Assembly: GCA_028281465.1 (NCBI GenBank) | Contig: JANQJV010000397.1 | Span: 1 to 42,785 of the forward strand | DNA length: 42,785 nucleotides | Source: Azospirillaceae bacterium | Lineage (GTDB): Bacteria; Pseudomonadota; Alphaproteobacteria; Azospirillales; Azospirillaceae | Reading direction: 5' to 3' | Made by a program: the position numbers and the translations under genes | In this document: positions 1 through 42,785 of the stretch, piece after piece | Numbering within the stretch: position 1 is the first letter of the stretch | Layout of the letters: the number at the start of each line of letters is the position of its first letter | The notes under the pieces: model-generated | Seen by the model: the letters and a program-made list of their open reading frames with translations, nothing else | Told to the model about the DNA's origin: nothing | The model's database searches: none

Positions 1-74
1 AAACCCGGCGCCGACCAACGCACGGTCCCACGCCAACGAGGGCATCGGCGGCCAGGACCGACCGCGCCCCCCAG

Positions 75-262
75 GGAGCGCCGGCATCCTTGCCGGCCCG
101 GGCCGCCGGCTTCCAGCCGGCCCGAGACAGGACGTGGCCCCAACAACAGCGACCAGCGTCCGCAAGAAACGCATCCGGAAACGCCGGATCGCGGCAGTCG
201 CGGCAGCCAGCCCGCGCCGGCTGGAAGCCGGCGGCCCAGGCCGGCAGGGATGCCGGCGCTCC
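75..262. repeat. Inverted pair of 46-bp REP units upstream of the RAYT gene
   Basis: Bases 75-120 and the reverse complement of 217-262 match at 44 of 46 positions, so two copies of one unit face each other. Each unit contains two short palindromes, a CCGGC-TTCCA-GCCGG type and a GCCGGC-ATCC-TTGCCGGC type. This is the structure expected of REP/BIME elements flanking a REP-associated tyrosine transposase, and the transposase starts 100 bp downstream. No gene is supported in bases 1-361. Confidence 0.85.
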
Positions 263-361
263 ATCAAGACCCGGGGCGGGCCACCGTCGGGCAAAGGACT
301 GGGCGTGATGCCGAACTCATGCTATGGTATGACGTGTGTTATGGAGATGAGAGCGACCGCC

Positions 362-1021
362 ATGCCGGGCCAGACGACTCCCAAAGGGTGGCACAGCCGC
401 GGATACCTGCCGCATTTCGATACACCGGACGTGTTCCAGGCCGTCACCTTCCGTCTCAACGACAGCCTGCCCCAAGCGGTCTGGGAGCGACGGGACGACT
501 CCTTGGACCATCGGCCCCCCCGGTTCGGCGTGGCCGCGCTTCGCCGGGCGGCCATCGAAACTGCGCTCGATGCCGGCCATGGCTCTTGCATCCTGCGCGA
601 CCCGCCTGTGGCGACCCTTGTGCAAGAGGCCTTGATGGCTTTCCACGGCCGTCGCTATTGGCTTGCCGCCTGGGTGATCATGCCCAACCATGTCCATGCC
701 CTGCTGCAGCCATGGCCCGGCACTGGACTGTCCGGCATCCTGCACAGTTGGAAATCCTATTCGGCCAAAGGCATCAATGCGCTGCTCGGCCGCACCGGAC
801 CGGTCTGGCAGCGTGACTATTTCGACCGCTTCATCCGCGACGCGGCGCACTACGAGCGGGCTGCGGCGTATATCCGAAACAATCCCGTGACGGCCGGCCT
901 GGTCGACCGGCTGGAGGATTGGCCATTCGGCAGCGCCGTCGCCGAACCGCGCCGGCTGGAAGCCGGCGCTCCGAGGGAACCCGAGCAGCGCTCTGAAATC
1001 GGGCTATTCAGCCACACATGA
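362..1021 (+). CDS. REP-associated tyrosine transposase (RAYT, Y1/HUH family)
   Basis: A 219-residue single-strand transposase of the IS200/IS605-related RAYT group, which nicks and moves REP palindromes. The HUH metal motif is visible as PNHVHAL (His110 and His112), and the likely nucleophile is Tyr133 in HSWKSYSAK. The C-terminal half has the usual RAYT pattern: VWQRDYFDRFIRD, then YIRNNPVTAGLV and a WPFGSAV end. The reading frame is open further upstream through the REP unit, but homology begins near HFDTPDVFQAVTF, so the ATG at 362 was preferred; ATGs at 341 and 347 are alternatives. The last 25 or so codons run through another REP copy (951-973), so the tail is partly repeat-encoded. It converges on lpxC. 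The gene looks intact. Confidence 0.88.
   Translation: MPGQTTPKGWHSRGYLPHFDTPDVFQAVTFRLNDSLPQAVWERRDDSLDHRPPRFGVAALRRAAIETALDAGHGSCILRDPPVATLVQEALMAFHGRRYWLAAWVIMPNHVHALLQPWPGTGLSGILHSWKSYSAKGINALLGRTGPVWQRDYFDRFIRDAAHYERAAAYIRNNPVTAGLVDRLEDWPFGSAVAEPRRLEAGAPREPEQRSEIGLFSHT
951..973. repeat. REP copy inside the 3' end of the RAYT gene
   Basis: The sequence is a CCGGCTGGAAGCCGG palindrome followed by CGCTCC, matching the arm at 217-231 and the unit end at 257-262. It is translated as RRLEAGAPRE in the transposase tail, so the stop codon at 1019-1021 lies beyond the repeat. This puts REP sequence on both sides of the transposase core. Confidence 0.75.
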
Positions 1022-1100
1022 AACCAAAATTTCGCCAGAATCCTCTGGCGTCATTCCATAGCAGCGTGATGGGGTGGGTTTTTGCCGGGCGGCGGCGTGG

Positions 1101-1124
1101 ATCGGGATCGGGATCGGGATCGGG
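1101..1124. repeat. Hexanucleotide microsatellite (ATCGGG)x4
   Basis: Four perfect tandem copies of ATCGGG lie between the converging ends of the transposase gene and lpxC, 36 bp past the lpxC stop codon. The tract is non-coding in either gene. Simple repeats of this kind vary in copy number by slippage. No T-tract terminator is evident beside it. Confidence 0.8.
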
Positions 1125-1159
1125 CAAACAGACAGGACAAACAGGTGGGGGGCGAGGCG

Positions 1160-2107
1160 TCAAGCGTTGGCGACCAGCTTGGGAGGGTGCGACCAGCCTT
1201 CCGGCACCGTGTCTTCCAGCACCAGCTCATCGATGCTCCAGGCGCCGGGGTCGGCAAAGAGCGCCTGCAGGACTTGATTGTTGAGCTGATGGCCGGCCTT
1301 GTAGCCATGGTAGTGACCGATGATCGGCAGACCGGCCAGATAAAGGTCACCGATACTGTCGAGGATCTTGTGCCGAACGAATTCGTCGTCGTAACGCAGA
1401 CCCTCGGTGTTCACGATCCGGTCGCCGTCGATGACAATGGCGTTGTCCAACGAGCCGCCGCGCGCCAGACCGAGTTTGCGCAGATGGTCGACCTCGTGCA
1501 GGAAGCCAAAGGTACGCGCCCGGCAGATGTCGTCGCGGAACGTACCGTTGACCAGGCTGACGCTGGCGGTCTGATGCGCCACAGCTCGGCTTTGGAAGTC
1601 GATCTCAAAGCTGAAGCTGGAGCCGAAGCCGGGCCGCAGGCGGGCGTACCGGGTTTCGTCGCCGATGCCGACATCGCGCAACACCCGAATACCGCGCCGC
1701 GGCGCCGGCTGCGCCGCCACGCCGACGCACTCGATCAGAAACACAAATGGCTCGGAGCTGCCGTCCATCACCGGCACCTCTGGTCCATCCAACCACACCT
1801 CGGCGTTGTCGATCTCGCAGCCGCGCAACGACGCCATCAGATGCTCAACCGTGCCAACGGTCACCCCGTGTTCATTGCCCAGCACCGTGCACATGGTGGT
1901 GTCGACCACCCGGTCCCAGCGGGCCGGAATGCGGCCATGCGCCGGGGCCACATCGGTGCGGACAAAAACAATCCCGGCATCGCTGTCTGCCGGGGCTATG
2001 GTCATGGACACCTTGCGACCCGAATGCAGGCCGACGCCGGTACAATGGATCGGCTTCTTCAGCGTTCGCTGGGTCAGCCGCGACGACTGTCCGAGTCTGT
2101 TGCTCAA
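1160..2107 (-). CDS. lpxC: UDP-3-O-acyl-N-acetylglucosamine deacetylase LpxC
   Basis: LpxC is the zinc amidase that performs the first committed step of lipid A synthesis in the cytoplasm. The zinc ligands are visible as His89 in TVEHLMAS and His246/Asp250 in HKILDSIGDLY. The catalytic residues are Glu88 and His273 in GHYHGYKAGHQLN. The N-terminus LTQRTLKKPIHCTGVGLHSG is the family signature. A TTG start at 2107 is chosen because GGAG sits 7 bases upstream and it gives 315 residues, near the usual 305; the frame is open back to another TTG at 2236, giving an unlikely 43-residue extension. It lies after ftsZ in the common alphaproteobacterial order, but a strong terminator separates the two, so it probably has its own promoter in 2108-2325. 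I could not identify a clear -35/-10 pair there. Confidence 0.95.
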   Translation of the reverse strand: MSNRLGQSSRLTQRTLKKPIHCTGVGLHSGRKVSMTIAPADSDAGIVFVRTDVAPAHGRIPARWDRVVDTTMCTVLGNEHGVTVGTVEHLMASLRGCEIDNAEVWLDGPEVPVMDGSSEPFVFLIECVGVAAQPAPRRGIRVLRDVGIGDETRYARLRPGFGSSFSFEIDFQSRAVAHQTASVSLVNGTFRDDICRARTFGFLHEVDHLRKLGLARGGSLDNAIVIDGDRIVNTEGLRYDDEFVRHKILDSIGDLYLAGLPIIGHYHGYKAGHQLNNQVLQALFADPGAWSIDELVLEDTVPEGWSHPPKLVANA

Positions 2108-2325
2108 GGCAGGGCTCCGCTTCGACGGTCTTTGGGGGCCGGGTAACAGAGCGAGGACGACGCCCCCAAATTCATGGGCAGACCATTCGACCTCGAAACA
2201 ATGCTGTGTTTTGATTAATCGAGCCTTTTGCTTCAACTACCAGACTTTCTGCGCACGCAACAAATCACGCTTTGTTTCTGTTTGTTACGCCTCACGGACG
2301 CTTCGGCCAAGAAGCCAAATCATTG

Positions 2326-2370
2326 AAAAAAAAGCGGTCTTTGTCGTTCTGGTGGGAAGACAAAGACCGC
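2326..2370 (-). terminator. Rho-independent terminator after ftsZ
   Basis: A perfect 12-bp inverted repeat, GCGGTCTTTGTC at 2334-2345 and GACAAAGACCGC at 2359-2370, encloses a 13-base loop. On the minus strand it is followed directly by eight T residues (2326-2333). It ends transcription coming from ftsZ, 90 bp after the ftsZ stop codon, and so separates lpxC from the dcw transcript. Confidence 0.93.
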
Positions 2371-2459
2371 AAGTTTGGAGCAAACGGTGAAGTCCGGTGC
2401 AGCGGGCGGGCTATGACGGAGTGCCTGACTCGGTCATCGCCTGCGACTCGACGCCGCAG

Positions 2460-4097
2460 CTAATTCGCTTGCCGGCGCAGAAACGCCGGAATATCCAACA
2501 CATCTTCCTCGCCGCTGGTACGCTTGGCCCGGTCGCGTCCTTCGGCCGCAGTTTCGACCGGTGGTTTAGCGGCTGGGGCGGCCGCCGGGGCGACCGGGGC
2601 GACGTCGGTGCTCGGCGCTTCGTCGCGACGCCGACCCACATTCAGGCCAGTGACCCGTTCGAACAAACTACCCGGACGGCGCCGTGCCTGGTCGTCGGCC
2701 TTGCCATTGGCCGATAGGACATCCGCGCGCGCCATCGCGGCACCGGTGCGCGCGCCAACGTCCACGGGACGGGGCGCAATGAAATGGCCGTCGCGCCGTT
2801 CGCCGCGCAGGGACCCACCGGTCGGCCGGTCCATGGGCGCATCCAGCGCGGCCGTCCGGTTCGCCGATGGCGCCACGGCCGCCTCCGCCGTCTCTGCCTG
2901 ACCGACCAGGGGCTTGACCGCAGCATCGCCGGCCGGTTCGGCCCGGCCCTGGGATAACTCCGTCTCCGCCACTGGCTGGGCGATCGCCACCGCGGTGTTG
3001 CCCGCCACGGCTCCCGGCGGCAGGGGGGCTGCCACCAACGAGGCATGGTAGTCGACCGGCCGCGGCCCGGCCGCGCCGGCGACCTTGCCACCCGCCACCA
3101 GGCTCAGGCTCGGTTGTGGACGCGGCACGGATTGCGCGTCGATGCCGGTGGCGACCACCGACACGCGCATGGTGCCTTCCATGGACTCATCGAACGTGGA
3201 GCCGAAGATGATGTTGGCTTCCGGGTCGACCTCGTCGCGGATGCGGTTGGCCGCCTCGTCGACCTCGAACAAGGTCATGTCCAGGCCACCCGTGATGTTG
3301 ATCAACACACCACGGGCTCCCTTCATGGACACGTCGTCCAACAGCGGGTTTGAGATGGCCGCCTCGGCCGCTTCCACCGCACGCCGCTCGCCCGAGGCCT
3401 CGCCGGTGCCCATCATCGCCTTGCCCATCTCGGTCATCACCGAGCGGATGTCGGCAAAGTCCAGATTGATCAGGCCAGGCATGACCATGAGATCGGTCAC
3501 GCCGCGCACGCCGGCATAAAGAACGTCGTCGGCCATCTTGAACGCGTCGGAGAACGTGGTCTTCTCGTTGGCGACCCGAAACAGGTTCTGGTTCGGGATG
3601 ATGATCAGTGTGTCGACATATTGTTGCAGTTCGCCGATCCCGGAGTCAGCCAAACGCATACGGTGGCCGCCTTCGAAATGAAACGGCTTGGTCACCACGC
3701 CGACCGTGAGGATGCCGCGCTCACGCGCCGCGCGCGCGATCACGGGGGCCGCCCCGGTGCCCGTGCCGCCGCCCATGCCGGCGGTGATAAACACCATGTT
3801 GGCGCCGTCCAGGAAGGTCATGATCTCGTCGATCTGCTCTTCCGCCGCGGCGCGCCCGACATCGGGCCGCGAGCCGGCACCCAAGCCGCGCGTAATCGTG
3901 GTGCCGAGCTGCAGCTTCTTTTGCGCCAGGCTCTGTTCCAGCGCCTGCGCGTCGGTGTTGCCGACCACAAAATCGACGCCCTCCAGATTGGCGCGGATCA
4001 TGTTGTTGATGGCGTTGCCACCGGCCCCACCGACCCCGAACACCGTGATGCGGGGCTTCAGCTCGGTTTCGATCTTGGGCATGCTCACGTTGATCAT
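2460..4097 (-). CDS. ftsZ: Cell division GTPase FtsZ
   Basis: FtsZ is the tubulin homologue that polymerises with GTP into the Z ring at midcell. The tubulin signature GGGTGTG is at residues 109-115, and the synergy-loop region [11 protein letters not shown] follows at about 215. The globular domain ends near residue 320. A long Ala/Pro-rich linker of about 200 residues follows, as in many alphaproteobacteria, and the protein ends in the conserved peptide [14 protein letters not shown] that binds FtsA and other partners. At 545 residues it is much longer than E. coli FtsZ (383), the extra length being linker. The ATG at 4097 has GGAGG 6 bases upstream. It is preceded by a 184-bp gap after ftsA, which could hold its own promoter, and is followed by a strong terminator. 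Confidence 0.98.
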
Positions 4098-4281
4098 TCT
4101 TGCCTCCGCTTTCTGTCTCGCCGTCCTGCCTGTCCGTCACCGCTCCTGGATCCGTTTTTCTGTCCCAGGTGCCGGATTATTGCCCCTGCCGTCCGTTTCC
4201 GGTTCGTTGTTGACCCGCCCGGGGCGATCGTCCGCGGTCCGGGCGGATGGTGTCTGCCCACCGCCGTTGCCAGCCTTGTCT

Positions 4282-5550
4282 TCACAGATTCTCCCGCAAC
4301 CAGGAGCCGACGCGTTCCCACAACCCACCGCCGAACGACAACCCCGAGGCGTCGACCGGAATCTCCGTCGGTTGCCGCACAGCGTGCAGCAGGAGACCGG
4401 CGCACGCCGTGAAGGTCGGACCGCCGGTGGCCTCACCCAATCCGCTCACGCCGAGTGGCCGGCCCAAGCGCACCTGTTTGTCCAACACGAGTTGCGCCAA
4501 TTCGCGCACGCCGGGAAGCTGGCTGGCGCCACCGCTCAACACCACGCGTCGGCCAGCCAGCTTGGCGAAGCCGCTCTCCTCCAGCCGGGTGCGCACCAGT
4601 TCGAAAATCTCTTCGATGCGCGGCTGCACGATGCCGACCAGAAGCGACTTCGGGACCTGCGAGATCTGGCCGCGATCCTCCTCGCCGACCTGCGGCACAT
4701 CGATCAGCTCCCGTTCGTCAGCGCCGCTGGCAATGGCATGGCCGTGTAGGATCTTCATGCGCTCGGCATGCACCAGCGGGGTGTTCAGGCCCCGTGCGAT
4801 GTCGTTGGTCACATGACTGCCGCCCACGGCGATGCAATCGGTGAACACGACCTGGCCATCGAAGAAGACCGAGAAGCTTGTGGTGCCGCCGCCCATTTCG
4901 ATGCAGGTGACGCCGAGTGCCATTTCATCTTCGACCAGGCAAGCCAGACCGGCCGCATAGGACGACGCGACGATGCTTTCCACCGACAGATGGTTGCGCG
5001 CGATACAGGTGGTCAGATTGCGCACCGGGATCGGATCCGCGGTCACCACATGCAGCGCGACACCCAGGCGCTCGCCGAACATGCCGCGCGGATCGCGGAT
5101 ACCATTCGAGCCGTCCAGCGTGTAGCCGACGGGAATGGCATGGATCAGTTCACCCTGGCCCAGTTTGTTCTGAGCCCGGCAGCTTGCCAGAGCGCGTCGG
5201 AGATCGGCGTCGCCGACCTCGTTATTGAGCACGCCGACGTCAGCCGACACGGTTCGGCTGGTCGGTTGCCCACCGGTGACATTGACAATCACGGATCGGA
5301 TCGTCTCGCCGCACATCTGCTCGGCCGAATGAACGGCGTTGCCGATGGCCGCCGCGGCCGCCTCCATGTCGACAATGGCACCGCCGCGCACGCCCTGCGA
5401 AACCTGGTGGCCGATTCCGACGATCCGGATATGGTCAGCGTCGTCCGCCCGGGCCACGAAGCAGCAGGCCTTGGAACTGCCGACGTCCAATGCCGCCAGC
5501 AGTCCGCGCCGCGGTCCGATCCTGACTTTGGAACTCCCCCTGGTGGTCAT
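4282..5550 (-). CDS. ftsA: Cell division protein FtsA
   Basis: FtsA is the actin-like ATPase that tethers FtsZ to the membrane and recruits later division proteins. The N-terminus has the phosphate-binding motif LLAALDVGSSKAC (about residues 17-29), and a second nucleotide motif, CIEMGGGTTSFSVF, lies near residue 215. LSGGASQLPGV near residue 350 is the adenosine motif. The last residues, GLWERVGSWLRENL, form an amphipathic helix, the expected membrane-targeting sequence. Length is 422 residues, normal for the family. It follows ftsQ after 152 bp and precedes ftsZ by 184 bp. These are two of the widest gaps in an otherwise tightly packed cluster, which suggests internal promoters for ftsA and ftsZ. 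Confidence 0.97.
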   Translation of the reverse strand: MTTRGSSKVRIGPRRGLLAALDVGSSKACCFVARADDADHIRIVGIGHQVSQGVRGGAIVDMEAAAAAIGNAVHSAEQMCGETIRSVIVNVTGGQPTSRTVSADVGVLNNEVGDADLRRALASCRAQNKLGQGELIHAIPVGYTLDGSNGIRDPRGMFGERLGVALHVVTADPIPVRNLTTCIARNHLSVESIVASSYAAGLACLVEDEMALGVTCIEMGGGTTSFSVFFDGQVVFTDCIAVGGSHVTNDIARGLNTPLVHAERMKILHGHAIASGADERELIDVPQVGEEDRGQISQVPKSLLVGIVQPRIEEIFELVRTRLEESGFAKLAGRRVVLSGGASQLPGVRELAQLVLDKQVRLGRPLGVSGLGEATGGPTFTACAGLLLHAVRQPTEIPVDASGLSFGGGLWERVGSWLRENL

Positions 5551-5599
5551 GGCCTAGGTCCGTATCCCCGCGCCCGCGGTCCAAACGCCGTCACCCCAT

Positions 5600-5690
5600 C
5601 GGGCGACGCAACCATATATCGCATAACGAAATGTCGAAACCATGTATTTTGCCTTTTGGCCAATATCTTGCGTCAGCGATGGTAGCGTTT
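5600..5690 (-). promoter_or_regulatory. AT-rich stretch in the ftsQ-ftsA gap, possible promoter
   Basis: This stretch between ftsQ and ftsA is clearly richer in A and T than the flanking genes. On the minus strand it carries TATTGGCCAAAAGG, AAAATACATGG and GCGATATATGG. No pair of hexamers has convincing 16-18 bp spacing, so only the composition and position, just upstream of ftsA, support a promoter. Confidence 0.3.
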
Positions 5691-5702
5691 CCTGTCTCTC
5701 GA

Positions 5703-6587
5703 TCATGTGCCGCGGTTTCCCGGTTTGCGCGGTGGTACGGTGAGCGCGACGGTCTGCACCACCAGCCGGTCCGGTAACCGCAGATCGATGGCAACGATGT
5801 TGCGATCGAGCAACCGATCCTCGGTCGCGACCTCAGCGAGCCGCAGCAATGCCTGGTCGAACCCGAGCTCCGGCAGACGCACGCGGATGCCGCTGGCCAA
5901 CTTGAGATCCCATCGCCGATCACCCATCCACACCGCCGCCTCCACTTGGGCCGCCACCGACGGCACACGGGCCAGTGCGGCCATGAGACCTGGCGCCTGG
6001 GCCGGTGCATTCTCGCCCACCACGATGGGCAGATCGGCGAAACGCCCCAAGTCACGGTCGGCCAGCACCACGCCATCGCCATCGATCACCACCAGGCGTC
6101 GGTTGACTTGCCACAAGGCCATGGGCTGGCGTTCGGCCAGGCGAATGTGAAGCGTGCCGGGCAGACGGCGCTCCAGCGACGCCGCGGCCACCCAAGGCAA
6201 ATCGGCCAGCGCCCGCTGCGCCCGCGCCAAATCCACCGCGAGGATCGGATCACCCAGATCGACGCGCAGGGCCGTCAGCAGCTCTTCCCGCGTGGAGGAG
6301 ACGCGACCTTCCACATAGACCGCCCGCACGGCAAAGCCGGCATCGGCGGTCACCTGCAAGAGGCCATGGCCGATGCGGCCGGCCAAGGCATCGATACGGC
6401 CCGACTGCCACAACCATGCGACCGTGACGCCGAGCATCGCGACAACACTCAATGAAAGGCTGAGCCGAGCAGCCCGCGCCGTCCAGGCCGGCCAGGCGCG
6501 ACGCCGGCTGGCCTTCTGACGGGCCCGCGCCATAGCCCGCTTGGCAGCACTATCGGCCGGATCACGCGGCGGCCTCACGCTCGGCAT
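5703..6587 (-). CDS. ftsQ: Cell division protein FtsQ
   Basis: FtsQ is a bitopic inner-membrane protein that links the early Z ring to the late FtsB/L/W/I complex. It has a basic N-terminal cytoplasmic part rich in Arg/Ala, then one transmembrane segment (about residues 41-60, LSLSLSVVAMLGVTVAWLW). A POTRA domain follows from FAVRAVYVEGR to LHIRLAERQP, then a beta domain containing LVVIDGDGVVLAD. The ATG at 6587 is chosen because GGAGG lies 7 bases upstream; a GTG at 6614 is possible but has weaker support. It gives 294 residues. The start overlaps the end of ddl by 13 bases, so the two are translationally close. It is followed by the AT-rich gap before ftsA. Confidence 0.94.
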   Translation of the reverse strand: MPSVRPPRDPADSAAKRAMARARQKASRRRAWPAWTARAARLSLSLSVVAMLGVTVAWLWQSGRIDALAGRIGHGLLQVTADAGFAVRAVYVEGRVSSTREELLTALRVDLGDPILAVDLARAQRALADLPWVAAASLERRLPGTLHIRLAERQPMALWQVNRRLVVIDGDGVVLADRDLGRFADLPIVVGENAPAQAPGLMAALARVPSVAAQVEAAVWMGDRRWDLKLASGIRVRLPELGFDQALLRLAEVATEDRLLDRNIVAIDLRLPDRLVVQTVALTVPPRKPGNRGT

Positions 6588-7492
6588 AGGGCGTCCTCCA
6601 CCATCCAGGCACACAAATCGCGATAGGAGATGCCGACATGGGCGGCCTGTTCGGGCACCAAGGACACCGGAGTCAAACCGGGCTGGGTGTTGATCTCCAG
6701 AAAGAACAGGCCGTCCGGTCCGTGGCGCCGGTCGTCGTAGCGAAAATCGCTCCGCGTCACACCGCGACAGCCCAGCGTGCGATGGGCGAGCAACGCCAGA
6801 CGCAGGGCCGCATCGGTCACCGCGTCCGGGATCGGGGCCGGCAGCCGGTGGCGGGCCACGCCGGCGGTGTATTTGGCCTCGTAATCGAACACCGTGCGGT
6901 CGGACTCAATCTGGGTGACGCCGAGCGCCCGATCACCCATGACGCCCACGGTCAGCTCACGTCCCGGGATGAACTCTTCGACCACGATGCGGTCATCCGC
7001 GGCCCAGGTGCCAACCGCATCCGGGCCGTTGCTGCCGGCGCTCACCAAAACGACGCCCACCGTCGAGCCTTCGTTGGCCGGCTTGGCGACATAGGGCGGC
7101 GGCAATGGATGGCCGCGGGCAAAATCGGCCGGCTGCACCACCAAACCCTGGGGCGACGGCACACCCACCGTCGCCAGGAGCTGTTTGGTCATCGGCTTGT
7201 CCATGCCGACCGCGGACGCCAGGACGCCGGAGTGGGTGTAGGGCAACCCCATGACCTCGAGCACGGCCTGGATGGTGCCGTCTTCACCGCCGCGACCGTG
7301 CAGGGCGTTGAACACCACATCCGGCCGCGGCGTCAGGGCGGACGCCAGCGCGCCCAAGTCCTTGCCAACATCCACGGGCGTCACCCGGTAGCCGGCCTCG
7401 CGCAGGGCCTTGACGGCCTCGCTTCCGCTGCTCAGTGAAACGTCGCGCTCGGCCGACCAACCACCCATCAGGACAGCGACATGACGGCTCAT
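6575..7492 (-). CDS. ddl: D-alanine--D-alanine ligase
   Basis: Ddl joins two D-alanines using ATP in the cytoplasm, supplying the dipeptide that MurF adds. The N-terminal MSRHVAVLMGGWSAERDVSL is the family signature. HGRGGEDG follows at about residue 64, YVAKPANEGSTVGV marks the ATP-grasp domain, and FLEINTQPGLTPVSLVPEQA holds the magnesium and substrate residues near the C-terminus. Length is 305 residues, typical for DdlB. The ATG at 7492 has GGAGG 6 bases upstream. It is preceded by an unusually wide 190-bp gap after murB and overlaps ftsQ. The symbol ddlB would also fit by position. Confidence 0.96.
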   Translation of the reverse strand: MSRHVAVLMGGWSAERDVSLSSGSEAVKALREAGYRVTPVDVGKDLGALASALTPRPDVVFNALHGRGGEDGTIQAVLEVMGLPYTHSGVLASAVGMDKPMTKQLLATVGVPSPQGLVVQPADFARGHPLPPPYVAKPANEGSTVGVVLVSAGSNGPDAVGTWAADDRIVVEEFIPGRELTVGVMGDRALGVTQIESDRTVFDYEAKYTAGVARHRLPAPIPDAVTDAALRLALLAHRTLGCRGVTRSDFRYDDRRHGPDGLFFLEINTQPGLTPVSLVPEQAAHVGISYRDLCAWMVEDALCRA

Positions 7493-7682
7493 GGCATTCC
7501 TCCCGTTTCCCGCCGAGCCACTCCGGGGGCCCGGCCATACAGCCGAGGCGAGGCCCGCCGACCGGGTGGCATTGCCGGAGCCGCCAGCCTGGCCGGCGGC
7601 AGCAACCGGATGGACCGGTCGGAGCGGCGACCATACGGGTCGGTCGGGTCGGGCAACCGGACGTGCCGGTCGGCGGTCCGGG
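7493..7682. other. Low-complexity murB-ddl intercistronic gap
   Basis: These 190 bp interrupt a cluster whose other early junctions overlap or nearly touch. The middle (about 7,610-7,680) is made of imperfect GGTCGG/CCGGTC/TCCGGTTGC repeats. On the minus strand the frame stays open upstream of ddl and would encode an Arg/Pro-rich stretch with no resemblance to Ddl, so it is treated as non-coding. No promoter or terminator was recognised. Confidence 0.5.
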
Positions 7683-8621
7683 TCATGGCGTGCTCTCCCC
7701 GAACGCCACGCCGACGCGTTTGATCTCCCACGCGAGCTGGACACCGCTCGTTTCGAACACGCGCCGTCGCACCTCCTCGCCCAACCGTTCCAGATCGGTG
7801 GCGCTGGCCGTGCCGGTGTTGATCAGGAAATTGCAATGCTTCTCGGATACCTGGGCGCCTCCCACCGTCAGACCGCGGCAACCAGCCTGGTCGATCAGTT
7901 GCCAGGCCTTGCCACCGGTCGGATTGGCGAAGGTGGATCCGCCAGTGCGGGCCCGCACCGGCTGGCTGTCGGCCCGCGCCTGGCCGATCTCATCCATGCA
8001 CCGGCCGATCTCGAGCGTATTGCCCGGCATGCCGTTGAACACCGCCCCGGTGAACACCCAGTCAACCGGCGCGGCACAGTGCCGGTAGGCCAGCCCCAGG
8101 GTGTCACCCGGAACCCGATGCAGTCGGCCGCTCCGATCGACCGCCTCGGCCTCCATCAGCACATCCTTGACCTCCCGGCCATAGGCACCGGCGTTCATGC
8201 GCAAGGCCCCACCGATGGTGCCGGGCACGCCGGACAGGAATTCCAGGCCAGCGATCCCTCCATTGCGGCAGGTCAGCGCCACCGTCAGATCGAGCGCCGC
8301 GGCCCCGGCAACCACCGTGGTGCCGGCGAGCGCGATGTCGGCAAATGCGCCGCCCAGGCGGATCACCACGCCCGGGATGCCGCCGTCGCGCACCAGCAGA
8401 TTGGAGGCGACGCCCATCACCATGACCGGCACCTCGGGTGGACAGTCCGCCAGAAAGGCGGCCAAGTCCTCGCGATCGACCGGGCGGAACAACACCTCGG
8501 CCGGCCCGCCGACCCGGAACCACGTCAGCCCGGCCAACGGCGCATTGGCCGTTAGACGACCGCGGACCCGGGGCAGTCGGTCGATCAGGTGGGTGTGGGT
8601 CATGAGCCGTGCCGCAATCAT
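7683..8621 (-). CDS. murB: UDP-N-acetylenolpyruvoylglucosamine reductase MurB
   Basis: MurB is the FAD- and NADPH-dependent cytoplasmic reductase that makes UDP-N-acetylmuramate. FAD-domain motifs are visible: TWFRVGGPAEVLF near residue 30, MGVASNLLVRDGG near 70, and SGVPGTIGGALRMNAGAYG near 130. ARTGGSTFANP near residue 230 contains the catalytic serine. The order and 312-residue length fit the shorter MurB type. The ATG at 8621 lies 5 bases past the murC stop codon with AGGA 8 bases upstream. Upstream in-frame sequence overlaps murC and does not look like MurB. Confidence 0.96.
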   Translation of the reverse strand: MIAARLMTHTHLIDRLPRVRGRLTANAPLAGLTWFRVGGPAEVLFRPVDREDLAAFLADCPPEVPVMVMGVASNLLVRDGGIPGVVIRLGGAFADIALAGTTVVAGAAALDLTVALTCRNGGIAGLEFLSGVPGTIGGALRMNAGAYGREVKDVLMEAEAVDRSGRLHRVPGDTLGLAYRHCAAPVDWVFTGAVFNGMPGNTLEIGRCMDEIGQARADSQPVRARTGGSTFANPTGGKAWQLIDQAGCRGLTVGGAQVSEKHCNFLINTGTASATDLERLGEEVRRRVFETSGVQLAWEIKRVGVAFGESTP

Positions 8622-8626
8622 GGGAG

Positions 8627-10063
8627 TTATCCTTGTCGGCGGGCCGGACGTTCGGTGTCGAACCAGCGGTCGAGCTGGGCCGGCAGGGCGTTGGCCCAGG
8701 CGGTGATGGTGCCGGCCCCCAGGCACACCACCATGTCACCGGGCACGGCCAGCTCACCGACCAACGGCGCCAGGCTGTCCGGACCGGGCAGAGCCACCAC
8801 CTGACGGTGCCCGCGCATGCGCAGACCGTCGACCAGGCCATCGCGGCTCGCGCCGGGAATCGGCTGTTCCCCCGCGGCATAGACCTCGGCCACCACCACC
8901 ACGTCGGCATCGTTGAAGCAGGTGCAGAAATCCTCGAACAGATCAGACAGACGCGTGTAACGATGCGGCTGAACCACCGCGACGATGCGCCCCTGGCACG
9001 CCGTCCGTGCCGCCCTCAGCACCGCCGCGATCTCCACCGGGTGGTGGCCGTAGTCGTCGATCACCGTGATGCCGTTGGATTCGCCGGTGCGCGTGAAGCG
9101 CCGTTTGACACCGGCAAAGCCGTCCAAAGCCGCGCGCATGCACGCCGCCGGCAGCCCCATCTCGTGGCCGACCGCGATGGCGGCGAGGGCATTCTGCACG
9201 TTGTGCAGGCCGAACATGGGCAACCTCAGACCTTCGATGTGGGCAATGCACTGGCCGGAGCGGTCGTGCACCGCCACGTCGAAACGGGCGCCGGACCGGT
9301 CCAGCTCCACATTGAGGGCGCGCACGTCGGCCTGAGGGCTGAAGCCGTAGGTCACGATGCGCCGGTCCGAAACCCGGGCGATCATGGCCTGCACTTCCGG
9401 GTGGTCCAGGCACAACACGGCGAAGCCATAGAACGGGATGTTCTCGACGAAGGTGTCGAAGGCCTGGCGCAAGGCGTCGAAATCGCCGTAGTGCTCCATG
9501 TGCTCGGGATCGATGTTGGTGACCACGGCGACGGTGGACGGCAGCTTGACGAAAGTGCCGTCGGACTCGTCCGCCTCCACCACCATCCATTCACCGGCGC
9601 CGAGCCGGGCGTTGGTGCCGTAGGCATTGATGATGCCGCCGTTGATCACGGTGGGATCATGCCCAGCCTCGTCCAGGAGAGCCGCGATCATGGAGGTGGT
9701 GGTGGTCTTGCCGTGGGTGCCGCCGACGGCCACCGACGGCTTGAGCCGCATCAGCTCGGCCAGCATCTCGGCCCGCCGCACCACCGGCAGCAGGCTGCGC
9801 CGCGCCGCCGCCACCTCCGGGTTGTCGGCCTTCACCGCGGACGACACCACCACGACGCGCGCATCGCCCAGGTTATCGCCGACATGGCCGATATGCACGG
9901 GGATGCCCAGGCTGCGCAGGCGCCGAACATTGGCGTTGTCGTTGATGTCGGACCCCTGCACGGCGTAGCCGAGCGTGTTCAACACCTCAGCGATGCCGCT
10001 CATGCCGATGCCGCCGATGCCGACGAAATGCAGGGTGCCGATGGGTAGGGGCAGCCGTCTCAT
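8627..10063 (-). CDS. murC: UDP-N-acetylmuramate--L-alanine ligase MurC
   Basis: MurC adds L-alanine to UDP-MurNAc, the first of the four cytoplasmic Mur ligase steps. The N-terminal dinucleotide-like loop [17 protein letters not shown] is at residues 12-28. The ATP P-loop [11 protein letters not shown] starts at residue 115. EADESDGTF and the central-domain [11 protein letters not shown] motif follow at about 195-225. Length is 478 residues, as expected. The start codon overlaps the murG stop in an ATGA quartet (10060-10063), and murB begins right after its own stop, so murG-murC-murB should be translated together. Confidence 0.97.
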
Positions 10064-11244
10064 GCCGCCAACTCCGTCAGGAAAGGGCGAGTGGCGCCGA
10101 CGCGGGCCGTGTCCTGGGTGCCACCTGCCGGGCCGATCCGACCGACCACCTCATCGGCCAGCGACCGGACCGCATCGACCGCGCCTGCGGAGAGCGCCGC
10201 CGCGGCCGCCGATGCCAAGACCTGCGGATGCGTGAACAGCCGTCTGAGCTGGACCGCCAAGGTCTCGGCGGTGAACTCGGCCTGTGGCACAACCCACCCT
10301 GCCCCGGTCCCCGCCAGCGCATACGCGTTGACGGTTTGGTGGTCGTCGGTGGCAAATGGGTACGGCACGAGAATGGAGGGCCGACCGATCATCGTCAGCT
10401 CGGCGATGCTCGAAGCACCGGCACGGCACACCACCAGATGGCTGGCGGCGAGGCGCTGCGGAATGTCGGTAAAGAAGCTGGCCAATTGGACATCGGCCAT
10501 GCCGCGCTCGGCATAGGCATGGCGCACGCGCTCCAGGTCTTCCGGTCGGCACTGTTGCGTGAGCTGGATGCGCCGGCGCAGGCACTCCGACAAGCACGCC
10601 AGGGCTCCCGGCAGCACATCGGCAAAGACGCGGGCTCCTTGGCTGCCACCGAAGACGCACAGCCGGATCGGGCCGGTCTCGTCGAGCGTGGGATAGGGCA
10701 CGCCACGCAAGGTCACAACCGCCGGCCGCACCGGGTTGCCGGTGAAGACCAGTTTGTCGGCATCCCCCACCCGGATGCCCTGCAGATCGGCGAAGGAAAG
10801 GGCGATGCGCGTCGCCTTCGGCGCCAAGAAGCGGTTGGCACGGCCGAGAACGGCATTCTGCTCGTGCAGCAGCACCGGGATATCCAAGGATTGGGCCGCC
10901 CGCACGGTGGGCAGAGACGGATAGCCGCCGAAACCGACCACCATGGCCGGCTGGACCCGGCGCAACAGTCGGCGTGCCTGAACAAAGCCGATGCCCAGCT
11001 CGACGACGGTGCGCACCTTGGACAAGACCCCGGCACCGAAAGTGCCGGCACGGATGCGGTGCACGCGGATACCAGCGACGGTCTCGTCGAAGGCCTGGCC
11101 GCGCCGATCGGTGACCAAGATCACCGCATGGCCGCGGTCGACCAGTTCGCGCGCCAACGCCTCGGCCGGAAACATGTGGCCACCCGTGCCACCGGCGGCG
11201 AGCACCACAGGCCGCGTGTCATCCATGGACAACGGTGCTGTCAT
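10060..11244 (-). CDS. murG: Lipid II synthase MurG
   Basis: MurG is the membrane-associated glycosyltransferase that adds GlcNAc from UDP-GlcNAc to lipid I, giving lipid II on the cytoplasmic face. The N-terminal glycine loop [18 protein letters not shown] is at about residues 13-30. [12 protein letters not shown] and [12 protein letters not shown] follow. The C-terminal donor-site motifs are [11 protein letters not shown] and [18 protein letters not shown], then [14 protein letters not shown]. The ATG at 11244 overlaps the ftsW stop (ATGA) and has GGAG 7 bases upstream; the frame stays open far upstream through ftsW, but that is a shadow. Length is 394 residues, slightly longer than E. coli MurG (355) because of a C-terminal tail. 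Confidence 0.96.
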
Positions 11245-12365
11245 AGCGTTTCTCCCGTACTCAAGCGCTTGCGGGTGAGCGCAAGCACCATGCCCATGCC
11301 GATGCCCAAAGCGAGCAGCGACGAACCGCCATAGCTGATGAACGGCAGGGTCATTCCCTTGGTGGGCATCAGGTGCAGGCTGGAGCCCATGTTGATGAGC
11401 GCCTGCATGGCGAACTGGATTAAAAGGCCGCCGGCGGCCAGGAGTACGAAGAGGTTGGTGTCGGCAATCAGCCGGCTGAACCCACGCAGCACCACGAAAG
11501 CGAACAGGCCAACCAGGACCAGGCACCACAACAATCCCAGCTCTTCGCCGGCGACGGCGAACACGAAATCGGCGTGCGCGTCCGGCAGGTAGAACTTCAC
11601 CGTGCCCTGCCCCGGTCCGGTCCCGAACAGACCACCATTGCCGAAGGCTTCCAGCGACCGGTTGATCTGATAGGTGTCGCCGCTGCTTGGATCCAGGAAG
11701 CGGTCGATGCGACTGGTGACGTGCGGAAAGGTGAAATACGCCGCCACCAGACCCGTGAAGCCCAAGATCACCAGTGCTGCGACCATGGTCAGGCTGAGAC
11801 CAGCCAAGAAGAACTGGCTGAACCACACGCTGGAGATGACGAAGGCCATGCCCAGATCGGGCTGTAACAGCAACAGCGTCACCACCACCGCGTAGGACGC
11901 GACCGCCAGTGCCGTGCCGGGTACGCCCCACAGCGGCCGTTGCACGGCAAAGAACCAGGCGGTCGCCACGGCGAAAGCCGGCTTCACGAACTCCGATGGT
12001 TGCAGCGAAAAACCCGCCAGATGCACCCAACGTCGCGCCCCTTTGATCTCCGCCCCCGCCACCACGGTGAGCGCGACGAAGGCCAAGGAGGCAGCCAGCA
12101 TGATCAATGCCAATCGACGCACACCCGTGGGTGACAGCAATGAGACCACCAACATCAGGGCCACCGACGGTCCCAGAAAGATCAAGTGGCGCTCGACGAA
12201 GTGATAGGTGCCCAGACCGATGCGCTCGGCGACCGCCGGGCTGGCGGCCATGATCAGCACCGTGCCGTAGAAGATCAGCACGCCGAGTGCGCCCAGCGTC
12301 CAACGATCGACGGTCCACCACCAGCGGCCGAGCACGGAACGGTCGGTGCGGTCGAAGGCCATCAT
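11241..12365 (-). CDS. ftsW: Septal peptidoglycan glycosyltransferase FtsW
   Basis: FtsW is the SEDS-family polytopic membrane enzyme that polymerises lipid II at the septum with FtsI. About ten hydrophobic segments are visible. Family motifs include GARRWVHLAGFSLQPSEFVK near residue 110, and GLFGTGPGQGTVKFYLPDAH near 250. The end of the protein has the SEDS hallmark MPTKGMTLPFISYGGSSLLA. Length is 374 residues. The start is a double ATG at 12365/12362 overlapping the murD stop, with AGGAGG 7 bases upstream, a strong ribosome binding site. It overlaps murG downstream. Confidence 0.96.
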   Translation of the reverse strand: MMAFDRTDRSVLGRWWWTVDRWTLGALGVLIFYGTVLIMAASPAVAERIGLGTYHFVERHLIFLGPSVALMLVVSLLSPTGVRRLALIMLAASLAFVALTVVAGAEIKGARRWVHLAGFSLQPSEFVKPAFAVATAWFFAVQRPLWGVPGTALAVASYAVVVTLLLLQPDLGMAFVISSVWFSQFFLAGLSLTMVAALVILGFTGLVAAYFTFPHVTSRIDRFLDPSSGDTYQINRSLEAFGNGGLFGTGPGQGTVKFYLPDAHADFVFAVAGEELGLLWCLVLVGLFAFVVLRGFSRLIADTNLFVLLAAGGLLIQFAMQALINMGSSLHLMPTKGMTLPFISYGGSSLLALGIGMGMVLALTRKRLSTGETL

Positions 12366-13747
12366 GGCGATCCCTCCTGGGCCAAGGCGCGCACGGCCGC
12401 AGCGAAAACCTCGCCACGCGCTTCGAAATCGCGGAATTGGTCGAACGAGGCGCAGGCCGGTGACAACAGCACCACCGCACCGGGGTCGGCGCCGGCATGA
12501 CCGGCCGCCGTGCGCACGGCCGTGTTCAGATCGCCGCAGCAAGTGTAGGCGACACGGCCTCGGCACCAGGTGGCGAAAGCATCCATGGACTCGCCAATCA
12601 GATACGCGTGCCGAACGCGCGGCAGATACGCCTCCAATCCGTCCAGCCCACCCGCTTTGGCCTGGCCACCGACGATCCAGTGGATGGCATCGTAGCAAGC
12701 AAGCGCCCGGGCCGTCGCCTGCGCATTGGTCGCCTTGCTGTCGTTGATGAAGCGAACACCGCGCCAATCCAGCACCGGCTGCTGCCGGTGTGCCAGCCCG
12801 GGAAAGCTGGCGATCGCCCGCACCACCGTGGCGGTGTCAAGCCCGGCCAACCGGCAAGCGGCATAGGCCGCAGCGGCGTTCTCGGCGTTATGCCGGCCGG
12901 CCAGGGCCGGCACCCGACGCAGATCGAGCACGGCCCCAGCACCGCCAGGCATGGTATCAATCATTTGCTCGCCCACCACATAAACGCCGGCATCAAGTTC
13001 GCGTTCAGCCGAAACAGGGACCGCGTGCCAAGCACCGGTGGTGACCAGCGAGGCATAGAGACGTTGGCTGTGGTCGGTGTCGATACCAATGACGGCGGTC
13101 TGCCTCTTCTTCGGGTCCGTTTTGAAGATCAACGATTTGGCATAGATGTAGCCATCCAGGCCGCCGTGCCGGTCGAGATGATCGGGCGTGATGTTGAGAA
13201 GAACAGCCACGTCGAACGCGAGCGAGAATGTCAGCTCGAGCTGGTACGACGACATCTCCAGCACATACCAGCCGTCGGCTCCGAGCCGCGGGAAGGCCAG
13301 CGCCGGCGGCCCCAGATTGCCGCCGGCGGCATGGGCCAGACCGGCCTGGCCGAAGATATGCGCGACCAGCGCCGTGGTGGTGGATTTGCCATTGGTCCCC
13401 GTGATGCCGAGGGTGCGCGTCCCGGGGCAAGCACGGGCCAGAAGCTCAATATCGCCCAGTACCGGCACGCCGGCCCAGCGCGCTCGGCTGGCGACCGGAT
13501 GCGGCTCCGGATGGGTGTGCGGAATGCCCGGTGACAGCACCAGCGCGGCGATCCCATCCAGCGGCCGGTCCGTCAGATCGGTCAGGGCGAGACCCACCGC
13601 TTCGGCCTCGCGCCGGCGCACCGCTTCGTCGTCCCACGCCCATACCGCCGCCCCAGCCGCCAAGAGCGCGCGCGCCGCGGCCAGGCCGGAACGGCCCAGT
13701 CCCAGCACCGCATAGGGTCGGTCAAGCAGCGGAATGGCGTCGATCAT
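12362..13747 (-). CDS. murD: UDP-N-acetylmuramoylalanine--D-glutamate ligase MurD
   Basis: MurD adds D-glutamate to UDP-MurNAc-L-Ala in the cytoplasm. The N-terminal loop YAVLGLGRSGLAAARAL binds the UDP substrate. LVLSPGIPHTHP near residue 70 is typical of MurD. The ATP P-loop GTNGKSTTT starts at residue 117. EMSSYQLELT and NITPDHLDRHGG follow near 163 and 185. FINDSKATNAQAT near residue 318 is the MurD-specific C-domain motif, and VLLSPACASFDQF is near the end. Length is 461 residues. It starts 4 bases after the mraY stop and overlaps ftsW by an ATGA quartet. Confidence 0.97.
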   Translation of the reverse strand: MIDAIPLLDRPYAVLGLGRSGLAAARALLAAGAAVWAWDDEAVRRREAEAVGLALTDLTDRPLDGIAALVLSPGIPHTHPEPHPVASRARWAGVPVLGDIELLARACPGTRTLGITGTNGKSTTTALVAHIFGQAGLAHAAGGNLGPPALAFPRLGADGWYVLEMSSYQLELTFSLAFDVAVLLNITPDHLDRHGGLDGYIYAKSLIFKTDPKKRQTAVIGIDTDHSQRLYASLVTTGAWHAVPVSAERELDAGVYVVGEQMIDTMPGGAGAVLDLRRVPALAGRHNAENAAAAYAACRLAGLDTATVVRAIASFPGLAHRQQPVLDWRGVRFINDSKATNAQATARALACYDAIHWIVGGQAKAGGLDGLEAYLPRVRHAYLIGESMDAFATWCRGRVAYTCCGDLNTAVRTAAGHAGADPGAVVLLSPACASFDQFRDFEARGEVFAAAVRALAQEGSP

Positions 13748-13751
13748 GGCC

Positions 13752-14837
13752 TCACCGCAGCTTCAGCGTGGACAGCCCAATCAGGGCCAGGATGACGGCG
13801 ATGATCCAGAACCGGATCACAATGGTCGGTTCGGCCCAGCCGAGCTTCTCGAAGTGGTGGTGCAACGGCGCCATGCGGAACACGCGCTTGCCGGTCAACC
13901 TGAACGAGGTGACCTGCACGATCACCGACACGGTCTCGACCACGAACAATCCGCCGATGATGGCGAGCACGATCTCGTGCTTGGTGACCACGGCGATGGC
14001 ACCCAAGGCACCGCCGATCGACAGCGAACCGGTGTCGCCCATGAACACCATGGCCGGCGGCGCGTTGAACCAAAGGAAACCCAGGCCCGCCCCAAGCAGA
14101 GCACCACACAAGACGGCCAATTCGCCGGCGCCGGGAACATGATTGATCTGCAGGTAGGTGGCAAAGATGACGTTGCCGGTAAGATAGGCGATCAGCCCGA
14201 AGCAGCTCGCGGCGATCATCACGGGCACGATGGCCAACCCGTCCAAGCCATCGGTGAGGTTGACGGCGTTGGAAGCACCGACGATGACGAAAACGGCAAA
14301 AGGAATAATGAACCAACCGAGATTGATTAGAATATCCTTAAAAAACGGGATGGCCACGCCGGACGACAGCGGTTCGGCGGTCACCAACACCGCCAACCAG
14401 GCTGCCGCCACAGCGATGCCGATCTGGCAGGCCAGCTTGAACCGTCCGGGCAAACCGCGCGTGTTGCGCTTGGTTAGCTTCAGGTAATCGTCACCGAAGC
14501 CGATCAGGCCATAGCCCAGGAACACCAGCAGCACGATCCACAGATAGCCATTGGTCAGATCGACCCAGAGCACCGCACTCACGGCCACGGCGATCAGGAT
14601 CATCAGCCCGCCCATGGTGGGCGTGCCGCGCTTCTTGAAATGGGTTTCCGGGCCATCGTCGCGGATCGGCTGGCCGGCACCCTGTTTGCTCTTCAGCCAG
14701 GTAATCAGCCGCGGACCAATGACGAAGCTGATGATCAGCGCCGTCATGATGGCACCGCCGGTGCGGAACGTGATGTAGCGGAACAAGTTGAACACGCCGA
14801 CCTGGTCGGCGAGTGGGAACAGCAGGTTGTACAGCAT
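13752..14837 (-). CDS. mraY: Phospho-MurNAc-pentapeptide transferase MraY
   Basis: MraY is the polytopic inner-membrane enzyme that transfers phospho-MurNAc-pentapeptide to undecaprenyl phosphate, making lipid I. About ten transmembrane segments are visible. The acidic catalytic motifs are GFGDDYLKL near residue 107, [10 protein letters not shown] near 200, and [12 protein letters not shown] near 275. The cytoplasmic [11 protein letters not shown] motif is near 330, and [11 protein letters not shown] is near 70. The ATG at 14837 begins the family-typical [12 protein letters not shown]; the frame is open further upstream but inside the murF end. Length is 361 residues, standard. It begins 16 bases after the murF stop codon. 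Confidence 0.97.
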
Positions 14838-14853
14838 GACCGGCCTTTTCCCC

Positions 14854-16332
14854 TCACCCCGCCGCCCGGGCCCGCAGCGGCACAACGCCGCTGCCGCCGG
14901 CACCGCCCGCGCCGCCGGCCTCGTCCAAGGCCAGGAGCGCCTGCACCACCCGGGCCATGCGGCTCCCCAGCGAACCTTTGACCATCACCACGTCGCCGCC
15001 CTGCACCGACGCCGCCACGGCCGGAGCCAAGGCACGGCTGTCATCGGCGTAACCACCGCGCCGATCGTGCGGCACGCGCTCAAACAGGGCGCGCATGCGC
15101 GGCCCGCAACAGAATACCTGGTCCACTTCGGCGGCCCGCAGCGGCTCCCACAAACCGGCGTGGAAGGCGTCGGCATCCGCGCCCAGCTCGAGCATGTCGC
15201 CGAGCACGGCGATCCGCCGACCACCAGCTCCGGGGTCGAGTTTGCCAAGCACCGAGAACGCCGCCGCCATGGCGACCGGGCTGGCGTTGTAGCTCTCGTC
15301 GATCAGGGTGAAACTGCCCTGCCGCAGGGAGATGCGCTGGCGCGTGCCGCGGCCCTTGACCGGCTGCAAGGTTGCGAGCGCGCGCGCCGCGGTCGCCATG
15401 TCGGCGCCGGCCGCGTGCACGGCCAGGAGCACGGCCAGGCTATTCATCACCCAGTGCTTGCCGGGCAGCGCGATGCAGAACTGCAGCCGCTCCCGCTTGA
15501 TCACCGCGGTCACCGCGCTGCACGTCGCGTGCAACGAGCAGTCGATCAGGCGGGCATCGGCATCCGGCGCGGCGCCAAAGCGCCAGATGCGAGTCAGGCC
15601 CTGACGCTCGGCGTGTGCGGTCAACCGGGCGATGTGGGCGTTGTCGGCATTCAGGATGGCGGTGCCGTTGGGCATCATGCCCTCAAAAATCTCCGCCTTG
15701 GCGTCGGCAATGCCTTCGATCGATGCGAAGTGTTCCAGGTGCACCGCCTCGACTGTGGTGATGACGGCCACGTCCGGGCGCACCTGGCGGGTGAGCGCCG
15801 CAATCTCGCCGGCATGGTTCATCCCCAGCTCGAACACGCCGTAGTCGACGTCGTGCGGCAGGCGCGCCAGGCTGAGTGGTACGCCCCAATGGTTGTTCAG
15901 GCTGCCGGTGGTGCCGAAGGTCTTGCCCTGGGCGGCGAGACACCGGATCAGGGCTTCCTTGGTGCCGGTCTTGCCGACCGAACCGGTGACGCCGACGATG
16001 GGCGCCGCGCAGTGCAGCCGGGCGAAGCGGCCGAGCGCCTGCAGGCCCTCGAAGGTGTCGTCGACCACGGCGAGCGGCGCGTCCGCCGGCAGGCCGTCGG
16101 GCCGGCGCGCCACCAGGGCGGCCGCGGCACCCGCACGCAGGGCGGCGGCGGCGAAGTCGTGGCCGTCGAAGGTCGGTCCCTTCAGGGCGACGAACAACTC
16201 ACCTGGTTTGAGACTGCGACTGTCGATCGATACGCCACCGGCCTGCCAGGGCCGGCCGACCGCGCGACCACCGGTCGCGGTCGCCACCGCGTCCGCCGTC
16301 CACAGCGGGCGTGGCACATCCAGCGCTGTCAT
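14854..16332 (-). CDS. murF: UDP-MurNAc-tripeptide--D-Ala-D-Ala ligase MurF
   Basis: MurF adds the Ddl product D-Ala-D-Ala to the UDP-MurNAc-tripeptide, completing the pentapeptide. [17 protein letters not shown] (residues 36-52) is the N-terminal UDP-binding region. The P-loop [10 protein letters not shown] is at 117-126. [13 protein letters not shown] and [12 protein letters not shown] follow near 147 and 167. [13 protein letters not shown] near 320 is the C-domain motif. The protein ends in a Gly/Ala-rich tail (AGGAGGAGG) beyond the usual fold. Length is 492 residues. Its start overlaps the murE stop in an ATGA quartet at 16329-16332. Confidence 0.96.
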
Positions 16333-17837
16333 TCCAAGCCCTCCTCCACGACGGACCGGGCCGTTTCGGCATCGTCGAACGGCCGCACCTCATTGCCCAC
16401 AATCTGCCCTTGTTCATGCCCCTTGCCGGCGATCAACAGCACGTCGTCCGGCCCCAGGCCACGGATGCCCGCCCGGATTGCCTCGGCACGGTCGCCGATC
16501 TCTTCTGCGGGACGACCGACCCCAGCCAACACCTGATGCCGGATCGCGGCAGGGTCTTCCGAACGCGGGTTGTCATCGGTCACGATCACCCGATCCGCCA
16601 AGCGTGTGGCAATCTCCCCCATCATCGGACGCTTACCCGGATCACGGTCACCGCCGCAGCCGACCACCACCACGAGCCGGTCACGGGTGTGCGGGCGGAT
16701 GGCGGTGAGTACGGTCTCGAGCGCATCCGGCTTGTGGGCGTAATCGACGTAGATGGCAGCTCCATTCGGGTGCCGCGCCACCGGCTGCAGCCGACCGGTC
16801 ACGCCGACGAGGTTGGTCGCCGCGGTGATCACCGCCGGCGCCGCGGCCTCCGCATCGGGCATCCCAGCCAAGACCAGACCAATCGCACACAGCACGTTGT
16901 GGGCCTGGAAGCGGCCAATCAGGCCCAGTGCCAAATCATGACGCCGACCAAACACGTCGAAGCTGACCAACTGGCCATGGGCGTGTGGCCTGGCCGCACA
17001 CAATCGCAACGCATCGCCACGGCTGCCATAGGTGAGGACCCTGTGACCACGCCGGTGACAGGTCGCCGCCAGCTCCGAAATGCACGGCACATCGGCGTTG
17101 AGCACCGCCGTACCGCCGGACTGCAGAACTTCGTCAAACAGGCGCGCCTTGGCGGCGAAGTATGCTTGCATGGTGCCGTGGTAGTCGAGGTGGTCGCGGC
17201 TCAAGTTGGTGAACGCCGCCGCCGCGATGCGCATGCCATCCAAGCGGTATTGCGCCAGCCCGTGGCTGGACGCCTCGACCGCCAGGTGATCGATGCCTCG
17301 CGCGGCCAAGGTGGCCAAGGTGGCGTGCAGCGCCACTGGGTCGGGGGTGGTCAACGACCCTTTCTCGGTCCAACCATCGGCAATCACCCCAAGCGTACCC
17401 AGGCTGGCGGCAGCCTGCCCCAGCGCCTGCCACAACTGTCGGGTGAACTGTACCACCGAGGTCTTGCCGCTGGTGCCGGTGACGGCCGCGATGGTGCGCG
17501 GCTGCGCGGCATGGAAACGCGACGCCAGAAGCGCGAAGCGCCTGCGCGGCCGATCGTCCTGGATCAGCACCACATCTCCGCCGGCCGTCTCAGGCAGCCG
17601 CGCGCCCGGTGGCGCCAACACGGCCACGGCGCCGCGTGACACCGCCTCGGGAATAAACTGGCGCCCATCCAGACGCGCGCCCGGCAGGGCAGCGAACAGG
17701 TAACCGGCACGCACATCCCGGGAATCCGCCGTCAACCCTGCGACGACCGGGTCCGCGGCATGGAACGTCGGCCCACCGTCCGTCAAGGCGGAGCCGGGCA
17801 AGGCGGGATCAGGGAGCATGAGTTCTGAAAGCCGCAA
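16329..17837 (-). CDS. murE: UDP-MurNAc-L-Ala-D-Glu--meso-diaminopimelate ligase MurE
   Basis: MurE adds the third stem-peptide residue in the cytoplasm. The P-loop GTSGKTS is at 121-127, the expected carbamylated lysine lies in YFAAKARLF (Lys230), and DNPRSEDP at 422-429 is the signature selecting meso-diaminopimelate, so the wall is of the usual Gram-negative type. A TTG start at 17837 is chosen: GGAGG lies 8 bases upstream and the product then begins (M)RLSELM, as MurE proteins commonly do. An ATG at 17819 is the alternative but has no good ribosome binding site. The frame is open to 17900 inside ftsI. Length is 502 residues, and it overlaps the ftsI end by 29 bases. Confidence 0.95.
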   Translation of the reverse strand: MRLSELMLPDPALPGSALTDGGPTFHAADPVVAGLTADSRDVRAGYLFAALPGARLDGRQFIPEAVSRGAVAVLAPPGARLPETAGGDVVLIQDDRPRRRFALLASRFHAAQPRTIAAVTGTSGKTSVVQFTRQLWQALGQAAASLGTLGVIADGWTEKGSLTTPDPVALHATLATLAARGIDHLAVEASSHGLAQYRLDGMRIAAAAFTNLSRDHLDYHGTMQAYFAAKARLFDEVLQSGGTAVLNADVPCISELAATCHRRGHRVLTYGSRGDALRLCAARPHAHGQLVSFDVFGRRHDLALGLIGRFQAHNVLCAIGLVLAGMPDAEAAAPAVITAATNLVGVTGRLQPVARHPNGAAIYVDYAHKPDALETVLTAIRPHTRDRLVVVVGCGGDRDPGKRPMMGEIATRLADRVIVTDDNPRSEDPAAIRHQVLAGVGRPAEEIGDRAEAIRAGIRGLGPDDVLLIAGKGHEQGQIVGNEVRPFDDAETARSVVEEGLE

Positions 17838-19566
17838 GGGTTGAGCCTCCGGGTTGGAGATCGACCGCCATCGCCTGGCGTACCTCGGGCCGGGTTTCAT
17901 CCACCGGATCGATGCCGAGCATCGGGCCGATTTCTCGGATCAGACGACCCACCACCGGCGCGGCAACCCAGCCTCCGGTCGCATAGCCGAAGGTGGATTC
18001 ATTACCCTTGGGTTCGTCGATCATGACGAACACGATCAGCCGCGGCGCATGCATGGGGAACGCGCCAAGGAAGGAAGACAAGCGGGCATGCCGGCTGTAG
18101 TGACGCCCGCGCGGCTTCTCGGCGGTTCCCGTCTTGCCGCCGACCAAATAGCCGGGTACGTCGGCCTTGGAGGCCGTGCCTTCTTGCACCACCGTGCGCA
18201 GGAGCTGGCGAATGTGTTGCGAGGTGCGTTCGGAAATGACGCGCTCACCCGGGACTTCGACCCCCGGTGTGCGTTTCAGCAAGGTCGGGGCGCGCAGGAT
18301 GCCACCATTGATGATGGCGGCAGCGGCCGTCACCAGATGTAGCGGACTGACCGAGATGCCATGGCCATAGGAGATCGTCATGGTATTGATCTCGCGCCAC
18401 GGACTGGGCGCCAGCGGCCAGGCCGCCTCGGGCACCTCCACCGGCACCGGGCGCAGCAGACCCAGCTTGCGCATGAAGGCGCGTTGCGCCGGCGTGCCGA
18501 CATGCAGCGCCATCTTCACCGAGCCGATATTGGACGAGTACTTGAAAATCTCAGACACCGTGAGCCAACGACCCTCGCCGTGGAAATCGTTGATGGTGAA
18601 GCGGCCAATCCGGATCGGGTGCCGGGCATCGAAGCTGTCCGACAGCGAAACCTGCCCCGACTCCAGCGCCAGCGCCGTGTTAAAGATTTTGAAGGTTGAC
18701 CCCATCTCGTACACACCGAGTGTGTTGCGGTTGAAGCGTGCCTCGGTGGGGGCGGGGCCGGGCGTATGCGGATCGAAATCCGGCAATGAGACCATGGCCA
18801 GGATCTCCGCCGTGTGTAGGTCCACCACCAGACCGGCACCACCGATTGCCCGAAAATCGGCGATCTGCTCGATCATGGCCTGCTTCAGTTTGTGCTGGAT
18901 GCGCAGGTCGATGGACAGATCGACCGGATCCAGGCTCGCTTGCAACCGGCTGTCCAGGGATTGTTCCAAACCGGCCAACCCCTTGTTGTCGACGCCGGTG
19001 TAGCCAACGATATGGGAGATCAGGGGGCCTGGCGGGTAAAAACGGCGTTCCTCCCGCTGGAAGGCCAGACCGGGCACACCGAGACGGTGCACCGCGGCAT
19101 GCTGGCGTGGCGTGAGGTGGCGCTTCAGCCAGATGAAGCGGCGATCGCTGTCGAGCTTGTTCACAAGTTCGGCATGGACCAGGCCAGGCAGTGCCGCAGT
19201 TAGTTTGCCCGCGGCTTCAGCCGGATCGAGGATCAACCTGGCGTCAGCATAGAGGGAGGCGGTGGCCAGCGAGGTCGCCAGGACCATGCCATTGCGGTCG
19301 ACGATGTCGGCCCGGTCGACCGGACGGAATACCGGCCTGCTCTGGGCCCGCGCTGGTTCCCCCCCCTGGCTGAGGGCCGTGGCATCAACGAGGCGTACGC
19401 CGATGACCAAGAACGCCAAGGTCAACATCACACCAGCGACGATTAACCGTGAACGCCCGGTCTCCAGCGCTTCCGACACGGTCTGACGCGGCCGCACGGC
19501 GGCGGCCTCGGCCCACTGCCACAAGGTCGGCGCCCGTTCGTCTGCCGCCTGGCTGCACCGGATCAT
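17809..19566 (-). CDS. ftsI: Septal peptidoglycan transpeptidase FtsI (PBP3)
   Basis: FtsI is the class B penicillin-binding protein that cross-links septal peptidoglycan, working with FtsW. One transmembrane anchor lies at about residues 41-58 (LIVAGVMLTLAFLVIGVR). A pedestal domain follows, with ADIVDRNGMVLATSL near 86. The transpeptidase domain has all three active-site motifs: STFK at 290-293 (serine nucleophile), SSN at 344-346, and KTG at 478-480. Length is 585 residues, as expected. The start overlaps the ftsL stop in an ATGA quartet (19563-19566). Its end overlaps the start of murE. Confidence 0.97.
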   Translation of the reverse strand: MIRCSQAADERAPTLWQWAEAAAVRPRQTVSEALETGRSRLIVAGVMLTLAFLVIGVRLVDATALSQGGEPARAQSRPVFRPVDRADIVDRNGMVLATSLATASLYADARLILDPAEAAGKLTAALPGLVHAELVNKLDSDRRFIWLKRHLTPRQHAAVHRLGVPGLAFQREERRFYPPGPLISHIVGYTGVDNKGLAGLEQSLDSRLQASLDPVDLSIDLRIQHKLKQAMIEQIADFRAIGGAGLVVDLHTAEILAMVSLPDFDPHTPGPAPTEARFNRNTLGVYEMGSTFKIFNTALALESGQVSLSDSFDARHPIRIGRFTINDFHGEGRWLTVSEIFKYSSNIGSVKMALHVGTPAQRAFMRKLGLLRPVPVEVPEAAWPLAPSPWREINTMTISYGHGISVSPLHLVTAAAAIINGGILRAPTLLKRTPGVEVPGERVISERTSQHIRQLLRTVVQEGTASKADVPGYLVGGKTGTAEKPRGRHYSRHARLSSFLGAFPMHAPRLIVFVMIDEPKGNESTFGYATGGWVAAPVVGRLIREIGPMLGIDPVDETRPEVRQAMAVDLQPGGSTLAAFRTHAP

Positions 19567-20051
19567 GGCGTCACTCCCAGGCGCGCCATGAGTACACCAA
19601 TCTGATCAGTGATTCGTCTGTGCAACGGTACGGGAGCCGGACGATGCGTGGCCGCCGCCGTGGTCAACGGATTCCAACCATCGGCACTGCCGACCCAGAA
19701 TGGCCGGCCGGCGTCGGCTCGGGCGGCCGGAACCGTGAAGCTGGCAAAGGCCACGGGTGGCGCCGGCTGGACCGGCGGTGTCCGGAACGGCAAACTGTCG
19801 AAACCGGCGATCTTGGCCGACCCCGTGGGTTCCAGTGCCAGATGCTGCGTGACCAGGCGCTGCAGACGTTCCGGATCGTTCAGAATGCTCCACTCCGCCT
19901 TGAGCACCTGAATGTGCTCCTGCTCTGCGATGATGTCGCGGTGCAGACCGGCCAACTCACGTTCCAGTTCCTGGACCCGATAGCTGGTGTGGAACAGGAC
20001 CCCGCCGGCGATGGCGGCCAGGCCCGCCCAAAGATAGATCGAACGACCCAT
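19563..20051 (-). CDS. ftsL: Cell division protein FtsL
   Basis: FtsL is a small bitopic membrane protein that joins FtsB and FtsQ in the late divisome. One transmembrane segment is visible at residues 5-20 (IYLWAGLAAIAGGVLF), then a heptad-like coiled coil (YRVQELERELAGLHRDI to about residue 55), then the FtsL-type DPERLQRLVTQHLAL segment. A Pro/Ala-rich periplasmic tail follows, making it 162 residues. The ATG at 20051 overlaps the rsmH stop (TGATG) and has AGGAGG 7 bases upstream. FtsL sequences are poorly conserved, so identification rests on topology and position between rsmH and ftsI. Confidence 0.87.
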   Translation of the reverse strand: MGRSIYLWAGLAAIAGGVLFHTSYRVQELERELAGLHRDIIAEQEHIQVLKAEWSILNDPERLQRLVTQHLALEPTGSAKIAGFDSLPFRTPPVQPAPPVAFASFTVPAARADAGRPFWVGSADGWNPLTTAAATHRPAPVPLHRRITDQIGVLMARLGVTP

Positions 20052-21106
20052 CACATGCCCTCCTTGCCGTCCCAAGCCCGGCCATCCCACGCCGCACCCC
20101 CCCGAGCCGGCCCATCCCAGCTCGGCGCAAAAACGGGCGCCTCGGTGCGTTCCGCTACCCGCAACCGCGCCGATCGGGCCCGCGGATTGGCAGCAAGCTC
20201 CGCTTCACTCGGCCCGATCGGCCGTCGTGTCATGAGCCGGAACGACGGCTGGCGCAGGCCAGAGCCGACCGGCACGGGCGCATGCCGCGACGGTGCCGGC
20301 GCGCCGATGGCCCGGCGGCGCAGGAAATCCTTGACCACCCGGTCTTCCAACGAATGGAACGACACGACGACCAGCCGCCCGCCCGGCCGCAACACCCGTT
20401 CTGCCGCCGTAAGGCCACGTTCCAATTCGCCCAGCTCGTCGTTGACATGGATGCGCAGGGCCTGGAAGGTCCGCGTCGCCGGGTCGAGGCCGTCGGCACT
20501 GCGAGGCACGGCCGCCCGCACGATGGCCGCCAGACGTCCGGTGCGCGTGATCGGCTCTTCGGCACGCGTCGCAGCAATGGCACGGGCGACCCGACGAGCG
20601 TGCTTCTCCTCGCCCAATTCGAAGATCAGCCGCGCCAACTCCTGTTCCGACAGCGTGTTGACCAGATCGGCCGCCGTCCGGTCGGCGGATGGTCCCATGC
20701 GCATGTCGAGCGGTCCGTCGGTGCGGAACGAGAAACCCCGCTCCGGCGCATCGAGCTGTGGCGAAGAGACGCCCAAGTCGAAAATCACCCCATCGACCGA
20801 CACGATACCCAGCCCCTCAAGGAGGCTCTGCATATCGCCAAACCGGCCTTCGAGCGGAACCAATTGGTCACCATAGGTCCCGGCCATGGCCCGACCCAAG
20901 GCAATTGCCTCCGGATCCCGGTCGATCGCGATCACTCGGCAGTCCGCCATGGCGAGGAGTGCGCCGGCATAGCCGCCACGTCCGAACGTCGCGTCCACAT
21001 GGGTCTGACCATCGGCCGGCAGGAGTGCATCGACCGCTTCAGTCAGCATCACTGGCGTATGTGCCAGGGGTGTTTCCTGTGTCATCACTTTCGTCAACGC
21101 GTTCAT
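20051..21106 (-). CDS. rsmH: 16S rRNA m4C1402 N4-methyltransferase RsmH (MraW)
   Basis: RsmH methylates the N4 position of C1402 in 16S rRNA using S-adenosylmethionine. The N-terminal LAHTPVMLTEAVDAL is the family start, and VDATFGRGGYAGALL near residue 37 is the SAM-binding motif. FDLGVSSPQLDAPERGFSFR near 109 and the later VVVSFHSLEDRVVKDFL near 245 are family signatures. Length is 351 residues, slightly longer than E. coli RsmH (313), with an Arg/Ala-rich C-terminal tail. The start codon overlaps the mraZ stop in an ATGA quartet (21103-21106). It is the second gene of the dcw cluster. Confidence 0.97.
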   Translation of the reverse strand: MNALTKVMTQETPLAHTPVMLTEAVDALLPADGQTHVDATFGRGGYAGALLAMADCRVIAIDRDPEAIALGRAMAGTYGDQLVPLEGRFGDMQSLLEGLGIVSVDGVIFDLGVSSPQLDAPERGFSFRTDGPLDMRMGPSADRTAADLVNTLSEQELARLIFELGEEKHARRVARAIAATRAEEPITRTGRLAAIVRAAVPRSADGLDPATRTFQALRIHVNDELGELERGLTAAERVLRPGGRLVVVSFHSLEDRVVKDFLRRRAIGAPAPSRHAPVPVGSGLRQPSFRLMTRRPIGPSEAELAANPRARSARLRVAERTEAPVFAPSWDGPARGGAAWDGRAWDGKEGM

Positions 21107-21597
21107 GGTGCCTCTCCTTTGGCCGGAGCCTTGAGGGCGGATGCTTTCGCAATAATTTTGCTGAGTGAAATATCTTTGCTTCGTGCTTTTTCGCGCATTT
21201 GATTGTTGTAGGCGTCCAGCGTCGCCGGCTGCCAGATTTGGAAGGTCTTCCGTCGGCCGACAAACGCGGCTTCCTCCACGATGCCAGCGAACTCGCTCAA
21301 CGCGGACGGCAACACGATACGTCCTTCGCTGTCGAACGGAAGCTGCACCGAGCCGCCAAAGATCGTGGTTTCGATCATCTCGAACTCATCCGGTGGCAGA
21401 TCCAGCGTCTCCAGGCTCTCGCTCAATTGTTCCATGTGTTCTGCACTACACGCTTCAAGCGCCGGATGCTGGAGCGAACGGAAGACGACCACACCTTGGA
21501 AACTGTCGGACCCGAGGACACGGCGAAACTCTGCCGGCACCGAGACGCGGCCCTTTTTGTCAACCTTGTTGACGTATGTGGACAGAAAGACCGCCAT
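21103..21597 (-). CDS. mraZ: Transcriptional regulator MraZ
   Basis: MraZ is an AbrB-fold DNA-binding protein, known in other bacteria to bind TGGGN repeats upstream of its own gene and to regulate the dcw cluster. Two SpoVT/AbrB-like repeats are visible: VDKKGRVSVPAEFRRVLG at about residues 12-29, and DSEGRIVLPSALSEFAGI near 88. The conserved DXXGR motif occurs in each. Length is 164 residues, a little over the usual 145-150, with an Ala/Lys-rich tail. It is the first gene of the cluster and overlaps rsmH. Four phased TGGGN boxes lie 111 bases upstream of its start codon. Confidence 0.96.
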   Translation of the reverse strand: MAVFLSTYVNKVDKKGRVSVPAEFRRVLGSDSFQGVVVFRSLQHPALEACSAEHMEQLSESLETLDLPPDEFEMIETTIFGGSVQLPFDSEGRIVLPSALSEFAGIVEEAAFVGRRKTFQIWQPATLDAYNNQMREKARSKDISLSKIIAKASALKAPAKGEAP

Positions 21598-21707
21598 CCG
21601 ACCGCATGTCCCTATCCGGGCACCAAGGCCTCAAACGTCACCGCACAACTCCTTTGGTCCTGCCCTGTCACCAGCACCGCACCCATTTGGGCAGCAACCT
21701 TCTTTCA

Positions 21708-21742
21708 TGGGTGAATATGGGATACCATGGGAAAACATGGGT
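21708..21742 (+). promoter_or_regulatory. Four phased MraZ boxes (TGGGN-N5)x4
   Basis: TGGGT (21708), TGGGA (21718), TGGGA (21728) and TGGGT (21738) repeat at exactly 10 bp, each separated by five bases. This is the published MraZ operator architecture. The boxes lie 111-145 bp upstream of mraZ and read TGGG on the strand opposite to the gene. They overlap the weak -35/-10 candidate at 21719-21748, which would suit autorepression. Confidence 0.85.
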
Positions 21743-21775
21743 CGTCAACCGCAGACGATGTATCGGCCATGTCAA
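21719..21775 (-). promoter_or_regulatory. Candidate mraZ/dcw promoter
   Basis: On the minus strand a TTGACG (21748-21743) is followed after 18 bp by TATCCC (21724-21719), and both lie within the MraZ boxes. A better -35 hexamer, TTGACA (21775-21770), lies just upstream but has no good -10 partner (GCGGTT at 17 bp). The placement fits MraZ control, but the hexamers are weak and no start site is known. Confidence 0.35.
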
Positions 21776-21960
21776 GTCTTGTGTATTCCTTGGTTTCTCT
21801 TATCTGATTTTTTTACCGCACCACAATTTGTAGGGATTCAGAATGCTATATCTATGGATCGTGAGTCAGTCATGTGGATAAGATTGGGATATTCACTTTA
21901 TGTTCTTTTTGAGTGATCAGGTTTTGCGTGACCAATGAGCAACATTAAGCCGACTCGGTT
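21760..21960. other. AT-rich tract with a DnaA box, upstream of dcw
   Basis: This tract is conspicuously AT-rich for the window, with runs such as GATTTTTTTACC and CTATATCTATGG. It holds a consensus DnaA box, TGTGGATAA at 21873-21881 (TTATCCACA on the minus strand). It also holds three GANTC sites (21835, 21863, 21952), the target of the cell-cycle methylase CcrM in many alphaproteobacteria. No gene is supported here. Confidence 0.5.
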
Positions 21961-21981
21961 CGAGTTCTATGAATGCCGGCA

Positions 21982-22062
21982 TGGGATTTCATGGGAAATC
22001 GCCCATCAAACGGGCCGAGATGGGATGGGATGGGATGGGCCACGCCGACCCATGCCATCCCA
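21982..22062. repeat. Distal TGGGN cluster A
   Basis: Three groups of MraZ-box-like pentamers lie here. TGGGA occurs at 21982 and 21992 (10-bp phase). TGGGA-TGGGA-TGGGA-TGGGC runs without spacers at 22021-22040, so alternate pentamers are also 10 bp apart. On the other strand ACCCA (22048) and TCCCA (22058) are again 10 bp apart. No coding function was recognised. Confidence 0.6.
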
Positions 22063-22210
22063 AGGGACGGGCGAGGGAAAGCTTGACTGACCCTTGGAAA
22101 AGCGCTGGGCGGTGTGACCGACCCTCGCCCACCCGACATGAGCGAGGCGGGCGCCATAGCGGCAGGGTGAAAGCGGTGCGGCCCGCGGTCCGGCCCGCGG
22201 TCCGGTGGTC

Positions 22211-22225
22211 TGGGATGGGATGGGC
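22211..22225 (+). repeat. Distal TGGGN cluster B
   Basis: TGGGA-TGGGA-TGGGC lies in tandem, so the outer two pentamers are 10 bp apart, as in MraZ boxes. It resembles the 22021-22040 array. It is about 615 bp upstream of mraZ. Confidence 0.5.
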
Positions 22226-22550
22226 GGTGCCGGCTCTCGCTCAAAACCGGGCTTATCCTCGCCCACGGCACCGACCGTGTCGGTGATGGCGCCAATGCCC
22301 GCCGGGAGAATGTCCTCGATCACATGATCAATGCGACAGAAGCCCCGCCCGTGCCAACGGACCCCATCGAATCCCATAGGGGCGACGGTTCGATCCAACG
22401 CCACAAAGACAACCGGTGGCGATGATCCGGTATAGACTCCGCACTGTGCCCTCCCCGGTGCTTCGAGTGTCCGACAGCGCACCATGCCGCCTCGGGCCTT
22501 GCGTTCATGCCCATCAAAGAGGGGGGTGATACCAACGGCCCGAAACAATG
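22226..22550. other. Non-coding stretch with a reverse MraZ-box-like pair
   Basis: No gene was recognised here. Open frames exist but lack family resemblance or a ribosome binding site. CCCCA at 22362 and TCCCA at 22372 form a 10-bp-phased reverse-strand TGGGN pair. The minus-strand stretch around 22,250-22,330 could read as a protein-like fragment and may be decayed coding sequence, but I could not identify it. Confidence 0.35.
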
Positions 22551-22581
22551 ACCGGTCCTCGGGCCGCCCTGTTTCGGAGCA

Positions 22582-22664
22582 CCGGCTTCCAGCCGGCCCG
22601 AGACACGCCCAGCGGCTGGCCGCCAAGATGGCGGCGGTCCAGCCGGCAGGGATGCCGGCGCTCC
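22582..22664. repeat. REP composite, in trans to the RAYT gene
   Basis: The left end (22582-22605) is identical over 24 bases to 106-129. The right end (22642-22664) is identical over 23 bases to 240-262. The middle differs and holds its own GGCCGCC...GGCGG hairpin. The element looks like a shortened relative of the repeat array before the transposase gene 22 kb away, as expected for a non-autonomous REP moved in trans. Confidence 0.82.
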
Positions 22665-22892
22665 TCGTTCAGCGCCGAAACCGAACGCGTCATCAATGCG
22701 GGCCATGGGTATGATTTCCGGTCCAGGCGCGACCGAAGCCGGACCAGCGAGACGTTGGCACGCCCCTGCTCCAGTCCCAATCGCCTGTCCGGTGTGCGCA
22801 TGGACGCGCCCGACGATCCGACGAGGTCTTCCCGGTTCCGAAATATTCGGCTACTTAGGAAACCGATTCGAGGGGAACGAAGGCGGTCCAAA

Positions 22893-23702
22893 ATGGGGTG
22901 GCGTGGTGGCGCAAGGTGGACATTGGGCATTGGGCTGGCCGTGCTTGGCATGACGGACACGGCCGTAACCGGGGCCAACCCAGCCGCAACCCAAGCGATT
23001 CAGGAACATCCGCTGCATTTGGTGACTGAGGAGGCGCCGCCACTCACCATCGTGGGTGAAGATGGCGGTCTGTCCGGCGCATCCGTGGACATCGTGCGCG
23101 CCATGGCGGCGCGCGCCAATGTCCCTATCACCCTGGACGTCTATCCCTGGGCGCGCGCCATCCACAGCGCCGAAACCACCGCCGGGACCTGCGTGTTTTC
23201 CACCTGGGTCACCGAAGCGCGGCTGCCGCGCTTCCGCTGGGTCCGCTCGCTCGGCATGGACGGCATGGCCCTGTTCGCGCTCGAAACCAGCCCGATTGCC
23301 GCCACCACTCGCCCTGAAGACCTGCAAGGCCTCTCCATCGTCACCACGCGTGGGTGGGCCATTCTGGAAGAATTACAACGCCTCGATCTGGACGACCAGA
23401 TCCGCACGCTTGACCGCGATCCGCAAAATCTCACCGTATTGGCCTCGGGACGTGCCGATCTCTGGGCCGGCGCGCGGAGCAGCGCCCCTTTCATCGCCAG
23501 GCAACACGGCCTGACCCTCCGCACGATCCTATCGATCAAGGACGTCGACCTCGGCCTCGCCTGCCATCGCAGCACCCCCGAGGCTGTGATTAGGCGCTTG
23601 CAGGCCGTCCTGGATCGGTTGTGGGCCGACGGCACGGTCCAGACCATCCGCAGCCGATACTATGGTACACCGCTATCGGTGCTCACGCATCCCCGCCCAT
23701 GA
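22893..23702 (+). CDS. Periplasmic solute-binding protein, SBP_bac_3 type (orphan)
   Basis: A 269-residue protein resembling amino-acid-type ABC substrate-binding proteins of family 3. A short signal peptide is likely (ARWTLGIGLAVLGMTDTAVTGA). The mature part begins HPLHLVTEEAPPLTIVGEDG and has the family pattern SGASVDIVRAMAARANVPI, then VYPWARAIHSAE. The ligand-domain hinge FVTTRGWA-like segment SIVTTRGWAILEEL lies in the middle, and the protein ends IRSRYYGTPLSVL. The ATG at 22893 is chosen because the signal peptide starts there; the frame is open upstream through the REP element but is not protein-like. No permease or ATPase gene is adjacent, so the transport partner is unknown. Its end overlaps the end of the hicB-like gene by 20 bases. 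Confidence 0.8.
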   Translation: MGWRGGARWTLGIGLAVLGMTDTAVTGANPAATQAIQEHPLHLVTEEAPPLTIVGEDGGLSGASVDIVRAMAARANVPITLDVYPWARAIHSAETTAGTCVFSTWVTEARLPRFRWVRSLGMDGMALFALETSPIAATTRPEDLQGLSIVTTRGWAILEELQRLDLDDQIRTLDRDPQNLTVLASGRADLWAGARSSAPFIARQHGLTLRTILSIKDVDLGLACHRSTPEAVIRRLQAVLDRLWADGTVQTIRSRYYGTPLSVLTHPRP

Positions 23703-24090
23703 GGCGGTCATTGGCGGCATCGGCCAGGAACGCGCTGCGGTCGAGCGCCACGGCATCGATGCGCGCGAGCAGTCGCTCCGGCAGCGACACGGTCACATCC
23801 ACCAGGCCACCCGGCGGCGGCAACAACGGCACCAGCACGGCTGTGGTGCACGACCAGTCGATACCGGCCACGCCCGTCCCCTCAGCCCGGATGTCCTCCA
23901 AACTGCGCGGCGGCGGCACCGGCGTGTCGCCGCCGCGCAGGCCGTCCACATGCGCGGACAACACCGCGGCGGCCAGGGGGATCACGTCCCGACTGTTGGA
24001 CGCCGCACTGCCGCAACCCGGCAGATCAGGAAACCGGATGCTGCACCCGATGCGGCCGTCCCAATCGATCAACGCGACGTAGTATTCCAT
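23683..24090 (-). CDS. HicB-family antitoxin-like protein (orphan)
   Basis: A 135-residue protein with a HicB-like N-terminal domain (MEYYVALIDWDGRIGCSIRF, then PDLPGCGSAASNSRDVI), the degraded RNase H-like fold of HicB antitoxins. The C-terminal part, VDVTVSLPERLLARIDAV then DRSAFLADAAND, fits a ribbon-helix-helix DNA-binding domain. In a normal hicAB pair a 55-80-residue HicA toxin lies next to it, but there is no such gene: 48 bases separate it from the mscS-type gene upstream, and its 3' end overlaps the convergent binding-protein gene. It may act as a lone regulator or respond to a HicA elsewhere. A GGGAGA ribosome binding site precedes the ATG. Confidence 0.82.
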   Translation of the reverse strand: MEYYVALIDWDGRIGCSIRFPDLPGCGSAASNSRDVIPLAAAVLSAHVDGLRGGDTPVPPPRSLEDIRAEGTGVAGIDWSCTTAVLVPLLPPPGGLVDVTVSLPERLLARIDAVALDRSAFLADAANDRLMGGDA

Positions 24091-24138
24091 GGCTCGTCTC
24101 CCTTCCGCCGCGGACCCCCGACCCGATGGCTGGGGGCA

Positions 24139-26358
24139 TCACCGGCCGACGTCGGCACCGGACAACGCTGGCACCTGCCCCGCCTCGTCCAGAAGCGGGC
24201 GCACCGCTCCAGCGATATGCTGCTTTTCACCCTCGGTCAGCGGTTGGTCCGGCGCATCGGCCAAGCGCACCGTCACCTCACGGCTGGCAAAGCGGATGCC
24301 GTGCTCGGCGAACAACTCGCGGATACGCGAATACACCACCTTGCGAACGCCGAACTGGTCGCCTGGCTTGGTCATGAATTTGACCCGGATGATCATGGCC
24401 GAGTCTTCCATCTGATACACGCCCTGGGATTTCAGCGGCTCCATGAACTTTTCGCCGATCTCCGGGTGGCGTAAGAGCTCCTTGCCGAGTTGCTTGATCA
24501 GCTTGCTGACCTTGTCCGGATCGGTGTCGTAGGTCAATCGCAACGGCAGCTTCATCATCACCCAGTCGCGACTGTAGTTGGTCAGCGACGTGATCTCGCC
24601 GAACGGAATGGTGTGCAACGGCCCCAGGTGATGGCGCAATTGAATGGAACGCACCGAGATTTTCTCCACCGTGCCGCGGGTCTGTCCGGTTTCGATGTAC
24701 TCGCCGCGCCGGAACGCATCGTCCATCAGGAAGAAGGCGCCGGAAAAGATGTCGCGGATCAGGGTTTGCGCGCCGAAGCCCACCGCCAGGCCGACCACGC
24801 CGGCGCCGGCGAATAGGGGAGCGATGTCCACGCCCATCTCCGACAGCACCAACATGCCGGCGATGCTGGCAATCACCGCCAGCAGGAAATTGCGGAAGAT
24901 CGGCAGCAAAGTGGCCAAGCGCGACGCCGCCGACGCACCGCCCTCGTCGCCACGGCCGGCGCCGGCGTCGGCCCCACCGCCCTCCTCGGCAATCTTGTCG
25001 TCGATCTTGGTCCGGACGGCATGAAATGCGATGTACGCCAGGAAGGCAATCAGGGCGATCTCGATGCCGGTGCCGAACAACGCATGGTCGCCCATGGAAC
25101 CGGGCAACCACGATTCCGCGACAAACAGCCCGTACAGCGCCAGGGCCAACAGAGACAGGGCATGCTCGGCGACCTGCTTCATGCCCTGCCGCCCCGTCGG
25201 TGCCCCGTCGGCGCCAACCGGCATGACCGAGTCATCGTCCTTGAAGACGTGGTCGATCACCAGCAGGGCGATCGCATAGGCCGCATAGGCTGCCACGCCA
25301 AGCAGCACCGGCGCCGAAACCGGGCCGATCGCCCCCGGCTGATCCAACAGCAACCGAACCACCGAGACCGCCCAGGCACCCATGAAGTAGACCACGGCCA
25401 CCAGATGCCACATCTCGGCAAGACCGCGCAGCATCGGCCCGACGGTCTCCGGAGTCGGGCCCAAGATCGCCCCGGTCACCGCCGCCCGGTAGCGCACCGC
25501 GGTCGCCGAGAACAGGACGGCGACGATGAGCGAGGTGCCGACCAGCATCAGCATGTGGGCATCCTCGCTCAGGCCGAGCCGCTCCATGAGCAGGCAAACC
25601 GCGAACACCGGCACGCCGATCCAGGTCACGACAGTGAGACTGCGGAACAAGCCCAAAGCATCGGCATCGGACATCCAGATCAACCGATGCTTTGGCGCAT
25701 CCGGCGCCGTGAAGCCATGGAAGACGATCACCATGGTGCGGGCCCACGCCACGGCCAGGGCCGTATGGCCGATGACGGCGCGCCATGCCGGATCGTCCGG
25801 GGCAAACGCCAGCATCAAGACGCCGGCCACGGCAATCTGGATGGCGACGCCGAGGGTGAGCAGGACGACACGAAACAGCAGATAGGAGATGCGCTCGGTG
25901 CGGGTCGCCGGCTCCGGATTGTACAAGAACCGGAAATGCTCCCGCACATGGCTTCCCACCACCCGGCTGACCGCATAGCCCAGGGCCAGGAAAACGACGG
26001 CCAGCCCGAAGGCCAACACGGGCCACCAGGCCGTGCCGTCGCTGGAATGGGCCGCCAGGACGTGCACCAGGTCACCCGGAATGGCCGGCATCACCGTGAT
26101 CACTTCGGCCAATCGGGTGCGCACCATCATGGCGTCGCCTTCCAGCGACCCCATGGTGACCCCCACCTCCTCCGCAGGCCTTGGCGTCCCGTCCGGCGGC
26201 ACGATGACGATGCGGTACCCCTCGCGGTGCGCCTGTTCCACGAGCGCTTGCAGGCTTGCACCGCCGTCCACCGGCGGCATGCCGGTCTGCGCCGATGCCG
26301 GTATCGCCTGAAACACGAGCAAAACAAGGAGGATCGTCACAGGCAGGGCGCGCGGCAT
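24139..26358 (-). CDS. Large MscS-family mechanosensitive channel (YbiO-like)
   Basis: A 739-residue inner-membrane channel of the MscS family that would release solutes on hypo-osmotic shock. It starts with a signal peptide (ALPVTILLVLLVFQAIPASAQ), a periplasmic domain to about residue 110, then roughly ten transmembrane segments. The MscS pore helix and beta domain are recognisable near residues 520-580: GVVGLAVGFGAQTLIRDIFSG, then FRRGEYIETGQTRGTVEKI. The pattern SIQLRHHLGPLHTIPFGEI follows and the cytoplasmic domain ends near 720. Length and topology match E. coli YbiO. The ATG at 26358 has GGAGG 5 bases upstream; the frame is open a little further upstream. It is followed by the hicB-like gene on the same strand. 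Confidence 0.9.
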   Translation of the reverse strand: MPRALPVTILLVLLVFQAIPASAQTGMPPVDGGASLQALVEQAHREGYRIVIVPPDGTPRPAEEVGVTMGSLEGDAMMVRTRLAEVITVMPAIPGDLVHVLAAHSSDGTAWWPVLAFGLAVVFLALGYAVSRVVGSHVREHFRFLYNPEPATRTERISYLLFRVVLLTLGVAIQIAVAGVLMLAFAPDDPAWRAVIGHTALAVAWARTMVIVFHGFTAPDAPKHRLIWMSDADALGLFRSLTVVTWIGVPVFAVCLLMERLGLSEDAHMLMLVGTSLIVAVLFSATAVRYRAAVTGAILGPTPETVGPMLRGLAEMWHLVAVVYFMGAWAVSVVRLLLDQPGAIGPVSAPVLLGVAAYAAYAIALLVIDHVFKDDDSVMPVGADGAPTGRQGMKQVAEHALSLLALALYGLFVAESWLPGSMGDHALFGTGIEIALIAFLAYIAFHAVRTKIDDKIAEEGGGADAGAGRGDEGGASAASRLATLLPIFRNFLLAVIASIAGMLVLSEMGVDIAPLFAGAGVVGLAVGFGAQTLIRDIFSGAFFLMDDAFRRGEYIETGQTRGTVEKISVRSIQLRHHLGPLHTIPFGEITSLTNYSRDWVMMKLPLRLTYDTDPDKVSKLIKQLGKELLRHPEIGEKFMEPLKSQGVYQMEDSAMIIRVKFMTKPGDQFGVRKVVYSRIRELFAEHGIRFASREVTVRLADAPDQPLTEGEKQHIAGAVRPLLDEAGQVPALSGADVGR

Positions 26359-26461
26359 GGCAACCTCCAATCGGCCCCACCGCCCGGCCGGCAGCACCGC
26401 CGGCCTTCATAGCGCGCCCGCGGCCGCCGAACAATGCGGCACAGCCCAAGTCGCCGAACCG

Positions 26462-26986
26462 TCACCGTTTGCGTTGCCGCTGCATCGCCAAAGCCCGTTC
26501 GATCAACACGCGATCCCCTTGATCCTTCGGCCGGACACCGCGCTTGGTCAGCAGCAGGCCATCCAGGTTGAGAACGTTGATGGCGTTGCCATTTCCCTCG
26601 ACACGCCCAATAAACGGTTCCAGGTCCTCATAGGTCAGCGCACAGGCGGCAGGCATGACGTCGACGACGAATTCATCGAGAACGCGGATCGTTCCGGGTT
26701 CTTCCGTCGCACCGTCGTCAGTCCGAAACGGTTCGGCGTCTCCTTCCAGCACCTTGGTTGCACCATCTGGCAGATGACCAAGGGCAGCAATCCAGCCGGC
26801 ATTGTTTGCGGGTGAATTGCGGACGACGATGTCGATGTCCGTTGTCGCGCGGGTTATGCCATGGGCTTGCAGCGCGTATCCCCCGATCAGGACATAGTCG
26901 ACCCGATATTGCTCGAGCAAAGCCGCCACCGTCTCCACATCGGCCCAGGTTGCCGGCCGCGTGTGCCCGGGTGCCGGTTTCGGCAC
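26462..26986 (-). CDS. Nucleotidyltransferase-fold protein
   Basis: A 174-residue protein of the DNA polymerase beta-like nucleotidyltransferase superfamily. The core motif VDYVLIGGYALQAHGITRATT carries the GG pair (residues 35-36), followed by the metal-binding DID (Asp50 and Asp52). Such stand-alone proteins often occur with small partner ORFs, some in toxin-antitoxin or abortive-infection modules, but the substrate here cannot be told from sequence. The GTG at 26986 is chosen because it lies 4 bases past the stop codon of the 77-residue gene upstream; a start at 27076 would overlap that gene by 86 bases in another frame. Neither has a strong ribosome binding site, so translational coupling is likely. 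Confidence 0.78.
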   Translation of the reverse strand: MPKPAPGHTRPATWADVETVAALLEQYRVDYVLIGGYALQAHGITRATTDIDIVVRNSPANNAGWIAALGHLPDGATKVLEGDAEPFRTDDGATEEPGTIRVLDEFVVDVMPAACALTYEDLEPFIGRVEGNGNAINVLNLDGLLLTKRGVRPKDQGDRVLIERALAMQRQRKR

Positions 26987-26990
26987 CGGA

Positions 26991-27224
26991 TCAGGTTTCG
27001 CCGTTCTCGCCGTCGCCCGCGGCCACCAGACCTTTGCGAGCCAACGCTTCGGCCAGCACCTGGTCCATATGCGCATTGGCTTCTTCGTGGTTCCTATAGC
27101 GGATCACCCGCCCACGCCGAAACGGCAGCGGATTTTGCGCCATGTCAAGGGTCCACTGGATATGATCCGCTGACGGCCAACGCAACCTTGGCTCCGGTTC
27201 CATCCGCTTGCCGATGCGACGCAT
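26991..27224 (-). CDS. Small protein upstream of the nucleotidyltransferase
   Basis: A 77-residue protein of unknown function. It is basic at the N-terminus (MRRIGKRMEPEPRLRW) and ends in a probable helix (EEANAHMDQVLAEALARKG), with a central FRRGRVIRYRNHEE segment. A GGAAGG site lies a few bases before the ATG at 27224, and the stop codon at 26991 almost touches the start of the nucleotidyltransferase gene, so the two look like an operon. It begins about 50 bases after the 3' end of rnpB. It may be the partner of the nucleotidyltransferase, for example an antitoxin-like subunit, but no family was recognised. Confidence 0.65.
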   Translation of the reverse strand: MRRIGKRMEPEPRLRWPSADHIQWTLDMAQNPLPFRRGRVIRYRNHEEANAHMDQVLAEALARKGLVAAGDGENGET

Positions 27225-27271
27225 GGTCACGCCTTCCTTGCTGCCTGCCGCCGGCGGTGGCGGGCCTGGGA

Positions 27272-27716
27272 TCGGTGCCAGACGGCCTGTAAGCCGGGTT
27301 CTGTCGCCGGCGCGCCCAGGGGGCAACGCCGGCGGATGGCCATTCCTCTGGGACGCCCGTCGCCGGACGCCTCGCGCGACCAACCCGGGCGGCGGCCCGG
27401 AAACCCGCTTGCCCCCCTGTTCACCCCTTGGGGCGTCAATGGGGAGCCTGCCGCCCCTATTCGGTCTTGCTCCCGGTGGGGTTTACCATGCCGCCCCCGT
27501 TGCCGGCGGCGCGGTGCGCCCTTACCGCACCCTTTCACCCTTACCCATGGGGCCTGCCATCCGGCAGGCGCGTGGGCGGTTTGCTTTCTGTGGCACTTTC
27601 CCTGGGGTCGCCCCCGCCGGCCGTTAACCGGCACCGTGTTTCCGTGGAGCCCGGACTTTCCTCCCCGCAGCGTTGATCCCAGCGCCGCGGAGCGGCCATC
27701 CGGCCGTCTGGCAGCC
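27272..27716 (-). ncRNA. rnpB: RNase P RNA (type A)
   Basis: The catalytic RNA of RNase P, which removes the 5' leader from tRNA precursors. On the minus strand the conserved P4 and flanking core GAGGAAAGTCCGGGCTCCAC is at 27663-27644. The universally conserved 3' core ACAGAACCCGGCTTACAGGCC is at 27304-27284. A 12-bp P1 helix closes the molecule: TGCCAGACGGCC (27713-27702) pairs with GGCCGTCTGGCA (27288-27277). ACAGAAAGCAAACCGCC and GGTAAGGGTGAAAGGGTGCGGTAAG motifs lie between in the usual order. The total is about 440 bases, typical of an alphaproteobacterial RNA. The ends are estimated from P1 and may be off by several bases. Confidence 0.96.
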
Positions 27717-27912
27717 CAACATGTGGGGATGCTTGCCGTCGGCCGCGACCCCGACCCCGACTCCCCCTGCACCGGAGTCCTGGCCACTGTCCACTGATCC
27801 CTAGCCTGTAAACCTTGACAGTGATGCGAGCGCACCAGAGCGGCCCATCTTTCAGTCAGGATGAAACAACGATCCTCCCCCACGCCCAATCAATAAGATC
27901 AAAGAGGTCATC

Positions 27913-28371
27913 ATGAGACTGTGCACCGTCCTGGAAGGCAAGGCTACCACACTGCACACGGTCGGGCCCGACACCACGCTCGCCGAAGCCAGCAAAGAGA
28001 TGAAGCAGCGCCACGTCGGCGCTCTTCTGGTCACGGGTCCCGGCGGCGAGCTGCGCGGCATCGTTTCCGAGCGCGACATCATCGGCGCCATGGCGGAGTA
28101 CGGCCGGCTGGCCTTCCGCTACGAAGTTGCCGACGTCATGACCCGGGACGTGGCCACCTGCGAAGCCGACGCCGACCTGGAGGATGCCGTGGACCTGATG
28201 GAAACCCGGCACGTGCGCCATGTCCCGGTCACCGACCATGGCTATCTGGTCGGCGTGATCAGCGTGCGTGACGTGATGCAAGCGCGCATGAACGACCAGG
28301 CGGTCGAGCTGGCATCATTGCAGACCTTGGCACGCTACCGGCCACACGCGGCAAACGTGCCACTGCACTGA
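27913..28371 (+). CDS. Tandem CBS-domain protein
   Basis: A 152-residue protein made of two CBS domains, modules that bind adenine nucleotides and act as energy or ligand sensors. The first runs from about residue 8 (TTLHTVGPDTTLAEAS to VSERDIIGAM), the second from about residue 75 (VADVMTRDVATCEADADLED to GVISVRDVMQAR). The paired SERDI and SVRDV ends are typical. There is no catalytic domain, so it probably acts by binding a partner or as a stand-alone sensor. AGAGG lies 5 bases before the ATG. It is divergent from rnpB. A hairpin lies 40 bases past its stop codon. Confidence 0.9.
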   Translation: MRLCTVLEGKATTLHTVGPDTTLAEASKEMKQRHVGALLVTGPGGELRGIVSERDIIGAMAEYGRLAFRYEVADVMTRDVATCEADADLEDAVDLMETRHVRHVPVTDHGYLVGVISVRDVMQARMNDQAVELASLQTLARYRPHAANVPLH

Positions 28372-28410
28372 GCCGCACAGGCACAGCAGTCTATCAACTG
28401 CGATTTGACC

Positions 28411-28450
28411 AAACGGGGCTGGCTGGACCATAGTCTGGCCGGTCCCGTTT
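28411..28450. terminator. Long hairpin between the CBS and LprI-like genes
   Basis: AAACGGGGCTGGCTGGAC (28411-28428) pairs with GTCTGGCCGGTCCCGTTT (28433-28450) as an 18-bp stem closed by the loop CATA, using four G-U wobbles on the plus strand. The 3' side ends in TTTGTCATTT, a weak U-rich tail. A terminator for the CBS gene is the simplest reading, but the tail is imperfect. Confidence 0.5.
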
Positions 28451-28474
28451 GTCATTTCACAGGACGTATCGACC

Positions 28475-28855
28475 ATGACGACGTTCCGATTGCCGACAGG
28501 AACGCTTGCTGTCGCATTTGTGCTCATTGGGCTTGCCGATACCTCGGCTGCTCGCGCCGACTGCAGCGCCCCGGCCAACCAGTTGGAGATGAATGTATGC
28601 GCCGCCGAGGCCTACAAGGCGGCGGATGCCCGGCTCAATCAGGTCTGGCGCACCCTGCGCGCCGACATGGACGAAGGCGAAAAGCAGGCCATGCTGGACT
28701 CGCAGCGTGCCTGGCTCACGTTCCGCGATGCCAATTGCGCCTTTGCGGTCTATGCCAATCGCGGTGGCAGCATCGCCCAGTACATCGAGCAGACCTGCCT
28801 GGCGGATATGACCCGTCACCGCATCGATGAGCTGGAGTATCTGAGCGGCCCCTGA
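28475..28855 (+). CDS. LprI-like (DUF1311) periplasmic protein
   Basis: A 126-residue protein with an N-terminal signal peptide (TLAVAFVLIGLADTSAARA). The mature part, starting near DCSAPANQLEMNVCAAEAY, carries the DUF1311/LprI pattern of four cysteines: DCS, NVCAAE, ANCAF and QTCLAD. It also has LNQVWRTLRADMDEGEKQ and SQRAWLTFRDANC. The mycobacterial relative LprI is reported to inhibit lysozyme; whether this one does is unknown. It has AGGA upstream of the ATG. The location near cell-wall genes is coincidental as far as I can see. It converges on the family 5 binding-protein gene. Confidence 0.85.
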   Translation: MTTFRLPTGTLAVAFVLIGLADTSAARADCSAPANQLEMNVCAAEAYKAADARLNQVWRTLRADMDEGEKQAMLDSQRAWLTFRDANCAFAVYANRGGSIAQYIEQTCLADMTRHRIDELEYLSGP

Positions 28856-28902
28856 CGCGGACGCGGCAAGGCGGCGGTCTCGACAAGCAATCGGCCGCCG
28901 CG

Positions 28903-30756
28903 CTACGGCGACGTCGCCCACCAAGCCACGGGCAAGCCGGTGCTGCGCATCTGAAACTGCAGGCGGGAGAACCGCTCGGGGCGCGCGATGGTGTCCCAAT
29001 GCGCCACCCAGACCTCATTCAGATACCACTGCGGTACCATGTAGAAGCCCCACAGTAGGACCCGGTCGAGCACGCGGGTCAGCAGCATGACTTCATCCAG
29101 GCTCTTCGCCGCCAGCACGCGCTCCAGAAGCTCATCCACCACCGGGTCGCGCACGCCGGAATAGTTGCCCGAGCCGGAATCATCGGCGGCGGCGCTGCTA
29201 TAGTAGGTGCGAAGGCCCGGTCCCGGCGGCGCATAAAATATCAGGTTCACCGTCACGATGTCGAAATCGTACTCGTCCAGTCGGCTCTGATACTGCGCAC
29301 TGTCGACCAGGCGGAACGTCGCCGCGATGCCGGCCCGCTCCAGATTGCGGATGTACGGCTGAATGATCCGCTCCAGACCGGTGGAGCGGTCGAGAAACTC
29401 CAGGGTCATGGCCTCGCCGCTGTCGGCGTTGACCAGGCGTCCGTCGCGCAGCACCCAACCGGCGGCCCGGAACAGCCGCAAGGCCCGGCGCAGATTGTCG
29501 CGGATGGCGCCGGACCCATCGGTGCCGGGCGGCACGAAAGCCTCGGTGAACACGCGCGGGTCGGCGATGCGGTCGCGATAGGAGTCCAGGATGGCCCGCT
29601 CCTCGGGCGTCGGTGGTCCGACGGCGGCAAAATCCGAGTTTGGGAAGTTGCTGGCGACGCGCGTGTATTGCCCATAGAGGATATTGCGCTGAGTCCACTC
29701 GAAATCGAACAGGTAACCGAGTGCCTCGCGCACGCGCGGGTCCGCCAGCTTGTCGCGCCGCGTATTGAGCCGGAACGCCTGGGGACCGAGCGGGTCGGCC
29801 GCCGGGATCGTGAGCTGCGTCACCCGGCCGTCGCGCATGGCCGGAAAATCATAGCCGGTCACCCACCACTGCGAGCGGATCTCCAGGCGCAGGTCATAGG
29901 CGTTGGCCTTGAAGGCTTCAAAACGCACGTCCAGGTCGCGATAGAAGTCGACCGTCACCGTGTCGAAGTTGTATTGGCCACGGCGCATCAGCAGATCGCC
30001 GCCCCAGTAGTCTCGGATGCGCTCGTAGCGGATCGACCGGCCGGACTCGACCGCCGCCATGCGATACGGGCCGCTGCTCAAGGGCGGCTCCACCGTGGTG
30101 CGGGAGATGTCACGACCTTCCGCCGACCACCAATGTGCCGGCTCCGGCCGCAGCGTCTTGGCGATCTCGACCACGGGACGCATGTCATCACGCGTGTTCA
30201 GATGCGCCTTCAGGCGATGCGGCCCCAGAATCTCCAAGGTCTCGATCGGTGCCAAGAACGAGCGCAGCAGCGGCCGGCCGTGGTCTTTGACGGCCCGCCA
30301 CATGAACACGACGTCCTCCGCCGTCACCGGATGGCCATCGTGGAAGTGGGCCCGCGGGTCGAGATTGAAGACGACCCAGCTCCGGTCGTCGGGAACCTCG
30401 ATGGTCCGTGCCAGCAGCCCGTAGACCACGCCCAACTCGTCGCCCGCGATCATGGTCAACGGGTCATGGATCAGCGCCAAAGAGAGTGGCGGAATGCCGC
30501 GCACCACCAGATCGTTGACTGAGTCGAAGGACGGCCAGTAGCCGGACAGACGCACAGTGCCGCCCTTGGGGGCATCGGGGTTGACATAGGGCGGATGGGT
30601 CGTGTCCGGCCCCAGGGCCGGTGCTCCGAACTGGGCCAGGCCATGCGCCACGGTGACACCGTCAGTCCGGCCATCCGCTGCGCGCGCCACGGCCGGCATG
30701 GCCAGGATCCACGCCGCCAGGGCGGCCAGCGCCACCCGCATCCCCCATCCTGCCAT
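28903..30756 (-). CDS. Family 5 solute-binding protein (YejA/oligopeptide type)
   Basis: A 617-residue periplasmic binding protein of the oligopeptide/dipeptide class, closest in layout to YejA-like proteins. A signal peptide is visible (ALAALAAWILAMPAVARA). YVNPDAPKGGTVRLSGYWPSFD opens the mature domain, and WVVFNLDPRAHFHDGHPVTAEDVV near 125 is the family motif. FRLNTRRDKLADPRVREALGY near 335 marks the second domain. No permease or ATPase genes lie nearby, so its transporter is unidentified. The ATG at 30756 has GGAG 8 bases upstream. It lies 26 bases downstream of the hisN-like gene on the same strand, so the two may be cotranscribed. Confidence 0.9.
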   Translation of the reverse strand: MAGWGMRVALAALAAWILAMPAVARAADGRTDGVTVAHGLAQFGAPALGPDTTHPPYVNPDAPKGGTVRLSGYWPSFDSVNDLVVRGIPPLSLALIHDPLTMIAGDELGVVYGLLARTIEVPDDRSWVVFNLDPRAHFHDGHPVTAEDVVFMWRAVKDHGRPLLRSFLAPIETLEILGPHRLKAHLNTRDDMRPVVEIAKTLRPEPAHWWSAEGRDISRTTVEPPLSSGPYRMAAVESGRSIRYERIRDYWGGDLLMRRGQYNFDTVTVDFYRDLDVRFEAFKANAYDLRLEIRSQWWVTGYDFPAMRDGRVTQLTIPAADPLGPQAFRLNTRRDKLADPRVREALGYLFDFEWTQRNILYGQYTRVASNFPNSDFAAVGPPTPEERAILDSYRDRIADPRVFTEAFVPPGTDGSGAIRDNLRRALRLFRAAGWVLRDGRLVNADSGEAMTLEFLDRSTGLERIIQPYIRNLERAGIAATFRLVDSAQYQSRLDEYDFDIVTVNLIFYAPPGPGLRTYYSSAAADDSGSGNYSGVRDPVVDELLERVLAAKSLDEVMLLTRVLDRVLLWGFYMVPQWYLNEVWVAHWDTIARPERFSRLQFQMRSTGLPVAWWATSP

Positions 30757-30782
30757 TCACGGTACTCCGGTCTGGAAAACAA

Positions 30783-31562
30783 TCACCGCTTCAAGACACC
30801 CAGGCCTTCGGCGTGCACGGCAGCATCGCCGGCCGCCCAGATCTTGTCGCCGGAGTGCCTGTCCAGGGGTCGGCCGTCCCAATCGGTGATCACACCGCCG
30901 GCGCTCTCGATCACCGGGGCCAGGGCGGCGAAGTCGTATAGCTTCATGGTGCCCTCGACCACGCCGTCCTGCCAGCCCGAGGCGAGCAACCCGTAGGCAT
31001 AGCAATCGCCGCCATAGATCAGGATCTTGCTGGCCGCCTCGAGACGCTCGAACGGCGCCCGGTCATCGCCCGGAAACTGCTGCGGCGAGGTCGTGCTGAC
31101 GATGGCGTTGCCCAACGCCGCACACCGCCGCGTGCGCGCCGGGCGGCCATTCTGCGTCGCCGGGCGACCCTTGGCCCCCACCCAGCGGTCGGCGATCACC
31201 GGTTGGTCGATCACGCCCAGGATCGGCGTGCCATGGCGCAGGAGCGCGATCAGCGTGCCGAAGGTCGGCCGACCGGTAATGAAGGCCTTGGTGCCGTCGA
31301 TCGGATCGATCACCCACAGATACTCGGAGTCCAGGTTCTTCGCGCCGTGCTCCTCACCCAGAATGCCGTCGTCGGACCGCTGCTGCTCCAGGATCATGCG
31401 GATCACGCCTTCAGCCTCGCGGTCGGCCACAGTCACCGGCGTTTGGTCCGCCTTGTCCTGAACCACCAGGCTGGAGCGAAAATAGCGACGGATCACGGCG
31501 CCGCTGGCATCGGCCAAGCGTTCCGCCAACACGACCAGCTCCGCAGGACATATCTCGGTCAT
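30783..31562 (-). CDS. hisN: Inositol-monophosphatase-family phosphatase, HisN-like
   Basis: A 259-residue metal-dependent phosphatase of the inositol monophosphatase superfamily, of the HisN-like histidinol-phosphatase group. Metal-binding residues are visible: Glu70 in GILGEEHG, Asp86 and Asp89 in VIDPIDGTKAFITG, and Asp210 in TMKLYDFAAL. GGDCYAYGLLASGWQDGVVEG is near 184. Histidinol phosphate is the likely substrate, but inositol phosphates are possible because the family is hard to separate by sequence. The ATG at 31562 has GGAGG 4 bases upstream. It diverges from nudC over a 103-bp region. Confidence 0.85.
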   Translation of the reverse strand: MTEICPAELVVLAERLADASGAVIRRYFRSSLVVQDKADQTPVTVADREAEGVIRMILEQQRSDDGILGEEHGAKNLDSEYLWVIDPIDGTKAFITGRPTFGTLIALLRHGTPILGVIDQPVIADRWVGAKGRPATQNGRPARTRRCAALGNAIVSTTSPQQFPGDDRAPFERLEAASKILIYGGDCYAYGLLASGWQDGVVEGTMKLYDFAALAPVIESAGGVITDWDGRPLDRHSGDKIWAAGDAAVHAEGLGVLKR

Positions 31563-31665
31563 GCCGCCTCCGATGGCTCGACGCGGCGCGAGTGTATCCC
31601 GAGTGCGGCAACAGCGGAAACAAAAACAAGGGGACGCGGCTCGGACCAATCGCTATGGTCCGGCC

Positions 31666-32607
31666 ATGGTCACGTCTCAAAACATCTTCGCCGGAGGTCG
31701 GATCGACCGTGCCGCACCCCGGCGCGCCGACCCGGCCGCCGTGGCCGGCTGGCTCGCCGATGCCGGAACACGGCTGATCCCGGTCTGGCGTGGCCGAATA
31801 TTGCTCACTGACCAGGACGGGGATCTGCGCCTGGCCGCCGTGCCGCCGCGGACGAACTGGCCGGACGGCGGCCCCGTCCAGTGGCCGCCATCCACCGAGC
31901 GCACGGTGGTGTTTCTGGGCCTGCTGGACGACGTGCCGCATTTCGCCGTCGACGTGTCTGACCTGGAACAACCTGTCGCCGAAGCGGTCTGCGCCCCATT
32001 TGGCCGTTTCGACGACCTGCGTATGGCCGGCGGCGCCCTTCCGGTGGACGACGCCAATCTGGCTGCCTATGCCCGCGGCCTGATGGAATGGCATGGGCAC
32101 AGTCGGTATTGCGGACATTGCGGCAGCCGAACCATGCCAACCGACGGCGGCCACATCCGCCGCTGTGTCTTGGAGACCTGCGCCGCCCCACATTTCCCGC
32201 GCACCGACCCGGCCGTCATCATGTTGGTGCACGATGGGGAGTCGTGCCTGCTCGGACGTTCGGCCCGGTTCCATACCAAGATTTATTCCACTCTGGCCGG
32301 TTTCGTCGAACCGGGGGAAAGCTTGGAAGACGCCGTGGCGCGGGAGGTGTTGGAAGAGACCGGTGTCCGCGTCGATACCGTCACCTATCACTCCTCGCAG
32401 CCGTGGCCGTTCCCGCGCTCCGTCATGATCGGCTTCCATGCCCGAGCGGAACACCAACCGATCTCCTGCAACGACGACGAGCTGGAGCACGCGTTGTGGT
32501 GCACCCGACGCGAGTTGCGCGCGCGTGTGGCGGCGGACAGCCTGCGCCTGCCGCACCGCTACTCCATCGCCTATCGACTGATCGCCGAGTGGCTGGCCGC
32601 GGAGTAA
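31666..32607 (+). CDS. nudC: NAD(+) diphosphatase NudC
   Basis: A 313-residue Nudix hydrolase that splits NADH or NAD, and in some bacteria removes NAD caps from RNA 5' ends. A zinc ribbon is visible as four cysteines at 149, 152, 167 and 172. The Nudix box runs from Gly212 to Val234 (GFVEPGESLEDA, then REVLEETGV). Directly after it, SQPWPFPRS at 244-252 is the signature specific to NADH diphosphatases. The frame is open upstream of 31666 but the leading 35 residues are low-complexity basic sequence overlapping the hisN start. It diverges from hisN. Confidence 0.92.
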   Translation: MVTSQNIFAGGRIDRAAPRRADPAAVAGWLADAGTRLIPVWRGRILLTDQDGDLRLAAVPPRTNWPDGGPVQWPPSTERTVVFLGLLDDVPHFAVDVSDLEQPVAEAVCAPFGRFDDLRMAGGALPVDDANLAAYARGLMEWHGHSRYCGHCGSRTMPTDGGHIRRCVLETCAAPHFPRTDPAVIMLVHDGESCLLGRSARFHTKIYSTLAGFVEPGESLEDAVAREVLEETGVRVDTVTYHSSQPWPFPRSVMIGFHARAEHQPISCNDDELEHALWCTRRELRARVAADSLRLPHRYSIAYRLIAEWLAAE

Positions 32608-32911
32608 GCCGCCCAAGCCACGCCCCCATACCCGGTTTTGGTACGGGCCTTGCTTTGTCAAGGCTGTGACGTCGGCTTTTTTGTTCTACCAGAGGGCAGC
32701 GACGGCGCTTTAACCGGGGCATCCCGCCGCCCAACTAAGCGTTGCGACATGGTGGCCCTGCGGCACTCTTGCGCGGTGATTGCCCCTTTCGTTGGGCACC
32801 GGAACACCGCTATGTAATCCGCCGTCCGCAGCCACGACGGACCCCGCCCCGCCGGTCGGCTTACAACCGTCGGTCGCGGCGAAGCATTGACCGATATGGG
32901 GAGAACGCACA
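32608..32911. other. Intergenic region before the hemC cluster
   Basis: This 304-bp stretch holds no recognisable gene. Just after nudC there is a small GCCTTG/CAAGGC hairpin (32655-32672) and, 14 bases later, a run of six T residues, too distant for a classical terminator. Weak promoter-like pieces (TTGGGC and TATGTA near 32,790-32,820) lie upstream of the small helical gene but have poor spacing. Confidence 0.4.
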
Positions 32912-33220
32912 ATGATGAGTCGAGACCGGAGTCTCTGGGAGAACCGTCTCGAAGCGGCGATCGCCAACCTGTCCGATCGCCTTGAAACCCTCCGCGCAAC
33001 TGTGGTCGACTATCCGCGGCCCTTGCGGCTCCAGGTCGAGCCGCAACTGGACCGGCTCCGCGGCCAGGTCAACCGGGCCCTGGCCCGTCTGGAGGCCGCC
33101 CGGCGCGCCGACGACGGTGCCTGGCTGGCAGCCCGTGCCAGTGCTGAGACCGTTTACACAACCCTGCGGACCGAGGTCGACGAGTTCCAAAGCCGTTACC
33201 TGCATCGGGCCGCCGCCTGA
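32912..33220 (+). CDS. Small helical protein upstream of hemC
   Basis: A 102-residue protein of unknown function that looks almost entirely alpha-helical, with heptad-like spacing (LWENRLEAAIANLSDRLETL and LEPQ-like LRLQVEPQLDRLRGQVNRAL). There is no signal peptide or membrane segment. It has GGGAGA 9 bases before the ATG at 32912. Its stop codon is 16 bases before the hemC start, so it should be on the same transcript as hemC-hemD. A role with the tetrapyrrole enzymes is only inferred from position. Confidence 0.7.
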   Translation: MMSRDRSLWENRLEAAIANLSDRLETLRATVVDYPRPLRLQVEPQLDRLRGQVNRALARLEAARRADDGAWLAARASAETVYTTLRTEVDEFQSRYLHRAAA

Positions 33221-33236
33221 GGACACGCCCCCAACC

Positions 33237-34166
33237 ATGCCCGTTTTGCGCATCGGGACCCGCGGCAGCGCGCTGGCGCTGGCCCAAGCCCACGACGTCC
33301 GTCGCCGTTTGGCGGCCGCCCATCCTGAGCTGACCCCTGCTGATGCGGTCGAGATCGTGGTCATCAAGACCACGGGCGACCGCATCCAGGACCGGCCGTT
33401 GGCCGAAGCCGGCGGCAAGGGTCTGTTCACGAAGGAAATTGAGGATGCGCTTCTGGACGGCGGCATCGATCTGGCCGTGCATTCCATGAAGGACGTGCCG
33501 ACCGTGCTGCCGGACGGGCTGGAGATTGCCGCCATCTTGCCGCGTGAAGACCCGCGCGATGCCTGGTTCAGCCGCAGCGGCGCCGGGCTGGATGGCTTGC
33601 CGGCGGGCGCCGTGGTCGGCACCTCGAGCCTGCGCCGCCAGGCCCAGGTGCTGACACGCCGGCCGGAACTCACGGTGGTCACCTACCGCGGCAATGTGGA
33701 AACCCGGTTGCGCAAACTGGCCGAGGGCGTGGTCGATGCCACGCTTCTGGCCATGGCCGGGTTGAACCGTCTCGGCCATACCGACCCGCCGCCCACCGAA
33801 AAGCTGGCGCCGGAGGTGATGCTGCCGGCGGTGGCGCAGGGGGCGGTCGGGGTGGAAATTCGGGGTGCCGACCAGCGTACGCGGGACTTCCTGCAGCCAC
33901 TGCGCTGTGCCCGCAGCGAGATCTGCGTGGCGGCGGAACGGTCATTGCTGGCCGTGCTGGACGGCTCGTGCCGCACACCGATCGCCGCCCTCGGTGTCCT
34001 CAATGGTGACGACGCCCTGCATTTCCGGGCCCAGGTCTTGTCGCCGCATGGCCGCCAGCAGTTCTCGACCAGCCGCAACGGGCCGGCCGTCGAGGCATCG
34101 CGGCTCGGCGCCGATGCCGGAATGGAGCTGAAGGCGCAACTGCCGCCGGATTTCTTTGCCCTTTGA
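33237..34166 (+). CDS. hemC: Porphobilinogen deaminase (hydroxymethylbilane synthase)
   Basis: HemC links four porphobilinogens into hydroxymethylbilane in the tetrapyrrole (haem) pathway. The N-terminus LRIGTRGSALALAQAHDVRR is the family signature. The catalytic aspartate is Asp86 in HSMKDVPT. GTSSLRRQAQVL is near 128 and YRGNVETRL near 150. The dipyrromethane cofactor attaches to Cys245 in DGSCRTPIAAL. Length is 309 residues, standard. The ATG at 33237 is clear; the upstream frame is a shadow of the helical gene. hemD follows 13 bases after the stop codon, as usual. Confidence 0.97.
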   Translation: MPVLRIGTRGSALALAQAHDVRRRLAAAHPELTPADAVEIVVIKTTGDRIQDRPLAEAGGKGLFTKEIEDALLDGGIDLAVHSMKDVPTVLPDGLEIAAILPREDPRDAWFSRSGAGLDGLPAGAVVGTSSLRRQAQVLTRRPELTVVTYRGNVETRLRKLAEGVVDATLLAMAGLNRLGHTDPPPTEKLAPEVMLPAVAQGAVGVEIRGADQRTRDFLQPLRCARSEICVAAERSLLAVLDGSCRTPIAALGVLNGDDALHFRAQVLSPHGRQQFSTSRNGPAVEASRLGADAGMELKAQLPPDFFAL

Positions 34167-34179
34167 GGCGAGCACCAGC

Positions 34180-34917
34180 ATGGCCGACGCCCCGACTGCC
34201 GTCATCACCCGGCCGGCCGAAGATGCCGCTCCCTTGGCCGCAACCCTGGCTACGCGTGGTTGGCTGCCGATGCTGGAGCCGTTGTTGGCAATCGACTACG
34301 CCGCCGGCCCGGCACCGGACCTGAACGGCACCCAGGCACTGTTGTTCACCAGCGCCAACGGCGTGCGGGCCTTTGCCCGATTGACCCCGGAGCGGCACTG
34401 CCCGGTCTTCGCCGTCGGCCCGGCCACCGCCCGGGCGGCGACCGAGGCCGGCTTCGGCCATGTGACCACCGCCGGCGGCGACGTCACCGCCCTGGCGGCG
34501 CAAGTGGCCGAAGACGCCGTGCCGGCCGACGGAGCCCTGCTGCACATCGCCGGCACCGTGACCGCCGGCGACCTGTCCGGCGCCTTGCAGACACACGGCT
34601 TCACGGTGCGGCGCCTGCCGCTGTATGCCGCCCGGCAGGCCGATCACCTGAGCCCCGCGTTCCACACGCTCTGGCAGGCCGGTCGGGCCAGCGCGGTGCT
34701 GGCGTTTTCACCGCGCACGGCGCGCACTCTGGTGGCCTTGCTGGCGGCGGCCGGGGTCGTCCCCGGATGCCGGCAAGCCCGCGCCGTGTGCCTGAGCACC
34801 GCCGTCGCCGACGCCCTGCGCGGATCGGCCGAGGCGCCGCTCCCATGGCACGCCATCGATACCGCCGCCACGCCGACCCAGGACGCCCTGTTGGACTTGA
34901 TGCCAGCGGTCGGGTGA
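34180..34917 (+). CDS. hemD: Uroporphyrinogen-III synthase
   Basis: HemD closes and inverts ring D of hydroxymethylbilane to make uroporphyrinogen III, taking the HemC product directly. The family is weakly conserved, but the order of motifs fits: AVITRPAEDAAPLAATL at the N-terminus, LLFTSANGVRAFARL near 55, VFAVGPATARAATEAGF near 75, and the second-domain LAFSPRTARTLVALL and ARAVCLSTAVADAL. Length is 245 residues. The ATG at 34180 begins MADAPTAVI; a TTG at 34156 inside the hemC end is unlikely. Position directly after hemC makes the identification secure. Confidence 0.93.
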   Translation: MADAPTAVITRPAEDAAPLAATLATRGWLPMLEPLLAIDYAAGPAPDLNGTQALLFTSANGVRAFARLTPERHCPVFAVGPATARAATEAGFGHVTTAGGDVTALAAQVAEDAVPADGALLHIAGTVTAGDLSGALQTHGFTVRRLPLYAARQADHLSPAFHTLWQAGRASAVLAFSPRTARTLVALLAAAGVVPGCRQARAVCLSTAVADALRGSAEAPLPWHAIDTAATPTQDALLDLMPAVG

Positions 34918-34950
34918 CCATCTGCAAACCGCCCCTTGACGGAGGTTCCC

Positions 34951-35271
34951 ATGATCCTGACCACCACCGACCAGGTCGACGGCCGCCGCGTGATCGACCA
35001 CCTGGGCATCGTCACCGGCGAGGCCATCATCGGCGTCAACATCTTCCGCGACCTGTTCGCCGGCTTGCGCGACATCGTCGGCGGCCGCGCCGGTGGCTAT
35101 CAGGCGGCCCTGCGTGACGCGCGCGAGGCGGCCTTCGCCGACATGAAGGATGCGGCCGAGAAACTGGGCGCCAACGCGGTGATCGGCATCGACGTGGACT
35201 ACGAGGTGCTCGGCAAGGACAACGGCATGCTCATGGTCAGCGTCAACGGCACCGCGGTCCGGCTGGGCTGA
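34951..35271 (+). CDS. YbjQ family (UPF0145) putative heavy-metal-binding protein
   Basis: A 106-residue protein of the YbjQ/UPF0145 family, predicted to form pentameric rings and sometimes annotated as heavy-metal-binding; the function is unproven. The conserved region is [19 protein letters not shown], then [11 protein letters not shown], then ARE(A)[16 protein letters not shown](V)IGIDVDYE, close to the family consensus. GGAGG lies 5 bases before the ATG at 34951. It lies 33 bases after hemD and may be cotranscribed. Confidence 0.88.
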
Positions 35272-35327
35272 GCCGGGCTGGGTTGGGCGAGCCGGACCCG
35301 ACCAGCCGGACCTGAAAGGAACCCACC

Positions 35328-35912
35328 ATGGCTGTGACTCTCTCCGCCCTTCGACCCATGACCCTGGACGCCTTCCTGGCATGGGCCGACGACGGGACCG
35401 ACCAGCGCTATGAATTGATCGATGGAGAACCGGTCATGATGGCGGTGGGGTCAAGGCAGCATCGGTTTCTGACGGCCAACCTGACGGAGGCGTTAGCGGC
35501 AGAATGCCGGAAACTTGGCGGACTTCGTGCGCTGAGCGAAGCCGGTGTCGTGCGCCCCGGGCAATCCGGCCGGTACTTCATCGCCGACATTGTCGTCACG
35601 GCGGAAACGCCCCCGGGACCGCCGTATTTCGAACACCCGGTGCTGATCGTCGAGGTCCTGTCACCGTCGACGGTCACGGTGGACCGGCATACGAAACTGC
35701 CTGAGTATCAGCAGTTTACATCGGTGCAGGAGATCGTCCTGGTTGACCAGGACCGGCCCCGGGTCGAGGTCGAGCGCCGTGGCCCCGACGGCCGCTGGCA
35801 CACGGTGGTCAGCCAGGGCCTGGATGCCGTCCTCACTCTGCAGTCGGTCCCCCTCGCCCTGCCTCTACGTTCCCTGTACGCTGGCGTTTTGGCCGGAGAT
35901 GCGGCGCCATAG
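35328..35912 (+). CDS. Uma2 family (DUF820) endonuclease-like protein
   Basis: A 194-residue protein of the Uma2/DUF820 family, a PD-(D/E)XK nuclease-fold group whose biological role is poorly known. RYELIDGEPVMM at residues 27-38 is the family start. The putative catalytic residues are Asp87 in IADIVV, Glu109 in PVLIVEVLSPST, and Lys123 in TKLPEY. Length is typical. It is followed by the 34-bp tandem repeats and converges on the ABC-transporter operon. AAAGGA precedes the ATG. Confidence 0.88.
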   Translation: MAVTLSALRPMTLDAFLAWADDGTDQRYELIDGEPVMMAVGSRQHRFLTANLTEALAAECRKLGGLRALSEAGVVRPGQSGRYFIADIVVTAETPPGPPYFEHPVLIVEVLSPSTVTVDRHTKLPEYQQFTSVQEIVLVDQDRPRVEVERRGPDGRWHTVVSQGLDAVLTLQSVPLALPLRSLYAGVLAGDAAP

Positions 35913-35945
35913 GGCGAACACCGGTACGAGCGCTTTGTTGCAACT

Positions 35946-36080
35946 GTGCTCAAGCAGCGAAGCGGGTGCACAGAAAAATGTGCTCAAGCAGCGTAGCGGG
36001 TGCACAGACAAATGTGCTCAAGCAGCGTAGCGGTAGCACAGACAAATGTGCTCAAGCAGCGTAGCGGGTGCACAGACAGA
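35946..36080. repeat. Four 34-bp tandem repeats with hairpin units
   Basis: Units start at 35946, 35980, 36014 and 36048 with a period of exactly 34 bp (the last is about 33 bases). Each has TGTGC and GCACA arms about 18 bases apart, and in unit three a change keeps the pairing (TGTGCT with AGCACA). On the minus strand, each hairpin is followed by a short T-rich run (up to five Ts). The array lies between the converging Uma2 gene and the permease gene and could act as a tandem terminator for the ABC operon. Confidence 0.85.
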
Positions 36081-36124
36081 CAAGGACGCGCGTGGGCGCA
36101 TCCCAGCCTCGGTCTTGCCCGCTG

Positions 36125-37003
36125 CTACTCTTTCACGGCTCCAGTCATGCTGGCAACGTAGTGCTCGACGAAGAACGAGTACAGGATGGCCACGGGCAAT
36201 GAGCCCAAGAGCGCTCCGGCCATGAGCGAACCCCAGTGGTAGATGTCACCCTCCACCAGCTCGGTGATCACACCGACCGGCACCGTCTTGTTCTCCGAGG
36301 AGGAGACGAAGGTCAGCGCGTAGATGAACTCGTTCCAAGACAAGGTAAAGGCGAAGATGCCGGCGGAGATCAGACCGGGCACGGACAGCGGCAGCAGAAT
36401 GCGCCACAGAATCTGAAACCGCGAGGCACCGTCGATCAACGCGCATTCCTCCAGCTCATACGGGATCGAGCGGAAGTACCCCATCAACAGCCACGTACAA
36501 AACGGAATCAGGAATGTCGGATAGGTCAGGATCAGGGCCCAAACAGTGTCGAACACACCGTAGCTGAACACCATGGTGGCCAACGGAATGAACAGGATCG
36601 ACGGTGGCACCAGATAGGCCAGGAAGATCGAAACGCCGACGTAGCGGGAACCGCTGAAGCGCAGCCGCTCGATGGCATAGGCGGCGCATACGGCACAAAA
36701 CAGCGAAATGAACGTGGCCGCGATCGAGATCAGCATCGTGTTCCACATCCAGGTGGGAAACGAGGTCTCGAACAGGAGCTTATTGATGTTCTGCAGAGTC
36801 GGCTCGACCACCCAAAATGGGCTGAAGTCGTCGTAGTTGTACAGTTCTTCGTTGGATTTGAAGGTGGTCACCGTCATCCAATAGAACGGAAACAACAGAA
36901 TGAAGACGATGATGATCAATGGCACATACACCGTGACCACACGGTTGGAGACCGACGACCACAGGTCGACGTCCGGCTGATCGTGCCCCGCATCCTTGGC
37001 CAT
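36125..37003 (-). CDS. Carbohydrate ABC transporter permease (second)
   Basis: A 292-residue inner-membrane permease of the MalG/UgpE type with six hydrophobic segments (for example VYVPLIIIVFILLFPFYWM and LISIAATFISLFCAVCAAYA). The coupling loop motif EECALIDGASRFQILWRIL (the EAA loop) contacts the ATPase. It pairs with the permease encoded upstream to form the channel. The ATG at 37003 has AAGGAG 8 bases upstream; a GTG at 37012 is alternative. It is the last gene of the operon and lies 24 bases after the first permease. The substrate is likely a sugar or polyol. Confidence 0.92.
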   Translation of the reverse strand: MAKDAGHDQPDVDLWSSVSNRVVTVYVPLIIIVFILLFPFYWMTVTTFKSNEELYNYDDFSPFWVVEPTLQNINKLLFETSFPTWMWNTMLISIAATFISLFCAVCAAYAIERLRFSGSRYVGVSIFLAYLVPPSILFIPLATMVFSYGVFDTVWALILTYPTFLIPFCTWLLMGYFRSIPYELEECALIDGASRFQILWRILLPLSVPGLISAGIFAFTLSWNEFIYALTFVSSSENKTVPVGVITELVEGDIYHWGSLMAGALLGSLPVAILYSFFVEHYVASMTGAVKE

Positions 37004-37027
37004 AACCGGCACTCCTTTCCCTGATCC

Positions 37028-37984
37028 TCAGTCTTTGCCGCCGTGCTGCCAGCGCCGGCGTTGCAGCCCGAAGAAGCTGAACAGGATCGCGGCCAGCAGG
37101 AACGGGATCATGGCCACGGCGATGGCCGCGCCCTCACCCAACTGCCCGCCGGGGATGGCGCGCTGGAACGACAGGGTCGCCATCAGATGGGTCGCGTTCA
37201 GCGGTCCGCCCCGGGTCAGCACATAGATGAGCTGGAAATCGGTGAAGGTGAACAGCACCGAAAACGTCATCACCACGGCGATGATCGGCATCAGCATGGG
37301 ATAGGTGACGTACCGGAACCGCTGCCAGGCCGTGGCACCGTCCAGGATCGCCGCTTCATACAGCGACGGCGGAATCGTCTGCAGCCCGGCCAGCAGGGTG
37401 ATGGCGACGAACGGAATGCCGCGCCAGACATTGGCGGCGATCACGCTGGCGCGCGCCAACGCAGGCTCGCCCAGGAAGTTGATGTAGCTGTCGATCCAGC
37501 CCCACTCCACCAACACCCAGGAGATGATGGAGAACTGCGCGTCGTAGATCCACCAGAAGGCGATGGCGGACAGCACCGTCGGCACGATCCATGGCAACAG
37601 CACGATGGCACGCAGAAACGCCTTGAACGGCAAATGCCGGTTCAACAGCAGTGCCAGGTACAGACCGATGGCGAATTTCAGGATGCTGGCAACGACCGTG
37701 TACAGAAACGTATTGAACACCGACAACCAGAACACCGAATCCTCGAAGAGAAACTCGAAGTTCTCCAGGCCGATGAAGATACCCGGTCGGCCGATGGTGG
37801 TGTTGGTCATGCCGAGCCAGATGCCAAGGCCGAGCGGGTAGGCCAGGAACAGCAGCAACAAGGTCGCCGCCGGCAACAGGAACAGCAAGCCCATCACATT
37901 GCGGTCATGCCCCAGAGCGGACGCCCAGGACATCTCCCGCGCCGCGGACACCGGTTGCTTGGATGTCTGCGTTTCGGCCACCAT
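37028..37984 (-). CDS. Carbohydrate ABC transporter permease (first)
   Basis: A 318-residue permease of the MalF/UgpA type, with six transmembrane segments visible from FLLPAATLLLLFLAYPLGLG to the end. The EAA coupling motif is YEAAILDGATAWQRFRYVTY near residue 230. It forms a heterodimer with the second permease. GAGG lies 9 bases before the ATG at 37984. It is separated from the binding-protein gene upstream by 206 bp containing two long stem-loops, which probably set relative transcript amounts. Confidence 0.92.
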   Translation of the reverse strand: MVAETQTSKQPVSAAREMSWASALGHDRNVMGLLFLLPAATLLLLFLAYPLGLGIWLGMTNTTIGRPGIFIGLENFEFLFEDSVFWLSVFNTFLYTVVASILKFAIGLYLALLLNRHLPFKAFLRAIVLLPWIVPTVLSAIAFWWIYDAQFSIISWVLVEWGWIDSYINFLGEPALARASVIAANVWRGIPFVAITLLAGLQTIPPSLYEAAILDGATAWQRFRYVTYPMLMPIIAVVMTFSVLFTFTDFQLIYVLTRGGPLNATHLMATLSFQRAIPGGQLGEGAAIAVAMIPFLLAAILFSFFGLQRRRWQHGGKD

Positions 37985-38022
37985 GGCGTACGTCCTCTAA
38001 AAGTACACTTTACAGACCGTAG

Positions 38023-38086
38023 GTTGGGGCACGGCGCGCACGAGGCCGACTGTTTCAGCACCGTCCTCGAAACGCCGTGCCCCAAC
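38023..38086. promoter_or_regulatory. Long stem-loop before the permease genes
   Basis: GTTGGGGCACGGCG (38023-38036) pairs perfectly with CGCCGTGCCCCAAC (38073-38086), a 14-bp stem with a 36-base loop that itself holds a CGAGG/CCTCG helix (38041-38045 and 38065-38069). Placed between binding-protein and permease genes, it may stabilise the upstream message or reduce read-through. The arm resembles that of the inverted repeat at 41889. Confidence 0.7.
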
Positions 38087-38120
38087 ATCCGACGTCTCAG
38101 CTTGCCGCACTGCCGGCTGT

Positions 38121-38179
38121 TGTGGCGATCTGCGCTGATTTCAACCCCAGGCTTGAAGCCGTGCTCACAGATCGCCACA
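38121..38179. promoter_or_regulatory. Second long stem-loop, just after the binding-protein gene
   Basis: TGTGGCGATCTG (38121-38132) pairs perfectly with CAGATCGCCACA (38168-38179). The 35-base loop contains TTCAA/TTGAA arms (38140-38157) for an inner helix. It lies 11 bases past the binding-protein stop codon. The layout is like that of the neighbouring stem-loop, so the two look like a pair of intergenic structural elements. Confidence 0.7.
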
Positions 38180-38190
38180 CCCTACGATCC

Positions 38191-39501
38191 TCAGATGCGG
38201 TAGTACCGCTCGGCCCGGCGGGCCGCGTTGGCGGCGGCATCGGCCGGCGAGCGCTGACCGGAGGCCGCTTCGGCGAACATGTTGACAACGATGTAGTCGG
38301 CCATGCAGGCGGCCGACGCGTAGCCCAGGTCGCCGGCAAAGCCGTTCCACAACATGTTCTTAACGCAGTCGCGGTACGGCGTATGCTTGGGATCTTCGGT
38401 CCAGATCGGGTTGGCCTCATACGCCGCCAACGGCTGGGTGATGTAGCCGATCGCCGCCTGTTGCCACGGCTCGTACTGCTCGCGCTCCCACATGAAGCGC
38501 AGGTACTCCTGCGCGGCATTGGGATAGCGCGAGTGCTGGAATACCATGGCTTGGGTGAACAGGTGCAGTTCGGTCGGCCGCCCAACCGGGCCGATCGGCA
38601 TGTTGGCATGCTCGATATCGGCGGCGATCTCCTGCATGGCCGGATCGTCGGAGCGCTTGGCAGCGTAGTACACCGAGATGCCGTTGGCCGTCAGACCGAT
38701 CTGGTTGGCCAGGAACGCCTTGTTGTTGTTGGCGTCGAGCCAGGACAGCGTGCCGTCGATGAACGTGCCGTACAGCTCACGGACATACTCCAGCGCCGCC
38801 ACCGTTTCCGGGCTGTTCAGTACCACGGTGTTGTTTTCGTCGACCATGCGGCCACCGAACGCCCACAGGAGCGTATGCGTCCAGGTGTTGCCGTCGCCGA
38901 CCGCATTGCCGAGCGCGAATCCCGGAGGCGTACCGTTGGCGTGCAGCGCCTTGCAGGCCGCCAGGAACCCGTCGGTGTCACGCGGCAGCGCCTCGTAACC
39001 AGCCGCCTCCAACATGCTCTTGCGGTAGACGATGCAGTTGCCGGCCGCGCCCAGCGGCAGGCCAATCCAGCGCCCCTCACGCATGCCGTAGCGCTGCGCC
39101 GCATCGTACCAACCACCGTACTTGTCGCCGAGATAGGTGGCCAGATCGGTCAGGTCCACCAGCTTGTCGGGGTACTGGTGCGGGTCGTCGAACCAGCCGA
39201 CAATGACGTCCGGGCCACTACCGACATTGGCCGCAACGGCTGCCTTGGGTCGCACGTCTTCCCAGGATTCGGTGTCCACGCGTACAGGGATGCCGGTCAC
39301 CTCGGTGAACTTCTGCGTATTCGCGGTCCACAGGTCTTCGTCGCCCTGGACGAAACGGTTCCAGCGCAGCACGCGCAGCTCGGCCCCGGCTTCCGGCTCC
39401 AGGGCGAAATCGGTCGCGCGGCCGGTGACCGGCAGGCCGGTGGCCCCGAGCACGCCGGCAGCGGCCCCCAGTTTCAAAGCATCACGACGCTTGATGAGCA
39501 T
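38191..39501 (-). CDS. Carbohydrate ABC transporter substrate-binding protein
   Basis: A 436-residue periplasmic binding protein of the family 1 (sugar/glycerol-phosphate) type. The N-terminus KRRDALKLGAAAGVLGATGLP has a twin-arginine pair followed by a hydrophobic stretch, so export may use the Tat route. LRVLRWNRFVQGDEDLW opens the mature protein, and DVIVGWFDDPHQYPDKLVDL and GLPLGAAGNCIVYRKSMLEA near 105-165 are in the expected order. WTHTLLWAFGGRMVDENNTVV near 215 is typical. The ATG at 39501 has GGAGG 9 bases upstream. The ligand is unknown. The gene lies between the ATPase gene and two stem-loops, then the permeases. Confidence 0.92.
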   Translation of the reverse strand: MLIKRRDALKLGAAAGVLGATGLPVTGRATDFALEPEAGAELRVLRWNRFVQGDEDLWTANTQKFTEVTGIPVRVDTESWEDVRPKAAVAANVGSGPDVIVGWFDDPHQYPDKLVDLTDLATYLGDKYGGWYDAAQRYGMREGRWIGLPLGAAGNCIVYRKSMLEAAGYEALPRDTDGFLAACKALHANGTPPGFALGNAVGDGNTWTHTLLWAFGGRMVDENNTVVLNSPETVAALEYVRELYGTFIDGTLSWLDANNNKAFLANQIGLTANGISVYYAAKRSDDPAMQEIAADIEHANMPIGPVGRPTELHLFTQAMVFQHSRYPNAAQEYLRFMWEREQYEPWQQAAIGYITQPLAAYEANPIWTEDPKHTPYRDCVKNMLWNGFAGDLGYASAACMADYIVVNMFAEAASGQRSPADAAANAARRAERYYRI

Positions 39502-39618
39502 TGCTTGAGACCTCCCATTGGGTGTTGCCACTTGGTTGTTGCCGTTCCGTCGGCTCTCCTGGCCGATCGGCGGATGCAGGACGGCCGGTGTGCCCCGGCC
39601 CGGGCTCCGGTCACGCCG

Positions 39619-40695
39619 TCACAGCCGCCGCCCGTCGGCGGCGTCGAACAGGTGACCAAACTCCACGCGCGGCTTCAGGTCGATCCGATCGCCCGGCTTC
39701 AGCGCATGCCGTTCGGTGAACATGGCGCAGATGGGCAGCGCGCCCAGCCGGCAGAACACCAGCATGCTGTCGCCCGTTGGTTCGACCACGTCGACCTCGG
39801 CGGGACAGGCACCGCCGGTCCCGGTCTCGACAAACTGTAGGTGTGCCGGCCGGATGCCGTAAGTAACCGACTGGCCGGGCTGCCCCGATACCGTGTCGGG
39901 TACTTGGAAGCGCACCCCCTCCTCGGCCATGACCCAGGCCCGGCCGTCTTCCCGGTGCAAGCGGCCTTCCACCATATTCATGGCCGGCGAGCCGATGAAG
40001 CCGGCGACGAAGGTGTTGACGGGCCTGTCGTACAGCTCCAGGGGCGAACCGATCTGCTCGACATGGCCATCGCGCATCACCACAATGCGATCCGCCATGG
40101 TCATGGCCTCGATCTGGTCGTGCGTGACATACACCGAGGTCGTCCGCAAGCGCTGGTGCAGGGCTCGGATCTCTGTGCGCATCTGCACGCGCAGTTTGGC
40201 GTCCAGATTGCTGAGCGGCTCGTCGAACAGGAACACCTGGGGATCGCGCACGATGGCCCGGCCCATGGCGACGCGCTGGCGCTGCCCACCGGAAAGCTGG
40301 CGCGGATAGCGTTGCAGGTAAGGAACCAAGCCCAAAGTCTCCGCCGCCGTGCTCACGCGGGACTCGATGTCGCGCGCATCCGCCCGGCGCAGCTTGAGGC
40401 TGAAGGCCATGTTGTCGAACACGGTCATGTGCGGATAGAGCGCGTAGTTCTGGAACACCATGGCGATGTCGCGCTCCTTGGGTGGCACCCGGTTGACCAC
40501 CCGGCCGGCGATGGCGATTTCGCCGGCGGTGATCGCCTCCAGCCCGGCGATCATGCGCAACAAGGTGGATTTGCCGCACCCAGACGGGCCGACCAGAACG
40601 GTGAAGTCCTGGTCGGGAATGGCCACGTCGATGCCGTGGATGACCTCGTGCGCGCCGAACGACTTACGAACCTGGCGGATATCGACCGATGCCAT
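39619..40695 (-). CDS. Sugar ABC transporter ATP-binding protein (UgpC/MalK type)
   Basis: A 358-residue cytoplasmic ATPase that powers the importer encoded downstream. Walker A GPSGCGKST is at residues 36-44, the Q-loop glutamine at 82 (FQNYALYPHM), the ABC signature LSGGQ at 134-138, and Walker B VFLFDEP at 154-160, followed by LSNLDAKLR and the switch histidine in VTHDQ. A C-terminal TOBE-like regulatory domain (from about residue 240, YGIRPAHLQFVE) is as in UgpC and MalK. It is the first gene of the operon. GGGA precedes the ATG. Confidence 0.95.
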   Translation of the reverse strand: MASVDIRQVRKSFGAHEVIHGIDVAIPDQDFTVLVGPSGCGKSTLLRMIAGLEAITAGEIAIAGRVVNRVPPKERDIAMVFQNYALYPHMTVFDNMAFSLKLRRADARDIESRVSTAAETLGLVPYLQRYPRQLSGGQRQRVAMGRAIVRDPQVFLFDEPLSNLDAKLRVQMRTEIRALHQRLRTTSVYVTHDQIEAMTMADRIVVMRDGHVEQIGSPLELYDRPVNTFVAGFIGSPAMNMVEGRLHREDGRAWVMAEEGVRFQVPDTVSGQPGQSVTYGIRPAHLQFVETGTGGACPAEVDVVEPTGDSMLVFCRLGALPICAMFTERHALKPGDRIDLKPRVEFGHLFDAADGRRL

Positions 40696-40847
40696 GGTGA
40701 TCCCGAAGAGTAACGGTGGACAAGCGCAGGACTCAGGAAAGGCCGCTGCCGGGTGGCAGACACACCAAAGATCTGTCGGTCGGAGTCACCGCAAGCACCT
40801 CCCCAAAGCCATATTCTTTGTTCCGGTCCACCGCCGATGCGGCCAGG

Positions 40848-40857
40848 CAACCGGTTG
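40848..40857. promoter_or_regulatory. Possible LacI-family operator upstream of the ABC operon
   Basis: CAACCGGTTG is a perfect 10-bp palindrome with a central CG, like the core of many LacI-family sugar operators (AACCGGTT). It lies 153 bp upstream of the first gene of the sugar transporter. Short palindromes arise by chance in GC-rich DNA, and no repressor gene is in the window. Confidence 0.35.
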
Positions 40858-40940
40858 TTTAACCGCGACCATAAGACGCCGCGCGCCGGGCTGCAACACC
40901 AGCGGGCAGACCGGTGGTTTTTCGTGCAACCGAAAGCGCG

Positions 40941-41852
40941 CTACGGCGCGGTGCCCGGGGTGTTGCGCCGCTCGATCTGGCGGAACAGGGCGCTGTGATC
41001 GAGACCGCCGTCGCCGGCGGTGACCAGGTCGGTGTAGAGTCGCGTGGCCAGATCGGAAAACGGCAGATCCGGCAAGCCCAGGCCGCGCGCCGTATCCAAG
41101 ATGGTGTGCAGGTCCTTGAGCTGGGTGGCCGCCATGCCGCCGGGCTGGAAGTTGCCCTCGGTCATGCGCCGGCCGTGCTGGCGCAGGATCGTGCTGTCGG
41201 CAAAGCCGCCGGCGACCGCCGCGATGAAGGCGGCCGGATCGGCCCCGCCGGCGCGCGCCATGAGGATTGCCTCGCTCACCGCGCCGATGCTGACGGCCAC
41301 GATGATCTGGTTGCACAGCTTGGCCAATTGTCCGGTTCCCGACGGTCCGACATGGGTCGGCCGACCCATGGCCTCGAACACCGCCGCCGTCTGCGCCGCG
41401 GCATAGGCGGCCGGCGTGCCGCCGACCATGATGGCGAGCGTGCCCGCGTCAGCCCCCCGCGTGCCGCCGGACACCGGCGCATCGAGATGCAACACACCGC
41501 GTTTGGCCAGCAGGGCATTGTGCTCCCGCGCCGTCGCCGGCGGGATCGAACTCATGTCGATCACCAATTCGCCCTCGCCGAGGGCCTCCAGCACCGGCGG
41601 CGCCGTCAACACCGCCGTCACGGCCGGTCCATCCAGCAGCATGGTGACGACCACCTGCGCCCGCGCCACCGCCTCCTCCGGCGCGGTACACACCACCGCC
41701 CCGTCCGCTTCCAGCGCGCGCGCCTTGTCGGGCGTGCGGTTCCACACCGCCACCGGAAACCCGGCCCCGAGCAACCGCCGCGCCATCGGCTGCCCCATCA
41801 GCCCCATCCCCAAAAACGCAATCGGCGGCCTGCCTTCGCTGTGGTGGTCCAT
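40941..41852 (-). CDS. Beta-hydroxyacid dehydrogenase (HIBADH/tartronate semialdehyde reductase type)
   Basis: A 303-residue NAD(P)-dependent reductase of the 3-hydroxyisobutyrate dehydrogenase superfamily. The nucleotide loop [17 protein letters not shown] has GMGLMG at residues 15-20. The substrate motif [20 protein letters not shown] is near 124. The catalytic lysine is Lys178 in [26 protein letters not shown] is near 97. Substrate choice (3-hydroxyisobutyrate, tartronate semialdehyde or related) cannot be settled by eye. GGAGG lies about 10 bases before the ATG at 41852; the frame is open far upstream through the MITE-like repeat, but that part is not protein-like. It is on the same strand as the ABC operon, separated by 245 bp. 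Confidence 0.9.
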
Positions 41853-41888
41853 GGTATGAAGTCCTCCCGGATTCTTGTTCCTCAATGG

Positions 41889-42040
41889 GTAGGTCGGTGC
41901 TCTGCGCCGACATCTCACCCCCCGGCGGAATGGCGACAAAACGGCACGCCCTCCACCCATGGCGACGCAGCGGCGCGCCACCCATGGCGACGCAGCGGCG
42001 CAGACCGAAACGCCGATGTCGGCGCAGAGCACCGACCTAC
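41889..42040. mobile_element. MITE-like 152-bp inverted repeat element
   Basis: The 26-base ends 41889-41914 and 42015-42040 are perfect reverse complements (GTAGGTCGGTGCTCTG at the start). Inside are two identical 24-base copies with a 25-bp period (41953-41976 and 41978-42001). There is no ORF of its own. The size, terminal inverted repeats and lack of coding sequence fit a miniature non-autonomous element, but no target-site duplication was established. Confidence 0.6.
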
Positions 42041-42082
42041 GCCCTGCCTGTTTCTCCCCATCGACCGGCTGCTGCAAGCCGC

Positions 42083-42544
42083 TCACGCTTCGTCATCCTC
42101 CGTTTCCCCCGTCAATGTGGCGAGATCGGCCAGATCCCGCGGGCGGCCCGCAGCAATTTTGTTCGCGATCAGATCTTCCCGCGCAAGCACGGTGACGGCA
42201 AGCCCGCTCTCCGGGTCGATGACGGACCGCACACGACGCGACCATGCCGCCTCGAAGGCAACGCCATCAATGCGCGTCGAAATATCGACCATGACCGGTT
42301 TGCGTCCCATGCGGAAGAAGCCATTGGTCAGATCCAGTGGCGCAAGGCCCTCGAGGGGAGCACCGAAGTCAGTCAATGCCTCAAAAAGGGCGCGCGCATT
42401 GTGCGGATCATCGCCCACAAACAGGTCCAGGTCGCCGGTGGATCTCGGTTCGCTATGGAAGGCCAGTGCATAGCCGCCCACGATCAGATAGGCCACGCCG
42501 TGGTCGTTGAGGATTTTGAGCAGGTCACGAAAATCTCGGTACAT
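42083..42544 (-). CDS. Nucleotidyltransferase-fold protein (second)
   Basis: A 153-residue protein of the same superfamily as the one near rnpB. The core motif YLIVGGYALAFHSEPRSTGD has the GG pair at residues 23-24 and the metal aspartates Asp38 and Asp40 (DLD). The C-terminus, EDLIANKIAAGRPRDLADL, is a frequent feature of this group. No small partner ORF is seen beside it. GGAGA lies 8 bases before the ATG at 42544. Identity with a known antibiotic, RNA or toxin nucleotidyltransferase cannot be told. It lies next to the MITE-like element. Confidence 0.82.
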   Translation of the reverse strand: MYRDFRDLLKILNDHGVAYLIVGGYALAFHSEPRSTGDLDLFVGDDPHNARALFEALTDFGAPLEGLAPLDLTNGFFRMGRKPVMVDISTRIDGVAFEAAWSRRVRSVIDPESGLAVTVLAREDLIANKIAAGRPRDLADLATLTGETEDDEA

Positions 42545-42653
42545 GGACGGCGTCTCCGCCGGTCGCACCGGCAACAATCGGACACCACACGAGAGCAGTT
42601 CCCGAGCGGTTTGAGTCGATCTGCGACGGCGATTTTCTTCAGAAACAATTATC

Positions 42654-42695
42654 TAGAGCGGATTCCGCGAACCAACGTGAGCGGAAAACGCTCTA
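42654..42695. repeat. Palindromic intergenic repeat
   Basis: TAGAGCGGATTCCGC (42654-42668) and GCGGAAAACGCTCTA (42681-42695) pair at 13 of 15 positions with a 12-base loop. The TAGAGCG...CGCTCTA form resembles a dispersed palindrome often seen between genes in alphaproteobacterial genomes. It lies in an AT-rich stretch with no gene. Confidence 0.6.
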
Positions 42696-42723
42696 ACAAG
42701 AAACTAAGCTTGGCGTGTCCAAA

Positions 42724-42754
42724 TATAGTAGCAAAAGCAAACTTCGCTGCTATA
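42724..42754. repeat. AT-rich hairpin near the right edge
   Basis: TATAGTAGC (42724-42732) and GCTGCTATA (42746-42754) pair at 8 of 9 positions with a 13-base loop. It lies in a region (42,545-42,785) without a recognised gene; the remainder of the sequence is cut off at the window edge. Confidence 0.4.
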
Positions 42755-42785
42755 TATGCGCTCGGAAAACTGGACTGTTTCATCC

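Follow-up and report, generated by a model that had tools for sequence, protein, structure and literature searches.

Satellite MraZ-box pairs surround mraZ in Azospirillaceae and may serve as auxiliary looping operators

MraZ forms ring oligomers with many DNA-binding domains, and MraZ entries exist in the PDB. We know of no reason for a ring that carries so many identical DNA-binding domains. The MraZ operators of E. coli, Burkholderia cenocepacia and Mollicutes are like the one analyzed here in having 10-bp direct repeats at the mraZ promoter and a regulator of the same protein family. In B. cenocepacia the transcription start is covered by four 7-nt repeats, separated by 3-nt spacers (PMC7761207), and Mollicute MraZ binds its repeats as a single octamer (PMC5282649). 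Loss of mraZ in E. coli has no apparent phenotype (PMC8475190). The described operators form one promoter-proximal cluster, whereas here extra pairs occur out to about 1.4 kb, on either strand and also within other genes. These distal pairs appear to be new; a search of open-access literature found no account of distal MraZ sites.

For such an arrangement the closest functional analogue is DeoR, a repressor bridging operators several hundred bp apart. Another is found in lac, where auxiliary operators flank the promoter and O2 lies inside the coding sequence, much like the rsmH site of MraZ boxes described below. At E. coli deo, DeoR bridges O1 and O2 about 600 bp apart, with OE about 300 bp further upstream (PMC8053113), and a LacI study describes looping at O1, O2 and O3 (PMC4725879). 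DeoR is nevertheless unrelated to MraZ and two of its operators lie at promoters; its looping has been demonstrated, whereas we infer it for MraZ. LacI differs as well, acting as a tetramer on palindromic operators, in contrast to many-subunit MraZ rings on direct-repeat boxes.

The locus lies in a stretch of 42,785 bp from an Azospirillaceae bacterium (hereafter the window), which is one contig of a 6.33 Mb draft genome. The nearest relatives of its mraZ are found in Rhodospirillales and Azospirillaceae MAGs, followed by Azospirillum, Nitrospirillum, Niveispirillum and Skermanella. The genes relevant here are:

20051..21106, minus strand: rsmH (mraW), directly after mraZ
21103..21597, minus strand: mraZ, the regulator gene, matching Pfam MraZ (PF02381) in two stretches
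27274..27711, minus strand: rnpB (RNase P RNA), 5.7 kb upstream of mraZ

The MraZ residues D13-K-K-G-R17 (D-x-K-G-R) are invariant across relatives. Upstream, 1.3 kb (21598-22892) part mraZ from a divergent solute-binding-protein gene. This interval has no recognisable gene, and a hidden one was rejected because the tested ORFs gave no Pfam match. The position of rnpB given above also led us to reject its presence inside the array. In relatives rnpB usually adjoins the mraZ leader on its upstream side, whereas in the window inserted genes lie between them. The extra genes at 22893-26397 in this rnpB-mraZ interval, which code among others for a solute-binding protein and an MscS-type channel, are missing from the relatives' short interval. 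The intergenic region upstream of mraZ further contains a 12-bp GC-rich tandem repeat (22173-22205) and, by eye, a REP-like palindromic stretch (around 22570-22670).

Beyond the canonical boxes, the initial annotation had listed TGGGN arrays on both strands, and each of them was confirmed at its coordinates. The promoter boxes and the arrays, here called satellites, are:

21707..21748, plus strand: four canonical MraZ boxes, TGGG at 21708, 21718, 21728 and 21738; top matrix matches
21981..21995, plus strand: satellite pair 1, ATGGGATTTCATGGG, TGGG at 21982 and 21992, -398 from mraZ; score 28.2
22020..22039, plus strand: satellite 2, (ATGGG)4, TGGG at 22021, 22026, 22031 and 22036, giving two overlapping 10-bp pairs; scores 22.1 and 20.3
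22049..22062, minus strand: satellite 3, opposite-strand pair TGGGATGGCATGGG; score 20.1
22210..22224, plus strand: satellite 4, CTGGGATGGGATGGG, three boxes with TGGG at 22211, 22216 and 22221; score 18.1
22363..22377, minus strand: satellite 5, opposite-strand pair ATGGGATTCGATGGG; score 16.3

The canonical boxes overlie the mraZ promoter, which reads TTGACG-N17-TATCCC on the minus strand. They start between the -35 and -10 elements, whereas the B. cenocepacia boxes lie downstream of -10. Like known MraZ operators, the promoter site and the satellites are direct repeats of a TGGG/GTG core at a 10-bp step, and the cognate MraZ is encoded by the adjacent gene. The promoter has the three to four boxes typical of such operators (21708-21741), while most satellites have two only. 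An operator of the divergent solute-binding gene was considered and rejected, as the closest site is more than 500 bp from the start of that gene; this reading is also contradicted by relatives that keep satellites next to a different upstream gene.

The clustering of these pairs departs strongly from chance. Across the window we counted 10 occurrences of TGGG-N6-TGGG against 2.65 ± 1.62 expected, a number reached in none of 100 shuffles. The distal interval 21743-22892 (1,150 bp, both strands) accounts for six pairs with 0.11 expected (0 of 5,000 dinucleotide shuffles), and four of the six still stand without the (ATGGG)4 run, whose exact sequence is unique in the genome. Spacings in this interval are 10 bp (six times), 5 bp (five times, in pentamer runs only) and 15 bp (once); no other TGGG spacing from 5 to 21 bp occurs there. 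The initial annotation had asked for a genome-wide count, and the outcome depends on the pattern. The bare TGGG-N6-TGGG does not exceed background, with 231 occurrences against 227 of the reversed control, whereas ATGGGATNNNATGGG has only six exact matches in 6.33 Mb, five of them within 660 bp at the array, one of these being a promoter pair. The signal thus resides in the clustering and in the fuller ATGGGATNNNATGGG form.

We then compared the satellites with the promoter operator using a position matrix built from 80 other mraZ loci, with the window left out of training. In a scan of the 42.8 kb, the nine pairs of the window take the first nine ranks, and the next unrelated position scores 14.5. 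The distal pair at 21982 has the highest score, whereas no promoter pair exceeds 27.7. A matrix made from promoter boxes only still detects the sites at -398 (27.4), -437, -465 (reverse) and -627, while the -779 site (satellite 5) falls under its cut-off. The satellites thereby carry the motif of the main operator, as auxiliary operators do, although the sequence between boxes is somewhat more GC-rich in satellites than in promoter sites. The suspicion that the arrays are deliberate is supported by this fit to a matrix from promoters of other species and by a strict search, in which 10 of the 13 Azospirillaceae genera have equivalents close to mraZ.

Conservation extends this picture to the relatives. 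In 80 named loci, 178 TGGG pairs at exactly 10 bp lie from -1500 to -250 of mraZ (56 loci), compared with 2-25 pairs for each other spacing of 4-21 bp and with 36 TGGG pairs in 309 kb downstream; the loci are phylogenetically related, so these counts overstate independence. A same-orientation pair near -430 lies in an aligned block common to nearly all Azospirillum. As judged by alignment and by its context (GGGCGATTTCCCATGnnnTCCCATGCCGG), which resembles that of the Azospirillum pair, the 21982 pair is its counterpart; the conservation check proposed initially thus turned out positive, nearly all Azospirillum and several sister genera having a counterpart between about -415 and -450. Satellite spacing from mraZ varies between genera: three reverse pairs lie at about -606/-556/-516 in Nitrospirillum and three at about -1346/-1277/-1247 in Niveispirillum, and Skermanella has a palindromic pair at -913/-909. 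In three further alphaproteobacterial loci (L117, L118, L119) no TGGG pair is recognisable at the promoter, yet each has one reverse pair at -696 to -702.

Whole genomes of Azospirillaceae were searched with CCCATNNNNTCCCATG. The 36 genomes tallied contain 34 promoter matches and 48 satellites less than 5 kb from mraZ, none of them farther away than 2.6 kb. Four matches lie elsewhere, so that by position (48 near versus 4 far) the satellites have the proximity of auxiliary operators; in this search, strict satellites are absent from some of the sister genera or genomes. Class-wide, 75 tallied genomes yielded 72 promoter matches and 17 far sites, and seven further families contribute nine satellites. 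Upstream density is about 2 per kb at -250 to -750 and declines, though not evenly, to a background of about 0.05 per kb beyond -2.3 kb. On the downstream side there are no matches apart from +750 to +1000 and one near +3.8 kb. The satellites of relatives occur in both orientations and are hosted by intergenic sequence, rnpB, an Amidase_2 gene and rsmH. Family-wide, MraZ-box pairs surround mraZ within about 2 kb, regardless of strand or host function.

The downstream site, about 0.9 kb from the promoter in relatives, coincides with the rsmH motif D-M-R-M-G-x-[D/H]-G, encoded as ATG GGA CGG GAT GGG. NAT followed by GGG is found in 23 of 38 loci with D or H, where 1.34 are expected from the codon usage of each gene itself. 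The boxes persist despite residue changes (R-D, S-D, P-D, R-H, N-H), and a Q-H version occurs in two other families. The loci being related, this variety of residue contexts is a stronger argument than 23 of 38, and by these codon patterns the rsmH boxes are constrained at the codon level. The rsmH of the window has no second box (ATG GGA CCA TCC).

Upstream, Denitrobaculum and Pelagibius each have two box pairs within rnpB (L100 2943-3415 and L107 3111-3582). By alignment, the Pelagibius pairs fall in an insert of a variable RNA helix, which we take to be P12 of RNase P RNA. Further satellites lie within an Amidase_2 gene, upstream of rnpB. The Skermanella rnpB (L087 3066-3485) contains a palindromic MraZ-box pair, CCCATGGGATCCCATGGG, at 3088-3105 near its 5' end. 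This pair forms a hairpin of the RNase P RNA, presumably P3, so that RNA structure and DNA boxes coincide.

Taken together, the arrays are probably auxiliary (satellite) MraZ operators bridged to the promoter by the multivalent MraZ ring, a reading that we favor with some reserve. The clustering of boxes within about 2 kb of mraZ, even inside neighboring genes, suggests that MraZ probably binds several distant points and loops the DNA. In the proposed mechanism, MraZ would repress the dcw operon via the four boxes over the mraZ promoter, while satellites of two to four boxes, on either strand and 0.25-1.4 kb upstream, would hold extra subunits of the same ring or a second ring. The rsmH site of relatives would likewise hold MraZ subunits. 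The satellites would raise MraZ occupancy of the promoter through DNA looping, and this is proposed to make autorepression tighter and more switch-like. We infer from sequence patterns that MraZ binds the satellites, that one assembly bridges them and that repression is stronger as a result. Helical phasing relative to the promoter would have been strong support; it was marginal for same-orientation satellites (R = 0.45 and p about 0.03 with a period of 10.5 bp, stronger at 11.0), and opposite-orientation satellites showed none. This result speaks against the reading, as do the differing spacing between genera, the two boxes of most satellites against four at the promoter, and the genomes that lack strict satellites. 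The initial annotation had envisaged an MraZ-DNA complex over some 670 bp. This idea is plausible if altered to bridging; one continuous complex fits less well, and the bridging of distant sites is favored by the way in which separate pairs are scattered across 0.25-2 kb, on either strand and also within genes. More tentatively, and with odds somewhat below even, MraZ may be a DNA-bridging repressor whose ring ties the dcw promoter to satellites in a local loop domain (amidase-rnpB-mraZ-rsmH), with selection writing operators into codons and RNase P RNA helices.

Several other explanations must be weighed against bridging. Satellites might bind MraZ and, with no bridging to the promoter, serve as decoys or local reservoirs; the level of free MraZ and the autoregulation threshold would then depend on them. 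Many sites per genome and the irrelevance of strand and phase would suit such a role, but decoys would work at any genomic place, and the confinement of satellites to about 2 kb around mraZ makes this unlikely. It is also improbable that every satellite serves a promoter of its own, for rnpB, a leader RNA, antisense transcripts or divergent genes, so that a small MraZ regulon is packed around mraZ. Several sites do lie near rnpB, the -430 pair is upstream of mraZ in the same direction, and long leaders are known from other alphaproteobacteria such as R. sphaeroides (PMC5089854). Yet no TTGAC-N17-TAT was found around the window satellites and none was apparent by eye in the contexts of relatives, and several sites fall well inside rnpB, the amidase gene or rsmH.

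Local repeat expansion had been suggested from the outset, and it may explain the pentamer runs (22020-22039 and 22210-22225), the only ones in which head-to-tail units account for the copies. That all satellites are functionless ATGGG units copied from the promoter boxes via slippage or short duplications is quite unlikely, even with the perfect (ATGGG)4, the three-box run at 22210-22224 and other short repeats nearby. Expansion does not explain the conserved pairs of rsmH, rnpB and the amidase gene, with their conserved positions in many genera, unrelated hosts and rsmH codon constraint, nor the four distal pairs that survive removal of the (ATGGG)4 run. That run is probably in part a product of local expansion too. 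The somewhat more GC-rich sequence between satellite boxes could point to a different DNA-binding protein with a similar repeat, e.g. a nucleoid or segregation complex; given that box and 10-bp step match the promoter operator, that the flanks resemble it and that the sites are strictly local to mraZ, we regard this as very improbable. An RNA hairpin at 22005-22085 (z -3.1 on the plus strand, -1.8 on the mraZ strand) was rejected as the main explanation, because it arises from neighboring boxes on opposite strands, an arrangement that most conserved satellites lack.

Two other sites lie between the promoter boxes and the satellites, outside the arrays:

21873..21881, minus strand: perfect DnaA box, TTATCCACA
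21891..21905, minus strand: near-consensus LexA box, GAACATAAAGTGAAT, with one mismatch

A perfect GAAC-N7-GAAC, the alphaproteobacterial type of LexA box, precedes mraZ in 50 of 81 loci, always within -500..-150, where control spacings of 5, 6 and 8 gave none in the 81 loci. In L031-L110 the LexA boxes lie at about -160 to -360 from mraZ and DnaA boxes at about -200 to -450. DnaA boxes of the form TTATCCACA number 50 in -500..-150 over 81 loci versus 0 in 313 kb downstream, and Azospirillum has two conserved inverted DnaA-box pairs, one of which adjoins the -430 MraZ pair. This cluster suggests that the dcw operon may receive an input from replication or DnaA. Azospirillum loci (L045-L084) also have, by eye, a conserved CGATTCG block between the -430 pair and the promoter; it holds a CcrM-type GANTC methylation site. 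A gut metagenome study (PMC3998124) showed in vitro binding at a LexA site that precedes an mraZ homologue; together with the conserved LexA boxes, this raises the possibility of widespread SOS control of dcw.

As a regulator of cell division MraZ is widely conserved, and the conserved satellites offer a direct, testable reason for its ring, namely the bridging of distant sites. They would also represent an unusual natural case of operators maintained within helices of RNase P RNA and within a protein-coding gene, rsmH. Azospirillum would be a good model for the question of satellite operators.
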